This document shows, in pieces, positions 1-64,000 of a stretch of DNA of 64,000 nucleotides. Made by a program: the position numbers and the translations under genes. The stretch comes from an uncultured Rikenellaceae bacterium (GTDB taxonomy: Bacteria > Bacteroidota > Bacteroidia > Bacteroidales > Rikenellaceae), in contig CAMQVY010000003.1 in NCBI GenBank assembly GCA_947038405.1, positions 1 to 64,000 on the forward strand. Reading direction: 5' to 3'. Under the pieces are notes generated by a model that saw only the letters and a program-made list of their open reading frames with translations, ran no database searches and had not been told where the DNA came from. Numbering within the stretch: the stretch's first letter is position 1; each line of letters begins with the position of its first letter.

Positions 1-133
1 GGATTTTGGAGTGGAGAAACTCAACTTAGTACGTGATATTTTCGCAAATGGATAATGCAGCGACTATTGCAAGGAGATACTAAGCAGATGTATTTGCTAT
101 GTAGTAATAGTGTAGAGTTGCCAAATTAATGTA

Positions 134-170
134 TTAGGTTGGAAACATTGCTATTTTCAACCCTAATTTT
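134..170 (+). terminator. Terminator at left edge
   Basis: TTAGGTTGGAAA pairs with TTTTCAA plus CCTAA (one bulged C) around an 8-nt loop and is followed by TTTT. It would end a gene entering from the left edge; in-frame stops lie at 53-55 and 127-129, but the gene cannot be identified from so short a tail. Its T-tract also forms the -33 box of the next promoter. Confidence 0.5.
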
Positions 171-198
171 GTCAATCCAAATTTAAGTTGTACTTTTG
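168..198 (+). promoter_or_regulatory. Bacteroidetes promoter of RNA copy 1
   Basis: TTTG at 168-171, a 19-nt spacer and TACTTTTG at 191-198 match the Bacteroidetes consensus (-33 TTTG, -7 TAnnTTTG). Transcription would start near 203-206, just before the first helix of the structured RNA. Confidence 0.65.
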
Positions 199-202
199 TT
201 GT

Positions 203-400
203 ACTCTTTATATCAACAAAGGCTGGGGAAACCTGCCTTCTAAATTAATCGGGGCGGGCATTTTTATGCTCGCACCTCTTACTATACGGTTTGGTGGTTT
301 CACCTCCCGTGTAGAGTATTAATGTACCTACTGCCTTTGTTGGTGAAATGCAACGGGTCAGGCGAAATCACCTTTTTTATTTCACTGCCCGATTGTTTAA
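203..400 (+). ncRNA. Structured RNA / leader, copy 1
   Basis: This region folds into several helices that recur in the second copy at 697-880. A 10-bp closing helix pairs 214-223 with 333-342. Hairpins lie at 254-273 (loop TTTT), 286-310 (ACGG/CCGT around GGTG/CACC) and 316-327 (GTA/TAC around TTAATG). A 3' hairpin pairs GGCGAAAT at 361-368 with ATTTC and GCC at 379-389. The 5' strand of the closing helix can instead pair locally (219-239) around GGAAA. The RNA ends just before the start codon of a small ORF, so it could be a leader, a riboswitch-like element or a free RNA. I do not recognise it as a known Rfam family. Confidence 0.6.
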
Positions 401-419
401 TCACTTTAAAACTAAGGCT

Positions 420-617
420 ATGGAGCAAAGACACAAGGTGAGGTTATCAACCTCAAGCACATTTGTTTTATAGTAAAATGAGATTAAAAGGCTCTACATC
501 TATCTTTAGCTTTTTCAGTATCGTTATCTACGTGTTCACGACTACAAGGAGCAACCATTGATCTAGCCCCTTGACAGTGATTTCAAGAAGTATTATACAG
601 AGCTACAAAAATTAAAT
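420..617 (+). pseudogene. Decayed first copy of the 104-aa ORF
   Basis: The sequence from ATG 420 is nearly identical to the intact ORF at 902-1216 but hits TAG at 471 after 17 codons. It carries further stops and loses the last third: similarity ends near 617, where a terminator follows. The promoter, structured RNA and terminator of this copy remain intact, so the locus may still make RNA although the protein is lost. Confidence 0.75.
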
Positions 618-629
618 TAATTACAATGG

Positions 630-660
630 GCTGAAAATAGAGATGTTTTCAGCTTTTTTT
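630..660 (+). terminator. Rho-independent terminator of copy 1
   Basis: GCTGAAAA and TTTTCAGC form an 8-bp stem around TAGAGATG, followed by TTTTTTT. It closes the first copy of the duplicated unit. Its T-tract runs into the TTTG that serves as the -33 box of the second copy. Confidence 0.8.
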
Positions 661-690
661 GTTAGAGTTACATATTTTTCATTACATTTG
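658..690 (+). promoter_or_regulatory. Bacteroidetes promoter of RNA copy 2
   Basis: TTTG at 658-661, a 21-nt spacer and TACATTTG at 683-690 fit the Bacteroidetes promoter pattern. Transcription would begin near 695-698, upstream of the second structured RNA and the intact ORF. Confidence 0.6.
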
Positions 691-696
691 TAGCGA

Positions 697-880
697 CTTA
701 CATATTTGCTAAAGCAGGGAAACCTGCCTAATCAAGACAGGCATATCTTTTATGCCTGATTTGCTCCATACGGTGGTTTCGCACCCCCGTGTTGGAGTGT
801 TAATGCACCCACTGCTTTAGCGAGTGTAAGTCAACGGGTCAGGCGAAATCACCTTTTTTTATTTCACTGGCCGATTGTTT
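697..880 (+). ncRNA. Structured RNA / leader, copy 2
   Basis: This is the second copy of the RNA at 203-400. A 10-bp closing helix pairs 708-717 with 812-821. A GNRA hairpin GCAGG-GAAA-CCTGC at 714-727 competes with it. Further hairpins lie at 738-758 (CAGGCAT/ATGCCTG), 770-790 and 797-808 (GTG/CAC around TTAATG). The 3' hairpin begins at GGCGAAAT (842-849). Compared with copy 1 the last small hairpin changes GTA/TAC to GTG/CAC, a compensatory change. The strand around 832-858 is almost identical in the two copies. ATG of the following ORF is at 902. Confidence 0.62.
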
Positions 881-901
881 AATCACTTAAAAAATAAGGC
901 T

Positions 902-1216
902 ATGGAGCAAAGACACAAAGTGAGGTTATCAACCTCGAGCACATTTGATTTAGAGCAAAATGAGATTAAAAGGCTCTACATCTATCTTTCACTTTTTCAG
1001 TATCGTTATCTACGTGTTCCCGACTACAAAGAGCGACCATTGATCGAGACTCTCGAAAAAGATTTTAAGAAGTATTACATTGAGTTACAACAGCAGACAG
1101 AGCGAGATCCTAATAATCATACCCTAAATCGTATTAGGGCATTTTTTGATCTACACCATAAAAAGCTCAAAGAGCTTACTGATGAATACAAGGCACAGGA
1201 TAAGGAGTCGATTTAG
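902..1216 (+). CDS. Small hypothetical protein downstream of structured RNA
   Basis: 104-aa protein, start taken at ATG 902 because the decayed copy has its ATG at the matching place (420); a TTG at 875 would add nine residues that lie inside the RNA element. The protein is charged and largely helical, with no signal peptide or membrane segment. Segments around KRLYIYLSLFQYRYLRVPDY and a Lys/Glu-rich C-terminal half suggest a small helical-bundle or nucleic-acid-binding protein. I do not recognise a family. It is the intact member of a tandem duplication and is translated directly after the structured RNA, so it may be controlled by that RNA or bind it; both are inference. No clear terminator follows. 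Confidence 0.6.
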   Translation: MEQRHKVRLSTSSTFDLEQNEIKRLYIYLSLFQYRYLRVPDYKERPLIETLEKDFKKYYIELQQQTERDPNNHTLNRIRAFFDLHHKKLKELTDEYKAQDKESI

Positions 1217-1470
1217 ATAAATCATATCGCTCATATCGTCAGCGATGGCAAAGGGAGGGTTTTGTTTTGGAAGGGGTCACTGTGTCATAATTGTCAAAGT
1301 GGCGTAAGAACTATCTTGAATTTGGTCCATAGAGCTTTCAAGGTAATGGTGTCAAGATGATGGCAAGAGTATTAAATATCAGCTGTATTTATTCTGAAAC
1401 GATATAAAATATGATAAGCTCTACCTAAAACTCCGTTTGATCTTCTACTGCCAATTAAATATAAAAATAA
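1217..1470. other. Gene-free stretch
   Basis: No reading frame of useful length and no recognisable homology on either strand. Several short interrupted frames suggest decayed coding sequence, but I could not assign it to a family. Confidence 0.4.
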
Positions 1471-1517
1471 AATAGGCTATCTAATACTCACTTAACGTGA
1501 ATGTTAGATAGCCTATT
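1471..1517 (-). terminator. Terminator of the aldolase gene
   Basis: A perfect 14-bp inverted repeat (1471-1484 with 1504-1517, AATAGGCTATCTAA and its complement) with a 19-nt loop, followed on the minus strand by a T-rich tail. It lies 70 nt past the aldolase stop codon. Confidence 0.75.
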
Positions 1518-1587
1518 TGTTTAAATATCTATTTTGTCTCAGTTTTGAACATTAGCTCATAACTAGCAAGACAAACTAAATTTTTAA

Positions 1588-2580
1588 TTATGCTTTGTTA
1601 GCACTTCCAAGAACGTTGTTTACTTTGTGCATGTAAAGATCTTTAAGACCGTCACGAGCAGGACCAAGATATTTACGTGGATCAAACTCAGCAGGATTTT
1701 CGTTGAAAGTCTTACGGATAGAAGCAGTCATTGCGATACGACCATCACTATCAATATTGATCTTACAAACAGCACTTGCAGCAGCTTTACGAAGTTGCTC
1801 TTCTGGGATACCAATAGCATCTTTCATTGCACCACCATTACTGTTGATTACAGCAACTAGGTCTTGAGGTACAGAAGAAGCACCATGAAGAACGATAGGG
1901 AATCCTGGGATACGCTTCTCGATCTCCTCAAGGATATCAAAACGCAATGCAGGTGGAATTAATACACCATCAGCATTAACTGTACACTGAGCTGGAGTGA
2001 ATTTGTTAGCACCATGAGAAGTACCGATTGAGATAGCAAGTGAATCTACACCTGTTTTCTTAACGAAATCTTCAACTTGATCTGGCTCAGTATATGTGTG
2101 ATGCTCTGCGCAAACGTCATCTTCAACACCTGCAAGAACTCCAAGTTCACCTTCAACTGTAACACCGTGAGCGTGAGCGTACTCAACAACTTTTGTAGTA
2201 AGTGCTACGTTCTCCTCGTATGAGTGGTGGCTACCATCGATCATAACTGATGAGAATCCCATATCAACACATGACTTACAAAGCTCGAAAGTATCTCCGT
2301 GGTCTAGGTGAAGAACGATAGGAATATTTTGTCCTAATTCTTTTGCATACTCAACAGCACCTTGAGCCATGTAACGAAGTAGCGTTTGATTAGCATACTT
2401 TCTTGCACCGCTAGATACTTGAAGGATTACTGGAGAAGATGTCTCAACACAAGCTTGAACAATAGCTTGCATTTGCTCCATGTTGTTAAAATTGAAAGCT
2501 GGAATTGCATATCCACCTTCGAAAGCTTTTTGGAACATCTCTTTAGTGTTCACTAAACCTAAATCTTTGTACGAAACCAT
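1588..2580 (-). CDS. fba: Class II fructose-1,6-bisphosphate aldolase
   Basis: 330-aa zinc-dependent aldolase that splits fructose 1,6-bisphosphate into DHAP and glyceraldehyde 3-phosphate in glycolysis and the reverse in gluconeogenesis. Visible family motifs are PAFNFNN near residue 27, the metal-site HLDHG near residue 92, GSHHSYEENV, the conserved GELG loop, ISIGTSHG and VLHGASS. Length and motif order fit the Bacteroides-type class II enzyme. It stands alone, divergent from the fumarase gene, with a -7 box on the minus strand at 2689-2696 and a clear terminator. Identification is secure. Confidence 0.95.
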   Translation of the reverse strand: MVSYKDLGLVNTKEMFQKAFEGGYAIPAFNFNNMEQMQAIVQACVETSSPVILQVSSGARKYANQTLLRYMAQGAVEYAKELGQNIPIVLHLDHGDTFELCKSCVDMGFSSVMIDGSHHSYEENVALTTKVVEYAHAHGVTVEGELGVLAGVEDDVCAEHHTYTEPDQVEDFVKKTGVDSLAISIGTSHGANKFTPAQCTVNADGVLIPPALRFDILEEIEKRIPGFPIVLHGASSVPQDLVAVINSNGGAMKDAIGIPEEQLRKAAASAVCKINIDSDGRIAMTASIRKTFNENPAEFDPRKYLGPARDGLKDLYMHKVNNVLGSANKA

Positions 2581-2688
2581 AATTAAATTTTATTATAATA
2601 AATATTAATGTATATCTAAATTAATGACGATTATATATATATCAAGACCTATTTTGGTACCATTATATAATATCGACCATTTACGCTA

Positions 2689-2696
2689 CAAATATA
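2689..2696 (-). promoter_or_regulatory. -7 box of the aldolase gene
   Basis: Read on the minus strand this is TATATTTG, the Bacteroidetes -7 box, about 109 nt before the aldolase ATG. No convincing -33 TTTG is seen at the usual distance. Confidence 0.45.
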
Positions 2697-2836
2697 GTAA
2701 ATTATATTATTAAGTTTAAGAAACTATCTAAATTTCATTGCGAAAAAGTACTATTAATACTTTAGTTTGGGAATAATGACCTCAGGAAACTCAAAAAAAA
2801 TGACAAAAACGTAAACAAACTCTAAAGTAAAATAAC

Positions 2837-2844
2837 TATCTTTG
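2837..2844 (+). promoter_or_regulatory. -7 box of the fumarase gene
   Basis: TATCTTTG lies 34 nt before the fumarase ATG, which fits a Bacteroidetes -7 element with a short leader. The -33 box is not evident. Confidence 0.5.
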
Positions 2845-2878
2845 TATTAATGAAATTTTAATTATACTATTATAAGTT

Positions 2879-4489
2879 ATGTCTGAATTTAAGTATCAAG
2901 AGCCTTTCCCATTGGGAGAGGATACAACGCAATATAGACTCCTTACAAAGGATTATGTTAAGGTTGTTGAGTGCGCAGGGCGCAAAATCCTTCAAGTTGA
3001 TCCAAAAGGATTAGAACTTCTTTCAAAAGAGGCTTATGCTGACGTTTCGTTCTATTTAAGAGCGGCTCACCTTCAGAAGCTAAGCAATATTTTGAGTGAT
3101 GCTGAAGCTACGGATAACGATAAATTTGTTGCATACACTATGTTGTGCAATCAAGTGGTTGCTGCGGAGGGTGAACTTCCAACTTGTCAAGATACGGGAA
3201 CTGCGATTGCATCTTGTAAAAAAGGTGAAGATGTATACACTGGTGTTGATGATGCAGAGTACATATCTAAGGGTATTTATGAGACTTATGCTGAGCGTAA
3301 TTTACGTTACTCACAAGTTGTCCCAATATCAATGACGGATGAGAAAAATAGTGGAAATAATCTCCCTGCACAAATTGATATATACTCAAACACTGGTCGT
3401 GAGTATAAGTTTCTTTTTATGACAAAAGGTGGCGGGTCTGCAAATAAAACATTCCTATATCAACAAACAAAAGCATTATTGAACGAAGAGAGTTTAACTC
3501 AATTTGTTAAGGATAAGATTAAAGATCTTGGTACTTCAGCTTGTCCTCCATATCACTTAGCTCTTGTGATTGGTGGAACTTCGGCAGAGTCTTGTTTGGC
3601 TACTGTCAAGAAAGCTTCAGCTGGCTATTTAGACCATCTACCAACATCTGGAAATGACGGAGGTCAGGCTTTCCGTGATCTTGAGTGGGAGGCTAAGATT
3701 CTTGAAATTTGTCAAAAATGTGGCGTTGGTGCTCAATTTGGTGGAAAATATCTTGTTCACGACGTGAGAGTAATTAGACTTCCTCGTCATGCTGCATCTT
3801 GTCCAGTGGGTATCGGCGTTAGTTGTAGTGCTGATAGAAATATTAAAGGTAAGATCACTGAGGATGGTATTTTCTTAGAGCAACTTGAGAAAAATCCAGG
3901 GCGTTTTATCCCTGAAAAAGCTCCTGCAATGAGTCCTGCTGTTGAGATAGATTTAGATGAAGGTATGGACAAAGTGCTAGAGAAACTTGCGCAATATCCT
4001 ATTAAAACTAGATTAAATATTAAAGGTACATTAGTTGTTGCAAGGGATATTGCTCACGCTCGTATTAAGCAGATGTTGGACGAGGGTAAGCCAATGCCTC
4101 AATATCTGAAAGATCATCCTGTATATTATGCTGGTCCTGCAAAAACACCACAAGGAATGGCTTCTGGTAGTTTCGGACCAACGACTGCGGGACGTATGGA
4201 CTCTTATGTAGGTCTGTTCCAAAGTAATAAAGGATCTATGGTTATGGTTGCTAAAGGAAACCGTTCTCAAGAGGTTACGGATGCTTGTAAGGAGCATGGT
4301 GGTTTCTATCTTGGTTCAATCGGTGGACCTGCGGCTATTTTAGCTAGAAATAGTATTAAGTCTGTTGAAGTGCTAGATTTCCCTGAATTAGGAATGGAGG
4401 CTGTTCGTAAAATATACGTAGAGAATTTCCCTGCATTTATCATTGTTGATGATAAGGGTAATGACTTCTTCGCTGATTTCAAACACTAA
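2879..4489 (+). CDS. fumB: Class I (Fe-S) fumarate hydratase
   Basis: 536-aa iron-sulfur fumarase that interconverts fumarate and malate, in Bacteroidales part of the reductive branch to succinate. The conserved cysteine regions of the 4Fe-4S family are present: PTCQDTGTA near residue 101, [16 protein letters not shown] near 222 and [11 protein letters not shown] near 311. The C-terminal swivel domain with [12 protein letters not shown] and [13 protein letters not shown] is complete. Length matches FumA/FumB of E. coli. It forms a single-gene unit with a -7 box at 2837 and a long hairpin terminator at 4496-4559. Confidence 0.95.
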
Positions 4490-4495
4490 GAGATT

Positions 4496-4559
4496 AGTTC
4501 TTAATAAAACAATAAGCTCTGCCTGAATAGGGCGGAGCTTATTGTTTTATTAAGAACTA
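4496..4559 (+). terminator. Strong terminator after fumarase
   Basis: A very long inverted repeat starting 7 nt after the stop codon: the arm from AGTTCTTAATAAAAC through GCTCTGCC repeats as its complement around a TGAATA loop, followed by ATTTTT. Confidence 0.85.
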
Positions 4560-4581
4560 TTTTTAACTTGCATTATTTTAC

Positions 4582-4589
4582 TACCTTTG
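4582..4589 (+). promoter_or_regulatory. -7 box of the glycosyltransferase gene
   Basis: TACCTTTG lies 29 nt before the ATG at 4619 and matches the Bacteroidetes -7 box. It supports the ATG start over an upstream TTG at 4610. Confidence 0.45.
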
Positions 4590-4618
4590 TGTCTATATGT
4601 ACTATTTAATTGACTAGA

Positions 4619-5644
4619 ATGAGAATAATGCAGGTAATAACACTATCTTCAGTCGGTGGAGCACAGAGAGTCCTTAGTACTTTAGCTAACTCTATGTGTG
4701 GTGACAACGAAGTTATGGTGGTGTCTACTGGTAAGGGTGTTTTATGGGGGCAGTTAGATGATCGAGTTGTAAAAGTCGTGATTCCAACTCTATGCCGATC
4801 TATATCTCCTCTTAATGACTTGCGAACCATATTCGCACTCCGAAAAATATATCGGCAATTTAAACCTGATATTATACACCTTCACTCTTCTAAAGTAGGT
4901 ATAATCGGTCGTATAGCTTTTCCTAAGGATAAGATTATATATACAGTTCATGGTTTTGACTCTGTTCGTATAGCATATAGATACTATCTTCCTATTGAAA
5001 AACTAATGAAAAACCGTGCAAAGGCTATTGTAGCTGTTAGTAGTTATGATTACCTTAACCTTAAGGCTGAGGGTATCTGTGAAAATACATCTATAGTATA
5101 TAATGGGGTGGATAAGATTGATCGGGACAGCACTATAAAACTACCTTTTAATAATAGTAAGAAGAATATATTAGTAGTTTCCAGATCTAAACCACCTAAA
5201 AACTTCAATCTTTTTCGAGATATTGCTATGCAACTACCTCAATATAACTTCATTTGGATTGGAAGTAAGGGTACGAACTCTTCTGTGCCCGAAAATTTAG
5301 TTTGCATGGGGGAGATCATAAATGCGTCAAGATATTTTGCTCTTTGTGATTTGTCTATATTAACTTCAGATTATGAAGGACTTCCAATGTCAATAATTGA
5401 GGCTATGAGCTTTGGTGTTCCAGTTGTAGCCTCTAATGTTGGTGGTGTATCTGAAATAGTTATTGATGGTATAACGGGTTACACTGTTGAAAATTGTGTA
5501 GATTTATTTGTCAAAAAAATACTATTAATTTTGACAAATGATAAGTTATATGAGGAAATGTCGCATAATACAGTGAAGCTCGTTCGTGAGAAACTAACTG
5601 CTGATATAATGGTCAGAGAGTATTTGGATATTTATAATAGGTGA
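4619..5644 (+). CDS. GT4-family glycosyltransferase
   Basis: 341-aa GT-B fold transferase of family GT4, expected to add a sugar from a nucleotide donor to a surface glycan or lipid at the cytoplasmic membrane. The N-terminal half has SSVGGAQRVLSTLA and DIIHLHSSK. The C-terminal half has the donor-binding EGLPMSIIEAMSFGVPVVAS segment with the paired glutamates of the family, then NVGGVSEIVIDGITG. I chose ATG 4619; the longer frame would need TTG at 4610. The acceptor cannot be read from the sequence. It stands next to a decayed UDP-glucose dehydrogenase, so it may be the survivor of an old polysaccharide locus. Confidence 0.85.
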   Translation: MRIMQVITLSSVGGAQRVLSTLANSMCGDNEVMVVSTGKGVLWGQLDDRVVKVVIPTLCRSISPLNDLRTIFALRKIYRQFKPDIIHLHSSKVGIIGRIAFPKDKIIYTVHGFDSVRIAYRYYLPIEKLMKNRAKAIVAVSSYDYLNLKAEGICENTSIVYNGVDKIDRDSTIKLPFNNSKKNILVVSRSKPPKNFNLFRDIAMQLPQYNFIWIGSKGTNSSVPENLVCMGEIINASRYFALCDLSILTSDYEGLPMSIIEAMSFGVPVVASNVGGVSEIVIDGITGYTVENCVDLFVKKILLILTNDKLYEEMSHNTVKLVREKLTADIMVREYLDIYNR

Positions 5645-5671
5645 GATGTTTTTTGTTTTTTTTGACGTAGA

Positions 5672-5712
5672 GAACTGCCCTACACAGGAGGCTGTGCATG
5701 ATCGTGCGGAAC
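5672..5712 (-). repeat. 41-bp dispersed repeat, copy A
   Basis: On the minus strand this begins GTTC, contains ACGATCATGC and ends GGGCAGTTC, the same 41-nt layout as copies at 19557-19597 and 19688-19728. The middle holds CACAG/CTGTG, a small stem. It lies 27 nt past the glycosyltransferase stop. Confidence 0.6.
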
Positions 5713-5765
5713 TATGATTTTACTATTACGACTAACTGTCACACCATATTTAAAGAATAAGTTTT

Positions 5766-6079
5766 TTAATATAGGGTAGTACTCATACATATAGCATTTA
5801 TTTGCTTATTACTTTCAGTAAATTGCTTTACTTCTGCTCTTAACCGTATTTTAAGTTGATTTTCAGATATTCCTAATTCATCAATTTTTTTTAAATAAAT
5901 AGTATGATCAACACTATTTTTAACCTTATTACTATTTGAAAGAGCTGTTATCGGAAAAATAGAGGAGAGACTTAAATCAATAAATTCTGATACATTTACT
6001 GAATCATCAACGCTAAATAGTGTTTCGTAACCAATTAGCTCTATTCCTGCCGTCGAATGGTTACGAAATATTTTTTCAT
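5766..6079 (-). pseudogene. Frameshifted small ORF of unknown function
   Basis: On the minus strand ATG at 6077-6079 is followed by six A bases; one more A would open a frame of about 104 codons to the stop at 5766-5768. That frame reads through segments such as AGIELIGYETLFSVDDSV and IDELGISENQLKIRLRAEV. As written, the ATG frame stops after 12 codons. No family is recognised. It lies directly downstream of a decayed UDP-glucose dehydrogenase on the same strand, so it probably belongs to the same dead locus. A sequencing error in the A tract is the main alternative. Confidence 0.35.
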
Positions 6080-6099
6080 ATTATTTAGAATTTAGTTAA

Positions 6100-6362
6100 T
6101 TTTAGTACAGGTGTCCCAGCTGTGTTAAATATAACATCAATATTATTAAGGGAATATAGCTAAGTATGCGTAATCTGCATGCATGACTGTTTGGCACGAC
6201 AATCTCTTATAGACTAGGTTCATATATAGGTATTATACCACTATTCCGATTTTCAATCTTATGTTTGTCAATATCGGTACATGTTACATCGATACCAATT
6301 TGGACAAAATAAGTTCCTGTGACTAATCCAACATATTCAGTACCAACAATTGTAATGTTAAT
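6100..6362 (-). pseudogene. ugd: Remnant of UDP-glucose 6-dehydrogenase (N-terminal part)
   Basis: The minus strand encodes [14 protein letters not shown], then [20 protein letters not shown] and IIPIYEPSL followed by a stop. In shifted frames come a match to the AGRL region and NNIDVIFNTAGTPV. These line up with the NAD-binding N-terminus of the intact enzyme encoded at 51915-53225 (VVGTGYVGLVSG, GVDVTCIDINEEKI, IPIYEPGL, VDVVFSAVGTPP). The start codon appears changed to ATT (6360-6362), the fingerprint glycine of GTGYVG is Glu, and the last two thirds of the gene are missing. This is a clear relic and shows decay of an old sugar-nucleotide or capsule locus. Confidence 0.82.
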
Positions 6363-6487
6363 ATAAATTAAAATAATTCATATTAACAAATATAATAAAA
6401 AAAACAGAAGTTGTTAAGAAAGTTAGAGGGGAAACTGAAACGTTTATGTTGAATATTGGGTTTTCAATAGAGGTTAAGATACGTAAG

Positions 6488-6976
6488 CTAAATAATCTCT
6501 TTTATGATATAATATAACATAATACTAGACGCTATAACTTTAAATCCAGTACCAACCAAAAATCCTAAAAATGATCCAAATGCAGGTTTAATAGAGTCTT
6601 TTAGCTCTTTGCGTTCAATGACTGTTTCAGCTACAATTGCTCCGATAAAGGCTCCTATAATCATTCCAATAGGTGGAAAGAATATTATTCCGATTAGCAT
6701 CCCGACCATTGAGGCTCTGGATGCAGATTTTGAACCTCCAGTTATGCGGGTAAAATATGAGGGGATAACAAAGTCTAATACTGTAACAGCTATAGTGAGA
6801 ACAAGCCATATGACCATAGTTAATGATGTTATATCTTTAACTGGACTTGCACCCCAAAGATATAAAATGAGCATTCCTACGTAACTTATAGGTGGCCCTG
6901 GAAGTATAGGTAGAACGCATCCAACCAATCCTATGACTCCAAAAACTACTGCTAATATTTCTAGTAAGATATCCAT
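6488..6976 (-). CDS. DUF456 family membrane protein
   Basis: 162-aa integral membrane protein with about four to five hydrophobic helices. The family signature appears in GLVGCVLPILPGPPISYVGML near residue 18 and in the glycine-rich IIFFPPIGMIIGAFIGAIVAE segment near residue 100, followed by a short charged loop. DUF456 proteins have no established function; the glycine-zipper-like repeats suggest close helix packing. It lies about 78 nt downstream of the S4-domain gene on the same strand and may be read from that operon or alone. Confidence 0.85.
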   Translation of the reverse strand: MDILLEILAVVFGVIGLVGCVLPILPGPPISYVGMLILYLWGASPVKDITSLTMVIWLVLTIAVTVLDFVIPSYFTRITGGSKSASRASMVGMLIGIIFFPPIGMIIGAFIGAIVAETVIERKELKDSIKPAFGSFLGFLVGTGFKVIASSIMLYYIIKEII

Positions 6977-7053
6977 AGTGTTATATAAAATATTTGTTCT
7001 ATGCTATAACATAGTGACACACTTATAATAGATGGTAACTATATAAAATGATG

Positions 7054-7476
7054 TTATTCGTTGTCGAATTCATCCAAATCATCATAAGATATAGTTGTCA
7101 TTAGACCATCAATATCTCGTCTCTCTTTCTTTGTTGGACGCCCCGTACCACGATCCCTACTAATAAAAATAGTCTCTTTAGGGGTGTTCAACTTATCCTT
7201 TTCTGATTGAGGTGTAATATCTTCAGCATATAGAGGTACATTTTTAGCTGGTTGTCTATTCGCAACCAACTCAATGACCCGAAAGCTATACATTACAATC
7301 GACTTACGAACAGATATAACATCTCCAACCTTAACCTCTCTTGATGGTTTGGCATAGCTGTCATTAACCCAAACTTTATTGGATTTACAACTATCAGCAG
7401 CATCACTTCGTGTCTTAAATACGCGAATTGCCCAAAGCCACTTGTCTAATCTTGGTGAAGAGTTCTCCTGTTTCAT
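7054..7476 (-). CDS. S4-domain RNA-binding protein (Hsp15-like)
   Basis: 140-aa protein with an N-terminal S4 domain (residues about 8-65) starting PRLDKWLWAIRVFKTRSDA and containing VWVNDSYAKPSREVKVGDVI, as in Hsp15/HslR and RluB-like S4 modules. Hsp15 binds 50S subunits that carry a stalled nascent chain. The C-terminal half is basic with DRGTGRPTKKERRDID, a tail typical of Bacteroidetes homologues. It is 8 nt downstream of pth and in the same operon as ribosomal protein L25, which fits a role in translation or ribosome recycling. Confidence 0.88.
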   Translation of the reverse strand: MKQENSSPRLDKWLWAIRVFKTRSDAADSCKSNKVWVNDSYAKPSREVKVGDVISVRKSIVMYSFRVIELVANRQPAKNVPLYAEDITPQSEKDKLNTPKETIFISRDRGTGRPTKKERRDIDGLMTTISYDDLDEFDNE

Positions 7477-7484
7477 AGGTGAAA

Positions 7485-8048
7485 TTACTTTTTATTATAC
7501 GTGTTCATTGCTCTCTCAACTCCAATAGTTGATACGTCTAGTATCACTTGGTTTGCGATTTTTATCCTATCGTTTATGGTCTCAAGCTCTTCTTTGGACC
7601 ATTTGCCTAGAACGTAGTCAATCTGCATCCCTTTTGGAAAATCTCCTCCTACACCGAATCTCATTCTTGCATAGTTATTATGCCCTAAGATCTCATTTAT
7701 GTTCTTCAATCCATTATGACCACCATCACTCCCTTTCTTACGGATTCTGATTGCGCCAAATGGAATTGCAATATCATCGACAACAACAAACATATTCTCA
7801 ATAGATATTTTTTCCTGTTTTAGCCAGTAGTTAACAGCCTTACCACTAAGATTCATATACGTCGACGGCTTTAGTAAAATAAGAGTGCGTCCCTTATGTT
7901 TTACCTCTGCAATATCTCCGTAACGTGAGGTTTTAAACGAAGTATTGGACGACTCTGCAAGAGCGTCCAATACTTTGAATCCTATATTGTGGCGGGTTTC
8001 GGCATATTCAGCACCGATATTCCCCAATCCTACAATTAGATATTTCAC
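7485..8048 (-). CDS. pth: Peptidyl-tRNA hydrolase
   Basis: 187-aa cytosolic esterase that releases tRNA from peptidyl-tRNAs dropped by ribosomes. Visible motifs are YLIVGLGNIGAEYAETRHNIGF with the catalytic His of the family, STYMNLSGKAV, VVVDDIAIPFGAIRIRKKGSDGGHNGLKN with the conserved Asp and His, and RFGVGGDFP. Length is standard. It sits 6 nt downstream of the L25 gene and just upstream of the S4 gene, a common Bacteroidetes order. Confidence 0.95.
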   Translation of the reverse strand: MKYLIVGLGNIGAEYAETRHNIGFKVLDALAESSNTSFKTSRYGDIAEVKHKGRTLILLKPSTYMNLSGKAVNYWLKQEKISIENMFVVVDDIAIPFGAIRIRKKGSDGGHNGLKNINEILGHNNYARMRFGVGGDFPKGMQIDYVLGKWSKEELETINDRIKIANQVILDVSTIGVERAMNTYNKK

Positions 8049-8054
8049 TTACTA

Positions 8055-8642
8055 CTATTTTTTATCAGCAGCAGCGGCAGCAGCAGCAGCTCCACGAGCA
8101 GCACGTGTCATTCTAACTGCACATACAGCTGTAGTTGCAGGTGTAAGTAGAGTTATATTCTCAAAAGAAAGATCTCCTACGAAGATAGACTTACCAAGGT
8201 TAAGGTCAGTTACATCTACTAGTAACTCATCAGGAAGGTTGTCAATAGTTGCACTAACTCTGATTTTACGCTTACTTAGAGATAATTTACCTCCCATTTT
8301 AACACCTTCAGGATTTCCCTCTAGTCTTACTGGAATGTCAATAGTTACAGGTTTTCCTTCAACTACGTGGAAGAAGTCAATGTGAAGAATTTCCTCTTTA
8401 ACTGGGTGGTATTGAACTTCACGCATAACACCATACTCCATTTGACCTTCGATATTAATCTCAACGATATATGCGTTAGGTGTGTAAATAAGAGTCTTAA
8501 TCTCTTTTACGTTTAGAGAGAAGTGAACTGTCTCACCTTTTCCATAAATAGTACATGGTACTGAACCCTCACGGCGAATTAGTTTTGCTCCTTTTTTACC
8601 GAAATCGTCACGTTTTGTTGCGTTTACTTGAAATCTTTCCAT
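8055..8642 (-). CDS. rplY: 50S ribosomal protein L25/Ctc
   Basis: 195-aa long-type L25 (Ctc family), which binds 5S rRNA in the large subunit. I chose ATG 8642 (MERFQVNATKRDDFGKKGAK), since L25 proteins begin at this domain; an ATG at 8684 would add 14 residues. The N-terminal 5S-binding domain holds LIRREGSVPCTIYGKGE. The C-terminal TL5-like beta domain spans about residues 90-180 (HIDFFHVVEGKPVTIDIPVRLEGNPEGV). The protein ends in a short alanine tract and DKK, an odd low-complexity tail. It heads the rplY-pth-S4 operon. Confidence 0.93.
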   Translation of the reverse strand: MERFQVNATKRDDFGKKGAKLIRREGSVPCTIYGKGETVHFSLNVKEIKTLIYTPNAYIVEINIEGQMEYGVMREVQYHPVKEEILHIDFFHVVEGKPVTIDIPVRLEGNPEGVKMGGKLSLSKRKIRVSATIDNLPDELLVDVTDLNLGKSIFVGDLSFENITLLTPATTAVCAVRMTRAARGAAAAAAAADKK

Positions 8643-8730
8643 CTGTTTTTTTAATTTTTTTAATGTGTATAAAACCTTGGGCATTACTCAGATATAGTTA
8701 TTACACTAATCCCCATAGTTGCTTGCGCCG

Positions 8731-8738
8731 CAAATTTA
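8731..8738 (-). promoter_or_regulatory. -7 box of the rplY operon
   Basis: The minus strand reads TAAATTTG, a Bacteroidetes -7 box about 90 nt before the L25 start. The -33 box is not clear. Confidence 0.4.
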
Positions 8739-8867
8739 AGAATAATTTATGGAATTACGAAAATTTTAGTGCGTTTCTTGTTTTTTTATTCTAATATTGA
8801 TGTTCATCAATGAAATAAAAATATTTAAAACTCCATATAAACTTATTGGTGAGTATCGTGCATAAAA

Positions 8868-8894
8868 AAGGGGCTGATATATAATCAGCCCCTT
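8868..8894 (-). terminator. Terminator of the amino-sugar operon
   Basis: AAGGGGCTGAT and ATCAGCCCCTT form a perfect 11-bp stem around a 5-nt loop, followed by a T-tract on the minus strand. It lies about 30 nt after the stop codon of the deaminase/deacetylase gene. Confidence 0.85.
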
Positions 8895-8925
8895 AATTCG
8901 TTACTATGTGTTAGAAAAGAACTAC

Positions 8926-10866
8926 TTAGAATGGTAACTCTACAAATACTTCCATCGCTTGGTACTCAGCCATTCCTAGCTTGTCGTACAAACGTGCAGT
9001 ATTTTGTGTTCTCTCTTCAGCTCTCTGCCAAAACTCTCTTGTATCACTTCCTGGGAATGGAACAATATCCTTCTGAGAAAGGTGACGGTAGATAGCGTGA
9101 CGCTTCTTAATCATCTCATCTGGACTAATTGGAACAGCCATATCAACCATTCCTAGATCCCACTCTTGCCAAGCTCCACGGTATAACCAAATGTGGCACT
9201 CTTCAATCCAACTCTCACCTCTAAGTTGCTCGATTGCCTCTAAAACAGCCTCCGTACAAACTCTATGTGTTCCATGTGGATCTGTCAAGTCTCCAGCTAG
9301 ATAGATTTGATGTGGCTTATTAGTCTGTAATAACGCCTTAATAATATCAATATCTGCCTGGCTTACCTCTCCTTTTTTGATACCACCTGTTTCATAGAAT
9401 GGTAAGTTAAGGAAATGAGCATTTGTTCTATCGTTTAGACCTAAAGTTCTACAACCTGCTCTCGCTTCTGCTCTTCTAATAGATCCTTTGATATTCAATA
9501 ATGCACGTGGTTGTGGCTCTCCTGCTTTCTGGCTCTTGATAATCTCTTCAACCTCTGCATATTTGTCTCCAAAACCTAACTCACGAGAAGTATCAATACT
9601 TTGAAGTACAACATCATCGTGTACTGCAACGTTTCCTGAAGTCTCATAAGCAACGTGTACATCATGTCCCTGCTGTATAAGTCTATGGAATGTTCCTCCC
9701 ATAGAGATTACATCATCGTCAGGATGTGGTGAAAATATTGTTACACGCTTAGGGAATGGCTCAGAAGATACTGGACGTGTAGTGTCTATAGATCCTGGTT
9801 TTCCACCTGGCCATCCTGTAATTGTGTGCTGAAGCTCATTGAAAACTTTGATGTTGATATAGTCATATGTACCAACTGCCTCTAATAGCTCACCTAAAGA
9901 GTTTTCCGCATAGTTATCATGCGTAAGCTTCAAAATAGGCTTGTCAGTAATACCACATAACCAAACTACAGCTTTTCTAATAAATTTAGGAGTCCAAACA
10001 CATGGTCCAACTAACCAAGGAGCTTGCTCTCTAGTTAATAGGCTTGCTGCATTCTCATCAATAAACACCTCTACATTTGAGTGGTTCTGAAGTAGTGTTG
10101 CAGGTATTTGATCTGTAATATCTCCCTCGACAATCTTCTGGATAATGCTCGCTTTGTGCTCGCCCCATGCCATGATGATAGCCTTCTTAGACTTTAGTAT
10201 AGTAGACAATCCCATCGTAATAGCCATCGATGGAGTTGTGTTGTATCCAAAGAACATATCAGCTAAAGACTTTCTTGAATTGTATGATAATTTAACCAAA
10301 CGAGTCTTTGAGTTAGCATGTGAGCCAATCTCATTGAAACCAACTTGTCCCTCTTCGCCTATACCAACAATCATTAAGTCGATAACAACTCCCTCTGCGT
10401 AAGATTCACAGTAACTAGAGATCTCATCTAAGTTCTTAGTTGTGTCTGGAATAAATACATTCTCACGAATAATGTCTATATGGTTAATAAACTCTTCGTG
10501 TATAAGAAAGTTACGACTCTGTTTTTCTGTTGGTTTAATTGGATATAGTTCGTCCAATGAGTAGATAGATACTCTCTTGAAACTTACGTCTCCAGCTTCG
10601 TATCTTTTAACCAACTCTTTGTATAATCTAATAGGTGTGCGACCAGTAGATAGACCTAAAACATAAGTCTTCTCACTATCGTCACTCGCCATTTGTGAAT
10701 TTACAAACTCATTAATTTCATTTGTAATTTTATCCGCAATACACTTGACAGCTTCCTCTTCATCTGAAAATATATTTGTATCGATTCTTTCGTTACGATG
10801 CAAGATGTCTTTTGGTAAACCCTCAATTATTAAACCTCCATCACGAGGTAATGCACACTTAGCCAT
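8926..10866 (-). CDS. nagB: Glucosamine-6-phosphate deaminase-like / PIG-L deacetylase fusion
   Basis: 646-aa fusion. Residues about 30-285 form a NagB-like domain with GLSTGRTPIRLYKEL (residues 71-85) and SLDEL holding the conserved Asp. Residues about 370-640 form a PIG-L/LmbE deacetylase domain with the zinc motif SPHPDDD at 379-385 and DPHGTHRVC. Such fusions are common in Bacteroidetes and would join deacetylation of GlcNAc-6-P to deamination into fructose 6-phosphate. The odd point is EEGQVGFNE at 171-179: E. coli NagB has DGH with catalytic Asp141 and His143, here Glu and Gln. The deaminase half may have altered chemistry. It is the last gene of an operon with a transporter and an APH-family kinase. 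Confidence 0.85.
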   Translation of the reverse strand: MAKCALPRDGGLIIEGLPKDILHRNERIDTNIFSDEEEAVKCIADKITNEINEFVNSQMASDDSEKTYVLGLSTGRTPIRLYKELVKRYEAGDVSFKRVSIYSLDELYPIKPTEKQSRNFLIHEEFINHIDIIRENVFIPDTTKNLDEISSYCESYAEGVVIDLMIVGIGEEGQVGFNEIGSHANSKTRLVKLSYNSRKSLADMFFGYNTTPSMAITMGLSTILKSKKAIIMAWGEHKASIIQKIVEGDITDQIPATLLQNHSNVEVFIDENAASLLTREQAPWLVGPCVWTPKFIRKAVVWLCGITDKPILKLTHDNYAENSLGELLEAVGTYDYINIKVFNELQHTITGWPGGKPGSIDTTRPVSSEPFPKRVTIFSPHPDDDVISMGGTFHRLIQQGHDVHVAYETSGNVAVHDDVVLQSIDTSRELGFGDKYAEVEEIIKSQKAGEPQPRALLNIKGSIRRAEARAGCRTLGLNDRTNAHFLNLPFYETGGIKKGEVSQADIDIIKALLQTNKPHQIYLAGDLTDPHGTHRVCTEAVLEAIEQLRGESWIEECHIWLYRGAWQEWDLGMVDMAVPISPDEMIKKRHAIYRHLSQKDIVPFPGSDTREFWQRAEERTQNTARLYDKLGMAEYQAMEVFVELPF

Positions 10867-10868
10867 AA

Positions 10869-12080
10869 TTATTTAGTTCTTATTTTGTGTCCGTAAAGAC
10901 CGTAAAGTAAAATCATTGCAAAACATGGAAGACAAATCCAGTATGCTTGTTGCATAGTGAAACTATCTTTCAAAAATCCAAAAATAATTGGAATAACAGC
11001 ACCTCCAGCAATAGCCATTACAAGTAGAGAAGATCCTTGTTTTGTAAACTTACCAAGATCTACCATTGCAAGAGGCCATAGAGCTGGCCACATTAATGAA
11101 CAACCTAATGCCATTGCACCAACAGCCCAGATAGAAGTCTCTACAGGTAGCATAACGATAGCAATCGATCCGATAATTCCGATGAAAGAGCAAATTACTA
11201 ATGCCTTAGATTGGCTAAGATATTTAGGGATGAAGATAATTCCGCAGATATAACCTAATACTAAACCAATACTTGGTACCCATCCATAATCAGAAGCATT
11301 AGCTAGTCCTATTGTTGATGCGTAATCAACAGCAGTTCCAAGTGCTAGTGTCTCAATTCCTACATATACGAATAGTGTTAATGCTCCGAATAGAAGGTGA
11401 GGGAATTGCCAAATTGATGTTTTGTTTGCTGCATAAGCACACTCATCAGCATCGTCAGCATCTTCACCAGCAGCTTTAACCTCTGGAAGTGGAGCTAGAA
11501 GTGATAGTAAACCTAGTACAATAAAGATACCAATAATAATATAGAATGGACTAGAGATATCTGTTACAAGAGTATCTTCGATCTCTTTACCAATCACAAA
11601 TGAAAGGAATAGAGGAGCGATAGGCCAAGCTAATTTGTTACAGATACCCATGATACTCATTCTACGAGCCGCACTTTCGATAGGGCCTAAGATTGTGATG
11701 TATGGGTTAACTGATGCTTGAAGAAAAGCGTTTGCTGTTCCACTAACAAAAGATGCGAATAGGAATAGTTCAAAATTAGCTGCATCTGCAGATACAATAA
11801 ACAGAGCAAATGCTACTGCAAAAATTGCAAATGAAAGAGACATTGTCTTCTTGTATCCAATCTTAGCAATTGTCATAGACGCTGGGTATCCAAATAGGAT
11901 AAATGGAAGGAATGTAGCTCCGTAAAGAAGATAAGTTACTCCCGATGGAAGAGATAATCCCTCTTTTAGTACTGGAACTAAGAATGAGTTAATTCCCAGT
12001 GCGAATCCAATCGCGAAAAATAGTACTCCAACAAACGCTAGAGCTATGCCAATTTTGGCACTTTTTTGATCATTATTCAT
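10869..12080 (-). CDS. MFS sugar transporter (FucP/NagP-like)
   Basis: 403-aa major facilitator protein with about 12 membrane helices. It resembles the FucP/GluP group of H+-coupled sugar importers, of which NagP (GlcNAc) is a member. Visible features are FFAIGFALGINSFLVPVLKEG in helix 1, the intracellular ASMTIAKIGYKKTM loop, SGTANAFLQASVNPYITILGP with the polar helix-4 residues of this group, and an acidic cytoplasmic loop EDADDADECA between the two halves. It lies 2 nt from the downstream nagB fusion and 36 nt from the upstream kinase, so an amino sugar such as GlcNAc is the likely cargo. Confidence 0.85.
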   Translation of the reverse strand: MNNDQKSAKIGIALAFVGVLFFAIGFALGINSFLVPVLKEGLSLPSGVTYLLYGATFLPFILFGYPASMTIAKIGYKKTMSLSFAIFAVAFALFIVSADAANFELFLFASFVSGTANAFLQASVNPYITILGPIESAARRMSIMGICNKLAWPIAPLFLSFVIGKEIEDTLVTDISSPFYIIIGIFIVLGLLSLLAPLPEVKAAGEDADDADECAYAANKTSIWQFPHLLFGALTLFVYVGIETLALGTAVDYASTIGLANASDYGWVPSIGLVLGYICGIIFIPKYLSQSKALVICSFIGIIGSIAIVMLPVETSIWAVGAMALGCSLMWPALWPLAMVDLGKFTKQGSSLLVMAIAGGAVIPIIFGFLKDSFTMQQAYWICLPCFAMILLYGLYGHKIRTK

Positions 12081-12116
12081 TATAATATTTATTAGATTAA
12101 AGTTGTCTGTGATTTA

Positions 12117-13190
12117 CTACTTGTTCATAATATCTTTAACAATCTGAGTCATCTCATCATACTGCTCTTCCATGCTACAAAGTAGTTTGTATTGAGCTTT
12201 TGTACGAACAAGGTTGTGTCCATCAAATTTAGTTTTGTAGTATTTGTCTCCATCGATGTAATCCATCAAGAAACGAAGTACCTGCTCATATGTGATGTAA
12301 AGTCCAGAGAAAGCTAGGTAGTCAATTTCTGATTGAACTAAGCTATCTTTTTTCTCAGATAAGTAACCTTCGATGTATGCTTTGTACATAGCGATGTCCA
12401 TAGAGACATTGTCAAGATTTGCATCATCTTCAGCACCTGTGTTAGTGTATGAACGAAGAGCATCACCAACGTCATTTAATGATGTGCTACTCATTACAGT
12501 ATCCAAGTCAATTGCACACAAAACATCTTTTGTCTCTGCATCAAATAGGATATTGCTAATTTTTGTATCATTGTGAGTTACGTGAGTAGGGATAGTACCA
12601 TTTTCAACTTTACTCCAAAACTCCAACATTTTCTCTCTACGAGACTCAATCCAGCTAATCTCTTCAGCTAAATCTTTAACTCTTCCTGCTGGATCTAGTG
12701 CAATAACTTCATCCCACTGTTGGAATCTCCAACGGATATTATGGAAACCTTTAATTGTCTCAGCTAGAGGCTTGTCAAAATCTGCCAATAGAGATTGGAA
12801 ACGTCCAATACCTACACCACCTTGATAAGCTAAGGCTGTGCTATCTGCGCGTTCGTATGTGATTGTGTTAGGGATAAATGTAAACATTGCCCAGAACTTA
12901 CCATCTTCATCTTTAAAATAAAGAGCACCTTCTTTTGTTCTTGCTAATTTAAATGCCTCTCTAATAGGGTCTTTAGCCTTAGATCTAATATGGTTTGTTA
13001 CCATTTCGATGTTATTCATCATCTCAGGTACATTTGGGAAAATAGTATGATTTTTACATTGTAAAATATAATCAGTACTTTCACCTTCTGTTTTAACCAT
13101 AAATGTATCGTTGATAAAACCCTCTCCAAGAGGCTTAACCGATGCTACTACACCCGCTAAATCAAATTTATCCGTAATTTTTAATTCCAT
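12117..13190 (-). CDS. APH-family sugar kinase (N-acetylhexosamine kinase-like)
   Basis: 357-aa aminoglycoside-phosphotransferase-fold kinase. The Brenner loop HNDTKISN and the metal-binding CAIDLDTV are both present, so it should be active. It opens with GLPLG-loop-like VKPLGEGFINDTF. The family includes N-acetylhexosamine 1-kinase and N-acetylmuramate/GlcNAc kinase AmgK. It is the first gene of the operon with a sugar transporter and the NagB/PIG-L fusion, which points to phosphorylation of GlcNAc or a close relative. NahK and AmgK act at C1, whereas the downstream deaminase would need a 6-phosphate, so the product position is open. Confidence 0.82.
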   Translation of the reverse strand: MELKITDKFDLAGVVASVKPLGEGFINDTFMVKTEGESTDYILQCKNHTIFPNVPEMMNNIEMVTNHIRSKAKDPIREAFKLARTKEGALYFKDEDGKFWAMFTFIPNTITYERADSTALAYQGGVGIGRFQSLLADFDKPLAETIKGFHNIRWRFQQWDEVIALDPAGRVKDLAEEISWIESRREKMLEFWSKVENGTIPTHVTHNDTKISNILFDAETKDVLCAIDLDTVMSSTSLNDVGDALRSYTNTGAEDDANLDNVSMDIAMYKAYIEGYLSEKKDSLVQSEIDYLAFSGLYITYEQVLRFLMDYIDGDKYYKTKFDGHNLVRTKAQYKLLCSMEEQYDEMTQIVKDIMNK

Positions 13191-13635
13191 AGTTAGTTAT
13201 TATTTATATTAGTTATTAGTATTGTACAAATATTCCGCTAAGATAAGCAATATTATTATACAATATAAATTTTAAGTTGTTTTTTTACACTTAAAATACC
13301 ATTTCTTACTTGTGAGACTAATATTGTTATAGGTGCTGTATCGTGTCAAATAGTTGGAGTACAATTTTTTACTATTATTATTACAGGTAGTTTTATATGA
13401 GATTCTGAGGTTGCTTTATTTGTGGATATTTATAGTCTTATATTTGATTTGTTATACTGCGATTGTTTGGTGTTATCTAACTATTAGTTTCGGTATTAGA
13501 TTTATAAATTTCATATAAAATAATCTATATAAAGTCACTAAAATATTTATATCTTTGTGTATCTGCCGTGTTTTAATGTTAAAACCTATTTAATAAAGTG
13601 TATATATTGACTAAAACTACTTAAAATTTGAAATA
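13191..13635. other. Divergent regulatory region without genes
   Basis: This 445-nt stretch separates the amino-sugar operon (leftward) from the DUF5009 acyltransferase (rightward). It is very AT-rich, holds no reading frame of note, and includes TATCTTTG at 13550-13557, a -7 box for the rightward gene. No operator repeat stands out. Confidence 0.45.
13550..13557 (+). promoter_or_regulatory. -7 box of the DUF5009 gene
   Basis: TATCTTTG lies 78 nt before the ATG at 13636 and matches the Bacteroidetes -7 consensus. Confidence 0.45.
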
Positions 13636-14742
13636 ATGACAAAAAAATCAACACGACTATTTTCACTAGATGTATTGCGAGGGATTACAATTGCTGGGAT
13701 GATCTTAGTAAATAACCCTGGAAATTATGGTTCGGTTTTCAAGCCATTGAAACATGCTTCATGGGATGGATTAACCGTAGCAGATCTTATTTTCCCATTT
13801 TTTATGTTTATTATGGGGATATCAATGTTCTTATCGTTGCGTAAGTTTAATTTTGAATTGACAAAAGATAGCTTTTTTAAAGTGATAAAGCGTACAGTAC
13901 TTATTTTCCTTGTCGGTTACGTGCTTAATTGGTTTGAACATGCGTGTTGGGGTAATTATTTTAACTTTGAAAATATTCGTATTCTGGGTGTTATGCAGCG
14001 TCTTGCAATTGCTTATGGGGTAGCCGCAATCATTGGAATGGCATTGAAGGGTAAATATTTGATTTGGGTATCTGGTGCTATTTTGCTATTTTATGCTCTA
14101 CTAATAAAGTTCACTGGAAGTGAAACTGTGAACCTTACTAATATTGTTTCGGCTTTAGATGTCTTTATCTTAGGAGAATCACGTATGTGTACTCAATTCG
14201 CAGTCGAAGGTGGCGTGCTGTTTTTTGATCCAGAGGGGCTTTTAAGCGCACTTGGTAGTATTGCACAAGTTTTACTCGGTGCTTATTGTGGTAAGTTGAT
14301 TATCGAAAGTAAAAAAGATAATCATAAAATTATTGAAAAAATATCAATATTCGGAATCATATTACTATTTATAGGGTTGCTTATGAATTATGGATTCCCA
14401 ATTAATAAATCGTTATGGAGCAGTAGTTTTGTATTAACTACAAGTGGGTTTGCAACTCTATTCCTAGCACTACTAATTTGGATAATTGATGTAAATAATT
14501 ATAAAAAATGGAGTAATCCATTTGAATGTTTTGGTGTTAATCCTCTATATTTATATGTGCAAGCAAGTTTGTTAGCTACTATTTTTAATATGTTTGGAAT
14601 TAAGGACTTAGTCTGTGACGCATGTTTGTTACCATGTTTCGGTGCTTATGGTGCTTCTTTCTTGTGGGCTGTTTTATTTGTTGTACTGAATTGGATTCCA
14701 GGATATATATTGTATCGAAATAAAATTTATATTAAGTTATAG
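13636..14742 (+). CDS. DUF5009 / HGSNAT-like membrane acyltransferase (NagX-like)
   Basis: 368-aa polytopic membrane protein of the family that includes human heparan-alpha-glucosaminide N-acetyltransferase and bacterial NagX. The N-terminus has the family signature FSLDVLRGITIAGMILVNNP, then HASWDGLTVADLIFPFFMF with the conserved His and Asp residues. About ten hydrophobic helices follow. HGSNAT transfers acetyl from cytosolic acetyl-CoA to glucosamine across the membrane. The gene diverges from the amino-sugar salvage operon, which supports action on glucosamine residues taken up or recycled. A second member of the family is encoded at 24710-25846. Confidence 0.82.
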   Translation: MTKKSTRLFSLDVLRGITIAGMILVNNPGNYGSVFKPLKHASWDGLTVADLIFPFFMFIMGISMFLSLRKFNFELTKDSFFKVIKRTVLIFLVGYVLNWFEHACWGNYFNFENIRILGVMQRLAIAYGVAAIIGMALKGKYLIWVSGAILLFYALLIKFTGSETVNLTNIVSALDVFILGESRMCTQFAVEGGVLFFDPEGLLSALGSIAQVLLGAYCGKLIIESKKDNHKIIEKISIFGIILLFIGLLMNYGFPINKSLWSSSFVLTTSGFATLFLALLIWIIDVNNYKKWSNPFECFGVNPLYLYVQASLLATIFNMFGIKDLVCDACLLPCFGAYGASFLWAVLFVVLNWIPGYILYRNKIYIKL

Positions 14743-14777
14743 CTCTATAATAAGGAGGAGTACAAAGTCTCTTTTAA

Positions 14778-14831
14778 GTTGAATTCCCACGTAATACTCT
14801 CCGTAAAGGGAAGTACTACGTGGGAATTTAA
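14778..14831. terminator. Bidirectional terminator
   Basis: ATTCCCACGTA and TACGTGGGAAT pair, with inner AGTA/TACT extending the stem. It lies between two convergent genes and can serve both. Confidence 0.75.
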
Positions 14832-14851
14832 CTGTAATTATATGTGTAAAA

Positions 14852-16888
14852 TTAATCTTCTTTTATATATACTGTAGCACTTCTGGAGGTGTTGTATGTA
14901 TTTATGAAGTGTTTTATTGTTCCATCTTCACATGCCATAGTGTTACTGAAGTGTCTTGTTGTACTCTCTTGTCTTCCTTGTCCTCCAAAGATTGGATTGT
15001 CTGTTGATAGAATCTCGCGATATGTACCTGGACTTGGAACTGGAATAGAATAGTCTAAAAAGCTTTGTGTAGGACTCCAATTGAAAACAAAAACGACATC
15101 TCCTATTGAATAAGCCATAGTTTGATCCCTCTCTTCCATAATCTGATTGTAAGCGTAACCTTTACTTAAAAGATCATATCTCTTGACTAAATCAATCATT
15201 TCATTGTCAAACTTCTGTAAGAAGATATACTTCAACTCTTCATTTTCGATTAAGGACCACTCTCGTCTCGCATACTCATAACTCCAGTCGTTTCCCTCTC
15301 TAGGGAAATCTATCCAATTTGGATGACCAAATTCATTGCCCATGAAATTCATATATCCTTGACCTCCGAGTGTGATTGTGATTAAACGAATCATTTTGTG
15401 AAGAGCCATACCTCGATCTACCTCTATGCTCTCTACATCTTTGTGCATATCGCTATACATAGCACTCTTCATGAGTCTGAATGCAATTGTTTGATCTCCG
15501 ACCATAGCTTGGTCGTGTGACTCTGCGTATGAAATTGTCTTTACGTTGGGAAGTCTATTTGTTAGGATATTCCACATATCCCAAATATTCCAATCTTCGT
15601 CGGGAACCTCTTTTATTAATTGTATCCAAAAATCTGGAATAGCCATACCTAGACGATAATCAAAACCAATACCGCCATCTTCAATAGGGTAGCACATTCC
15701 TGGCATCCCGCTTACATCCTCTGCAATTGTTATTGCATTTGGCTTAAATGAGTGGATTAATTTATTGGCAAGAGTGAGATATAGTATTGAGCTGCGATTT
15801 ATAGTGTCATCAAAATATTTTTCTCGCGAATCAAACTCTGTATGGCCATGATGAGAGTATAGCATTGAGGTTACACCATCAAATCTAAATCCGTCAAAAT
15901 GGAACTCATCGAGCCAATATTTAAGATTAGAGAGTAGGAAGTGTGTTACATCATCTTTTTTATAGTCAAAAAGCATTGAGTCCCAGTATGGTTGGTATCC
16001 ACTATCGCCTTGGGGACTATAGTGGTGGTCTGTGCCATCCAATTTATTTAATCCCTCTTGTAAATTTTTTACATAATGAGCGTGAACAACATCCATAATT
16101 ACAGCAATACCCATTTTATGAGCTGTTTTGATTAGAGTTTTCAGCTCTTCGGGTGTTCCAAATCGAGATGATGGAGCAAAGAAATTAGAGACATGATACC
16201 CAAAGCTGCCATAGTATGGATGCTCTGAAATCGCCATTATCTGTATAGTGTTGTAGCCTAGTTTCTCTATTTTAGGGAGCATATTCAGTGTGAATTCACT
16301 GTAACTTCCAACTCGTGCCTCCTCTTGTGCCATTCCGATGTGACACTCATATACTAGTGGATTCTTAATTGTTGATACGTTGAATTTATCGTCACTCCAG
16401 TTGAATTTATTTTTAGGAAGCCAAATTTGTCCTGTAAAATCTTTTGTGTTATCGTCCTGAACTACTCTTTTAATGTAGGCAGGAATGCGTTCATGCGTGC
16501 CATTATCGCCAACTACTACTATTTTAACTAGTGAGCCATGAGTTAACTTCTCTCCGTATCTTTCATCTGATAAAAATATAGACCATACTCCACTAGCCCC
16601 CTTGCCAAGTGGAACTCCCGGTCTATCCCAGTTGTTGAAGTCACCAAAAAGATAGACCTCTTTTGCTCCAGGAAGCCACTCTCTGTACCATAAACCCTCT
16701 AGGGTTTCATCTCTGTTGAAACCAAAGTATTTGTAACCATTGGCAAAATCAACAATACTGCCACAATTAGACTCTATAGTTTGCATAGTCTGTAAGTATT
16801 GATTGTGTCTGGATATGAGTTCGTCGCTACAAGGTATTAGCCACTCATCTTGTTCTATTATTCGGAGAGTTTGGTCTGTGTTTTTCAT
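14852..16888 (-). CDS. glgB: 1,4-alpha-glucan branching enzyme (GH13)
   Basis: 678-aa branching enzyme that cuts alpha-1,4 glucan and rejoins it by alpha-1,6 bonds to make glycogen branches. An N-terminal CBM48 domain (about residues 60-165, LFGDFNNWDRP) precedes the catalytic barrel. Motifs in order are MDVVHAHYVKN, GFRFDGVTSMLY with the nucleophile Asp, ITIAEDVSG with the acid/base Glu, and SYAESHDQAMVGDQT. GFRFDGVTSMLYSHHG is typical of the eukaryote-type branch of the family. A C-terminal all-beta domain completes it. It is a single-gene unit; no glycogen synthase is nearby. Confidence 0.93.
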   Translation of the reverse strand: MKNTDQTLRIIEQDEWLIPCSDELISRHNQYLQTMQTIESNCGSIVDFANGYKYFGFNRDETLEGLWYREWLPGAKEVYLFGDFNNWDRPGVPLGKGASGVWSIFLSDERYGEKLTHGSLVKIVVVGDNGTHERIPAYIKRVVQDDNTKDFTGQIWLPKNKFNWSDDKFNVSTIKNPLVYECHIGMAQEEARVGSYSEFTLNMLPKIEKLGYNTIQIMAISEHPYYGSFGYHVSNFFAPSSRFGTPEELKTLIKTAHKMGIAVIMDVVHAHYVKNLQEGLNKLDGTDHHYSPQGDSGYQPYWDSMLFDYKKDDVTHFLLSNLKYWLDEFHFDGFRFDGVTSMLYSHHGHTEFDSREKYFDDTINRSSILYLTLANKLIHSFKPNAITIAEDVSGMPGMCYPIEDGGIGFDYRLGMAIPDFWIQLIKEVPDEDWNIWDMWNILTNRLPNVKTISYAESHDQAMVGDQTIAFRLMKSAMYSDMHKDVESIEVDRGMALHKMIRLITITLGGQGYMNFMGNEFGHPNWIDFPREGNDWSYEYARREWSLIENEELKYIFLQKFDNEMIDLVKRYDLLSKGYAYNQIMEERDQTMAYSIGDVVFVFNWSPTQSFLDYSIPVPSPGTYREILSTDNPIFGGQGRQESTTRHFSNTMACEDGTIKHFINTYNTSRSATVYIKED

Positions 16889-17007
16889 AACTTATAAGCT
16901 ATTTATACGGTAGTTTTAGCACCATTGCCACACTGTTGTAAAGCATTTATTATCGAATAAAGTTAGTGAAAAACATAGTAAAAACAAATATTTCGTAAAA
17001 AAATCAT

Positions 17008-17015
17008 TATATTTG
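17008..17015 (+). promoter_or_regulatory. -7 box of the peptide transporter gene
   Basis: TATATTTG lies 42 nt before the ATG at 17058 and fits the Bacteroidetes -7 element; TTTCG near 16991 may be a weak -33 box. Confidence 0.45.
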
Positions 17016-17057
17016 CCATTGTGAAAATTCTTAATTACAAATAAAACTTAAAAAATT

Positions 17058-18635
17058 ATGTTTAAAAAACACCCTAAAGGATTAATTCCTGCGGCATTGG
17101 CAAACATGGGAGAGCGTTTCGGCTTCTATACTATGATGGCAGTGTTGTTGCTTTTTCTTCAATCTAAATTTGGATTCGATGGAGTTACTGCAGGTATTAT
17201 TTGCTCAACATTTTATGCATTAATCTACATCTTGGCTCTTGTCGGTGGTATGATTGCTGATAAAACAAAAAATTATAAAGGTACAATCCTAACGGGACTC
17301 GTAGTTATGTGTCTTGGTTACGTATTTATCTCAATCCCCACTCCAACTCCAGTTCCTGATGCTAGTAGAACATTTTATATCGCAATAACTTGTTTTGGAT
17401 TGTTTATTATCGCATTTGGTAATGGATTATTTAAAGGTAACCTTCAGGCTATTGTTGGTAAGATGTACGATAACAAAGAGTACTCTGCAATGAGAGACTC
17501 TGGTTTCTCTCTATTTTATATGTTTATCAACCTAGGGGCTATATTTGCTCCTCTATTTGCAGTTGCTGTAAGAAACTGGTGGGTTCAAAGAGAAGGTTTT
17601 GTATATGATGCTGATATGCCGACTCTATGTCACAGTCAATTAGCTGGTAGTATCAATCCTGAAGCAGCTGGTTCACTTACTGAGTTTGCTGCAAAGTTAG
17701 GTTATTCTGATATTACTCTATTTTCTAATGACTATTTGAATGTATTTACAACAGGTTTCCACTATGCGTTTGCTTGTGCTATCGTTGCAATGGTTATATC
17801 TCTTGTGATTTTTGTTCTTAACAGAAAATCTCTTCCTGCTGACGAGAAGTTTGTTGTTGAATCTAACGATAATAAAGCTGATAAACTTTCTAAAGAAGAG
17901 CTACAAATGGGTGTTAAAGAGGTGAAACAACGTCTTTATGCACTTTTTGCTGTGTTCGGTGTTGTTATATTCTTCTGGTTCTCATTCCACCAAAATATCC
18001 TTACTCTTACTTCATTTGCGAAGGAGTTTACTAACCTTACAGGGTTGAGTATTAACCTTGGATTCACAACGATTGAAGGTGCTGAAGTATTCCAATCTAT
18101 CAACCCTATATTTGTTGTATTTTTGACTCCAATTGTAATGGCATTGTTCGGATGGTTGAGATCTCGTAATATTGAGCCTTCAACACCGAAGAAGATCGGA
18201 ATTGGTATGGGTATCGCTGCTATTGCTTACGCTGTAATGGCTATAGGCTCTTTTGTTGCTGACCTTCCTCTAAGATCAACTCTTTTTGAAAATATTGATG
18301 GTATTGATAGTGTAATAAGAGTATTGCCTAGTGCTGAGCGTGTGACGCCTTGGTTATTAGTTATAACTTATATTATCCTTACTGTTGCTGAATTGTTTAT
18401 TAGCCCACTTGGTATGTCTTTCGTATCTAAAGTTGCTCCACCACATTTGCAAGGTTTAATGCAAGGGTGTTGGTTAGGTGCTACAGCTGTTGGTAACCAA
18501 CTTCTATTTATTGGTGCTATTTTCTATGAGTCTGTGCCTCTTTGGTTAACTTGGTCTCTGTTTATCTCTGTTTGTTTAATCTCGATGATAACAATGTTCT
18601 CGATGCTTAAATGGTTAGAGAGAGTAACAAAATAG
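17058..18635 (+). CDS. POT/PTR family peptide transporter
   Basis: 525-aa proton-coupled oligopeptide symporter with 12 to 14 membrane helices. The N-terminus carries NMGERFGFYTMMAVLLLF, the ERF helix-1 motif of the family. It is followed by GGMIADKTKNYKGTILTG and the FxxFYxxINxGA-like SGFSLFYMFINLGAIFAPL. The C-terminal half has ELFISPLGMSFVSKVAP and LQGLMQGCWLGATAVGN, both characteristic. It would import di- and tripeptides, which suits a fermenter of peptides. It is monocistronic, with a -7 box and a terminator at 18659. Confidence 0.93.
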   Translation: MFKKHPKGLIPAALANMGERFGFYTMMAVLLLFLQSKFGFDGVTAGIICSTFYALIYILALVGGMIADKTKNYKGTILTGLVVMCLGYVFISIPTPTPVPDASRTFYIAITCFGLFIIAFGNGLFKGNLQAIVGKMYDNKEYSAMRDSGFSLFYMFINLGAIFAPLFAVAVRNWWVQREGFVYDADMPTLCHSQLAGSINPEAAGSLTEFAAKLGYSDITLFSNDYLNVFTTGFHYAFACAIVAMVISLVIFVLNRKSLPADEKFVVESNDNKADKLSKEELQMGVKEVKQRLYALFAVFGVVIFFWFSFHQNILTLTSFAKEFTNLTGLSINLGFTTIEGAEVFQSINPIFVVFLTPIVMALFGWLRSRNIEPSTPKKIGIGMGIAAIAYAVMAIGSFVADLPLRSTLFENIDGIDSVIRVLPSAERVTPWLLVITYIILTVAELFISPLGMSFVSKVAPPHLQGLMQGCWLGATAVGNQLLFIGAIFYESVPLWLTWSLFISVCLISMITMFSMLKWLERVTK

Positions 18636-18658
18636 ATTCTTTTATATAAAAAGTATAG

Positions 18659-18693
18659 GAGGCTGGCTCAATATTTGAGTTCAGCCTCTTTTT
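18659..18693 (+). terminator. Terminator after the peptide transporter
   Basis: GAGGCTG and CAGCCTC form the stem, with GGCTCAA/TTGAGTT extending it inward, followed by TTTTTG. Confidence 0.85.
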
Positions 18694-18779
18694 GTAAATT
18701 GACCATTTTTTTACTCTGATACGTGAGAACTATTGCGTCGTTGAGGTGATGAAAAGTTGAAAACTTAAAAATAATTGTA

Positions 18780-19550
18780 GTGACAAAATTAATATTTCTT
18801 GGAACTGGAACATCACAAGGAGTGCCGATGGTTGCTTGTGATTGTCATGTGTGTAAATCTTCGGATAGTCGTGATAAAAGATTAAGATCTTCTGTTATGA
18901 TCGAGTGCGATGGTGTGAGAGTAGTAATTGATACAGGTCCTGATTTCCGAACTCAAATGCTACGTGAGAGTGTAAAAAGGGTTGATGCTGTTCTGCTTAC
19001 GCACTCTCATAAAGATCATATGGGTGGGTTGGATGATGTGCGTGCATTTAATTATGTTTTGCATAGACATATGAAAGTTTATGGACTAAAGCAGACTCTT
19101 GATAGGGTCAAGGTTGAGTTTGACTACGCTTTTGCAGAGTATATATTTTCGGGTGTTCCACAGATGGATCTTATTGAAGTTCGTAGGGATGAAGATTTCT
19201 TAATTGACGGGATTAATGTAACTCCTATTATGGGGCTTCACTTTAGAATGGATGTTGTTGGATACAGATTAGGTGGAGTTGCTTATCTTACAGATTTTAA
19301 TTATATATCTGACAGTGAACTCGATAAACTTAAAGGAGTTGAGGTTTTAGTAATCAACGCATTGAGGAAAGAGGTTCATCTGTCACACTTCACGTTAAGT
19401 CAGGCTATTGCAATTGCAGAGAAGGTTGGTGCACCTAGAACATATTACACTCATTTATCACACGATATGGGGAGATATGAGGAGATTGAGGGTGATTTAC
19501 CAAGTGGTCATAAATTTGCCTATGACGGTTTAACCATTGAAATTAAATAA
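18780..19550 (+). CDS. Metallo-beta-lactamase fold hydrolase (PhnP-like)
   Basis: 256-aa MBL-fold phosphodiesterase-type protein read from a GTG start. Motifs are FLGTGTSQGVP at the N-terminus, DTGPDFRTQM, and the metal site LTHSHKDHMGGLDDVR, with further ligands in HLSHFTLSQA and THLSHDMGRY. CDCHVCKSSD near residue 25 matches the extra zinc-binding cysteines seen in PhnP. PhnP opens cyclic phosphodiesters; in Bacteroidetes without phosphonate genes the substrate of this subfamily is not known. Confidence 0.85.
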   Translation: MTKLIFLGTGTSQGVPMVACDCHVCKSSDSRDKRLRSSVMIECDGVRVVIDTGPDFRTQMLRESVKRVDAVLLTHSHKDHMGGLDDVRAFNYVLHRHMKVYGLKQTLDRVKVEFDYAFAEYIFSGVPQMDLIEVRRDEDFLIDGINVTPIMGLHFRMDVVGYRLGGVAYLTDFNYISDSELDKLKGVEVLVINALRKEVHLSHFTLSQAIAIAEKVGAPRTYYTHLSHDMGRYEEIEGDLPSGHKFAYDGLTIEIK

Positions 19551-19556
19551 TAATTT

Positions 19557-19597
19557 GTTCTTTGCGATTACGACGCACAGCCTGTGGAAGGCAGTTC
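19557..19597 (+). repeat. 41-bp dispersed repeat, copy B
   Basis: GTTC, then TGCGATTACG, a CACAG/CTGTG core, and a GGCAGTTC end, 41 nt overall, matching copies A and C. It starts 6 nt after the MBL hydrolase stop codon. Confidence 0.65.
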
Positions 19598-19680
19598 GCA
19601 GCCTAGTTTAATATCAGAGTCTTCGACAACAAACTTTATAAAGATTGATCAAATTTTTAGTGATTTTAGTTTGCTATATA

Positions 19681-19728
19681 TATCTTTGTTCCCTGCGATC
19701 ACGCAGTGTCGCTCGCATAGGGCAGTTC
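19681..19728 (+). repeat. 41-bp dispersed repeat, copy C, fused to a -7 box
   Basis: The repeat spans 19688-19728 (GTTCCCTGCGATCACGCAG at its start, AGGGCAGTTC at its end). TATCTTTG at 19681-19688 overlaps its first base, so the repeat would form the 5' leader of the radical SAM gene that begins at 19751. CCCTGCGA can pair with the TCGC and AGGG near its 3' end. Confidence 0.6.
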
Positions 19729-19750
19729 ATATAAACTTATTTTTTGAATT

Positions 19751-21862
19751 ATGTCTAAAATACTACTAATAACACCTCCATTTATTCAACCAAATACACC
19801 CTATCCAGCAACCGCATATCTGAAAGGATATTTGGCTCGAAATGGGGTAGAGGTTGAACAGTATGATCTGTCTATCGAATTGATGACAAAAATTCTATCC
19901 GCATCTTTTCTTAAACAAGTGTTTGCTGATAGATACTTGGGTGATGATGATAGTTTTCAGAGAATGTATGCTCTAAGAGAGAGGTATATTACTGTTGTTG
20001 GCTCTGTGGTTAAGTTTTTACAGGGAGGCGATTTGCAGTTAGCAAACTTAATATCTATGCCAGATTTTATACCTCAGGCTTATCGCTTTGAGAGCATGGT
20101 AGATATTGAGGAGATGTATGGCTCTATGGGGACAATAGATTGTGCTAAATATATATGTACGCTATTTTTGCAGGATTTGAGTGACTACATTAGGGAGGTT
20201 GTAACCCCTCATTTTGAGATTGGTCGTTATGCTGAGAAGATCGCTATATCAATACCTTCATTTAAAGATTTTGAGGCTGAGTTAGAGCAACCTTTAAATA
20301 TTATAGAGACAGAGATGCTTGCTCTATTGCAAGAGCAGTTAGATACTCATAAACCGCAATTTGTAACTTTTACAGTGCCATTCCCTGGTAATTTTTTGAG
20401 TACATTGAGGTGCGCGCAATATATAAAATCTACTTACCCTGATATTCAAATTGTAATTGGTGGAGGGTATCCATCTACGGAGTTGCGTCAGATGAGTGAT
20501 AAGGGTATCTTTACGTATGTTGATTATGTTGTATTGGATGATGGAGAACTATCTTTAAAACGAATAATTGATGGCGGAGAGTTGATTCGCACATACACAG
20601 CTAAAGGATATGTTGATAATTTTGAAAAAATATCACATTTAGATAGAGGTTGTCCAGATTTTAGCTCTTTACCATTTGAGAAGTATTTTTCACTATGTGA
20701 GGTTACGAACCCAATGCACAGACTTTGGGGTGATGGGAGATGGAATAAGATTATGTTGGCACATGGTTGTTACTGGGCAAAGTGTGCATTTTGTGATACA
20801 TCGCTCGATTATATTAAGTGTTATGACGCAGTTTCTGCCGTTCAAATTGTTGATTGGATGGAGAGTATTGCAAAGCAGACTGGCTCAACTGGATTTCATT
20901 TCGTTGATGAGGCTGCGCCACCAAAGCTACTTAAAGAGATGTCTTTAGAGCTCTTACGTAGAGGTTTGAAGTTCTCGTGGTGGACAAATATACGTTTTGA
21001 AGCCTCTTATACAGGTGATTTGTGTTATCTTATGGCTGCCGCAGGGTGTATTGCAGTCTCTGGAGGTCTTGAAGTTGCGGCAGATAGATTGTTGAAGATG
21101 ATTGATAAAGGAGTGACTATTGAGCAAGCTGTTATAACTATGAGGAACTTGTATTATAGTGGAATCATGGTTCATACCTACCTTATGTATGGATTGCCTA
21201 CACAGACACTTCAAGAGAGTGTTGACTCACTTGAGGTTGTAAGGCAGATGTTCCAAGCTGAATTGATAGCATCCGCATTTTGGCATAGGTACGCAATGAC
21301 AATACATAGTCCATCGGGTCTAAATCCTGAAAAATATGGAGTGACTAGAAAAAATAGCCACGTAAATTGTTTTGCTAATAATGAAGTTCATTTTGTTGAG
21401 AATAGAGGTTATAACGTTAATGCTGTTGGCGAGGGTCTAAGATTATCGTTGGCTCATTATATGGTTGGCGAAGGTTTGGACCGAGCACCTCATAAGTGGA
21501 TTGAAGGTAAATCACCTAAAACAACGGTTGAACCAACTGTAATTACAGATGCACTAATAAAACCAGATAACTGCCGAATATTCAACTCATCGGCTAGGAT
21601 TGTTTGGATTGGTGCAGACTTTAATGTAGTGGATGGAGAGTTAGTTTTATACACTGCATCTTCTACTAAAAGTATGAAGTTTGCAGATGAGGATAGAGAG
21701 TTTCTTGTTAAATTACTACCTTTGTGTAGTGATTTAAATCGTAATATGACATTTGCGGAGGTTAAAGAGTTGTACGAAGAGTTCTCTAAAGAACCATTCT
21801 CAACGCTATATCACTCAAAAAAATGGGATATAATGAGAAGTTATGGATTGTTGCAAATTTAA
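19751..21862 (+). CDS. B12-binding-type radical SAM protein
   Basis: 703-aa protein. An N-terminal cobalamin-binding-like region (about residues 200-300, with VTFTVPFPGN and IVIGGGYPSTELR) precedes a radical SAM core. The cluster motif is C340, C345 and C348 in HGCYWAKCAFCD, a C-x4-C-x2-C spacing rather than the usual C-x3-C-x2-C. GGLEVAADRLLKMIDKG and YLMYGLPTQTLQES are later core motifs. The start of the ORF, ILLITPPFIQPNTPYPATAYLKGYL, is typical of B12-dependent enzymes that act in series with other tailoring steps. It ends 8 nt before an SDR gene. The substrate is unknown. Confidence 0.82.
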   Translation: MSKILLITPPFIQPNTPYPATAYLKGYLARNGVEVEQYDLSIELMTKILSASFLKQVFADRYLGDDDSFQRMYALRERYITVVGSVVKFLQGGDLQLANLISMPDFIPQAYRFESMVDIEEMYGSMGTIDCAKYICTLFLQDLSDYIREVVTPHFEIGRYAEKIAISIPSFKDFEAELEQPLNIIETEMLALLQEQLDTHKPQFVTFTVPFPGNFLSTLRCAQYIKSTYPDIQIVIGGGYPSTELRQMSDKGIFTYVDYVVLDDGELSLKRIIDGGELIRTYTAKGYVDNFEKISHLDRGCPDFSSLPFEKYFSLCEVTNPMHRLWGDGRWNKIMLAHGCYWAKCAFCDTSLDYIKCYDAVSAVQIVDWMESIAKQTGSTGFHFVDEAAPPKLLKEMSLELLRRGLKFSWWTNIRFEASYTGDLCYLMAAAGCIAVSGGLEVAADRLLKMIDKGVTIEQAVITMRNLYYSGIMVHTYLMYGLPTQTLQESVDSLEVVRQMFQAELIASAFWHRYAMTIHSPSGLNPEKYGVTRKNSHVNCFANNEVHFVENRGYNVNAVGEGLRLSLAHYMVGEGLDRAPHKWIEGKSPKTTVEPTVITDALIKPDNCRIFNSSARIVWIGADFNVVDGELVLYTASSTKSMKFADEDREFLVKLLPLCSDLNRNMTFAEVKELYEEFSKEPFSTLYHSKKWDIMRSYGLLQI

Positions 21863-21870
21863 TTTTTAAT

Positions 21871-22683
21871 ATGAATTATAGAGATAAAACAGTGATTGTC
21901 ACTGGAGCTTCTTCGGGTATCGGAGAGGCATTGGTTAAGGTTCTATTTGATAGGGGAGCAAACGTCGTTATGGGGGCTCGTAGCGAGGATAAGTTGAAAA
22001 CTATTGCTCAAACTATTGATAGTGAAGGGAAGCGTATTGCATATGTTGTTGCGGATGTTAGTGTGGAGAGTGATTGTAAGAGTTTGATCGAACTGGCTGT
22101 AACAAAATTTGGTGGAGTAGATGTTCTGATCTGTAATGCGGGTATCTCTATGAGAGCCATATTCGATGATGTGGATCTTTCTGTGTTACATAAATTGATG
22201 GATGTTAATTTTTGGGGTACTGTTAATTGTACAAAATATGCACTACCTTATTTGCAAAAGTCTAAAGGTTCATTAGTTGGAGTGTCATCTGTTGCAGGTA
22301 TTCATGGATTGCCTGCAAGAACAGGTTACTCAGCATCTAAATATGCAATGACTGGATTTTTGGAGACGATTAGAATCGAAAATATGAAGAAAGGTCTTCA
22401 TGTAATGATCGCATGCCCTGGGTTTACAGCCTCTAACGTGAGGTTTTCAGCGCTTACAGCAGACGGCAGTAGTCAAGGAGAATCACCGCGTGCAGAGGAT
22501 AAAATGATGAGCTCTGAAGAGGCTGCAATGAGAATATTAAAGGGTATAGCTTCTGAAAAGCGTACTGTATTGATGGACTTTAATGGTCGTGCAACTACAT
22601 TTATTAAGAAGTTTGCACCAAAGTTCCTTGATAAAATGTTTTTTAACCATATGGCAAAAGAGCCAGATTCACCACTTAAATAA
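21871..22683 (+). CDS. Short-chain dehydrogenase/reductase
   Basis: 270-aa classical SDR oxidoreductase. TVIVTGASSGIGEAL is the nucleotide-binding TGxxxGxG, LICNAGIS the NAG motif, and the catalytic residues lie in SSVAGIHG and YSASK. I chose ATG 21871, which starts the Rossmann strand at residue 5; a longer frame would overlap the radical SAM gene. DLKSL-like Arg in MGARSEDKL suggests NADP(H). The C-terminal part (about 200-270) resembles DhrS7-like reductases of Bacteroidetes. Probably co-transcribed with the radical SAM gene. Confidence 0.88.
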   Translation: MNYRDKTVIVTGASSGIGEALVKVLFDRGANVVMGARSEDKLKTIAQTIDSEGKRIAYVVADVSVESDCKSLIELAVTKFGGVDVLICNAGISMRAIFDDVDLSVLHKLMDVNFWGTVNCTKYALPYLQKSKGSLVGVSSVAGIHGLPARTGYSASKYAMTGFLETIRIENMKKGLHVMIACPGFTASNVRFSALTADGSSQGESPRAEDKMMSSEEAAMRILKGIASEKRTVLMDFNGRATTFIKKFAPKFLDKMFFNHMAKEPDSPLK

Positions 22684-22720
22684 GAATTTATTTGCAGAGT
22701 ATAGTAAGATGGACTTTAAA

Positions 22721-22756
22721 TTGCCATATACTCGCATTTCTGCGTGATAGCAGGAA
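22721..22756 (-). repeat. Dispersed repeat, copy H (3' end divergent)
   Basis: The minus strand reads GTTCCTGCTATCACGCAG, then ATGCGAG and ATGGCA, aligning with copy C over about 36 nt but without the final GTTC. It lies 38 nt past the SDR stop codon. Confidence 0.5.
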
Positions 22757-22775
22757 CAATAAAAATAATATATAG

Positions 22776-23777
22776 ATGAAAAAAGTAATTGGTATAGGTA
22801 ACGCATTGATGGATGTTCTTGTGAGCTTGGAGTCTGATGCAGTATTAGATAAGTTTTCTCTTAAAAGAGGTAGTATGTCTCTTGTAGATGATGTTCTTCA
22901 AGATGAAATAACTGACTCAGTGAGTAGCTGTGAAAAAACATTCTCTTTAGGAGGATCGGTAGGTAACACAATTCGTGCAATGGCTAAATTTGGATCTAGT
23001 GTTGGGTTCATTGGTAAGGTTGGACATGATGATATGGGTGACAAATTTTGTAACGCATTGACAGAGTTGAATGTTGAGCCTTTTGTCCTGCGTGGAGTGA
23101 ACCCATCTGGCAGATGCCTATCTCTTGTGTCTAAAGATGGAGAGAGAACAATGGTAACATATCTAGGTGCTGCAATCGAAATGAGTGGTGAAGAAGTTGT
23201 TGCTGATTTCTTTAATGAGTACGATTATATACATATTGAAGGGTACTTAGTACAGGATCATAACCTTATTTTGCAAACTGCAAAACTAGCTAAAGAGTGC
23301 GGTTTGAAAATCTCTATTGACTTGGCAAGCTTTAATGTCGTAGAGGATAATTTGGAGTTCTTGCAGATGTTAGTTCGCGATTATGTTGATATTCTTTTTG
23401 CAAATGAAGATGAAACAAAAGCATTTACAGGTGAGAGTGATCCTGAAGTTAGTTTGGAGATTATATCTACAATGTGCGAAATCACAGTCGTTAAGATTGG
23501 TTTAGGTGGTGCTTACATTAAATGTGGTGACGAAAAGTTGCACGTAGGTATTTTAGAGGCAGCCAAACGAGTGGATACAACTGGTGCTGGTGATTATTAC
23601 GCATCAGGTTTCCTTGCTGGTCTATGTCAAGGTTGGACACTAAGACAGTGTGGTACTTTAGGTGCGATTGCCGCTGGTAAAGTTATTGAAGTTATTGGAA
23701 CTACATTCGATGAGAGTGTGTGGGATGAGATCCTAGTTTTGAAAAATAAAGTAAAAGAAGAGGTTCTTTTATTTTAA
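22776..23777 (+). CDS. PfkB-family carbohydrate/adenosine kinase
   Basis: 333-aa ribokinase-fold kinase. GIGNALMDVLV opens the protein, LGGSVGNTIRAMAKFG is the first PfkB signature, and DTTGAGDYYASGFLAGL near residue 268 holds the catalytic Asp and anion hole. The lid segment GRCLSLVSKDGERTMVTYLGAA resembles adenosine-kinase-like members found in Bacteroidetes. The substrate (a nucleoside or a sugar) cannot be set from sequence alone. Confidence 0.88.
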   Translation: MKKVIGIGNALMDVLVSLESDAVLDKFSLKRGSMSLVDDVLQDEITDSVSSCEKTFSLGGSVGNTIRAMAKFGSSVGFIGKVGHDDMGDKFCNALTELNVEPFVLRGVNPSGRCLSLVSKDGERTMVTYLGAAIEMSGEEVVADFFNEYDYIHIEGYLVQDHNLILQTAKLAKECGLKISIDLASFNVVEDNLEFLQMLVRDYVDILFANEDETKAFTGESDPEVSLEIISTMCEITVVKIGLGGAYIKCGDEKLHVGILEAAKRVDTTGAGDYYASGFLAGLCQGWTLRQCGTLGAIAAGKVIEVIGTTFDESVWDEILVLKNKVKEEVLLF

Positions 23778-23908
23778 TTTTATTATCTTGTAATCGTTGA
23801 GGTAAGTTCTCTCTGTAAGTCGTAGGCGTAGTTGAACTATAACTATCTAGTTTTGGAGTGAAAAACTTACTATATTTACTTTATATATTAACCTAATAAT
23901 TGAAGCAT

Positions 23909-24646
23909 ATGAAAAAGATATTATTTATATTCATGTTATTTGTCTCCGTTTTTATGACATCATGTTTTGAAGAAGACTTAATTCTAAATACTAGTTTTTT
24001 AGATATGGAGTTTGAAGAGAAGGCACGATTGAGGGTTGAACATTTAGAGCATAATGATGTGGTTAGATGGAGGTCTAGTGACGAATTTGTTGTATCTGTA
24101 AATAGAGATGGAGTCGTTATTGCAAATCATGTTGGCGCAGCCTATATCTCAGCATTTGTTGGGAATAAAGAGCTGATATGTGAAGTTATTGTTGATCCAA
24201 TAATTAATCTTTATGAAGAGCCTATTCTAGCTTTTGGAAGGTCTAAAGAGTATATCTTAAATGAGGAGTGGCGTGAATTAAGAGAGGAGACATTTACTAC
24301 TTTATGGTTTTATGATCGTGATGTGGATTACTATATGTATCTGTTTAAGTATAATAAACTTGAATCTGCTGGCGTAACAATAGATCCTCGTTCGGTATCA
24401 TCTGATAATTTGAGCCTATTCTTAGACGAAAGATATCAGTTTGTGGGAGATGATGGTCATACTCTATTTTTTGAGCGAGACTATTTCGGTATTGATGTAT
24501 ATACTGATAGAGAGGGGATTCGCGTAGTCTATTTTGAACTCGCAAGTAGATCTTCGACTAGATCTTCTGTAAAACAATCTGAAAAGAGTGTAGAGGGTGA
24601 GGCTGTGCTTAAAGAGGTTCGAGAACTATTAAAAGCTAAATTATAA
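23909..24646 (+). CDS. Lipoprotein with a bacterial Ig-like (BIG2) domain
   Basis: 245-aa predicted lipoprotein. Signal peptide MKKILFIFMLFVSVFMTSC ends in a lipobox with Cys at residue 19. Residues about 30-95 form a BIG2-like domain (DVVRWRSSDEFVVSVNRDGVV, HVGAAYISAF). The remaining C-terminal half is charged and unassigned. I chose ATG 23909 rather than TTG 23900, since it begins the signal peptide. Probably anchored to the outer membrane or facing the periplasm. Function unknown. Confidence 0.78.
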   Translation: MKKILFIFMLFVSVFMTSCFEEDLILNTSFLDMEFEEKARLRVEHLEHNDVVRWRSSDEFVVSVNRDGVVIANHVGAAYISAFVGNKELICEVIVDPIINLYEEPILAFGRSKEYILNEEWRELREETFTTLWFYDRDVDYYMYLFKYNKLESAGVTIDPRSVSSDNLSLFLDERYQFVGDDGHTLFFERDYFGIDVYTDREGIRVVYFELASRSSTRSSVKQSEKSVEGEAVLKEVRELLKAKL

Positions 24647-24709
24647 GATTTTAATAAATATATGTGCTTGGGGGTATTATAAACTGTAATTAGATATAAC
24701 AATTTTAGT

Positions 24710-25846
24710 ATGGGAAAGATAATTAATAAACGTTTAGAGTCTTTGGATATTTTACGTGGTTTCGACCTGTTTTGTCTTGTTATTTTAGCCCCTTTTCTTT
24801 GGGCTGTAGCTACTGCTGTAGATTCAGAGCCAGTTAACTCATTTATGCAGAGTTGTTTCGCGCATAAGTCGTGGGATGGATTTGGACCTTGGGATATGGT
24901 GATGCCATTGTTTATGTTTATGTCTGGTATTACAATACCATTTGCTTTGAGTAAGTCAAAACAACTAGCAAATAAACGTAGTGCTTATTTTCGTGTAATA
25001 AAACGATTCATCTCACTTTGGATATTAGGAATGGTTTGCCAAGGAGGATTACTTAGCTTGAATATTGATAGTATTTATATATTTACAAATACACTGCAAG
25101 CAATTGCAGTTGGATATTTAGTTGCTTCAATCCTTTTTCTTAATTGTTCAATACGTACTCAAGTTATATTTGCTATTATATGTCTATTTGGCTATTGGGG
25201 TCTTATGGAGTTTGTCTCTGTTGGTGGCTATGGTGGCGGAGATTACTCGCAAAGTGGAAATTTAGCTGAGTGGGCTGATAGAGTTGTTTTAGGACGTTTT
25301 CGTGATGGTGCTCAGGTGGGTAGTGAAGGGGTTGAATTCTGTCCATGGTACTACTATACTTGGATATTGAGTAGTATTAACTTTGTTGTTACGGTATTGG
25401 CAGGATCTTTCGCTGGTCATATCTTAAAATCAAAAAATAGTGACCAAAAAAAATGGAGGCTTCTATTAGTAATTGGTATACTCCTGATTGTTGCAGGAAA
25501 TATAATTGGTATTTGGCATCCAATCAATAAACCTATATTTTCTAGCTCGATGACGCTGCTTAGTAGTGGATACTCATTTATGTTAATGGCTATATTCTAT
25601 TATATCATTGATGTACGCGGTTGTGTAAAGTACTTGAGATGGCTTAAAGTATTGGGAATGAACTCAATCTTAGCCTATGTTTTGAGCTGTGTAGTGAGTT
25701 TTACTTGTGTAGTGACTTCAATATTTTGGGGTACAGAACAATATTTAGGTGAGTTTTATCCTGTGCTTATAGCATTTGGGAACGTGAGTATCTTATTCAC
25801 GATCTTATACATCCTATATAAGAAAGGAATCTTTCTAAAAGTCTAA
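24710..25846 (+). CDS. DUF5009 / HGSNAT-like membrane acyltransferase, second copy
   Basis: 378-aa polytopic membrane protein, paralogue of the one at 13636-14742. The shared signature is SLDILRGFDLFCLVILAPF, then HKSWDGFGPWDMVMPLFMFMSGI with the His-x-SWDG and Asp residues. About ten helices follow, and INKPIFSSSMTLLSSGYSFML matches the INKxxWSSSxxLxxxG region of the first copy. It should transfer an acyl group to an amino-sugar or similar acceptor across the inner membrane. It follows the lipoprotein gene by 63 nt. Confidence 0.8.
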   Translation: MGKIINKRLESLDILRGFDLFCLVILAPFLWAVATAVDSEPVNSFMQSCFAHKSWDGFGPWDMVMPLFMFMSGITIPFALSKSKQLANKRSAYFRVIKRFISLWILGMVCQGGLLSLNIDSIYIFTNTLQAIAVGYLVASILFLNCSIRTQVIFAIICLFGYWGLMEFVSVGGYGGGDYSQSGNLAEWADRVVLGRFRDGAQVGSEGVEFCPWYYYTWILSSINFVVTVLAGSFAGHILKSKNSDQKKWRLLLVIGILLIVAGNIIGIWHPINKPIFSSSMTLLSSGYSFMLMAIFYYIIDVRGCVKYLRWLKVLGMNSILAYVLSCVVSFTCVVTSIFWGTEQYLGEFYPVLIAFGNVSILFTILYILYKKGIFLKV

Positions 25847-25856
25847 AAAATATCAT

Positions 25857-25897
25857 GTGCCCTGCGGTCATGCAGTATTGTACCAATAGGGCATTAT
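25857..25897 (+). repeat. 41-bp dispersed repeat, copy E
   Basis: GTGCCCTGCGGTCATGCAG and ATAGGGCA align base for base with copy C over most of 41 nt. The terminal GTTC is lost on both sides. It lies 10 nt after the DUF5009 stop codon. Confidence 0.55.
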
Positions 25898-25947
25898 TCT
25901 TAAAGTAAATCAAACTAAAGTACCCACACTTAGATTATTATCTATTT

Positions 25948-25980
25948 TTTGTGGGTCACTCTTTTATGCTCTTAATTTTG
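25948..25980 (+). promoter_or_regulatory. Promoter of the iclR-led gene cluster
   Basis: TTTG at 25948-25951, a 21-nt spacer and TAATTTTG at 25973-25980 form a good Bacteroidetes promoter 86 nt before iclR. The -33 box lies in the arm of a small ACCCACA/TGTGGGT hairpin (25922-25956) that may terminate the upstream gene. Confidence 0.55.
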
Positions 25981-26065
25981 CATATTTAATAATAATTCGT
26001 ATATTGCAAGAGAAGTATGGAATTGAGTTTCAATAGTGAAACTAGATTATTAAATTCTTAATATA

Positions 26066-26851
26066 ATGAAACAAGAGGGGTCGAATTCATATATAGTACC
26101 AATGCTCGTGAAGAGTATGGAGTTGTTAGAATTTCTAGCTAAGTACCACAATGGGCTTACGCTTCAGGAGCTAGTTGATGGATTGCAACTCTCTAAAACT
26201 ACTGTTTTTAGAGTTGTGACCACTTTGTTGGATATGGGGTACATCGGGAAGAATGAAGATAGTAACCATTTTTTCATCTCACGTAAACTTTTTAAATTAG
26301 GTATTGCGGCATTGGGAGAGGAGAATATAGTTGAACGAGCTATTGAGCCTATGACACGACTTAGAGATGATGTTAAAGAGTCGGTAATGTTAGGTGTCCT
26401 GATTGAGAATAAAGTTGTATTGTTAGAGCAGATTATGGGTTCACACGCATTCACATTTAGTCTGAAGAGTGGAACTTCGATACATTTACACGCCTCAGCC
26501 CCAGGTAAAGTTCTTTTGGCTGCGACATCTGATGTGAAAAAGGAGGAGATGTTACAGAAAATTGACTTTGTCAAATTTAATGAAAATACAATTACTGATA
26601 TCGATATATTTAGGCAGGAGCTAGTGAAGACAGAACAGCTAGGATATGGTGTCGATATAGAGGAAGAGATCATTGGGGTCTACTGCATTGGAGCTCCAAT
26701 ATATAATCAATATGGGGATGCTATTGCTTGCGTGTGGATCACAGCACCAAAAGGTAGACTCCCTCTAGACGAATTTGATAATGTAGGTGATAAAATAAAG
26801 ATGTATGCTGATCAAATATCAGAAAAGTTAGGCTTTAAACTACTTAAATAA
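26066..26851 (+). CDS. IclR-family transcriptional regulator
   Basis: 261-aa regulator. An N-terminal winged helix-turn-helix (about residues 12-75: SMELLEFLAKYHNGLTLQEL, LSKTTVFRVVTTLLDMGYI) is followed by the IclR effector-binding domain (about 80-260) with GTSIHLHASAPGKVLLA and the C-terminal VWITAPKGRLP. IclR proteins usually respond to small carbon metabolites and control the adjacent catabolic genes. It is first in a same-strand series of ten genes and is 27 nt before the next, so it most likely controls this cluster and is read with it. Confidence 0.9.
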   Translation: MKQEGSNSYIVPMLVKSMELLEFLAKYHNGLTLQELVDGLQLSKTTVFRVVTTLLDMGYIGKNEDSNHFFISRKLFKLGIAALGEENIVERAIEPMTRLRDDVKESVMLGVLIENKVVLLEQIMGSHAFTFSLKSGTSIHLHASAPGKVLLAATSDVKKEEMLQKIDFVKFNENTITDIDIFRQELVKTEQLGYGVDIEEEIIGVYCIGAPIYNQYGDAIACVWITAPKGRLPLDEFDNVGDKIKMYADQISEKLGFKLLK

Positions 26852-26878
26852 AATTATACATACTTAAACCATTTTAAA

Positions 26879-28639
26879 ATGAAACAACTAATAACTCTTT
26901 TGATTAGTATAGTATTGCCTCTCTCTTATGTTGAGGCTTCTATTGGTGAGCCATGGTTTATATCTGACTTGCAAAAAAATGGGGGTAATGTTATTATCTC
27001 AAGTTTTGGGACAAACTCAATAAAAGAGATCGCTTCTGATGGGGCGATTGTTCAAAGTTGGTCTCTCCCTAGCTCTCCAACAGGGTTAGTTGTTTATGGT
27101 AATAAGGCTTATGTCACTTGTTTTGATGATAATAGCTCACTTGTGGTTGTAGACCTAGAGCAGAGTGATAAAATTGAGGAGTTCGTCTTGAATTCACATA
27201 GTGGAGTGACCTCTCCAGTGATTTCAAATGATGGGTCGAAAATATATATATGTAATAAGTTTAATGATGCGATCACTGAGTATGATGTAGCATCTAATGA
27301 AGTAACGAGAACCGTAAAGGTGCTTAGAGAGCCAGCAGATATTATTCTAAGTAAGGATCAAAAGCATCTTTTTGTTTTGAATTTCCTTCCAGCGCAGCGT
27401 GCCGATGTTGACCATGTTGGGTGTGAGGTCTCTGTTATAGATGTTGAAACATTTAAGAAAATTAAAGATATTAAACTTGAAAATGGTAGTAATGCACTTA
27501 GAGGTGCTGCACTATCTCCTGATGGTAAATACCTGTTTATTTCTCACAATTTAGGACGATATACTGTTCCAACGTCTCAGCTTCAGCAGGGATGGATGAA
27601 TACGAGCGCACTAAGTATCGTTAATACAGGGTCTCTGATATTTGAAGGGTCTGTACTTGTGGATGAGGCAGAGAGAGGTGCGGCAGGTACTTGGGGTGTT
27701 GCGTGTGATGACAAAAATTTATATGTAAGCCACTCAGGGGTACATGAAATTAGTGTGATAAATTATGCAGATTTCCTAAAGAAATATGAGGCTTATAAGG
27801 ATAAAACTACTCTTAATTATGATTTGCACTTTTTGTATGGTATCCGAAATAGAGTTAAGTTAGAGGGTAATGGACCGAGAAACTTTATTGTCAGCGATGG
27901 TGTAATAATTGCACCAATGTATTTTTCAGATCATATTAATTTTTACAATGTAGATACAGAGGAGCTTAAAAGTGTAGCGTTAAATCCAGAGAGAATTGAA
28001 ACACCAGCTCAGATAGGAGAAAAGATGTTTAACGATGCTAGTTATTGTTTCCAAAATTGGCAATCTTGTAATGGATGTCACCCTGGAGATGGTCGAACAG
28101 ATGGTTTAAATTGGGACTTAATGAATGATGGTGTTGGTAACTCTAAAAATTGTAAAAGTTTACTATTGTCTATTGCAACTCCACCATCTATGATCTCTGG
28201 TATTAGAGCTAGTGGGTATGTTGCAAATAGAGCTGGATTTAAATTTATTCAATTCCATGAAATTTCAGAAGATCAAGCCAAGTTTATTGATGAGTATATA
28301 ATGTCATTGAAGCCTGTTGCAAGTCCAGCACTTGTGAATGGAGAGTTGTCAGAAAAGGCTACGTTAGGTCGTAAGGTCTTTGAGAAGTATAAATGTGATA
28401 ACTGCCATTCGGGAGCCTATTATACCGACTATAAAATGCACAGAATTGGTGATAATATAGAGTTTGAAAATGGATGGGATACGCCAACATTGATTGAAGT
28501 GTGGAGAACTGCTCCCTATTTGTTTGATGGTCGTGCATACACTCTACATGATGTCTTTGATGTTGAGAAACATGGTATAAATAAGAAAATATCAAATAAA
28601 GAGCTTAACGCACTTGTTGAATATGTAAAATCATTATAA
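26879..28639 (+). CDS. Periplasmic beta-propeller / di-heme cytochrome c protein
   Basis: 586-aa exported protein (signal peptide to about residue 20, ending YVEAS). Residues about 25-370 form a YVTN/YncE-type beta-propeller (SPVISNDGSKIYICNKFND, EPADIILSKDQKHLFVLNF, GAALSPDGKYLFISHNLGR). Residues about 385-586 form a cytochrome c peroxidase/MauG-like region with two heme motifs, CNGCH at 397-401 and CDNCH at 506-510. Propeller plus CCP domains occur in periplasmic oxidases. The heme sites need a cytochrome c synthase, and ccsBA ends the same cluster. The stop is 1 nt before the next gene, so the two are tightly coupled. The oxidised substrate is unknown. Confidence 0.83.
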   Translation: MKQLITLLISIVLPLSYVEASIGEPWFISDLQKNGGNVIISSFGTNSIKEIASDGAIVQSWSLPSSPTGLVVYGNKAYVTCFDDNSSLVVVDLEQSDKIEEFVLNSHSGVTSPVISNDGSKIYICNKFNDAITEYDVASNEVTRTVKVLREPADIILSKDQKHLFVLNFLPAQRADVDHVGCEVSVIDVETFKKIKDIKLENGSNALRGAALSPDGKYLFISHNLGRYTVPTSQLQQGWMNTSALSIVNTGSLIFEGSVLVDEAERGAAGTWGVACDDKNLYVSHSGVHEISVINYADFLKKYEAYKDKTTLNYDLHFLYGIRNRVKLEGNGPRNFIVSDGVIIAPMYFSDHINFYNVDTEELKSVALNPERIETPAQIGEKMFNDASYCFQNWQSCNGCHPGDGRTDGLNWDLMNDGVGNSKNCKSLLLSIATPPSMISGIRASGYVANRAGFKFIQFHEISEDQAKFIDEYIMSLKPVASPALVNGELSEKATLGRKVFEKYKCDNCHSGAYYTDYKMHRIGDNIEFENGWDTPTLIEVWRTAPYLFDGRAYTLHDVFDVEKHGINKKISNKELNALVEYVKSL

Positions 28640-28640
28640 T

Positions 28641-29744
28641 ATGCAGAAGATTGATTATACAATACTGAAGAGTAATGAGATTGAATTTGAAAAAGCAATC
28701 TGTCAACTAGTGAAGAGTGCGGGGGATAATTGTGTTAGATTATGTTTTTTTATAGATGCTAAATCTAGTCAAGATTATGCTGAAAAGAGAGAGAGTATTC
28801 GTAGAATTTTATGTGATGATTGTGGCGAAAGTACACCTACATGGAGTGTTATTTCGCAGAAACCACTTGATTGTAGCGTGGTATTGGAGGTGCATAGTGC
28901 TCAAAATTGCACGATAACTTATAAATCGGACTACATTATACTAGAGTCTGAATCGGCAAAAGAGCTAATATTATCGGGTATTTGCGGAGACTTAAATGAC
29001 TCTATTTACGATCAAAGCCATAGTGCATTCAAAAGAATAGAGAGCATATTTAGCTGCGAAGGCTTTACTTTTAGTAATGTGGTTCGACAGTGGAATTATA
29101 TAGAGAGAATAGTTGCAATTGAGAATAATCATCAACACTACCAAAGTTTCAATGATGTGCGTAGCGAACACTACTCTAATCAGGTTTGGAGTGATGGCTA
29201 CCCTGCAGCTACTGGTATTGGGACTCAATTTGGTGGAATTGTTATAGATTTGGATGCTATTATTATCAAAGATAGTGAGGTGCAGATTCGAAAAATAGAT
29301 AACGATTTTCAAGTAGCTGCACACGCATACTCAAAAGGTGTGTTGATTGGTGAAGAGATTGGTAAAACAACACCTAAATTTGAAAGAGCAAAGTCGGTGG
29401 CGACACAAAAGGAGAATAAAGTCTATATATCTGGTACGGCTGCGATAATTGGTGAGGAGAGTCTCGTTGGGGTGAAGTTTCATAAGCAAATTAAAGCTAC
29501 AATGATAAATATCGAAAATTTAATCTGCGAGCGCACATTTAGAAATAGTGATATTAGAACTCCATCCCCGATGAAGTTAGATATGCTCAGAGTATATTTG
29601 AAATATGAGTACGATACAGAGGGTGCTATGGATTACATGGAGAGTAGTTATGGCGAGACTCCTGTATGTTATCTGCTTGGAGATGTTTGTCGTGATGAAC
29701 TTCTTGTCGAAATTGAAGGAGTTGCATCGAAATTAAATAACTGA
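28641..29744 (+). CDS. FkbO/Hyg5-type chorismatase homologue
   Basis: 367-aa protein made of two RidA/YjgF-like halves, as in the chorismatases FkbO, Hyg5 and XanB2. Matching landmarks are RQWNYIERI, PAATGIGTQFGG, VYISGTAAIIGEESLVG and, near the C-terminus, ELLVEIEG, which in FkbO contains the catalytic glutamate region. Chorismatases hydrolyse chorismate to a dihydroxycyclohexadiene carboxylate or to 3-hydroxybenzoate. Finding one between a di-heme protein and a cupin lipoprotein is unexpected. It could supply a chorismate-derived cofactor or substrate, or be a non-chorismate member of the family. Family call is firm; reaction is not. Confidence 0.75.
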   Translation: MQKIDYTILKSNEIEFEKAICQLVKSAGDNCVRLCFFIDAKSSQDYAEKRESIRRILCDDCGESTPTWSVISQKPLDCSVVLEVHSAQNCTITYKSDYIILESESAKELILSGICGDLNDSIYDQSHSAFKRIESIFSCEGFTFSNVVRQWNYIERIVAIENNHQHYQSFNDVRSEHYSNQVWSDGYPAATGIGTQFGGIVIDLDAIIIKDSEVQIRKIDNDFQVAAHAYSKGVLIGEEIGKTTPKFERAKSVATQKENKVYISGTAAIIGEESLVGVKFHKQIKATMINIENLICERTFRNSDIRTPSPMKLDMLRVYLKYEYDTEGAMDYMESSYGETPVCYLLGDVCRDELLVEIEGVASKLNN

Positions 29745-29820
29745 GTTTGAATCTACTTTAAAATAGTTTATTGATGGCAGTAAATAACAGATTACAATAT
29801 AAATTAAAAATAAAATTATT

Positions 29821-30564
29821 ATGAAAAACATTAAATCAATTGTAGCACTATCACTACTAACTTCTACTATTCTTTTCGCAGGATGTTGCGGTAACGTATG
29901 TCCAAAAGACAAAATAGCAGAGTGTTGTGGTGAGTGTCCAAAAAACCAAACAACGACTATGGCACAAAACACACCGTATACAAAAAAGTATACAAACAAG
30001 GATTATTACAAAGATGGAGTATTCCAAGCAGATGTAGCTTATAAAGCTTATGGTGACATGTTAAATCACTATGGATATGAATTAACTGACTTTATCAAGG
30101 ATAATTTGTGGATTACAGATTTCAACTTAGGGGATTTTGAAAATGTTGGAATGGCAGGATTTTTCTGGGTGAATGATGCTGATGCAAACTATTTCGGACA
30201 TGAAATTTTCTTGCTTCCTAGCCAAATGATTGTAGAACACAAACATATGCCAACTGAATTTGCTGCAAAAATGGAGTCTTGGGTAGTTAAAAATGGTTTC
30301 TGCTATAACTTCGGTATCGGTGAAGCATCTGTTAATGCACCTGCAACACCAGAGTCACAAAAGGGACATATTTTATCTAAATCGTTTATCTCTCAAAATG
30401 TAAATGAGATAGTACACCTTAAGGAGATTGAGACTCCACACTTCCTAATGGCTGGTCCTAATGGAGCTATTGTTTTGGAGTTGGCATCTTACCATGATGG
30501 TTCAGGTTTGCGTTTTACAAATCCAAATGCTGTATTTACATCTAGTATGGTAAACGACCTTTAG
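29821..30564 (+). CDS. Cysteine-rich cupin lipoprotein (D-lyxose isomerase-like)
   Basis: 247-aa predicted lipoprotein with lipobox LFAGC (Cys22). Directly after it lie Cys23, 27, 35, 36 and 39, six cysteines in 18 residues, unusual for a linker and possibly a metal site. The rest is a single cupin domain: VEHKH and MESWVVKNG give the His-x-His and Glu of the first cupin motif, and LELASYHDGSGLRF the second. This spacing resembles D-lyxose/D-mannose isomerase-like cupins. It may isomerise or bind a sugar-like compound outside the cytoplasm, ahead of the kinase genes. A purely binding role is possible. Confidence 0.68.
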   Translation: MKNIKSIVALSLLTSTILFAGCCGNVCPKDKIAECCGECPKNQTTTMAQNTPYTKKYTNKDYYKDGVFQADVAYKAYGDMLNHYGYELTDFIKDNLWITDFNLGDFENVGMAGFFWVNDADANYFGHEIFLLPSQMIVEHKHMPTEFAAKMESWVVKNGFCYNFGIGEASVNAPATPESQKGHILSKSFISQNVNEIVHLKEIETPHFLMAGPNGAIVLELASYHDGSGLRFTNPNAVFTSSMVNDL

Positions 30565-30571
30565 TATTTAC

Positions 30572-30618
30572 ACTCATATAGAGTTAATTATATTTAATAC
30601 AATTAACTCTATATGAGT
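30572..30618 (+). terminator. Terminator or processing hairpin after the cupin gene
   Basis: A perfect 18-bp inverted repeat (30572-30589 with 30601-30618, ACTCATATAGAGTTAATT and its complement) with an 11-nt loop, followed by TTGATATTTTT. It lies inside the cluster and may reduce expression of the downstream genes. Confidence 0.7.
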
Positions 30619-30670
30619 TTGATATTTTTCAAATATATTATAATTTTTACTAACCTAAAAAACAACTACT

Positions 30671-30991
30671 ATGAGAAAGATAAATCATTTCGGAGTTCCA
30701 ACAACAACAACTCAAACTGGCGAAAGTTATGCTGAGGGATTAAAAGTATGGTTAACAGATTATAGCCAAAGTCCAAATAGAATTGAGTACTTACGCTTTG
30801 AAGAGGGGTCATGTATGCCTGATCTAATTCAAAAAGTTGCACATATTGCATACGAGGTTGAATCTCTTGAAAATGCTCTTGCAGGGGCAAAAATATTGGT
30901 TGAGCCAATGGCTCTGTCTGATGAACTATCTATCGCATTTATTGAGGAGGAGGGTATCCCTATCGAAATCATGTGCTATACAAAGAAGTAG
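30671..30991 (+). CDS. VOC (glyoxalase-fold) protein
   Basis: 106-aa single vicinal-oxygen-chelate domain. INHFGVPT at the N-terminus, VAHIAYEVESLENALAG in the middle and IPIEIMCY at the C-terminus carry the His and Glu positions used as metal ligands in this fold. Enzymes of the family include glyoxalases, epimerases and dioxygenases, all acting on substrates with vicinal oxygens. Lying directly before dhaK, it is a candidate isomerase or epimerase for the ketose or diketone handled by the kinase and thiolase. Specific reaction unknown. Confidence 0.75.
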   Translation: MRKINHFGVPTTTTQTGESYAEGLKVWLTDYSQSPNRIEYLRFEEGSCMPDLIQKVAHIAYEVESLENALAGAKILVEPMALSDELSIAFIEEEGIPIEIMCYTKK

Positions 30992-31089
30992 TCAAATTTT
31001 AATTTAGTTTGATAGTACTCTCTTTTTTTGAGGGAGGAGCGCATTATAGCGTAAGACAAATTATTTTTAATACACAAATTAGAGAAAAT

Positions 31090-32097
31090 ATGATTAAGTT
31101 TATTAATAGTACTGAGGATATTACAAAAGAGCTTCTTGAAGGGTATGTAATGGCATATCCAGAACAAGTGAAATTGGACGGAGAAAATATTGTAGTTAGA
31201 GTTGAGGCAAAAAGTGACGATAAAGTTGCTATTGTAACTCTCGGTGGGTCTGGACATGAGCCTGCTCTTAGTGGATTTGTTGGAGAGGGTATGTTAGATT
31301 GCTCTGTTGTTGGTGATGTGTTTGCAGCTCCAGGGGCACAACGTCTATTAAAAGCCCTTCAACTACTTCAGAGAGATGCAGGTATTTTACTTGTTGTTCT
31401 TAACCATTCAGGAGACTTAATGAGTGCTCGCATGGCTTGTAAACTAGCTGCTAAGGCTGGAATCAAAGTTAAAATGTTAGAGACACATGATGATATTAGT
31501 GCAGGATTAGAGGCTTCAACAGATGATCGTAGAGGTTTAGCTGGATGTATTCCACTGTTTAAAGTTCTGGGTGCAGCAGCAGAAGAGGGTAAGTCTATCG
31601 ACGAACTTTATGAGATCGGAGAGCGTATGAATTGCCGTATTGCGACACTTGCTGTTGCAATGAAAGGGTGTACTCATCCTCAAAATGGAGCTACTATTGC
31701 TTGTCTTGAAGAGGGAGTTATGGAGATTGGTATGGGACAACATGGTGAAGGCGGTGGTGCTCAAGAGGAGCTTATCTCTGCAAATGATACGGCAGAAAAG
31801 ATGATTTCACTTCTTCTTCGTAAACTTAAACCTAGTGCAGGAGATAAAGTTATGCTTATTATTAATGGCGTAGGGGCAACAACATACATGGAGTTAAATA
31901 TAATCTTCCGTCGTGCAGCTCAACTATTAGCTGATGCTGGTGTTGAATTGGCATATGGCAAGATTGCGGAGTTATTGACTGTTCAAGAGCAGGCTGGATT
32001 CCAAATGATATTAGGTGGATTGGATGATGATCACGTGGATTATCTTAAAAATCATATGTCTAATGCTCCGTATTGGACAGTAGTAGGTAAAAAATAA
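31090..32097 (+). CDS. dhaK: Dihydroxyacetone kinase-type ketose kinase, DhaK subunit
   Basis: 335-aa DhaK subunit. I chose ATG 31090 (MIKFINSTEDI), the usual start of the fold; an upstream frame to 31009 adds 27 non-homologous residues. TLGGSGHEPALSGFVGEGML and GDVFAAPGAQRLLKAL form the substrate pocket, and GMGQHGEGGG holds the His that binds the carbonyl of the substrate covalently. DhaK homologues also act on erythrulose and other short ketoses. The subunit pairs with DhaL 17 nt downstream. No PTS-type DhaM is nearby, so ATP is the likely phosphate donor. Confidence 0.88.
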   Translation: MIKFINSTEDITKELLEGYVMAYPEQVKLDGENIVVRVEAKSDDKVAIVTLGGSGHEPALSGFVGEGMLDCSVVGDVFAAPGAQRLLKALQLLQRDAGILLVVLNHSGDLMSARMACKLAAKAGIKVKMLETHDDISAGLEASTDDRRGLAGCIPLFKVLGAAAEEGKSIDELYEIGERMNCRIATLAVAMKGCTHPQNGATIACLEEGVMEIGMGQHGEGGGAQEELISANDTAEKMISLLLRKLKPSAGDKVMLIINGVGATTYMELNIIFRRAAQLLADAGVELAYGKIAELLTVQEQAGFQMILGGLDDDHVDYLKNHMSNAPYWTVVGKK

Positions 32098-32114
32098 AAA
32101 CATACAAGATAGTT

Positions 32115-32732
32115 ATGAATTTAACGATAGATCAATTTAAAGCAATGCTTGATTTGGCATTTGTCAATATAAAGGCTAAAGAGGATGAGTTCTCGAAGTT
32201 AGATGCTATTGCAGGTGATGGAGATCATGGAACTGCTATTGTTTCGGCAATGACAGTGATTTGTGCAGAGTCAAAAAAAGGAGAGGATTTTCCTACAATG
32301 TTGACTGATATGGGAATGGAAGTTATGACACAGACAAGTGGATCTACAAGCACTCTTCTTGGTGCGCTATTTCTAGGTATGGGTGAAGGTGTTGCAGGTA
32401 GTGAATTAGATATTGCAGGGGTGAAAAGTATGTTTGTTGCTGGACTCGAAGGGGTTAAAGAGCAGACAAAGGCTAAAGTAGGAGATAAAACTATGATGGA
32501 TGCTCTTATTCCTGCTGTTGATGCGATTGTAGCTTCAAACTCTTCAGATATTAAAGTCATATTGACTGAGGGTGCAGATGCAGCTAAAGCAGGAGTTGAG
32601 GCTACGATTGATATGAAAGCAAATTTTGGTAGAGCGAGAAATTTAGGAGATAAATCTATCGGTTATCCTGATGCAGGAGCTACCTCTTGGGCATTGATTT
32701 TTGAATCTTTTGCTCAAGGATATAATAAATAA
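32115..32732 (+). CDS. dhaL: Dihydroxyacetone kinase-type ketose kinase, DhaL subunit
   Basis: 205-aa nucleotide-binding subunit. DAIAGDGDHGTA supplies the Asp residues that hold the two magnesium ions, SGSTSTLLGALFLGMG and GDKTMMDALIPAV line the nucleotide site, and GRARNLGDKSIGYPDAGATSW closes it. Length is that of a free DhaL rather than the fused ATP-dependent enzyme. It is 17 nt after dhaK and 146 nt before the LsrF-type gene. Together DhaK and DhaL would phosphorylate a short ketose; the neighbour LsrF suggests a five-carbon substrate. Confidence 0.9.
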   Translation: MNLTIDQFKAMLDLAFVNIKAKEDEFSKLDAIAGDGDHGTAIVSAMTVICAESKKGEDFPTMLTDMGMEVMTQTSGSTSTLLGALFLGMGEGVAGSELDIAGVKSMFVAGLEGVKEQTKAKVGDKTMMDALIPAVDAIVASNSSDIKVILTEGADAAKAGVEATIDMKANFGRARNLGDKSIGYPDAGATSWALIFESFAQGYNK

Positions 32733-32878
32733 AAAAAGAACTCCACTATTTTTATTAATGGGGTCAACTGAAGTTTTAAAAGTGGTTTTGATTAAACTTC
32801 TTAACATTTAGCTTATGGTTTAGTCACCTAAAGCGATACATTACAATAGAAAAAAATAATTTTTTAAAAAAAATAGAG

Positions 32879-33760
32879 ATGGCAGATTTAGATGGAATAT
32901 TAGAGAATAAAGATAAAGATTACGGAATTGGTGTACCAGTTCAAAGAGATGGTGGGTTCTTTTTGAAGGGTCTAGATAATTGTGATTGGGGATTGAAAGA
33001 TCGTATGTCTCGTATATTTAATGTTAAGACAGGAAGAACAGTAATGTTGGCATTTGACCATGGATATATTATGGGGCCTACTTCGGGATTAGAGCGTTTA
33101 GACCTTAATATTGTACCTCTTATTGAGTATGCAGACTCATTGATGTGTACTCGTGGATCATTACGTTCAGTTGTTCCTTCAACTAGTAATAAGGCAATTT
33201 GCCTACGCTATTCAGCTGGAACATCAATCCTAACAGAGTTAAATGATGAGTGTATTATTGACCCTAATGATGCAATTAGATTGAATGCTTCAGCTATGGC
33301 TGTAATGGTATCTATCGGTGGAAAATATGAAGCTAAAACAATCGAAAATCTTGTAAGAACAGCAGATGCTGGATATAAGTATGGTATTCCTACTATGGGA
33401 GTTACTGCGGTTGGTAAGGAACTTGCTCGTGATTCACGTTATTTTGCTACTGCGTCTCGTATTTGTGCTGAAAATGGTGCTAACATCGTTAAGACTTACT
33501 ATTGTGAAGGTTTTGAAAAGGTTGTTAACTCATGTCCAGTACCTATCGTTATTGCAGGTGGTAAAAAACTTGAGGAGTTTGATGCACTTGACCTATGCTA
33601 CAAAGCTATAAATGATGGTGCTAGTGGTGTTGATATGGGACGTAATGTATTCCAATCAGAGGCTCCTATTGCAATGATTCAAGCTGTTAGAGCTGTTGTA
33701 CATGAGGGGTACACTCCAAAGATGGGATTTGAGCTATTTGAAGAGTTGCGTAATAAATAA
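32879..33760 (+). CDS. lsrF: LsrF-type 3-hydroxy-5-phosphonooxypentane-2,4-dione thiolase
   Basis: 293-aa class I aldolase-fold enzyme (DhnA/LacD group) that follows E. coli LsrF closely from end to end: MADLD start, DWGLKDRMSRIFNVKTGRTVMLAFDHGYI, GLERLDLNI, LMCTRGSLRSVVPST, IVKTYY with the catalytic Lys, PVPIVIAGGKK and GASGVDMGRN. In E. coli LsrF transfers an acetyl group from the phosphorylated, isomerised AI-2 precursor to CoA, giving DHAP and acetyl-CoA. Here lsrK, lsrG and the Lsr transporter are absent, while DhaK/DhaL and VOC proteins are present. The substrate may be AI-2 derived or another phosphorylated diketone. Confidence 0.85.
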   Translation: MADLDGILENKDKDYGIGVPVQRDGGFFLKGLDNCDWGLKDRMSRIFNVKTGRTVMLAFDHGYIMGPTSGLERLDLNIVPLIEYADSLMCTRGSLRSVVPSTSNKAICLRYSAGTSILTELNDECIIDPNDAIRLNASAMAVMVSIGGKYEAKTIENLVRTADAGYKYGIPTMGVTAVGKELARDSRYFATASRICAENGANIVKTYYCEGFEKVVNSCPVPIVIAGGKKLEEFDALDLCYKAINDGASGVDMGRNVFQSEAPIAMIQAVRAVVHEGYTPKMGFELFEELRNK

Positions 33761-33815
33761 ACTATCTAGCAACTATGTAATTATAAGTCACTTAGTGATT
33801 GAGATATTCTTATTA

Positions 33816-33849
33816 ATGGTATTCACTGTAATCTTTCAGTGAATACCAT
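33816..33849 (+). terminator. Hairpin after lsrF
   Basis: ATGGTATTCACTG and CAGTGAATACCAT form a perfect 13-bp stem around an 8-nt loop. The T-tract is weak, so it may be a processing or partial termination signal before the 1341-aa gene. Confidence 0.6.
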
Positions 33850-33881
33850 CGATTTATAATATAACTACAATAATATAAAAA

Positions 33882-36800
33882 ATGAATATAAAGAAAATTA
33901 TATCTATTTGTTTTCTATTTGGATTGATTCAATTTCAGGTTGGTGGAAGCCAATTAAATGCAAAAGAATCTAACTCTTGGCAAAGTTCTTTAGCTAAGGT
34001 TAAACAAGATCTGAGAGATGGTAAATTTGATATGCAAGCAACTGTATCTAGCGATGTAATGCGTTTCGGTACAGGGCCACAAACATTAGTAATGGATGTC
34101 TCAGAGCTTGACGATATTATCCTTATTTCTGATCCAACAGAAGATGGAACATCTTGGGATCATGCAATATACGCTAATCCTCGTTTAATAGACGAAGATG
34201 GTGATGTTGTTAGTCTTGTTGATTTGAAACCTAAACATTATAGGGCTACTTACGGAACACCTATCTTTAACGAAACTTTTAGTAAAGGTAAGTTGCAAAT
34301 CGGAGGTAAAGTATATGAAAAAGGTTTTTTACTACACTCAGATGGAATTATTTCATATCATTTGGATAAGAAATATAAAAGATTTGAGGTTGAAGTTGGA
34401 ATTAGTGACTTAGTGGGGAATAAAACCGCTTCAAGTGTTGTATTTAAGATTCAGGATGGTCGTTTAAACTCGGACTTTTTGTTGTCTAAACTCGCATCTA
34501 AAGAGCACAAAGAGGCGATATTAGATTTTGCATCTATTATGGGACAAGATCCTATTGATATTCTATCTAGTAGTGACGGTTCTGTTGAGAAGCGTGCTGT
34601 TTTGCACGCTATGAAGTCTTTTGAGAATAAAGAGTTTTATGAGGCTAAAATCAAGGAGTATGATCAACTTTCAGTTGATGCTCGTTTGGAGAAGTATATC
34701 TATTTAGCTGATTTAGCACTTAAATCTAAAGGCATAAAAGAGCAATTAGTTGGTATTAATACAGATGCTATTTCTCTATACTTGGAGGATATTAAATCAG
34801 AAAAAGGATTTGATTACACTGCAAATAAGGCAAAATATGATCTTTTAGTATCGACTCTAAGCGATGTTAAGTGTAACATTGAGCGAGGTAATGAGGAGTA
34901 TATTAAAAAAGGTGAAGAGTTATTAAAACTTAGTAGAGATATATTACTTTCAAACCCACTACTTGATGTAGATAAAATAGTTGTTAGTAGATTCAAAATG
35001 GGGAGTAATGCTAGAAATGGTATGGCTCCAAGTATTGGATCTGCGGCGAATAACTATTCAAATATGTACTCTGCTGCTCGTACAGGTTTTGATGCTGAGA
35101 TTGCTGAGTTGAGTAATCTTCGTGGAGAAGTTAAAATTAGAACTATACATGAGCCTAAAAGAGATGTTAATATTGCCGATCTTCAGATACATTGGGATGC
35201 AGACAAATTAATTTTTTCATCTTTGGATGATAAAAATCGCTGGCAGGTATTTGAAGTTGGTGTTGATGGATCTGGATTCAAACAAAAAATTAAATTGAAT
35301 GAGCCAGATGTAGAGTTTTGTGACCCTAATTATCTTCCTGATGGGCGTATTATTGCTGCTTCTACTGCTGGATATAATGCTGTGCCATGTGTGAATGGAT
35401 CTGATGCTGTGGGTAACTTATCTCTTTATGACACTAAAGATGGTAGCTTCAGACGTCTTACTTTTGACCAAGATAATAATTGGAATCCAGTTGTTATGAA
35501 TAATGGTCGTGTGATGTTCACTCGTTGGGAGTACACAGACCTTACGCACTACTTCTCTCGTATTATTATGCACATGAACCCTGATGGTACTGAGAATAAA
35601 GCTCTATATGGTAGTGGTTCATTTTGGCCTAATAGTACGTTTGATATCAAACCTCTTCCTGGAAGTTCATCTAAATTTGTAGGTGTTATCTCTGGTCACC
35701 ATGGTATCGCGAGATCTGGTAGATTGATGATTTTTGACCCTACAAAATCTCGAAAAGAGGCTGAGGGTGTTGTACAGGAGTTACCTTACCGTAATAGAGA
35801 AGTTATTCCTGAAATTAAGGATTATCTTGTTAATGGTGTGTGGCCACAGTTTATACGTCCATACCCTATAAGTGATAAATACTTCCTAGTTTCTGCAAAA
35901 TTAACTCCTGAATCTCTATGGGGTATCTATTTAGTTGATGTATTTGATAACCTTACATGTATTGCTGAGTTTGAAGGTGAAGGGTTAAACTCTCCATTGT
36001 TGGTTACTAAAAGAGCAACACCTCCAGTTATTCCAGATCGTGTTAATTTAGAGGATAAAGAGGCAACTATTTTCATTCAAGATATTTATGCAGGTGAGGG
36101 TTCTATGGGACTACCTCGTGGTACTGTTAAAGAGTTACGTATCTTAGCTTACGAGTATGCTTATATGCACGGAGCTTCAGACCATGATGCCCAAGGTATT
36201 CAGTCTGGTTGGGATATTAAACGTCTTCTTGGTACTGTTCCTGTTGAAGAGGATGGATCTGTAATTTTTACTGCTCCTGCAAATACTCCAATCTCACTTC
36301 AACCTGTTGATAGTGATGGTAGAGCTGTTCAGTGGATGCGTAGTTGGTTTACCCCTATGCCAGGCGAAACTGTCTCTTGTATTGGTTGTCATGAAGATCA
36401 AAATCAGATTCCAATCCCTAAGCGTGTTATTGCATCTGAGCGTAAACCGCACAAGATTAAGACTCCAGAGGGTGGTGCTCGTCCATTTACATTTGATTTG
36501 GAGATTCAACCAATTCTGGATCGTGCTTGTATCTCGTGCCATAAAGATGGTAGTGATGTAAACTTTACTACTCGTATTGATAAGAAGTATCCTCGTTTTG
36601 GAAGACCTTGGAATAAGAGTTATTTAGAGTTGATGCCTTACGTGTATCGTCAAGGACCTGAAGCTGATATGTATGTTTTGAAGCCGTATGAGTATCATGC
36701 GTCTAATTCGGAGTTAGTTAGAATCTTGAAAACTGGACACCATGGTGTTGAGTTAACTGACAAAGAGTGGAGAACAATATATAATTGGATCGATTTTAAT

Positions 36801-37907
36801 GCACCATACCATGGAGCATTCTTAAATCTTCCGAAGCATAATAATTTCGATCAGTATGATCGTCGTATTGAGTTGGCTAACAAGTACAATAATGGTGCGG
36901 GTGTAGATTGGAGAGAAGAGGTTAAGAACTATTCTGAGTATCTTGATTCTAAAGGTGAAGTTGAGGCTGTTATGCCAGAAGCACCGAAGCCTATTAAAAC
37001 TAAGAAAACGAAACTATCTTCATGGCCATTGAGCCCTGAACAAGCTAAGGAGTTACAAGCTGAAAATGGTGACATTAGACGTGAGATCGAATTTGCTCCA
37101 GGTGTTAATATAACATTCGTTTGGATTCCAGCAGGTAAATTTGCAATGGGTTCTAATGATGGACAGAGAGATAATGCACCTGCATTTAAGACTGAGGTTA
37201 AAGAAGGATTTTGGATGTCCGAAACAGAGATTACTAATGAGCAGTATTGTGCACTGTTTCCTGAGCATGATAGTCGTATAATTGGTCAGTTCTGGAAGGA
37301 TCATACTACTGCTGGTTACTGGGCAAATAAACCACAACAACCAGTTATACGTGTCTCTTTTGAAGAGGCACAAGAGTATTGTAGTGTTTTAGCGGAGTCT
37401 GTACCTAATTTAGGATTGAAGGTATCACTACCTACTGAAACTGAGTGGGAGTGGGCTTGTAGAGGTGGAAATGATGGTGATTTTTGGTATGGTAACTCAA
37501 ATACTGATTTCGGTAAGTTTGAAAATATGGCAGATGCTAAACTTTCAGATATGGCTGTAATTGGTGTTGACCCTAAGCCAATGTCAAAGAATAGTTCTCT
37601 ACGTCCATATTGGGACTATCTTCCTAAGGAGTCATCGGTTAACGATGGTGCAATGATTACAACTGAAGTTGGTAGCTATAAGCCAAATGTTTGGGGATTG
37701 AAAGATATGCACGGTAATGTTGCTGAGTGGACTGAGTCTGACTATACACTATACCCACTTAAATCTAAGAACGTTTCAGATAGAAAAGTTGTTCGTGGTG
37801 GATCTTGGACTGATAGACCTAAATACTCTACTTCTTATAGTAGAAAGGCATTCTACCCTTGGCAAAAAGTTTACAATGTTGGATTCCGTATCATTCTTAC
37901 GCAATAA
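33882..37907 (+). CDS. NPCBM / hydrazine-synthase-alpha-like / di-heme / FGE-sulfatase fusion
   Basis: 1341-aa exported protein. After a signal peptide (to about residue 25) comes an NPCBM-like carbohydrate-binding segment (about 125-190, KGFLLHSDGIISYHL). A helical region follows, then a propeller-type region like the middle domain of hydrazine synthase alpha (about 428-740: NIADLQIHWDADKLIFSS, YLPDGRIIAAST, DGTENKALYG, SGHHGIARSGRL). Two heme motifs are CIGCH at 833 and CISCH at 883. Residues about 1070-1341 are a formylglycine-generating-enzyme-like domain (WIPAGKFAMGS, GLKDMHGNVAEWTES, RVVRGGSW-like VVRGGSWTD, VGFRIIL). Such fusions occur in Planctomycetes and Bacteroidetes without known function. 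In this cluster it is a likely periplasmic oxidoreductase acting on a sugar-like compound. Confidence 0.8.
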   Translation: MNIKKIISICFLFGLIQFQVGGSQLNAKESNSWQSSLAKVKQDLRDGKFDMQATVSSDVMRFGTGPQTLVMDVSELDDIILISDPTEDGTSWDHAIYANPRLIDEDGDVVSLVDLKPKHYRATYGTPIFNETFSKGKLQIGGKVYEKGFLLHSDGIISYHLDKKYKRFEVEVGISDLVGNKTASSVVFKIQDGRLNSDFLLSKLASKEHKEAILDFASIMGQDPIDILSSSDGSVEKRAVLHAMKSFENKEFYEAKIKEYDQLSVDARLEKYIYLADLALKSKGIKEQLVGINTDAISLYLEDIKSEKGFDYTANKAKYDLLVSTLSDVKCNIERGNEEYIKKGEELLKLSRDILLSNPLLDVDKIVVSRFKMGSNARNGMAPSIGSAANNYSNMYSAARTGFDAEIAELSNLRGEVKIRTIHEPKRDVNIADLQIHWDADKLIFSSLDDKNRWQVFEVGVDGSGFKQKIKLNEPDVEFCDPNYLPDGRIIAASTAGYNAVPCVNGSDAVGNLSLYDTKDGSFRRLTFDQDNNWNPVVMNNGRVMFTRWEYTDLTHYFSRIIMHMNPDGTENKALYGSGSFWPNSTFDIKPLPGSSSKFVGVISGHHGIARSGRLMIFDPTKSRKEAEGVVQELPYRNREVIPEIKDYLVNGVWPQFIRPYPISDKYFLVSAKLTPESLWGIYLVDVFDNLTCIAEFEGEGLNSPLLVTKRATPPVIPDRVNLEDKEATIFIQDIYAGEGSMGLPRGTVKELRILAYEYAYMHGASDHDAQGIQSGWDIKRLLGTVPVEEDGSVIFTAPANTPISLQPVDSDGRAVQWMRSWFTPMPGETVSCIGCHEDQNQIPIPKRVIASERKPHKIKTPEGGARPFTFDLEIQPILDRACISCHKDGSDVNFTTRIDKKYPRFGRPWNKSYLELMPYVYRQGPEADMYVLKPYEYHASNSELVRILKTGHHGVELTDKEWRTIYNWIDFNAPYHGAFLNLPKHNNFDQYDRRIELANKYNNGAGVDWREEVKNYSEYLDSKGEVEAVMPEAPKPIKTKKTKLSSWPLSPEQAKELQAENGDIRREIEFAPGVNITFVWIPAGKFAMGSNDGQRDNAPAFKTEVKEGFWMSETEITNEQYCALFPEHDSRIIGQFWKDHTTAGYWANKPQQPVIRVSFEEAQEYCSVLAESVPNLGLKVSLPTETEWEWACRGGNDGDFWYGNSNTDFGKFENMADAKLSDMAVIGVDPKPMSKNSSLRPYWDYLPKESSVNDGAMITTEVGSYKPNVWGLKDMHGNVAEWTESDYTLYPLKSKNVSDRKVVRGGSWTDRPKYSTSYSRKAFYPWQKVYNVGFRIILTQ

Positions 37908-38084
37908 ATAGTTATACATTGAACGTAAAGAGAATATAAGTTTTCAAAGAGGTTTTATTTAGGTGTTAGTCTGTGTGGCTCATACTTAGGTAAAACCTCT
38001 TCGGAAGTTTAGATGCTTAGTTTGAGAAAGCTACGATACTGCGAATTTTGCAGTTGACGTATATACTTTATAAAAAAATATAAT

Positions 38085-40454
38085 ATGTTAAAGAAAATAG
38101 TTTCATCTCCAATTGTAATGTTAGCTCTTATTGTGATTTATTCTATAAGTTTAGGGGTTGCTACATTTATTGAACGAGATATGGGTGTAGAGTTTTCGAG
38201 AGGTTATATTTATCATAACTTGTGGTTTATTTTATTGCAATTTGTAATGGTTGTGAATGCTGTTGCAATTATATATAAAAGAGGATTATTTAGATGGAGC
38301 AAGTTTGGTGCATTACTATTCCACCTGAGTTTTGTTGTTATATTATTAGGTGCTCTTATAACACACAAGTGGAGTGAAGAGGGTATTATGCACATTCGAG
38401 AGGGTGCAACATCTAGTGTCGTATACTTGGCAGATAAGACACAAATTAATCTCCCAATAGAGGTTCAATTAGATGATTTTGTATTGGCTAGATATCCAGG
38501 TTCTCAATCTCCATCATCTTATGAGAGCAATGTGACAGTGCTATATGATGGCGAGGAGTCAAAGCACCTAATCAGAATGAATCAAGTGATGAATATTGGG
38601 AATTACCGCTTTTTTCAATCGTCATATGATCCCGATGAACGTGGTAGTGTATTGACTGTTAACTATGATTTTCCAGGTATGCAGATAACATATCTAGGGT
38701 ATCTGTTATTAGTTTTAGGATTTGTTATAACACCTTTTCAAAAATATTCAAGATTTAGACAACTCAATAGTTCTTTTAAAAAAATTGGTGTTGTTGCATT
38801 TTTTGTGCTTGTTTCAAGTAGTAGTTACGCAAACTCTAATTTGCCTTCAGTGCCTGCAAATCATGCAAAAGAGTTTGGTGGGCTATTGGTGCAAAATCCC
38901 AAAGGTAGACTAGAGCCAGTAAATACTTGGAGCTCTAAAATAGTTAGAAAAATATATCACGATACTAATTTTAAGGGGTATAGTTCCGATCAGATACTAT
39001 TGAATCTATTTGTATTTCCAGGGTATTGGGCTGAAGAGCCCTTGATTATGGTTGATAACAAAGAGGTTCGTAAATTAGTTGGAGATAAAGGATCTGAGTA
39101 TTTATCTTATAGTGATATGTTTAATCGTGAAGGAGAGTATGTTATACAGAAGAGTGTCGAGAAGGCGTACTCATTATCTCCATCTGAACGAAGTAAATTT
39201 GATAAAGATATTCTTGCTCTGGATGAGGTAATTAATATAATATATCAGATTCAACAAGGGCAGATGTTATCTCTATTTCCAAATCCAGATGCTACTAATA
39301 CAAAATGGCTATCATCTGGTGACGACCTGTCTCATTTAGATGGAAAAGACTCTCTTTTCATCTCTAAGATAATGGTGCATTATGGAGAGATGGCGTATGC
39401 GGGGGTTGAATCAGGAGATTGGAGTGGTGCTTCAGAGGTGCTTGGTATGATTAAAATATATCAAGATGCTAAGAATTTAAGTGTTGAGGTATCTGATAAT
39501 CGTATAAAAGCAGAGCTTAAATATAACGAATGGGATATATTTGGACGTGTATTTAAGTTTTATCTTATTTGTGGAGCGATTTTATTATCACTCTGTTTCT
39601 ATCAGCTTTTGAAAGGGATAGAACGCTTTAAAAAAGTACAATATATATTAATTGGAGTAATTGCAACGGCATTCTTAGTGCAAACGATAGGGTTTATATT
39701 AAGATGGTATATATCGAGCTATCCACCTTGGAGTAATTCATATGAAACAATGATTTTTATGGGTTGGGGAGTTGTTGCAATAGGTTTGTATCTATCTTTT
39801 AGAGCACCTATAATCACAGCTTTAGCCTCTATACTTGCGGGTGTGCTACTATTTGTATCCTCACTTAACTGGATGAATCCAGATATAACTCCATTAGTTC
39901 CTGTACTGCAATCATATTGGCTTATGTTGCACGTAGCCGTTATAATGATGGGATACGGATTCTTTTTCGTAAGTGCTTTGATTGGGATGTTTAATCTTGT
40001 GTTAAGCGGATTTATTAAAGATGAAAATAAAAAAGTACTCGTAGATACGATAAAAAAGTGTACTGTACTAAATGAAATGGCGATGATTATCGGCACAGTA
40101 CTCATGTGTATCGGAATATTTTTAGGAGCTGTTTGGGCGAATGAGTCTTGGGGTCGATATTGGGGCTGGGACCCAAAAGAGACTTGGGCACTCATTACAA
40201 TGATGGTATATACTGGTGTGTTGCATATGAGATTTATACCTAAATTAAATAGTATATGGCTCTTTAATGTCAAGTCTGTATGGTCGATCCTTAGTGTTTT
40301 AATGACATATTTTGGTGTTAATTACTACTTATCTGGTCTACATTCGTATGGTAATAGTGGAGGAGAATTACTATCAATACCAGTAGTTATTGGTGTTACA
40401 CTTTTAGTTTTGTTGACAGTTTGGAGCTTAAAATCTAGGAATAAGTTAAGTTAG
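38085..40454 (+). CDS. ccsBA: CcsBA cytochrome c synthase (ResB-CcsA fusion)
   Basis: 789-aa membrane protein that joins the ResB-like (CcsB) and CcsA halves of the system II cytochrome c maturation machinery. It carries heme out of the cell and attaches it to CxxCH motifs. The N-terminal part has four membrane helices and a periplasmic domain. The C-terminal part carries the heme-handling WWD segment WGRYWGWDPKETWAL near residue 690 and helix histidines such as LMLHVAVIMMGYG and SGLHSYGNSGGE. It ends the cluster 177 nt after a di-heme protein, which makes it a dedicated maturation factor for the two cytochromes of the cluster. Confidence 0.9.
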   Translation: MLKKIVSSPIVMLALIVIYSISLGVATFIERDMGVEFSRGYIYHNLWFILLQFVMVVNAVAIIYKRGLFRWSKFGALLFHLSFVVILLGALITHKWSEEGIMHIREGATSSVVYLADKTQINLPIEVQLDDFVLARYPGSQSPSSYESNVTVLYDGEESKHLIRMNQVMNIGNYRFFQSSYDPDERGSVLTVNYDFPGMQITYLGYLLLVLGFVITPFQKYSRFRQLNSSFKKIGVVAFFVLVSSSSYANSNLPSVPANHAKEFGGLLVQNPKGRLEPVNTWSSKIVRKIYHDTNFKGYSSDQILLNLFVFPGYWAEEPLIMVDNKEVRKLVGDKGSEYLSYSDMFNREGEYVIQKSVEKAYSLSPSERSKFDKDILALDEVINIIYQIQQGQMLSLFPNPDATNTKWLSSGDDLSHLDGKDSLFISKIMVHYGEMAYAGVESGDWSGASEVLGMIKIYQDAKNLSVEVSDNRIKAELKYNEWDIFGRVFKFYLICGAILLSLCFYQLLKGIERFKKVQYILIGVIATAFLVQTIGFILRWYISSYPPWSNSYETMIFMGWGVVAIGLYLSFRAPIITALASILAGVLLFVSSLNWMNPDITPLVPVLQSYWLMLHVAVIMMGYGFFFVSALIGMFNLVLSGFIKDENKKVLVDTIKKCTVLNEMAMIIGTVLMCIGIFLGAVWANESWGRYWGWDPKETWALITMMVYTGVLHMRFIPKLNSIWLFNVKSVWSILSVLMTYFGVNYYLSGLHSYGNSGGELLSIPVVIGVTLLVLLTVWSLKSRNKLS

Positions 40455-40569
40455 TTTTTCTTTGATATTACTCTTTGAATTAGTGTGTAATCTAAATTAA
40501 AACTATATTTGATGCGATTACTACCTAAAAATAGGTAGTATCTATTTGGAATATACCTATAAAGAGGAG

Positions 40570-40600
40570 TTGTATAAGAATAAGTCTTACACTATATTTG
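40570..40600 (+). promoter_or_regulatory. Promoter upstream of the hemerythrin/LuxR pair
   Basis: TTG at 40570-40572, 20-nt spacer, TATATTTG at 40593-40600. Good match to the Bacteroidetes pattern. Confidence 0.55.
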
Positions 40601-40717
40601 TATCAGAACATAAGGTGATAGTTATAGAGCTTTATTTTGTTATTTAATACTTGTTACTTTGGTTGTATTAAATAGCTATTGAAGAGAAAACCATAAACAA
40701 AATATATGCAGTGTAGT

Positions 40718-40754
40718 AAGACTCCTTTTAGATAAGCCACTAAATAGGAGTCTT
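40718..40754 (+). terminator. Hairpin in the hemerythrin leader
   Basis: AAGACTCC pairs with GGAGTCTT and TTTAG with CTAAA around a short loop. The T-tract after it is poor (ATTGCT). It could be an attenuator in the leader of the hemerythrin gene. Confidence 0.45.
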
Positions 40755-40836
40755 ATTGCTATGAAATAGTATTTATTTATATTGCATAATAAATAAAATA
40801 TAAGTTACGTTAAATAGGATGTAATCCAAAGATTGT

Positions 40837-41532
40837 ATGTATAGAATAGTGAAATATGAGGCCCATGACCGTATGGGCGATTTAATATGTGATAATTATC
40901 CTATGTTACTTGTGATGAGTAGATTTGGAATATCTCTTGGTTTTGGAGAGTATTCTATTGGTGATGTATGTAATAATAATAGAGTAGATGTAAAAACATT
41001 TTTATCTGTTGTTAACTTATTGGTAGATGAGTCCGATAGTGTTGAGAATATAGATAAGACAGATATATCAATCCCTGCTCTAATTGAGTACCTTAGTCGA
41101 TCACATAAATATTTTATCGACTATCGTCTACCTTCAATACGAAAAAAATTAGTTATTGCACTAGGTGATTGTCTTAATGATATTAATCTTGTGATAATTA
41201 AGTATTATGATGAGTATGTATCTGAGGTAAATAAGCACATAATGTATGAGGAGCGTAAAGTTTTTAAGTATGTAGATTCATTAATGAGTGACAATGCCTT
41301 GGTTAATTATAAGATTGAAATTTTCAGCAAAAGACACGATGATGTAGACAATAAGCTCACTGAATTAAAGGATATTATAATTAAGTACTATCCTGGAAAT
41401 AGCAGTAATGAGTTAAATAGTGTGTTATTTGATATTTTCTCATGCGCAAAAGATTTGGCATCGCATAATAGGGTGGAAAATTCACTATTTATTCCTGCAA
41501 TTAAGGAGTTAGAGAGGTTTAAAACACTTTAA
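40837..41532 (+). CDS. Hemerythrin-domain protein (RIC/YtfE-like)
   Basis: 231-aa protein. The N-terminal ScdA-like part (about 1-65) is followed by a hemerythrin domain with iron ligands in LSRSHKYFIDYRLP, NKHIMYEERKVF, FSKRHDDVDNKL and DLASHNRVENSLFIP. Related RIC proteins repair iron-sulfur clusters damaged by nitric oxide or oxidants. The start is ATG 40837 and the stop is 1 nt before a LuxR-type gene. This gene pair recurs in Bacteroidetes, so the two likely act in one stress response. Confidence 0.85.
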   Translation: MYRIVKYEAHDRMGDLICDNYPMLLVMSRFGISLGFGEYSIGDVCNNNRVDVKTFLSVVNLLVDESDSVENIDKTDISIPALIEYLSRSHKYFIDYRLPSIRKKLVIALGDCLNDINLVIIKYYDEYVSEVNKHIMYEERKVFKYVDSLMSDNALVNYKIEIFSKRHDDVDNKLTELKDIIIKYYPGNSSNELNSVLFDIFSCAKDLASHNRVENSLFIPAIKELERFKTL

Positions 41533-41533
41533 T

Positions 41534-42124
41534 ATGGGACAAAGAGTACATATTTTTATTGCAGAACCATCCCCAATAATTAGGAGCGGTCTAATATCTA
41601 TACTGAAAGAGATTCCGAATATAGATATAGCTGAAATTAGTGATATGTCAACATTATTGACTAAAATACAGAGGTATACCCCTGATATATTAATTGTAAA
41701 TCCATCTTATATCGGGTTGTTATCTCTTAATCAAATGCGATCTAAGATAGGGGGAGATGTTAAAATCATTGCATTGCAATACTCCATATTAGATGAGATA
41801 ATTTTAAATCAATATGATGAGATAATATCTATATACAGTAGCGTAGATACCATTAAGGATAAACTAATTGGAGTTATTCCTAAAAGTAGTGGTGAGATTG
41901 TAAAACAAGAATTGAGTAGTAGAGAAAAAGAGATTGTAGTTTGTATTGTGAAGGGTTTGACTAATAAGCAAATTGCAGATCAACTCTGTCTATCTACACA
42001 TACGGTAATGACCCATAGGAGAAATATAACAAATAAATTAGAGATACATAGCTCTTCTGGTCTTACAATATATGCCATTGTTAATAAGTTAGTTGAGCTA
42101 GATAAGATCAAAACGTCAATTTAA
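41534..42124 (+). CDS. LuxR-type regulator with a degenerate receiver domain
   Basis: 196-aa protein. Residues about 5-120 have a receiver fold, but the acidic pair is IAEPSP (Glu11 with Pro) and the phosphoacceptor position is Asn56 in ILIVNPSYI, so it cannot be phosphorylated in the usual way. Residues about 130-190 are a LuxR helix-turn-helix (ELSSREKEIVVCIVKGLTNKQIA, LSTHTVMTHRRNITNKL). It starts 1 nt after the hemerythrin gene. The pairing suggests control by the hemerythrin protein or by its redox state rather than by a histidine kinase. Confidence 0.85.
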   Translation: MGQRVHIFIAEPSPIIRSGLISILKEIPNIDIAEISDMSTLLTKIQRYTPDILIVNPSYIGLLSLNQMRSKIGGDVKIIALQYSILDEIILNQYDEIISIYSSVDTIKDKLIGVIPKSSGEIVKQELSSREKEIVVCIVKGLTNKQIADQLCLSTHTVMTHRRNITNKLEIHSSSGLTIYAIVNKLVELDKIKTSI

Positions 42125-42177
42125 TACGTTAAATTGTAATATTTTTTATTAAATGGCTATTATTATATTATTTATGG

Positions 42178-42208
42178 TTTGTTTGTTGAGTTGAAATTAC
42201 TATATTTG
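42178..42208 (+). promoter_or_regulatory. Promoter of the WecA-like gene
   Basis: TTTG at 42178-42181, 19-nt spacer, TATATTTG at 42201-42208. This is one of the best -33/-7 matches in the window, 69 nt before the ATG. Confidence 0.6.
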
Positions 42209-42277
42209 CATAACACATTTGTGATTTTTGTCGCTATGTAATTTAAAGTGTAACTGTAGTTATTAAACGTTTATCCA

Positions 42278-43393
42278 ATGAACTTAATCTTGATCCTTTG
42301 CTTAATATCATTTTTTATTAGTATTGTCATTGCAGCCTATGCAATACCTGGAGTTTTGTATATATCAGTAAAGAAAAATTTACTAGATATGCCAAACGAA
42401 CGCAAGCGTCATAGTGGAACGTGTTCTAGGTTGGGTGGTGTCGCTTTTTTGCCTGCTATATTTCTGTCGGCAACTCTGCCAATATCAATTTTTTCACTGT
42501 ATGATGTAACTTTGTTGGAGTATATTACGCCAACATTTATTCTTACTCTAGTATCATCGATGTTGATTTATTTTATTGGGGTTACAGATGATATAATTGA
42601 GGTGCGCTATTATAAAAAATTTATATTTCAAATTATTGTTTCAATAATTATCGTTCTATCGGGTAACTATATTGATAATCTTTATGGTCTGCTTGGTATT
42701 TATGATATCCCTATTTGGATTGGTATTCCTTTGACTATTTTTATTTTAGTATTTATAATTAACTCTGTAAATCTAATAGATGGTATTGATGGCTTAGCTT
42801 CCGGACTTTGTAGTGTCGCATTTGTAATATTTGGAATACTATTCATATTGAAAGGTGATGTTGTAAATGCTATACTCTCGGTTGTCTCCTTAGGGACATT
42901 ATTACCGTTCTTTTTTTATAATGTATTTGGAATATCTGGAAAAAAGTATAAAATATTTATGGGCGATGGAGGTGCATTAATGATTGGACTTCTTTTAGCT
43001 TCTCTGGCAATATCTCTATTTAAAGGGAATGCAATAGTAGCTGGAGGAGAAGGGACTTCATTCTATGTAATTGCTGCAATATCACCACTTATTATACCTT
43101 GTTTTGATGTATTTAGAGTTGTTTTACGAAGATATAAGGACCACAAACCTCTGTTTTTACCAGATACAAATCACATTCACCATAAGTTTATTGCATTAGG
43201 TTTTTCGCACCATATTGTAATGATGATTATAATAGGAATTTCGGCTTGCTTTACAATATTTAATATTATTACAAGTAAGTATTTGAATATTAATGTAATT
43301 ATATTCTTTGATATATTAATATGGACAACTATGCATATTATATTAACAAGGAGAATTAAAAAACGTAATAGTAAAAAGATATTTACAACTTAG
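42278..43393 (+). CDS. WecA/MraY-family undecaprenyl-phosphate sugar-1-phosphate transferase
   Basis: 371-aa membrane enzyme with about eleven helices that moves a GlcNAc-1-phosphate (or similar) from UDP-sugar onto undecaprenyl phosphate, the first step of O-antigen or capsule repeat synthesis. Family motifs are GVTDDIIEVRYYKKF, NLIDGIDGLASGL, FMGDGGALMIG and the HIHHKF loop. It stands alone but about 4 kb upstream of the polysaccharide export genes, which it may prime. Confidence 0.9.
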   Translation: MNLILILCLISFFISIVIAAYAIPGVLYISVKKNLLDMPNERKRHSGTCSRLGGVAFLPAIFLSATLPISIFSLYDVTLLEYITPTFILTLVSSMLIYFIGVTDDIIEVRYYKKFIFQIIVSIIIVLSGNYIDNLYGLLGIYDIPIWIGIPLTIFILVFIINSVNLIDGIDGLASGLCSVAFVIFGILFILKGDVVNAILSVVSLGTLLPFFFYNVFGISGKKYKIFMGDGGALMIGLLLASLAISLFKGNAIVAGGEGTSFYVIAAISPLIIPCFDVFRVVLRRYKDHKPLFLPDTNHIHHKFIALGFSHHIVMMIIIGISACFTIFNIITSKYLNINVIIFFDILIWTTMHIILTRRIKKRNSKKIFTT

Positions 43394-43477
43394 ATTTTAA
43401 TTAAGTTTGTCTAAACATTTCTAATATTTAGACAAATTTATAGTCATAAGTATTATATATATAATCGTTACAATCCA

Positions 43478-43522
43478 AAATAAGTCATCTCATAAAATGT
43501 AGTTTTATGAGATGACTTATTT
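43478..43522. terminator. Bidirectional terminator
   Basis: A perfect 20-bp inverted repeat (43478-43497 with 43503-43522, centred on AAGTCATCTCATAAAA) with a 5-nt loop, between convergent genes. Confidence 0.88.
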
Positions 43523-43562
43523 AACTTTTAAGGTTTAGTATCGTATGGAATTCGTAGTGTAT

Positions 43563-45305
43563 TTATCTCGTAAACCAAGTGTCAATTACCTTTTTATTTC
43601 CTTTCCCATCTGTCACTTCAATTGAAAGGTTATATTTTACCCCTTTTTTTGGAGATATTGCATCATTAAAGTAGTGGGTTATTTTACGTTTAACAGCATT
43701 ATGTTCGAAAAGAATCCACTCTCCATCAATAGTCGCATTAAATGTTGCAATTCCAGCAAAGTTATCACTGATCGCAAAGCTAATATTTGAAGAGTTACGT
43801 AAATTAGCTCCTTTAATAAAGGATGGTTTAATCTTTGGTGGAACGGTATCTGTGACAATGCAGTATTGACCGAAAGATCTTACTCTTGCTGAGATCTCTC
43901 CATCTTTGTACACTCCACCTGCGGAACTCCACCTTCCTTTACTTGAACGATATGCAATCATAGCTTTGCTCCGTAGGTGTTGTGGAACGCTATCTGCATT
44001 TATTGATAAGTTATAATAACTGAAGAGAGAGACATCTGGTCTGTGTATCTCATATATTGGTGAGAATCTTTTTGTAGTTACTGGTGTCTCAATTCTTGTT
44101 GACATTTTTTGGTGATAAAAAATAGATTCAAATAGTGTGCCCTTAGGTATTGATACAGTTGCTCCATTTGCCGAGTAGTGGAATGTTTTATTATAGTGAG
44201 CAATTAATATACTTTGAGCTGGTTTTGCTGGCTCAAATTTACGCCCTCCAATTATACTCATAGCTAAATAGGATTTATTGCCACTTTCATCAATAATCTC
44301 CATATCAATACTTCCACTCTCTCCCTGATTTAGAGATATAATCCCATTATTACGAATGTTGCTGTATATTGGGAGGTTATTCCCTTGTTTCTTAGAGAGA
44401 ATATATGTATCGTGTTTTGTTGCTTGTTGAGTCACATAGTGAGTTGCACTACCTGCATATCGTGAGTTTGCAAAGGTGATTGCATCTGATGTAATTTCAA
44501 AATTTACAGTATCATTAAATTTTTGAATTATTTTATATACAGACATATTTAAATTCCCAGTTCCATTCTTTGCGTCAGAAACTTGTGCTATAAAGTAACC
44601 ATGTCGACTAACCTCTATTGGGCTTTTACTTGTGGGTTCATATATGTTGTTTGGTAGTTTTGTAAGTAATATATTCTTAGGCTTGGAGTGTATTGGAACA
44701 CCCTTGATTGTATCGGTTGCAACGTACATTACTTTCACAAATTTCGGTGCTACATCGTCTGGAATATCAAAATTACATATTGGAACTGGATTAAGCGTTT
44801 TCTGAGTAGCAGTTTCTCTAATTTCAAAATGTAGGTGCGGACCAAAGGACATGCCAGTATTTCCACTTAATGCAATTTGGTCTCCAGCTTTTACTGGCAA
44901 TTTATTAGCTGGTGTGAATATATTAAATGAGTGCTTTTTACCCTTATACCTCTCTCCGTTTACGTACTCTTCAACTTCTGGATTAAACCTTTTTAGATGA
45001 GCATATACTGATGTCTTTCCGTTTGGGTGTGTTATGTATATAGCTTTCCCATAGCCATATGGAGCAATCCCTATTCGTGATATATATCCATCAGCAACGG
45101 CTCTAACAATAAGACCCTCTCTCTGTTTTGTTCTTATGTCAATTCCCAAGTGGTATCGGTTTGTCCTCACTTCAGCATAATTTGCAGATAGGTCCAAAGC
45201 ACAATCTAGAGGTGGAGTATATTGAGCAAATGTATTGGTTCCCGAAAATAGAGTTGCAACAATTAATAGTACAGCCCTATTCTTCAATCTATATAAAATC
45301 GTCAT
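43563..45305 (-). CDS. M23-family metallopeptidase
   Basis: 580-aa exported protein with signal peptide MTILYRLKNRAVLLIVATLF to about residue 27. The LytM/M23 domain spans about 40-170: RYHLGIDIRTKQREG provides the first His and Asp ligands and FGPHLHFEIRET the HxH. The remaining 400 residues are beta-rich with no assigned domain and resemble the long C-terminal part of Bacteroidetes M23 proteins. It cuts peptidoglycan cross-links in the periplasm or has become a regulator. Its start overlaps recX by 17 nt. Confidence 0.87.
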   Translation of the reverse strand: MTILYRLKNRAVLLIVATLFSGTNTFAQYTPPLDCALDLSANYAEVRTNRYHLGIDIRTKQREGLIVRAVADGYISRIGIAPYGYGKAIYITHPNGKTSVYAHLKRFNPEVEEYVNGERYKGKKHSFNIFTPANKLPVKAGDQIALSGNTGMSFGPHLHFEIRETATQKTLNPVPICNFDIPDDVAPKFVKVMYVATDTIKGVPIHSKPKNILLTKLPNNIYEPTSKSPIEVSRHGYFIAQVSDAKNGTGNLNMSVYKIIQKFNDTVNFEITSDAITFANSRYAGSATHYVTQQATKHDTYILSKKQGNNLPIYSNIRNNGIISLNQGESGSIDMEIIDESGNKSYLAMSIIGGRKFEPAKPAQSILIAHYNKTFHYSANGATVSIPKGTLFESIFYHQKMSTRIETPVTTKRFSPIYEIHRPDVSLFSYYNLSINADSVPQHLRSKAMIAYRSSKGRWSSAGGVYKDGEISARVRSFGQYCIVTDTVPPKIKPSFIKGANLRNSSNISFAISDNFAGIATFNATIDGEWILFEHNAVKRKITHYFNDAISPKKGVKYNLSIEVTDGKGNKKVIDTWFTR

Positions 45306-45783
45306 TTTTAATATTTTTTTCTATAATAGATATTACACTGTCATATTCATAACCGAGTCCAAGTGCATATCGTACTAATTTTGCTTTTAATTTATATGGA
45401 TCACTCTCTTTTATTGATCCTATTCTCTTTTGAATTATTAACTCTAACCGATCTTCTAAACTCTTTTTATCTAGTATTTGAAGTTCGTCGTTTATAATAT
45501 TACTATCAATACCCTTGAGTTTTAGCCCGTTTTTTATTTTGTAAACTCCCCAACCATTCAATTTACTCTTCTCTCTGATGTATGCTGCTGCATATCGTCT
45601 ATCATCTATAAATTTATTTTGAATTAATTGAGTTAGGACATCTATACGTTTACTCTCCTCTACTCCCCATTGAGCCATAAGTCTTAGTGCATCGCCGCTA
45701 GACTTCTCAGCCCTAGCACATAGAGCCATAAGTGAATTTAGAGCTTGTTTTGGTGTTTTATCTATTTTTTGACGCATCTGCAC
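45289..45783 (-). CDS. recX: RecX regulatory protein
   Basis: 164-aa small helical protein that binds RecA filaments. It has three RecX-type helical repeats: ALNSLMALCARAEKSSGDALRLM, VLTQLIQNKFIDDRRYAAAYIREKSKLNGWGVYKIKNGL, and KLVRYALGLGYEYDSVISII. Met1 or Met3 may be the start; the frame overlaps prmC by 22 nt and the M23 gene by 17 nt, so the three are one transcript. Confidence 0.85.
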   Translation of the reverse strand: MQMRQKIDKTPKQALNSLMALCARAEKSSGDALRLMAQWGVEESKRIDVLTQLIQNKFIDDRRYAAAYIREKSKLNGWGVYKIKNGLKLKGIDSNIINDELQILDKKSLEDRLELIIQKRIGSIKESDPYKLKAKLVRYALGLGYEYDSVISIIEKNIKNDDFI

Positions 45784-46625
45784 ATACGTGGTTTTGAGTG
45801 AATATCATTTTTTATCTCAATATCAGAGTAACCTAGCTCTCCAAGCATTATCTTCATTTCAGCCCAAAATGATTCGTATATTTCAAAATACAATTCACCG
45901 CCATTACAAAGGAGGCTTAGTGCTGAAATTGCTATTGATCTGTAGAATATTAGTGGGTCATTATCAGGAACGAATAGAGCTGAATGTGGTTCATACCCCT
46001 TTACATTGAGCTCCATCGAGTCAATATCTTGTTGTGGAATATATGGTGGGTTTGATACAATTACATCATATAAAACTTTTGTTATATCGTTGTTCCATGT
46101 CGCCACGGGAGATAGAGCATTCTGTTGTATTATATTTATATTCTTAACGTTGTGTTGTGTTGCATTTTTATCAGCCCAATATATTGCATTCATCTCTATA
46201 TCTATAGCCGTGACTTGTGACAAAGGTAGTTGTTTTGCCAGAGAAATGGCAATACATCCACTTCCTGTTCCTATATCCATTATTTGTATACTAGACTCTT
46301 TTGCGTAGTTGCTGACAATCCAGTTTATTAGTTCTTCTGTTTCAGGGCGGGGGATCAGTGCTCCTTTGCCTATTGCAAACTCTAGGTCACAAAATTCTGC
46401 TTTACCTATGATATATTGAATTGGTTCACCACTTCTAAGACGGTCTGATAGTTCATTAATATCTATATTGATATTAATCTCTTTGTTGGGGTTTAGTATA
46501 ATATCTATTTTAGATTCACCAAATAGATCTTTAGCTAAGATATATGCTATTGACTGAGATTCACTATGGTTATATATCTCAGAGCAAACAAGTTTAATAT
46601 GTGATATGAATTGAGAAACTGTCAT
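45762..46625 (-). CDS. prmC: Peptide chain release factor N5-glutamine methyltransferase
   Basis: 287-aa methyltransferase that modifies the Gln of the GGQ motif in release factors RF1 and RF2. The N-terminal helical domain (1-90) ends with GEPIQYIIGKAEF. The Rossmann domain has IMDIGTGSGCIAISLA for SAM binding and the catalytic VSNPPYIP. LIPRPETEELI is a standard HemK marker. It heads a three-gene operon with recX and the M23 gene. Confidence 0.93.
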   Translation of the reverse strand: MTVSQFISHIKLVCSEIYNHSESQSIAYILAKDLFGESKIDIILNPNKEININIDINELSDRLRSGEPIQYIIGKAEFCDLEFAIGKGALIPRPETEELINWIVSNYAKESSIQIMDIGTGSGCIAISLAKQLPLSQVTAIDIEMNAIYWADKNATQHNVKNINIIQQNALSPVATWNNDITKVLYDVIVSNPPYIPQQDIDSMELNVKGYEPHSALFVPDNDPLIFYRSIAISALSLLCNGGELYFEIYESFWAEMKIMLGELGYSDIEIKNDIHSKPRMCRCVKK

Positions 46626-46655
46626 AAAATTAATGTACTTGTATTAATACTAAAT

Positions 46656-46690
46656 AAAAATAGTCCGATTATATTAATCGGACTATTTTT
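46656..46690 (-). terminator. Terminator of the H1-like gene
   Basis: AAAAATAGTCCGATT and AATCGGACTATTTTT form a perfect 15-bp stem with a 5-nt loop; on the minus strand a T-tract follows. It lies between the H1-like gene and prmC. Confidence 0.85.
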
Positions 46691-46713
46691 ATATCTTAAG
46701 AAAAGAAAGACTC

Positions 46714-46887
46714 TTATTTGCTAGCTTCAACAGATGCTTTTCTAAAATCTTTCAAAAGTTTAGACAACTCTAAAGCAGCTTTACGTGCACGAGTTCCTGC
46801 AGCTTTATTGCTTTTTGATACTTGAAGAGTTGCATTTTCTGAAAATAGAGCAATTTGCTCATCGATTTGCTTTACTAAATTTTCCAT
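46714..46887 (-). CDS. Small histone H1-like protein
   Basis: 57-aa protein from ATG 46887 to TAA 46714, too short for many gene callers. It begins MENLVKQIDEQIALFSENA and continues with KSNKAAGTRARKAALELS and KLLKDFRKASVEA, a Lys/Ala-rich helical pattern found in the Hc1/H1-like DNA-associated proteins of Bacteroidetes. It would coat DNA or modulate chromatin. A -7 box (46925-46932, minus strand) and a strong terminator flank it, so it is a well-formed single-gene unit. Confidence 0.85.
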   Translation of the reverse strand: MENLVKQIDEQIALFSENATLQVSKSNKAAGTRARKAALELSKLLKDFRKASVEASK

Positions 46888-46924
46888 AGCTTTAATATAA
46901 TTATTTTAATTAAAATTCTAACTA

Positions 46925-46959
46925 CAAAGTTAAATAAAAAAATCAATAATAAAACACAA
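46925..46959 (-). promoter_or_regulatory. Promoter of the H1-like gene
   Basis: On the minus strand TTGTG near 46954-46959 and TAACTTTG at 46932-46925 give a -33/-7 pair about 38 nt before the ATG. Confidence 0.5.
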
Positions 46960-47199
46960 TATTTGTTGAAAAAAGTATTTTACCTACTTTTATGTATAAA
47001 AGAGACCCTTTTTATCTCAGAAATAGTCGTATTTATGTACGAATAATAAAAATATCAGCGATATGATCGCAACGTAACATTTCTAATATGTAATGAACTT
47101 TATTGAAGTATAACTCTAATACAATCTCATCACCTAGAGATCATTCATAAAAAAGCTAGATATTTAATTATACTATTATTATTTTCAACTATAAAACCC

Positions 47200-47207
47200 T
47201 ATCTTTG
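47200..47207 (+). promoter_or_regulatory. -7 box of the polysaccharide export genes
   Basis: TATCTTTG lies 35 nt before the wzz-like ATG, a Bacteroidetes -7 element. Confidence 0.5.
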
Positions 47208-47242
47208 CGGATAAACTTAATTTTATAATATTAAAATCATCA

Positions 47243-48289
47243 ATGGAGAATATTGAGAAAGAAATAGATATAGTTGAATTGTTTAAGACTCTTTGGAATA
47301 AAAGGTATAAAATAATAAAAATTGGACTTATCGGTTTTGTAGTAGGTTTAGTTATTGCATTTTCGATTCCTAAAATGTATAATACTACTGTAAAGATAGC
47401 TCCAGAGGATTCTGCTTCACGTGCCATGGGAGACATGGGGAGTTTGGCTGGAATAGTTGGAATTAATATTGATGGAGCTAGTAGTGGTGGTATAACTTCA
47501 ATGATCTACCCTGATGTAGTTAAAAGTGCCCCTTTTTTATTTAAATTTGCTACAATTGAGGTTGATCTAGCTGGAGAAAAAATGTCCTTCTACCAATACG
47601 TAACAGAAGAGCAACAGCATGCTTGGTGGAGATATGTTATTGGAGCTCCAGTGCAGTTTATTAGTTTCGTTAATGGGCTATTCAATGAAGAAGAGGTAGT
47701 AGAAAGTAATGAAATAAATATGTTTAGACCTAGTTTTAAACAGAGGAAATATATAAATTTTTTGAGTGGAAATATATCTGTCGAGTCAGATAAAAAAACA
47801 AATATCCTAACAATAGGAGTTAATATGCAAGACCCACTTATTGCAGCTATAGTTGCAGATTCACTATTGAGTAAATTGCAGCTATATATGTCAGAGTATA
47901 GAACAACTAAAGCCCGCAAAGACTTAGACATGAAAGAAATAATGTTGAGTGAGGCTAAAAGCAATTATTATCTTGCAGAAGATAAATTGGCTGATGGTTT
48001 AGATTTCAATCGAAATATTAAATCACAAAAAGCTCAAGTGAAAATTAATCGCCTTACAAATGAAAAAGAGTTAGCATTTACAGTGTATAAGGAGTTGGCA
48101 ACGCAAGTTGAAGTTGACAAAATTCGAGTACAAGAGCAAACTCCAATTGCGACAATCATTGAACCAGCTAAAGTTGCTGTTGTGCCATCGTCTCCAAATA
48201 AAATGTTAATTGCAATATTTTTTGCTTTTTTAGGTGTTTGTATAACATCTATAAAAGTATTGTATGACGAAAAAATATTTAGCTTATAA
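47243..48289 (+). CDS. Wzz/chain-length determinant protein
   Basis: 348-aa inner membrane protein with N- and C-terminal membrane helices (about 30-50 and 320-340) and a long periplasmic helical region. The first helix is preceded by DIVELFKTLWNKRYKIIK and followed by PKMYNTTVKIAPE, as in Wzz proteins. PSSPNKMLIAIFFAFLG precedes the second helix. It lacks the kinase domain seen in some co-polymerases. It sets polysaccharide chain length together with the export protein encoded next. Confidence 0.88.
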   Translation: MENIEKEIDIVELFKTLWNKRYKIIKIGLIGFVVGLVIAFSIPKMYNTTVKIAPEDSASRAMGDMGSLAGIVGINIDGASSGGITSMIYPDVVKSAPFLFKFATIEVDLAGEKMSFYQYVTEEQQHAWWRYVIGAPVQFISFVNGLFNEEEVVESNEINMFRPSFKQRKYINFLSGNISVESDKKTNILTIGVNMQDPLIAAIVADSLLSKLQLYMSEYRTTKARKDLDMKEIMLSEAKSNYYLAEDKLADGLDFNRNIKSQKAQVKINRLTNEKELAFTVYKELATQVEVDKIRVQEQTPIATIIEPAKVAVVPSSPNKMLIAIFFAFLGVCITSIKVLYDEKIFSL

Positions 48290-48329
48290 TTCTACTATAG
48301 AGTTAATTTTTAAAATAATATATACTAAA

Positions 48330-50699
48330 ATGGGAAAAAATAAATTCAAAATTGTCTTGTTTGCAATTTTATCAATCTTCATAACAACATCATTTGCTCA
48401 GCAAATAGATCCAGATATTTTGGCTAAAGCTAAAATGATGGGCTTTTCTGAAGATCAAATAAAATCGGAGATGTCTAAATATAAAAGTGAGTCGATAACA
48501 GAGGTAAGTTCTGAAAAAATTTCAGATAACCAATACTCTCTTAGAGATAAACCAAACCAAGCGGAGTATGATAGTACTATAGTGGAGGATTTAAAATCAA
48601 TATATAGACTTCCTATAATAAAAGAGACACCATTAAGTATTTATGGACAAAATATGTTCAAAAATAGTGAGGTTTCATATGAGCCAAATTTAAATATCCC
48701 AACTCCTATTGACTATATTTTATCTATTGGAGATGAAATTATTATAAATGTTTGGGGCGATAGTGAATCTACCGTAAAGGAGACTATATCACCAGAGGGT
48801 TTAATTTACATCTCAAATTTAGGTCCAGTATATATTAATGGAATGACTGTATCTCAGGCAAAAGAGTATATTGAAAAGCAGTTATCAAAAATAGATGAAT
48901 CAATTGGGTCTACATCTCAAATAACACTTAGTGTTGGGCAGATTAGAAGTATTAAGGTAAATATAACAGGAGAGGTGAGTTATCCAGGAGTATATACAGT
49001 GCCTTCACTTGCTTCACTATTCCATATTCTCCATATTTCAGGAGGCACAACGGATATTGGTGATCTTCGTCATATTGAAGTCTTTAGGAATTCAAAAAAA
49101 GTTGCGGATATGGATATATATGACTTTATATTGAATGGAAATATATCTAATAATATAATATTAAAAGATGGAGATGTTGTAGTTGTACCAACGTACAAAA
49201 TCAAAGCAAAGATTGCAGGTGCAATTAAACGTTCTATGTTTTATTTAATGAAAGATAGTGAGACAGTATCGACTTTAATTCAATATGCGGGTGGTTTTTC
49301 TGATTTAGCATATCAAAGTAGGGTTAAGATATTTAGAAAAGGCGGAGAGTATAACGAGGTTATTTTGGTTGAGCAAGCTGATTTCAATAAGATGGTTCTT
49401 CGTAATGGTGATAGTGTCTTAATAGAGAATGCTAAGGATGAGTTTGAAAATTTAATTCAAATAGAAGGAGCTATCTGGTATCCAGGTGACTTTCAGTTAA
49501 ATGATAATCTTAACACTTTATCAAAGTTAATAGAGTATGCTGGTGGATTGAAAGGTAGTGCTTTTTCTCAATCTGCAATCATTGAGCGACGAAATAGTGA
49601 TTATTCGGAGTCTATTATAAACTTTAACCCGACAGATATTGTTTCTGGGAAAAGTGACATTGAACTTAGAAATTATGATAAGGTTATAATACCTGAGGTA
49701 GGGGCATTGCAAGAGCCTTTTACTATAAATGTTCTAGGTGAAGTTAATTCTCCTAACGTAATTAAATTTAGAAATGGTATGCGTATTGAGGATGCAATTA
49801 TACTCTCTGGAGGTCTCAAAGAGTCAGCATCCCTCTCGATTATAGATGTGTCTAGACGAATAAATGACAATAAATTGACTGAATATACAGATCAGAAGTC
49901 AGAATTATTTTCATTTAATATTAATGAAGATTTATCATTAACACCAGAAACAAAAGATTTTATATTGAAGCCTTATGATATGGTTGTTATTAGGCGTAGT
50001 CCTGGATACAAAGTTCAATCGACAATTGTAATTCAGGGAGAAGTTGTTGTTCCTGGTAGTTATACTATTGAGCGAGAGAATACATATCTTAGTGATGTAA
50101 TAAAGATGGCTAAAGGTACTACACCTCTTTCTCATACTAAAGGTGCAAGTTTAATGAGGATGTTTAATGATAAAAACATGACGTTAGGTGTTGATAAGTT
50201 GCAAAGAACAGTGAGTACATCAGAGGATTCACTTAAAATTAGTGCTAATGGATTTAAATTACTTCCTGTTGCGATTAATTTAGATGCAGCATTAAAAGAT
50301 CCTCATGGAAAATCAGATATTCTACTAAAGCAGGGCGATGTTATTACAATACCTAAATTTGAGAATATTGTAAGAACTATTGGTGCTGTTTACTCAGAGA
50401 ATTCAATTACCTACCAAGGTGGAAAATTGAAAAAATATATTGAGAGTAGTGGAGGGTATATTAAGCAGGCTCGAAAGCGACCATTTGTGTTGTATCAAAA
50501 TGGCACAATAAAGGCAACTAAAAGAATATTTTTCATAAAGAAATATCCTAAGATAGAACCAGGATGTGTAGTAATTGTACCTCAGAAGCCTGCTAGAGCT
50601 AAAATGTCATTGTTTGAGACATTAGGTGTTGCTTCTTCTGTTACGTCGCTTGCTTCCTCGTTGGCTACATTAGGACTTAATGTTGCTGTAGCTAGATAG
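48330..50699 (+). CDS. Polysaccharide export outer membrane protein (Wza-like, SLBB repeats)
   Basis: 789-aa exported protein with signal peptide MGKNKFKIVLFAILSIFITT; I chose ATG 48330, since the longer frame overlaps wzz and lacks a signal. A Poly_export domain (about 115-200, TPIDYILSIGDEIIINVWGDSESTVKETISPEGLI) is followed by repeated SLBB domains (VNITGEVSYPGVYTVPSLASL, IQIEGAIWYPGDFQL, INVLGEVNSPNVIKF, IVIQGEVVVPGSYTI). More SLBB copies than in E. coli Wza is normal for Bacteroidetes. It forms the outer membrane exit for the glycan. Confidence 0.9.
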   Translation: MGKNKFKIVLFAILSIFITTSFAQQIDPDILAKAKMMGFSEDQIKSEMSKYKSESITEVSSEKISDNQYSLRDKPNQAEYDSTIVEDLKSIYRLPIIKETPLSIYGQNMFKNSEVSYEPNLNIPTPIDYILSIGDEIIINVWGDSESTVKETISPEGLIYISNLGPVYINGMTVSQAKEYIEKQLSKIDESIGSTSQITLSVGQIRSIKVNITGEVSYPGVYTVPSLASLFHILHISGGTTDIGDLRHIEVFRNSKKVADMDIYDFILNGNISNNIILKDGDVVVVPTYKIKAKIAGAIKRSMFYLMKDSETVSTLIQYAGGFSDLAYQSRVKIFRKGGEYNEVILVEQADFNKMVLRNGDSVLIENAKDEFENLIQIEGAIWYPGDFQLNDNLNTLSKLIEYAGGLKGSAFSQSAIIERRNSDYSESIINFNPTDIVSGKSDIELRNYDKVIIPEVGALQEPFTINVLGEVNSPNVIKFRNGMRIEDAIILSGGLKESASLSIIDVSRRINDNKLTEYTDQKSELFSFNINEDLSLTPETKDFILKPYDMVVIRRSPGYKVQSTIVIQGEVVVPGSYTIERENTYLSDVIKMAKGTTPLSHTKGASLMRMFNDKNMTLGVDKLQRTVSTSEDSLKISANGFKLLPVAINLDAALKDPHGKSDILLKQGDVITIPKFENIVRTIGAVYSENSITYQGGKLKKYIESSGGYIKQARKRPFVLYQNGTIKATKRIFFIKKYPKIEPGCVVIVPQKPARAKMSLFETLGVASSVTSLASSLATLGLNVAVAR

Positions 50700-50741
50700 A
50701 AAAATTCAATAATTATTCCATTTGTGAATAAAATACAGATT

Positions 50742-50775
50742 AAAATGCAACTTATTTGAGAATAAGTTGCATTTT
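50742..50775 (+). terminator. Terminator after the export gene
   Basis: AAAATGCAACTTATT and AATAAGTTGCATTTT form a perfect 15-bp stem with a 4-nt loop. The right arm includes the TTG that serves as -33 box of the small RNA that follows. Confidence 0.85.
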
Positions 50776-50876
50776 AAATTTATTATACTTACATTTGTAT
50801 CGGTAATGAATATCACTTGTGATGTTCAATGCTTCCGAGAGTCGTTAATCCACATTAACGGCTCTCGGTTTTTTTT
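50767..50876 (+). ncRNA. Candidate small RNA with own promoter and terminator
   Basis: TTG at 50767-50769, a 20-nt spacer and TACATTTG at 50790-50797 form a promoter. The predicted transcript of about 72 nt (50803-50876) holds a 9-bp hairpin GAATATCAC/GTGATGTTC at 50808-50827 and a 15-bp terminator (50835-50849 with 50854-50868) followed by eight T. No ORF fits. It is a compact, self-contained transcription unit between the export gene and the relic transposon. Confidence 0.6.
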
Positions 50877-50879
50877 GTA

Positions 50880-51914
50880 CCTTATTGTTGTGTTTAATGA
50901 AATTGGGAGACAATTGCATTAACGTATATATTGGATTGTCAGTGATCTCGGATATCTGTCTATATCAATAAGGAATCAAACTGAAACCTTTATTGGTAGT
51001 TTTTCATATCGTTCCCACTATAATGGCAATAATTATATATTATAAAAGTGAACACTCTTTGGACTCAATTCATGGAGACTCTGTATGGTGTCATAGCTCA
51101 GATTCAGGTATAAAATATTTATACTTTATAGTCAATGCAATTATAATAATATTTATTTTATAAGCTTCGATTCTCTTTCCAGTAATTAGTATTATGTATT
51201 AGACATAGTTTTTTTATAATTTGAGTTCAGACAAATATAAGGAGAAAACACATTGCCGCTTTCGAAGCAAAAATCGCCATTGAGGCATTAAAAGAGCGAA
51301 AGATTATATCATAATTTGTAAAAAGATTAGAATTAAATCCGCATCATATTTCTGATTGTAAACAATAGTTTGATAAACAATCAGCTTAAATATTCCCAAA
51401 TACATTGCTCTATATATAGTTTGTTTATCTTCCGTTGTGGACTATTAAATTAACTATTGCAGACAACTAGTCACGAGTACTAAAGTAGACTGATGTAAAT
51501 AATTTTAAACCTTATATCTTAAATTTATATCGGTAGTGTCAATTCGCATGTAATAAGTGAATTAAGTACCTTAATTTGGTTTAAATTAAGGTTAGTATGA
51601 ACGATAAATATATGGCTTTAGACAATATTTATATTGAGAGATTTTGGAGAATGCTAAAATATGATTACATTTACTTTTGGAGCTTAGAAAATACTGTAAA
51701 ATTAGCGAATGATATTGGTTGGCTGATATTACAACACCAAGTGCAGGCATAGTTTCATTTGGGTGGTAACTACAAGTATTTACTATATATTAACTATAAT
51801 TGGCGAGAACCCAACTAAGGTTCTCGCAATTTAATTAAGCTTAATTTTGCTAATGTGTGGAAGAATATAGGGGATTAGCATAGTTATATTTAACTGAAAT
51901 AAAAATTAAAAAAT
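50880..51914. other. Gene-free, decayed region
   Basis: About 1 kb with no intact gene. The middle and right parts hold relics of an IS3-type element; a 9-bp hairpin GCGAGAACC/GGTTCTCGC lies at 51803-51827; TAATTTTG at 51842-51849 is a possible -7 box for the next gene. The stretch 50880-51220 shows nothing recognisable. Confidence 0.5.
51225..51775 (+). mobile_element. Relic IS3-family insertion sequence
   Basis: Two pieces remain. At 51243-51390 the frame reads HIAAFEAKIAIEALKERK, a stop, FVKRLELNPHHISDCKQ and another stop, matching the helix-turn-helix N-terminus of IS3 OrfA. At 51597-51752 it reads SMNDKYMALDNIYIERFWR and KYDYIYFWSLENT, matching the end of the OrfB integrase (SMxxxxxxxDNxxIERFWR with the last catalytic Glu). 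The body of OrfB is deleted. I found no clear terminal repeats. The element is dead. Confidence 0.75.
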
Positions 51915-53225
51915 ATGAAAATTGCAGTAGTTGGGACAGGATACGTTGGTCTAGTTAGCGGTGCGTGTTTTGCGGAGATGGGAGTTGATGTTACTTGTAT
52001 AGATATTAATGAAGAGAAGATTGTGGCTCTAAAAAAAGGTAAAATTCCAATTTATGAGCCAGGGTTAACTACTATAGTCAATCGTAACATTGATGCAGGA
52101 AGGCTGCACTTCTCCACAGACCTAACAGCTTGTATCGATAGTGTAGATGTTGTGTTCTCTGCCGTAGGAACTCCTCCTGATGAAGATGGTTCAGCTGACT
52201 TGCAATACGTATTAGCTGTAGCAAGGCAATTTGGTCAAACTATAAAGAAGCATACAATACTCGTAACTAAATCAACAGTTCCCGTAGGAACTGCAAAAAA
52301 GGTTAAAGAGGCGATACAGATCGAACTTGACAAGCGTGGTGAAACGATTGAGTTTGATGTCGCTTCAAACCCAGAATTTTTAAAAGAGGGAGATGCAATT
52401 AAAGACTTTATGACACCAGATAGGGTTGTGGTTGGTATAGATAGTGATAGAGCAAAATTAACAATGTCTCGCCTATATAAGCAATTTATGTTAAGTAGTG
52501 ATCGTATGATTTTCACAGATATACCAAGTGCTGAGATGATAAAATATGCAAATAACTCAATGCTGGCTACTCGTATATCATTTATGAACGATATTGCAAA
52601 TCTATGTGAAATAGTTGGTGCTGATGTAAATATGGTTCGTAAAGGTATTGGTAGTGACTCTCGTATTGGTAATAAATTTTTGTATGCTGGGTGCGGTTAT
52701 GGTGGCTCGTGCTTTCCCAAGGATGTTAAAGCTTTAATTCAAACGGCAAATTCAGTTGGCTATGATATGAAAGTTTTAAGAGCTGTCGAGGAGGTTAATG
52801 AGAATCAAAAAGGCATACTTTTTAATAAAATAGATAAGCACTACAATGGTGAGCTAAAGGGTAAAGTAGTCGCACTTTGGGGACTGTCATTTAAGCCAGA
52901 AACAGATGATATGCGTGAAGCACCGTCATTAACCTTAATAGATAGGCTGTTAAAGGCGGGCTGTGAGGTAAGGGTATACGATCCAATATCTATGGATGAG
53001 TGTAGGCGCAAAATTGGAGATCAAGTGACCTATTGTAAGGATATGTATGAGGCAGCACTTGATGCTGATACACTAATGTTGGTTACTGAGTGGAAAGAAT
53101 TTCGTATCCCTAGTTTATCTATCTTAAAAAAGGTTATGAATGACAAGGTGATTATTGACGGTAGGAATATATATGATAAAGATGAAGTCGCAGAGATGGG
53201 CTTCACATACTATAAGATAGGTTAA
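51915..53225 (+). CDS. ugd: UDP-glucose 6-dehydrogenase
   Basis: 436-aa enzyme that oxidises UDP-glucose to UDP-glucuronate with NAD. MKIAVVGTGYVGLVSGACFAEMGV is the NAD fold, STVPVGTAKKV and EFLKEGDAIKDFMTPDRVV the substrate region, and GYGGSCFPKDVKAL contains the catalytic Cys. Length is normal. It is 1 nt before an epimerase gene, so its product probably becomes UDP-galacturonate. A decayed relative lies at 6100-6362. Confidence 0.94.
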   Translation: MKIAVVGTGYVGLVSGACFAEMGVDVTCIDINEEKIVALKKGKIPIYEPGLTTIVNRNIDAGRLHFSTDLTACIDSVDVVFSAVGTPPDEDGSADLQYVLAVARQFGQTIKKHTILVTKSTVPVGTAKKVKEAIQIELDKRGETIEFDVASNPEFLKEGDAIKDFMTPDRVVVGIDSDRAKLTMSRLYKQFMLSSDRMIFTDIPSAEMIKYANNSMLATRISFMNDIANLCEIVGADVNMVRKGIGSDSRIGNKFLYAGCGYGGSCFPKDVKALIQTANSVGYDMKVLRAVEEVNENQKGILFNKIDKHYNGELKGKVVALWGLSFKPETDDMREAPSLTLIDRLLKAGCEVRVYDPISMDECRRKIGDQVTYCKDMYEAALDADTLMLVTEWKEFRIPSLSILKKVMNDKVIIDGRNIYDKDEVAEMGFTYYKIG

Positions 53226-53226
53226 T

Positions 53227-54243
53227 ATGAAAATTTTGGTAACTGGAGCTGCTGGTTTTATAGGATTCCATTTGGTTAAAAGGTTAGTAGAGCGTGGAGA
53301 TGTTGTAGTCGGACTTGATTCGATTAATGATTATTACGATGTTAATTTAAAGTATGCACGTTTAGATGAGACGGGTATCGAGAGAAATAGAGTAGAAAAT
53401 GGAGTCGTAGTTCAAAGTAGTAAATATTCTAATTACTACTTTATAAAGATTGATTTGCAGGAACGAGAAGCGTTACAAGATCTTTTTGTTTCTCAAGGTT
53501 TTGACGTTGTAATCAATCTTGCAGCTCAGGCTGGCGTAAGGTATTCCATTGAAAATCCATATGCTTATATTGATAGTAATATTGTTGGGTACCTTAATTT
53601 GCTTGAATGTGTTCGTCACAACAAAATTACAAATTTCGTATACGCCTCATCAAGTTCCGTTTATGGTGGAAATACAAAAACTCCTTTTTCAGAGGAGGAT
53701 AAAGTGGATGATCCAGTCTCATTATATGCTGCTACTAAGAAGAGTAATGAGTTGATTGCTAATGTTTATAGTAAATTATATAATATAAATACGATTGGGT
53801 TACGTTTCTTTACAGTTTATGGACCTTGGGGAAGACCAGATATGGCACCGATGCTCTTCACTAAGGCGATTCTTGAAAAAAAACCTATAAATATTTTTAA
53901 TAATGGAAATCTATCTCGCGATTTTACTTATATCGATGATATAATTGAAGGTGTTGTTCGTGTAATTGATAAAGTTGTTTCTTTTATTGGGAATGAGACT
54001 TCTACAGCTGCAATCTATAATATAGGGTGTGGTAAACCTATGCAATTAATGGATTTTATTCAAATATTAGAGACGGCGTTAGGTAAGGAAACGACAAAGA
54101 TAATGCTTCCTATGCAAGCAGGAGATGTATATATGACGTATGCAGATACTACGAAGTTAGAGTTAGTTTGTGGTTATAAACCTTGTATTTCATTGAAAGA
54201 GGGTATTGTTCAATTTGTAAAATGGTATAATAATTATTATTGA
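53227..54243 (+). CDS. UDP-glucuronate 4-epimerase
   Basis: 338-aa extended SDR of the CapI/GAE type. TGAAGFIGFHLVKRLVERG binds NAD, DSINDYYDVNLKYARL is the marker that separates UDP-glucuronate epimerases from GalE, SSSSVYGGN supplies the Ser/Thr and YAATKKSNE the Tyr-Lys pair. It starts 1 nt after ugd and converts UDP-GlcA to UDP-GalA, which feeds the surface polysaccharide. Confidence 0.9.
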   Translation: MKILVTGAAGFIGFHLVKRLVERGDVVVGLDSINDYYDVNLKYARLDETGIERNRVENGVVVQSSKYSNYYFIKIDLQEREALQDLFVSQGFDVVINLAAQAGVRYSIENPYAYIDSNIVGYLNLLECVRHNKITNFVYASSSSVYGGNTKTPFSEEDKVDDPVSLYAATKKSNELIANVYSKLYNINTIGLRFFTVYGPWGRPDMAPMLFTKAILEKKPINIFNNGNLSRDFTYIDDIIEGVVRVIDKVVSFIGNETSTAAIYNIGCGKPMQLMDFIQILETALGKETTKIMLPMQAGDVYMTYADTTKLELVCGYKPCISLKEGIVQFVKWYNNYY

Positions 54244-54245
54244 TA

Positions 54246-54406
54246 ATGAAAGGAGTAGTTTTGGCGGAGATTAAGCTACAAGGCTATATCCAAATACCAA
54301 AGGTGTAGGTAATAAGTTGTTGCCAATTTACGACAAGTCAATGATGAATAATAAGTATGGTCAATATATAATAAAGGTTATTGACGAATTAAACGATAAT
54401 CAATAA
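54246..54406 (+). pseudogene. rmlA: Remnant of glucose-1-phosphate thymidylyltransferase (both ends only)
   Basis: ATG 54246 starts MKGVVLA, then the frame breaks. In the next frame come RLYPNTKGVGNKLLPIYDKSM, which is the nucleotide-binding N-terminus of RmlA, and without a gap NKYGQYIIKVIDELNDNQ and a stop, which match the RmlA C-terminus. About 160 nt remain of roughly 880; the middle is deleted and the glycine-rich loop is damaged. It occupies the expected first place of an rmlACDB operon, so this locus cannot make dTDP-glucose itself. Confidence 0.85.
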
Positions 54407-54424
54407 TTATATCCATTTTAAATT

Positions 54425-54997
54425 ATGAATGTAATAAAAACAGATATTGAGGGTGTAGTCATAATAGAACCTAATATTTTCGGAGACGATAGAGGATATT
54501 TTTATGAGTCATTTTCGCAACGAGAGTTTGATCAAAAGGTTTGTAAAACTACCTTTATTCAAGATAATCAAAGTTATTCACGCTTTGGAGTACTTAGAGG
54601 TTTGCACTTTCAGGAAGCACCTTATGTGCAGAGTAAATTGGTGAGAGTGGTAGATGGTAAGGTGTTAGATGTAGCAGTAGATATTCGTAAAGGTTCACCC
54701 ACGTATGGCAAGTATGTAGCAGTTGAGTTAACCGAAGATAATCACCGTCAATTATTTATTCCACGTGGATTTGCTCACGGCTTTGTAGTGCTTAGCGAAG
54801 AGGCAACAGTTCAATATAAATGCGATAATTACTACTCAAAGCAGAGTGAGGGGGCAATAATGTGGAACGATTTGGATTTAGATATCGACTGGAGAATAGA
54901 AGAGTGTGAAGCTATTTTGTCTGCAAAAGATTTAGATAATCCACGATTCAACGATTTTGATTCACCATTCCAATATCACATCAACTACTATGAGTAA
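54425..54997 (+). CDS. rmlC: dTDP-4-dehydrorhamnose 3,5-epimerase
   Basis: 190-aa cupin-fold epimerase, third step of dTDP-L-rhamnose synthesis. GVLRGLHFQ holds the catalytic His, FIPRGFAHGFVVLSEEATVQYKCDNYY the active-site Tyr region. Start ATG 54425. It overlaps rmlD by 8 nt. Confidence 0.94.
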   Translation: MNVIKTDIEGVVIIEPNIFGDDRGYFYESFSQREFDQKVCKTTFIQDNQSYSRFGVLRGLHFQEAPYVQSKLVRVVDGKVLDVAVDIRKGSPTYGKYVAVELTEDNHRQLFIPRGFAHGFVVLSEEATVQYKCDNYYSKQSEGAIMWNDLDLDIDWRIEECEAILSAKDLDNPRFNDFDSPFQYHINYYE

Positions 54998-55856
54998 GAT
55001 TATATTAATTACAGGGGCTAACGGTCAGTTAGGGCGTGAGATGCAACGAGTTGCAAAGGTTGATAACAATAACTATATATTTACTGATTCAGATGAGCTA
55101 GATATAACTAATATAAGTGCTATTCGTGAGGTTGTTGTAGCAAATAGAGTCGATGTTATTGTAAATTGCGCAGCTTATACTAATGTAGACAAGGCTGAAG
55201 AGGAGCCGTTGTTGTCAGACTTACTTAATAATAAGGCAGTCGAGAACTTAGCAGTAGTGTCAAAAGAGAGAGAGGTAACCTTAATCCATATCTCTACTGA
55301 TTACGTTTTTGATGGCTCGGCATGTACTCCTTATATTGAGGATTGTAAGACATCGCCAACAGGAGCTTATGGAGCTACCAAACTTGCAGGTGAACAGAGT
55401 ATTATCAATTCTGGTTGTAGTTATATTATTATACGTACCTCCTGGTTGTACTCTATTTGGGGTAATAACTTTGTCAAGACAATGCAAAAGCTTACGGCAG
55501 AGAGAGATACTCTTAATGTGATTTTTGACCAGATAGGCACACCGACTTATGCTGGCGATTTAGCCGATGCAATATGTGATATTGTAAGTAGTGATAAGTT
55601 CGGGAAAGAGGGTGTTTATCATTTTAGCAATGAGGGTGTCTGTTCTTGGTATGATTTTGCTGTTGAGATATGTGAAATTAGTGGTAATAGTTGCAGTATA
55701 AACCCTATACACTCTTATGAATACCCAAGTAAGGTTACTCGTCCTCACTACTCGGTGTTGGACAAAACAAAGTTTAAAGCTAATTTTGAGGCTACTATCC
55801 CACACTGGAGGAGGTCGCTTGTTAAGTGTATAGACAAACTTAAAAATCAGAAATAA
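54990..55856 (+). CDS. rmlD: dTDP-4-dehydrorhamnose reductase
   Basis: 288-aa SDR that makes dTDP-L-rhamnose, the last step. ILITGANGQLGREMQR is the cofactor loop, ISTDYVFDG and YGATKLAGE supply the Thr/Tyr/Lys. I chose ATG 54990, which overlaps the rmlC stop as ATGAGTAA; a longer frame would run into rmlC. It overlaps rmlB by one base (TAATG). Confidence 0.93.
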   Translation: MSKIILITGANGQLGREMQRVAKVDNNNYIFTDSDELDITNISAIREVVVANRVDVIVNCAAYTNVDKAEEEPLLSDLLNNKAVENLAVVSKEREVTLIHISTDYVFDGSACTPYIEDCKTSPTGAYGATKLAGEQSIINSGCSYIIIRTSWLYSIWGNNFVKTMQKLTAERDTLNVIFDQIGTPTYAGDLADAICDIVSSDKFGKEGVYHFSNEGVCSWYDFAVEICEISGNSCSINPIHSYEYPSKVTRPHYSVLDKTKFKANFEATIPHWRRSLVKCIDKLKNQK

Positions 55857-56911
55857 TGAAAAATATACTAATCACAGGAGGGGCTGGGTTTATAGGCTCG
55901 CACGTAGTAAGGTTGTTTGTAAATAAATACCCAGACTATAATATTATAAATCTCGATAAACTGACCTATGCAGGGAACCTTGCAAATATAAATGATATTG
56001 AGAATGCACCAAACTACACCTTTGTAAAGGCAGATATTTGTGATTTTGATAAAATGTTAGATATTTTTGCTCAATATAATATCGATGGGGTTATTCATCT
56101 TGCGGCAGAGAGTCACGTTGACCGCTCTATAAAAGATCCATTTACTTTCGCAAAAACAAACGTAATGGGGACATTATCGCTATTACAAGCAGCAAAACAC
56201 CATTGGAATGGTGATTTTGAAAATAGACGCTTCTATCACATCTCAACCGATGAGGTTTATGGTTCATTGGAATTTGACGGAACATTTTTCACAGAACAAA
56301 CGAGCTATGCGCCCCATAGTCCATATTCAGCATCTAAAGCGAGTTCTGACCACTTTGTAAGAGCTTTCCAAGATACGTTTGGATTACCAACTGTAATCAC
56401 CAACTGTTCTAATAACTATGGTCCTTATCAATTTCCAGAGAAACTAATTCCTCTTTTCATAAATAATATCCGCCACGGGAAACCGCTACCAGTTTATGGT
56501 AAGGGTGAAAACGTTAGAGATTGGTTGTATGTTGTTGACCATGCAAGGGCTATTGATGTGATTTTCCACAATGGTAGATTAGGCGACACATATAATATAG
56601 GAGGCTTCAATGAGTGGACAAATATAGATCTTATCAAGGTAATCATCGCAACAGTAGATAGGTTGCTAGGGAATCCAGAGGGAGAGTCATTGGATTTAAT
56701 CACCTACGTTACTGACCGTGCAGGACATGATTTACGTTATGCAATTGATAGTAATAAACTGAAAAATGAACTTGGTTGGGAGCCTTCACTTCAGTTTGAA
56801 GAGGGTATACAAAAGACAGTTGCCTGGTACTTAGAAAACCAAAAATGGATGGATGATATCACCTCAGGGGAGTATGAGACGTACTATGACTCAATGTATG
56901 AGAATAGGTAA
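55856..56911 (+). CDS. rmlB: dTDP-glucose 4,6-dehydratase
   Basis: 351-aa extended SDR, second step of the pathway. ILITGGAGFIGSHVVRLF binds NAD, HLAAESHVDRSI and ISTDEVYGSLE with Asp-Glu give the dehydratase residues, and YSASKASSDH the Tyr-Lys pair. The gene is last in rmlCDB, followed by a strong terminator at 56984. The order C-D-B with B last, preceded by dead rmlA, is unusual. Confidence 0.94.
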   Translation: MKNILITGGAGFIGSHVVRLFVNKYPDYNIINLDKLTYAGNLANINDIENAPNYTFVKADICDFDKMLDIFAQYNIDGVIHLAAESHVDRSIKDPFTFAKTNVMGTLSLLQAAKHHWNGDFENRRFYHISTDEVYGSLEFDGTFFTEQTSYAPHSPYSASKASSDHFVRAFQDTFGLPTVITNCSNNYGPYQFPEKLIPLFINNIRHGKPLPVYGKGENVRDWLYVVDHARAIDVIFHNGRLGDTYNIGGFNEWTNIDLIKVIIATVDRLLGNPEGESLDLITYVTDRAGHDLRYAIDSNKLKNELGWEPSLQFEEGIQKTVAWYLENQKWMDDITSGEYETYYDSMYENR

Positions 56912-56983
56912 TGGGAGGGGATTATTTTGCTGTTACTGAATATTCATATAGAATATGTTATTAAGTGATCGTAAAATATAATT

Positions 56984-57025
56984 AAAAAGATTTTAACTTA
57001 ACAGAAGTTAAAATCTTTTTTTTTT
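56984..57025 (+). terminator. Terminator of the rml operon
   Basis: AAAAAGATTTTAACTT and AAGTTAAAATCTTTTT form the stem around a short loop, followed by more T. It lies about 70 nt after rmlB. Confidence 0.88.
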
Positions 57026-57170
57026 GATCAGCGATAAGATCACAGCACTTAGAACCCAGTTTAGAGGGAGTAACAGATATTATATTTTTTATTTAGAATT
57101 TATCAAATATTTACGTGAAAAGGAAATAAACACAGATTGTGAGGGTGATACCATATATATGTAAAATAAA

Positions 57171-57200
57171 AATCACCGAAACAACTAAGTTTCGGTGATT
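57171..57200 (-). terminator. Terminator after tRNA-Lys
   Basis: AATCACCGAAAC and GTTTCGGTGATT form a perfect 12-bp stem with a 6-nt loop; the minus strand continues with a T-rich tract. It lies 25 nt past the tRNA 3' end. Confidence 0.78.
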
Positions 57201-57225
57201 TTTGTTGATGTTTCCATCTTTTTCG

Positions 57226-57298
57226 TGATCCCGCTGGGGCTCGAACCCAGGACCCCAACATTAAAAGTGTTGTGCTCTACCAGCTGAGCTACGAAATC
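57226..57298 (-). tRNA. tRNA-Lys (anticodon TTT)
   Basis: The minus strand folds into a 73-nt cloverleaf: acceptor GATTTCG/CGGGATC with discriminator A, D stem GCTC/GAGC, anticodon stem CAACA/TGTTG around CTTTTAA, and T arm CTGGG/CCCAG with TTCGAGC. The loop gives anticodon TTT, lysine. CCA is not encoded. Confidence 0.93.
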
Positions 57299-57483
57299 GG
57301 TCATTAGCAATTGTGTGCGTTTCTCCTTAATTGCGATGCAAAGATATGAATTATTTATTTACTATGCAAATGTTTTATCAAAAAAAATATAAAAAATATA
57401 AAACGTGCGGGTACTAATGTTAGTATATTACTAATATACAGAAAAATATCAAATATAAATTTATCTATTTTCATAAAAAATAA

Positions 57484-57491
57484 TATCTTTG
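57484..57491 (+). promoter_or_regulatory. -7 box of the carboxynorspermidine operon
   Basis: TATCTTTG, 69 nt before the ATG at 57561, matches the Bacteroidetes -7 element. Confidence 0.5.
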
Positions 57492-57560
57492 CACTGAGTA
57501 TTGTCAATGAATGTGACAATAATATAGTTTGAATGTTAAATCTTTAAAAATATATCATTA

Positions 57561-58751
57561 ATGTGTAAAGTTCTTATTATTGGAGCAGGTGGTGTAGGTA
57601 CTGTTGTTGTCCATAAAGTGGCAAAAAATCCTATTTTTACTGACATTATGTTAGCAAGCAGAACAAAGAGTAAGTGTGATGCTATTGCTGCTGCGGTAGG
57701 TGTAGATAGAGTTAAGACGGCTCAAGTAGATGCTGATAATGTGCCGGAGTTGTGCGTACTTATGCGCAGTTTTCAACCTGACATCGTAATTAATGTAGCT
57801 CTACCATATCAAGACCTAACAATCATGGATGCTTGTCTTGAGTGTGGTGTTAACTATTTGGATACTGCAAACTATGAGCCGATTGATGAGGCTAAGTTTG
57901 AGTATAGCTGGCAGTGGGCTTATCAAGACAGATTTAAAGAGGCTGGACTTACAGCTATTTTAGGTTGTGGTTTTGATCCTGGAGTGTCTGCAATATTTAC
58001 GGCATATGCTGCGAAACATCATTTCGATGAGATTCATTACCTTGATATTGTTGATTGTAATGCAGGTAACCATGGAATGGCATTTGCTACAAACTTTAAT
58101 CCTGAGATTAATATTAGAGAGGTTACTCAAAAAGGGCGTTATTGGGAAGATGGAAAGTGGATTGTAACTGAGCCACATGAGATTCATCAGCCATTAACAT
58201 ATCCTGAAATTGGTGAGAAAGAGTCATATGTTATATACCACGAGGAGTTGGAGTCATTAGTTAAGAACTATCCTACTATTAAGCGTGCTAGATTCTGGAT
58301 GACTTTCGGGCAAGAGTATTTAACTCACTTGAGAGTTATTCAAAATATTGGAATGTCTAGGATCGACCCAATTATTTATAATGGGGTTGAGATTGTTCCT
58401 ATTCAGTTTTTGAAGGCAGTTCTTCCTGACCCTAAGTCTTTAGGTGAAAACTACACTGGATTAACATCGATTGGTTGCCGTATTAAGGGTATCAAAGATG
58501 GTAAGGAGAAGACTTATTACATATATAATAACTGTAACCACGAAAGTGCATTTAATGAGACTGGAACTCAAGCTGTAAGTTATACAACTGGAGTACCTGC
58601 TGCACTTGGTGCGGCAATGTTCGCAAAAGGGTTATGGAAAGGTGCAGGAGTTTATAATGTTGAAGAGTTTAATCCAGATCCGTTCTTAGCTGAGTTAGGC
58701 GAGCAGGGATTACCTTGGATCGAGAAATTCGATATTGATTTAGAACTATGA
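57561..58751 (+). CDS. Carboxynorspermidine/carboxyspermidine dehydrogenase
   Basis: 396-aa saccharopine-dehydrogenase-fold enzyme. VLIIGAGGVGTVVVHKVA is the cofactor site and CNHESAFNETGTQAVSYTTG a typical C-terminal motif. It joins aspartate semialdehyde to putrescine or diaminopropane to give the carboxy-polyamine. The stop overlaps the next start (ATGA), and that gene encodes the matching decarboxylase, so together they make spermidine by the route used in many gut Bacteroidales. Confidence 0.92.
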   Translation: MCKVLIIGAGGVGTVVVHKVAKNPIFTDIMLASRTKSKCDAIAAAVGVDRVKTAQVDADNVPELCVLMRSFQPDIVINVALPYQDLTIMDACLECGVNYLDTANYEPIDEAKFEYSWQWAYQDRFKEAGLTAILGCGFDPGVSAIFTAYAAKHHFDEIHYLDIVDCNAGNHGMAFATNFNPEINIREVTQKGRYWEDGKWIVTEPHEIHQPLTYPEIGEKESYVIYHEELESLVKNYPTIKRARFWMTFGQEYLTHLRVIQNIGMSRIDPIIYNGVEIVPIQFLKAVLPDPKSLGENYTGLTSIGCRIKGIKDGKEKTYYIYNNCNHESAFNETGTQAVSYTTGVPAALGAAMFAKGLWKGAGVYNVEEFNPDPFLAELGEQGLPWIEKFDIDLEL

Positions 58752-59905
58752 TAGATAAGGATAAGGTTCTGGCGGATTGGGATCTCTCTCAAGTGGAGTC
58801 TCCAGCTTATGTCATAAACCAAGATCTGTTACAAGATAATTTATCTGTGATAGATAGGGTTCGAGATGGTGCAGGTATCGACATAATAGTCGCATTGAAA
58901 GCTAACGCCACATGGAACATTTTTCCGAAATTACAGAGACATTCAGATGGAGCCACTGCAAGTTCACTTGCAGAGGCTCGTCTCGTTTTTGAGGAGTATG
59001 GAGAGTTGGCTCACACATATGCGCCAGTGTATTCGAAATCTGAATTTAATGAGATTATGAGTTATAGTAGTCACATTACATTCAATTCGATAAATCAATT
59101 TGAGAAGTATGGATCTGAAGCTAGGCTAAAAGGTATATCTTGCGGTTTGCGAGTTAATCCGGAGCTGTCTACAGTTGACACAGAGCTTTATAATCCATGT
59201 GATAGGGGTTCGAGACTCGGGATATTATCTGAGAATCTACAAAAACTTCCATTAGGAGTTGACGGTTTGCACTTTCATTCACTTTGCGAATCAAGACCAG
59301 CTGATTTGAAGGCTACGCTTGAAGCTGTTGAGCAGAGGTTTGGACACCTTTTTTCAGAGATAAAGTGGATTAATATGGGTGGTGGTCACTTAATGACGCA
59401 TAAGGATTATGATGAAAATGAGTTAATTATGATATTGAATAACTTTAAATCACGTCATCCTCATCTGAAAGTGATACTTGAACCTGGGAGTGCATTTACA
59501 TGGGATACTGGTTGTTTAGTTTCAACGGTTGAAGATGTTGTATGCAATGGTGGTGTTAATACTGCGCTATTGAATGTCTCTTTTGCGTGTCATATGCCTG
59601 ATTGTTTGGAGATGCCATACAAACCTACTATAATTGGAGCTTCAGACCCCAAAGATGGTGAAACTAAGTGGAGACTTGGAGGTAATAGTTGTTTAGCTGG
59701 TGATTTCTGCGGAGATTGGTCATTTGATAGTGAATTGAAAATTGGAGACAAAGTGGTTTTTAGGGATATGATTCATTATACAATGGTAAAGACAACGATG
59801 TTTAATGGAGTTAGTCATCCATCCATTGTGAAGTGGAGTAGTGAGAGTGGATTTGAAGTTATAAAAAAGTTCGGATATGAAGACTATAAAGGTCGGATGT
59901 CGTAA
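58748..59905 (+). CDS. nspC: Carboxynorspermidine/carboxyspermidine decarboxylase
   Basis: 385-aa PLP enzyme of the alanine-racemase fold. VALKANATWN holds the PLP lysine, DGLHFHSLCESR and INMGGGHLMT the cofactor contacts, and ILEPGSAF the Glu-Pro-Gly motif. It decarboxylates carboxyspermidine. It overlaps its partner gene by 4 nt. Confidence 0.93.
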   Translation: MIDKDKVLADWDLSQVESPAYVINQDLLQDNLSVIDRVRDGAGIDIIVALKANATWNIFPKLQRHSDGATASSLAEARLVFEEYGELAHTYAPVYSKSEFNEIMSYSSHITFNSINQFEKYGSEARLKGISCGLRVNPELSTVDTELYNPCDRGSRLGILSENLQKLPLGVDGLHFHSLCESRPADLKATLEAVEQRFGHLFSEIKWINMGGGHLMTHKDYDENELIMILNNFKSRHPHLKVILEPGSAFTWDTGCLVSTVEDVVCNGGVNTALLNVSFACHMPDCLEMPYKPTIIGASDPKDGETKWRLGGNSCLAGDFCGDWSFDSELKIGDKVVFRDMIHYTMVKTTMFNGVSHPSIVKWSSESGFEVIKKFGYEDYKGRMS

Positions 59906-59921
59906 TCGATTGAGCTTGCAA

Positions 59922-59962
59922 CAACACTCCTGTGAGGGAGGTGCTGTGTGATCGCAGCAAAC
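59922..59962 (-). repeat. 41-bp dispersed repeat, copy D
   Basis: The minus strand begins GTTTGCTGCGATCACACAG, aligning with the first half of copy C; the second half diverges. It covers a GTG at 59948 that would extend the next gene, and so argues for the ATG at 59993. Confidence 0.45.
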
Positions 59963-59992
59963 AGAGAAAAAACAAATATATATTTGGATATA

Positions 59993-61288
59993 ATGAAAGA
60001 TTTTAAAGCAACAGAATATACTTTAAAGTGCGTTGCCACTGATAGAGCATTTGAAGATACGGGGTGGATATTAGATGATTCTAAATGTGAAGTTCCATCT
60101 TTTGTCAGAGCAGTATATGCTAAAAAAAGATTAGAAGTAAAAGATGACTCGTATGGTCTATATCGTTTTTGCGATTGGCTACCAGTTAGCCGTATACTAG
60201 ATGGGTCTCATCCTCCAGTTACATACAAGAGTGAGGGGTTGTCAAAGTGTTTAGGACTAAGTAATCTATACATAACATTTAATGGGTATTTCCCAAAGAT
60301 TAATGCGCAAATGAGCACTTGTTCATTCAAGGAGACTGAAGCATACACTGTATGTGGTCGCATGAGTCCTGATTGCGATAAAGTTTTAGTTGTCGCTTCT
60401 GCTGGGAATACTGCGAGAGCATTTGCAATGGTGTGTTCTGAAAATAATATTCCTTTATTATTGAGTGTTCCATCGGATAATTTAGATGCTTTATGGTTTG
60501 AGAAGCCACTTAATGATTGTGTAAAATTAATTGCGTCTCAAAAGGGTGGAGACTACTTCGATGCTATACATTTAAGCAATCTTGCTCTTGAATCTAAAAT
60601 GTTTATTGCCGAGGGTGGAGCAAAAAATATTGCGCGTCGTGATGGTATGGCAACAACAGTATTGTCGGCGGTTACACATATCGGCGAGATTCCTGACTAC
60701 TACTTCCAAGCAGTTGGAAGCGGAACAGGTGCGATTGCAGCATGGGAGGCGAACAATAGATTTATTGAGGATGGAAGATTTGGTTCTAAGAAGATGCAAT
60801 TGAAAGTGTCTCAAAATGCACCATTTTTACCGATGTATGAGGCATGGAGAGCAGATTCGAGAGATATGCTATCTTATGATGATAATCAGGCTCGTGAAGA
60901 TGTAGAGACTATTGATGCAAAGGTTCTGTCTAATAGGAAACCACCTTATGGGATTATTGGTGGACTATATGACGCATTAAAGGATTCTGATGGAGATGTA
61001 TTACTTGTTCCTAATGAGGAGGCTAGAGATGCAGCGAAGTTATTCGAAGAGGTTGAGGGAGTTGATATACATCCTGCTGCGGCAGTTGCTGTTGCATCTC
61101 TAATCAATTCGGTTAAAGAGGGTTCTATTGATACAGACAAAATAGTAATGCTTAATATCACTGGGGGTGGAGAAGAGTTGTTTAAGAGAGGGAAAGATCT
61201 TTGGTATCTGAAACCATCTCTTGTATTCGACCTTACGCCAACAGCTAAAGATGTTGTTGCTAAAGTAGAGGAGTTATTCTCAAAATAG
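59993..61288 (+). CDS. Cysteate synthase (threonine-synthase fold)
   Basis: 431-aa PLP enzyme. It resembles threonine synthase, but its closest match is methanogen cysteate synthase: FSDWLPV-like YRFCDWLPVSRILD, LSNLYITFNGYFP, TCSFKETEA with the PLP lysine, ASAGNTARAFA, YFQAVGSGTGAIAAWEA, EDGRFGSK and NAPFLPMYEAW. Cysteate synthase makes L-cysteate from O-phosphoserine and sulfite. In Bacteroidetes that compound feeds sulfonolipid (capnine) synthesis. I chose ATG 59993; the frame to GTG 59948 runs through a dispersed repeat. Confidence 0.87.
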   Translation: MKDFKATEYTLKCVATDRAFEDTGWILDDSKCEVPSFVRAVYAKKRLEVKDDSYGLYRFCDWLPVSRILDGSHPPVTYKSEGLSKCLGLSNLYITFNGYFPKINAQMSTCSFKETEAYTVCGRMSPDCDKVLVVASAGNTARAFAMVCSENNIPLLLSVPSDNLDALWFEKPLNDCVKLIASQKGGDYFDAIHLSNLALESKMFIAEGGAKNIARRDGMATTVLSAVTHIGEIPDYYFQAVGSGTGAIAAWEANNRFIEDGRFGSKKMQLKVSQNAPFLPMYEAWRADSRDMLSYDDNQAREDVETIDAKVLSNRKPPYGIIGGLYDALKDSDGDVLLVPNEEARDAAKLFEEVEGVDIHPAAAVAVASLINSVKEGSIDTDKIVMLNITGGGEELFKRGKDLWYLKPSLVFDLTPTAKDVVAKVEELFSK

Positions 61289-61334
61289 TTAGGTTTACCA
61301 TTTTGTAATGGTATTGTCCAATATATTACCACAG

Positions 61335-61407
61335 AAAACGAAGTTTCCACAAAAGTTTATTGTCGAAGTCAGTTCGCACTGAATAAATTTTGTGGAAACT
61401 TCGTTTT
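61335..61407. terminator. Long hairpin between cysteate synthase and pabB
   Basis: A perfect 20-bp inverted repeat (61335-61354 with 61388-61407, containing GAAGTTTCCAC) with a 33-nt loop, ended by ATTA. A shorter TTTACCAT/ATGGTA hairpin lies just upstream. It ends about 25 nt before pabB. Confidence 0.72.
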
Positions 61408-61432
61408 ATTACATTAACATTTGATTTGTATA

Positions 61433-62431
61433 ATGAACGATTCTAAGCATTTTTTAGAGAGAGTAGAGGTTATTGAGCGCATTAATTTACTGTGTGGTAC
61501 AGGAGAACCATTCTTATTTATAGCTGATTTCAAGGGTGAAAAAGGGTTGGTGCTAAATTCACATGAGCTTAAAGAGAGTGATATATTATGTTCAATTAAT
61601 GGCATAGAATTGAATGGAGAGTGTCAGCATACAGATGAATATACCTCTGAATTGGAGTTAGACCCAATCTCATTTAATGAGTATAGAAATTCATTTAATA
61701 AAGTTATGGCAAGTCTGAAAAATGGTGACTCCTATCTTTTAAACCTTACTTTTCCAACTAAGCTAGGTTCTAATCTCAATCTAAAGAGTATATATTCAAG
61801 TGCTAAAGCACCTTATAAGATGTTGTTTAAGGAGGATTTCGTCTTCTATTCACCAGAGTCATTTATAAAAATATATGATAATAAACTATTATCCTTTCCA
61901 ATGAAAGGGACTATTGATGCAACGCTTGAAGGTGCAGAGTCTCTGCTAATGGATGATATTAAAGAGAGATATGAACATAATACGATTGTAGATTTAATAC
62001 GTAATGATCTATCTGTTGTCTCAAAAGGGGTTAAAGTTGATAGATTTAGGTATATTGAACAGATAAAAACTTCTAATTCAGAGATATTACAAACTAGCTC
62101 TCAAATAAGTGGTAACCTTGCACACAATTGGCAATCAAAATTTGGAGATATACTTTTTTCAATGCTTCCAGCGGGGAGTGTGAGTGGTGCGCCAAAGCAA
62201 AAAACACTTGAAATTATAGATGATTGCGAAGTGTCTGAACGTGGATTTTACTGTGGTGTGATGGGGTATTTTGATGGAGTAAGCGTTGATAGTTGTGTTA
62301 TCATAAGGTACATTGAGAGGGGAGATGATGGTTGTTTTTCATATCGTAGTGGCGGAGGAATAACCTCTCGAAGTAGAGTTGAAGATGAATATGAAGAACT
62401 AATAAAAAAAGTGTATGTGCCTACTATTTGA
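61433..62431 (+). CDS. pabB: Aminodeoxychorismate synthase component I
   Basis: 332-aa chorismate-binding enzyme that turns chorismate plus amide nitrogen into 4-amino-4-deoxychorismate for folate. Landmarks are NGDSYLLNLTFPTKL, FPMKGTIDA, RNDLSVVSKGV, SMLPAGSVSGAPKQKTLEII and GGGITSRSRVEDEYEE. The short length without an N-terminal half is usual in Bacteroidetes. I chose ATG 61433. It overlaps pabC by 17 nt. Confidence 0.92.
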   Translation: MNDSKHFLERVEVIERINLLCGTGEPFLFIADFKGEKGLVLNSHELKESDILCSINGIELNGECQHTDEYTSELELDPISFNEYRNSFNKVMASLKNGDSYLLNLTFPTKLGSNLNLKSIYSSAKAPYKMLFKEDFVFYSPESFIKIYDNKLLSFPMKGTIDATLEGAESLLMDDIKERYEHNTIVDLIRNDLSVVSKGVKVDRFRYIEQIKTSNSEILQTSSQISGNLAHNWQSKFGDILFSMLPAGSVSGAPKQKTLEIIDDCEVSERGFYCGVMGYFDGVSVDSCVIIRYIERGDDGCFSYRSGGGITSRSRVEDEYEELIKKVYVPTI

Positions 62432-63026
62432 GACTATAAAAGTAGAGGATGGGGTAGTGCGTAATTTATCGTACCATCAAATGCGAGTGGCGAAATACTC
62501 AACTGTAAATCTATTGGAATATATCAGTAATAATGTTGCGATACCTGTATTAGGTGTTCATAAACTGCGTATAACATACTCAATATATAGTGTTTGTAGC
62601 TATAAATTGGAATTATACAATCCTAAAAAAATAGAGTCTCTAAAAATTATTATAGATAACGAAATAGATTATCATAAGAAATTAGATGATCGTACATGTT
62701 TGAATGATTTAATAGAGCAGCGAGGGGAGTGTGATGATATTTTAATAATAAAAAATAATTTTGTTAGTGACACTTCATTTGCCAATATTATTTTTTTTGA
62801 TGGTGAAAAATGGATCACACCCAATACTCCACTACTAGAGGGGAGTTGTCGCTCTAGGTTGATTCGAGATAATATCATAAGACCTCAATCTATAACATCT
62901 AGTGACTTAAAGTCGTATTCTAGTTTTATGATTATCAATGCAATGTTAGATTTTGATCTAACGAGAGTTGTAAATTACAAATTTATTGATGGGTGTTTGA
63001 AACTCTCCTCTTTGTACTTTGATTAG
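62415..63026 (+). CDS. pabC: Aminodeoxychorismate lyase (class IV aminotransferase fold)
   Basis: 203-aa PLP enzyme that releases p-aminobenzoate and pyruvate from aminodeoxychorismate. FETIKVEDGVVRNLSYHQMR is the class IV start, KLDDRTCLND near residue 90 the PLP lysine region, NFVSDTSFANIIFFDG and TPNTPLLEGSCR the C-terminal cofactor contacts. It is shorter than E. coli PabC (269 aa) but complete at both ends. It overlaps pabB. Confidence 0.88.
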   Translation: MCLLFETIKVEDGVVRNLSYHQMRVAKYSTVNLLEYISNNVAIPVLGVHKLRITYSIYSVCSYKLELYNPKKIESLKIIIDNEIDYHKKLDDRTCLNDLIEQRGECDDILIIKNNFVSDTSFANIIFFDGEKWITPNTPLLEGSCRSRLIRDNIIRPQSITSSDLKSYSSFMIINAMLDFDLTRVVNYKFIDGCLKLSSLYFD

Positions 63027-63169
63027 GAATATAATACAACAAATAACCATATAAAACGCAGTTTTCACAATAGTTTGATTAAACTTTTCAAAGTTTATCG
63101 CCAAAGGCAGTTCGTGATCGTACACAACAAATAATAGCCTTAACGTGATATAAATTGTGAAATTTTATC

Positions 63170-63177
63170 TATCTTTG
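63170..63177 (+). promoter_or_regulatory. -7 box of the helicase gene
   Basis: TATCTTTG, 18 nt before the ATG at 63196. A good -7 match, with a short leader. Confidence 0.45.
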
Positions 63178-63195
63178 AGTATCTAATATCTAAAT

Positions 63196-64000
63196 ATGAC
63201 TATGTCGAATCCACAACTAGAACTTGCCTTCAATTTTGTCGAAAATACTGGAGTAAATATATTTTTAACGGGACGAGCAGGAACAGGTAAAACTACATTT
63301 CTACATAAGTTGCGAGAGCGTTCTCCAAAGCGTATGGTTATTGTTGCCCCAACAGGAGTTGCGGCGATAAATGCAGGAGGAGTCACAATCCACTCTTTTT
63401 TTCAGCTTCCGTTTGGTTACTATATACCTAATTCAGTTCGCAAGGATAGTGAATCTAGAAAATTTAACAAAATAAAAGTTAAGATTATCCGCTCAATGGA
63501 GCTGCTTGTTATTGATGAGATAAGTATGGTTCGAGCAGATATGTTAGATGCGATTGATAATGTTTTAAGACGTTATAGGGATAAAAACCGCCCATTTGGA
63601 GGGGTTCAACTCCTTATGATAGGCGATTTGCAGCAGTTGTCTCCCGTAATAAGGGGCGAAGAGTGGGAGGTGTTAAAAGATTTTTACGATACACCATATT
63701 TTTTTGATAGTATAGCTTTAAAGAGTAGCCAATATCGCAATATAGAGTTAACGCATATATATAGACAGCGAGATATCCATTTTATAGACCTACTTGCAAA
63801 AGTAAGAAGTGGTAATTTAGATAATACGACTCTTGAGGCTATAAATAAGCGATATATAGAGGGATTTAATCCCGATAATAATGAAGGTTACATCACACTG
63901 ACCTCTCATAATAGTAGTGCAAAGAGAATAAATGATACTAAATTAGCTCAGTTAAATAGAGAAGAGTTTTCGTATAATGCGATTGTCGAGGGTAATTTTC
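63196..64000 (+). CDS. PIF1/RecD-like helicase, 5' part
   Basis: At least 268 residues, cut by the right window edge. NIFLTGRAGTGKTTFLHKL is the Walker A motif, VIVAPTGVAAINAGGVTIHSFF motif Ia, LLVIDEISMVRADMLDAID Walker B, and LLMIGDLQQLSPVI motif III of superfamily 1 helicases. Bacteroidetes homologues often carry C-terminal HRDC or WYL-like parts that would lie beyond the window. ATG 63196 is chosen; a second ATG lies at 63202. Confidence 0.88.
   Translation, partial: MTMSNPQLELAFNFVENTGVNIFLTGRAGTGKTTFLHKLRERSPKRMVIVAPTGVAAINAGGVTIHSFFQLPFGYYIPNSVRKDSESRKFNKIKVKIIRSMELLVIDEISMVRADMLDAIDNVLRRYRDKNRPFGGVQLLMIGDLQQLSPVIRGEEWEVLKDFYDTPYFFDSIALKSSQYRNIELTHIYRQRDIHFIDLLAKVRSGNLDNTTLEAINKRYIEGFNPDNNEGYITLTSHNSSAKRINDTKLAQLNREEFSYNAIVEGNF

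Follow-up and report, generated by a model that had tools for sequence, protein, structure and literature searches.

Introduction

The C4 RNA of phages P1 and P7 and the CI RNA of P4 are complementary to the start region of the gene that they precede. Riboswitches of the ZTP, fluoride and SAM-II types combine a conserved core with a pseudoknot and an alternative pairing that reaches the expression platform, and type III toxin-antitoxin systems of the ToxN type pair a tandem-repeat antitoxin RNA with a conserved nuclease. Synthesis of the SymE toxin is controlled by an RNA that pairs with its mRNA at the 5′ end (symER; PMC1891008). The manA and wcaG RNAs of cyanophages appear, in the relevant passages of PMC2864571, as phage-borne orphan cis-regulatory leaders with no assigned ligand or mechanism.

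The leader RNA family described here bears some likeness to each of these. As with C4 and P4 CI, it can be carried by phages as the leader of an antirepressor gene, but it is about 190 nt long with a pseudoknot and a hairpin P4, whereas C4 is a short two-loop RNA; it is also found only in Bacteroidia, precedes many genes other than antirepressors and gives no match to RF01695. With manA and wcaG it shares structured 5′ leaders carried by phages, but hosts and genes differ, the passages on those RNAs mention no start-codon repeat of the 5′ end, and there is no Rfam match here. Three units precede SymE-domain proteins, which recalls symER, although SymR is an antisense gene on the opposite strand and the RNA here is the leader of the same transcript. 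A core, a pseudoknot and a potential alternative pairing to the expression platform are common to this family and the pseudoknotted riboswitches but, unlike them, it is gene-independent, hypervariable in P1 and without known ligand.

A tandem repeat at the start of the contig

The window, the whole 64,000-nt stretch analysed, comprises positions 1-64000, i.e. the 5′ end, of a contig from an uncultured Rikenellaceae bacterium, and the units described here lie within its positions 1-1300. A direct repeat spans 236 nt at 89% identity with a spacing of 482, other blocks staying in register, and each of two units presents a TAnnTTTG promoter, an RNA and a coding stretch in that order (Table 1). The preliminary description had reported two such units, each with a 104-aa ORF and with RNAs that had diverged yet kept their helices. 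Repeat, promoters and RNAs are borne out, but only unit 2 is complete, its RNA occupying about 695-860. Unit 1 is a partial duplicate that retains most RNA helices (P1b, P4 and the pseudoknot remain by pair count) but not P1a, whose 5′ strand mismatches the 3′ strand at 345-351. Nor does it hold the 104-aa ORF: the coding stretch is cut after about 65 codons, and the frame from its ATG meets a first stop after 17. Unit 1 is bracketed by a 24-nt inverted repeat (83%), made up of the hairpin between the units and a reverse-complement partner at 140-163 just upstream.

Table 1. Features of the two units, in window coordinates
Feature	Position	Strand	Basis
Unit 1, -7 promoter element TACTTTTG	191..198	+	Sequence; TA/CA-nn-TTTG 3-5 nt upstream in 52/59 relatives
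Unit 1, decayed leader RNA (without P1a; with P1b, P4, pseudoknot)	203..395	+	R1 match, 129.8 bits, E 2.9e-32; pair count
Unit 1, pseudoknot 5′ strand GGTGGTTTC	293..301	+	Sequence; helix covaries in family
Unit 1, hairpin P4, GTAG/CTAC and GTA/TAC around TTAATG	311..331	+	Compensatory changes relative to unit 2 and family
Unit 1, pseudoknot 3′ strand GAAATCACC, then T run	364..372	+	Sequence; family covariation
Unit 1, ORF remnant, truncated and stop-ridden, aligning with residues 1-65 only	420..617	+	80% identity; 3 TAG and 1 TAA
Inter-unit terminator-like hairpin and T run	628..659	+	Fold of 600-665, -14.8 kcal/mol; arm found in repeat analysis
Unit 2, -7 promoter element TACATTTG, ending 4 nt 5′ of RNA	683..690	+	Sequence; 4-nt spacing in 47/59 relatives
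Unit 2, intact leader RNA, model match	695..877	+	R1 192.2 bits, R2 180.1 bits
P1a 5′ strand GACTTACA, pairs with 825-832	695..702	+	Helix 96.6% paired, 59 units
P1b 5′ strand GCTAAAGCAG, pairs with 812-821	708..717	+	Fold; relatives
P2 hairpin, GCAGG-GAAA-CCTGC	714..727	+	Sequence; identical hairpin in relatives
P3 variable hairpin CAGGCATA/TATGCCTG	733..763	+	Fold; P3 varies in relatives
Pseudoknot 5′ strand GGTGGTTTC, pairs with 845-853	772..780	+	Family covariation
Second pseudoknot helix, 5′ strand CCCGT	786..790	+	Pairs with ACGGG 834-838
P4 hairpin, TTAATG loop	791..812	+	Loop in 55/59 units; stem covaries
P1a 3′ strand TGTAAGTC	825..832	+	Equivalent strand also matches start-codon region in 31/76 relatives
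Second pseudoknot helix, 3′ strand ACGGG	834..838	+	Pairs with CCCGT 786-790
Pseudoknot 3′ strand GAAATCACC (845-853) and U tract (854-860)	845..860	+	At least 6 T in 10 nt in 53/59 relatives
104-aa ORF	902..1216	+	Predicted helical protein (low-confidence model), function unrecognised; three Rikenellaceae genomes

Distribution of the leader RNA family

A covariance model built on seven upstream regions (R1) matches in 9 of 200 Rikenellaceae genomes and 7 of 22 genera, most of these without the 104-aa protein. With a second model (R2) matches were obtained in 16 of 393 Bacteroidales genomes, representing 14 of the 207 genera sampled, although the weakest may be chance; in a phylum-wide sample of 395, R2 matched one genome from a different order of the same class. 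The R2 matches L114, L115 and L116 were set aside as chance, being weak and lacking promoter and core; two of them adjoin ABC-transporter genes. Two conserved-core patterns retrieved 37 IMG/VR stretches, 36 of which R2 confirms as viral-contig copies, and a third pattern yielded three more contigs that are candidates by pattern alone. The leader is also present in Bacteroides phage BS-TP3, 9 nt upstream of gp17. A Porphyromonas phage carries it too, and six further Porphyromonas phage records give BLAST matches. In Porphyromonas phage BK068098 (L165), the hypothetical protein DBA55356 (2805-3524) spans the leader RNA at 3002-3177; its start is probably mis-annotated, the real ORF beginning 3′ of the leader. 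In genome G002, a type I restriction-modification set (hsdR/hsdS/hsdM-like; L023, 26-5811) lies directly 5′ of an RNA-ORF unit. Elsewhere a tRNA gene (L021, 5469-5532; probably Cys, by eye) has 3′-end-like fragments at L021 9670-9700 and at L022 6880-6900 and 7430-7450; these adjoin RNA-ORF units, as would be left by an integrative element with a tRNA attachment site.

In the preliminary description the RNA was unrecognised, with the proviso that a known Rfam family might explain it. None does: with the Rfam 15 covariance models no family exceeded its gathering threshold in the window and 12 relatives, and the best matches in permissive scans (E 0.086 and 0.48) were both to unrelated families. 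The family is absent from Rfam 15 and no description of the motif was found in the literature, the candidate tables of PMC8040213 lying outside that comparison. That paper reports 5,183 candidate structured RNAs (3161 + 2022) from human microbiomes (gut metagenomes), some of them lying 5′ of genes or close to phage domains, and its text passages describe no such motif; the present family could possibly be listed there already as an unnamed candidate.

The genes behind the RNA are diverse. Forty-eight first downstream ORFs, when aligned, proved mutually unrelated, with a mean column identity of 8%. Bro-N/KilAC/Rha antirepressors follow the RNA at L045, L109, L113 and L148 (4 of about 50 distinct downstream ORFs) and SymE-domain, toxin-like proteins at L120, L166 and L167. 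The recognisable genes, four antirepressors and three SymE-type toxins, are of kinds needing tight control. The remainder are small proteins without recognised function, and there is no metabolic hint among the downstream genes.

Conserved structure and promoter

Across 59 distinct units, which are related by descent and whose shuffled controls carry no phylogeny correction, the seven pairs of P1a are 96.6% paired, compared with 61.8% (maximum 68.5%) after complete 3′ strands have been redistributed between units. The corresponding values for the pseudoknot helix are 95.3% and 61.2% (maximum 70.6%), with a single register in 53 of the 59. Three to six pair types are seen at each position of P1a and a sliding control gives only about 30% pairing, so that chance or shared ancestry alone is an unlikely explanation for the helices. 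P4 covaries as a stem with a bulged A and a TTAATG loop (55 of 59 units), and the second pseudoknot helix hardly varies, CCCGT/ACGGG being replaced by CCCTC/GAGGG in Porphyromonas phage L165 and by CCCGC/GCGGG in L052. The strongly conserved core reads ACCCCCGTG / TTAATG / AACGGGANAG. A local stem CTCCATATGG/CCGTGTGGAG, suggested by single-sequence folding and built into R1, was dropped, since relatives support P4 and the pseudoknot instead. In unit 2 the 3′ part of the P1b 5′ strand can alternatively close hairpin P2. No short tandem repeats were found inside the leader RNA.

A -7 element (TA/CA-nn-TTTG) lies 3-5 nt 5′ of the RNA in 52 of the 59 relatives, and the first base of the RNA is therefore very probably the transcription start. 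With this promoter upstream and an ORF shortly downstream, its start mostly 10-100 nt 3′ of the pseudoknot, the RNA is placed as a cis-regulatory leader would be. At the other end, the pseudoknot helix is mostly of 7-12 bp and at least 6 T within 10 nt follow in 53 of 59 units, as in a stem with U tract. However, some 65-70 nt, including P4 and the P1 3′ strands, separate its two strands, and a terminator reading requires a loop of that length, unlike ordinary intrinsic terminators.

Repetition of the 5′ end at the start codon

Transcript nucleotides 1-8 recur exactly downstream in 31 of 76 units, overlapping the ATG or a few nucleotides from it (for example GCATTCCAaaATG and ATGTCTAACA), whereas the 8-mers of other units do so in 0.34% of cases. 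When matches of at least 6 nt near the ATG are counted, 27 of 56 units have one, against 1.1 on average and at most 5 in the control. As a consequence of this repetition, the P1a 3′ strand is complementary both to the 5′ end and to the start region, so that one conserved strand could either close the leader or occlude the start. In six co-resident pairs, 11 of the 12 copies match their own start at 8/8 positions and none matches its neighbour's at 8/8, which implies that the three sites have changed together. In RNAfold calculations without pseudoknots the P1a-closed state is mostly preferred; if the 5′ end is kept unpaired, 10 of 15 leaders pair the start copy with the P1a 3′ strand. About 60% of units have no exact copy, including all window-type Rikenellaceae copies (G000, the window genome, G001 and G002), and in unit 2 only ACTTA remains, about 20 nt 5′ of the ATG.

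We read the leader, with a probability of roughly 60%, as a cis-acting switch for expression of a small mobile-element gene; this is the simplest reading, the main rival being a trans-acting, copy-specific RNA. A cis-regulator was among the options that the preliminary description had named. All function proposed for the RNA is deduced from sequence. Transcription would begin at or beside the first base of P1a, and the leader would fold into P1a/P1b, P2, P3, P4 and the two-part pseudoknot, followed by the U tract. The P1a 3′ strand of many phage members would in one state pair with transcript nucleotides 1-8, closing the leader and leaving the start codon free; in the other its partner would be the same 8 nt repeated at the start codon, which would thereby be occluded. 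The sequences have the potential for both pairings, between which the RNA may alternate in the cell in response to a ligand, protein or RNA as putative trigger. Attenuation by the pseudoknot and U tract is a further possibility, with termination presumed to occur at the U tract. In the window unit, where helices, pseudoknot and U tract are intact, only the pseudoknot and U-tract part could act, because the start-codon copy is absent.

Divergence between co-resident copies

Three paralogues within the window genome are 94-99% identical in the upstream flank, 100% in the RNA 3′ end and 96-98% in the tail and ORF, but only 67-74% in the P1-P2-P3 half and 57-80% in P1b3-P1a3, their helices nevertheless being kept. 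Comparison with a copy from another genome gives the opposite pattern, with 90% identity in P1-P3 and 100% in P1b3-P1a3 against 80% in the tail and ORF. The P1-P3 pattern resembles that of distinct specificity types kept apart in one genome, one of which would be shared with the other genome; alternatively, the flanks may have undergone gene conversion. That P1b and P3 outpace their flanks in divergence between co-resident copies speaks against a cis-only role, in that a purely cis-acting RNA would seem to have no need of it. Extra RNA copies with a truncated ORF also recur in unrelated elements (unit 1 of the window, L023, L105, L107, L132 and L137), a repeated retention that a cis switch does not require.

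In the phage arrays L137, L132, L105 and L107, the promoter of the next unit truncates the first ORF, an arrangement like that of the window. In genome G020, the copies L062 8-215 and L063 1501-1684 have the P1-P2-P3 half swapped for unrelated sequence and the 3′ half unchanged, and look as if recombined mid-RNA.

The divergence and the extra copies favour a regulatory RNA acting in trans, immunity- or antitoxin-like, whose leader, once released by U-tract termination or processing, would pair with the start regions of transcripts of matching specificity, in outline like the c4 RNA of P1/P7 with its antirepressor or SymR with SymE. The antirepressors and SymE toxins among the downstream genes and the copy-specific 8-mer of co-resident units point the same way. 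Against this, pairing with the 5′ end of the same RNA sequesters the P1a 3′ strand, leader and target share one transcript, which makes a cis switch simpler, and neither C4 (RF01695) nor any other Rfam family is matched; we consider action in trans rather unlikely. It is tentatively possible that the units form a set of orthogonalised, copy-specific regulators, in which many near-identical units side by side would each carry their own 8-nt address at the 5′ end and the start codon, complemented inside the RNA, and would have diversified P1 and P3, so avoiding cross-talk, possibly as trans-acting immunity or antitoxin RNAs.

The promoter-proximal position, independence of the gene behind, phage association and strongly conserved core would also suit processive antitermination of the put type, or an RNA protecting the 5′ end; the target would then be RNA polymerase or RNases and not the start codon. 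This is improbable, since it leaves the copy of nucleotides 1-8 at the start codon unexplained and what follows the RNA is usually one small gene or a few, not a long operon.

The downstream proteins

Homologues of the 104-aa protein are confined to three genomes: that of the window, with three more copies, a second of its genus and a third from a different Rikenellaceae genus. An alignment-based search of genome contigs recovered it in two uncultured Rikenellaceae MAGs only, and a single-sequence back-translation search of genome contigs gave no match. As first noted from the sequence, the protein is not recognised: Pfam, PHROGs, NCBIfam, PADLOC, PDB sequences and plasmid and phage sequences returned nothing informative. 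AlphaFold2 predicts three helices at low confidence (pLDDT 65).

The preliminary description's central idea was an RNA-protein module, possibly a toxin-antitoxin pair, considered here as one whose RNA would bind the product of the neighbouring gene. A structured RNA fixed upstream of a small ORF does hold at dozens of loci, and the constant order, short spacing and small, predicted helical protein would suit such a module. However, the covariance search, which that description had put forward as a check, showed most RNA homologues to adjoin ORFs non-homologous to the 104-aa protein, so that a single RNA architecture precedes many unrelated proteins; the window protein family is restricted to three genomes, there is no repeat-type antitoxin, and the idea now appears very unlikely. 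An RNA-guided system had also been suggested. No IscB/TnpB-type nuclease occurs among the 48 first downstream ORFs and there is no Rfam HEARO match; an IS605-type guide RNA (HEARO/omega RNA) was rejected, the adjacent nuclease being absent. A type III (ToxIN-like) system was likewise rejected, having neither a tandem-repeat antitoxin RNA nor a nuclease: the window protein family matches no ToxN/CptN/TenpN-type toxin in Pfam, NCBIfam or PADLOC.

Finally, multiple copies, tandem duplications and tRNA-associated loci might suggest a repeat that is selfish or recombinogenic and regulates nothing, its 8-nt repeats being target-site duplications. This is extremely unlikely: the 8-mer and the internal P1a 3′ strand covary, for which reason target-site duplication was rejected as the source of the 8-nt repeats, and base pairs and pseudoknot are conserved across distant phages.

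Implications

Little is known of how Bacteroidia and their phages control genes at the RNA level. The address-like start-codon arm is an unusual trait among phage-borne leader RNAs, and the address-like 8-mer renders a specific mechanism testable. A recurrent phage-borne leader would control, or travel with, antirepressors, SymE-type toxins and many orphan small genes and would thus mark phage control genes that have no recognisable domains.
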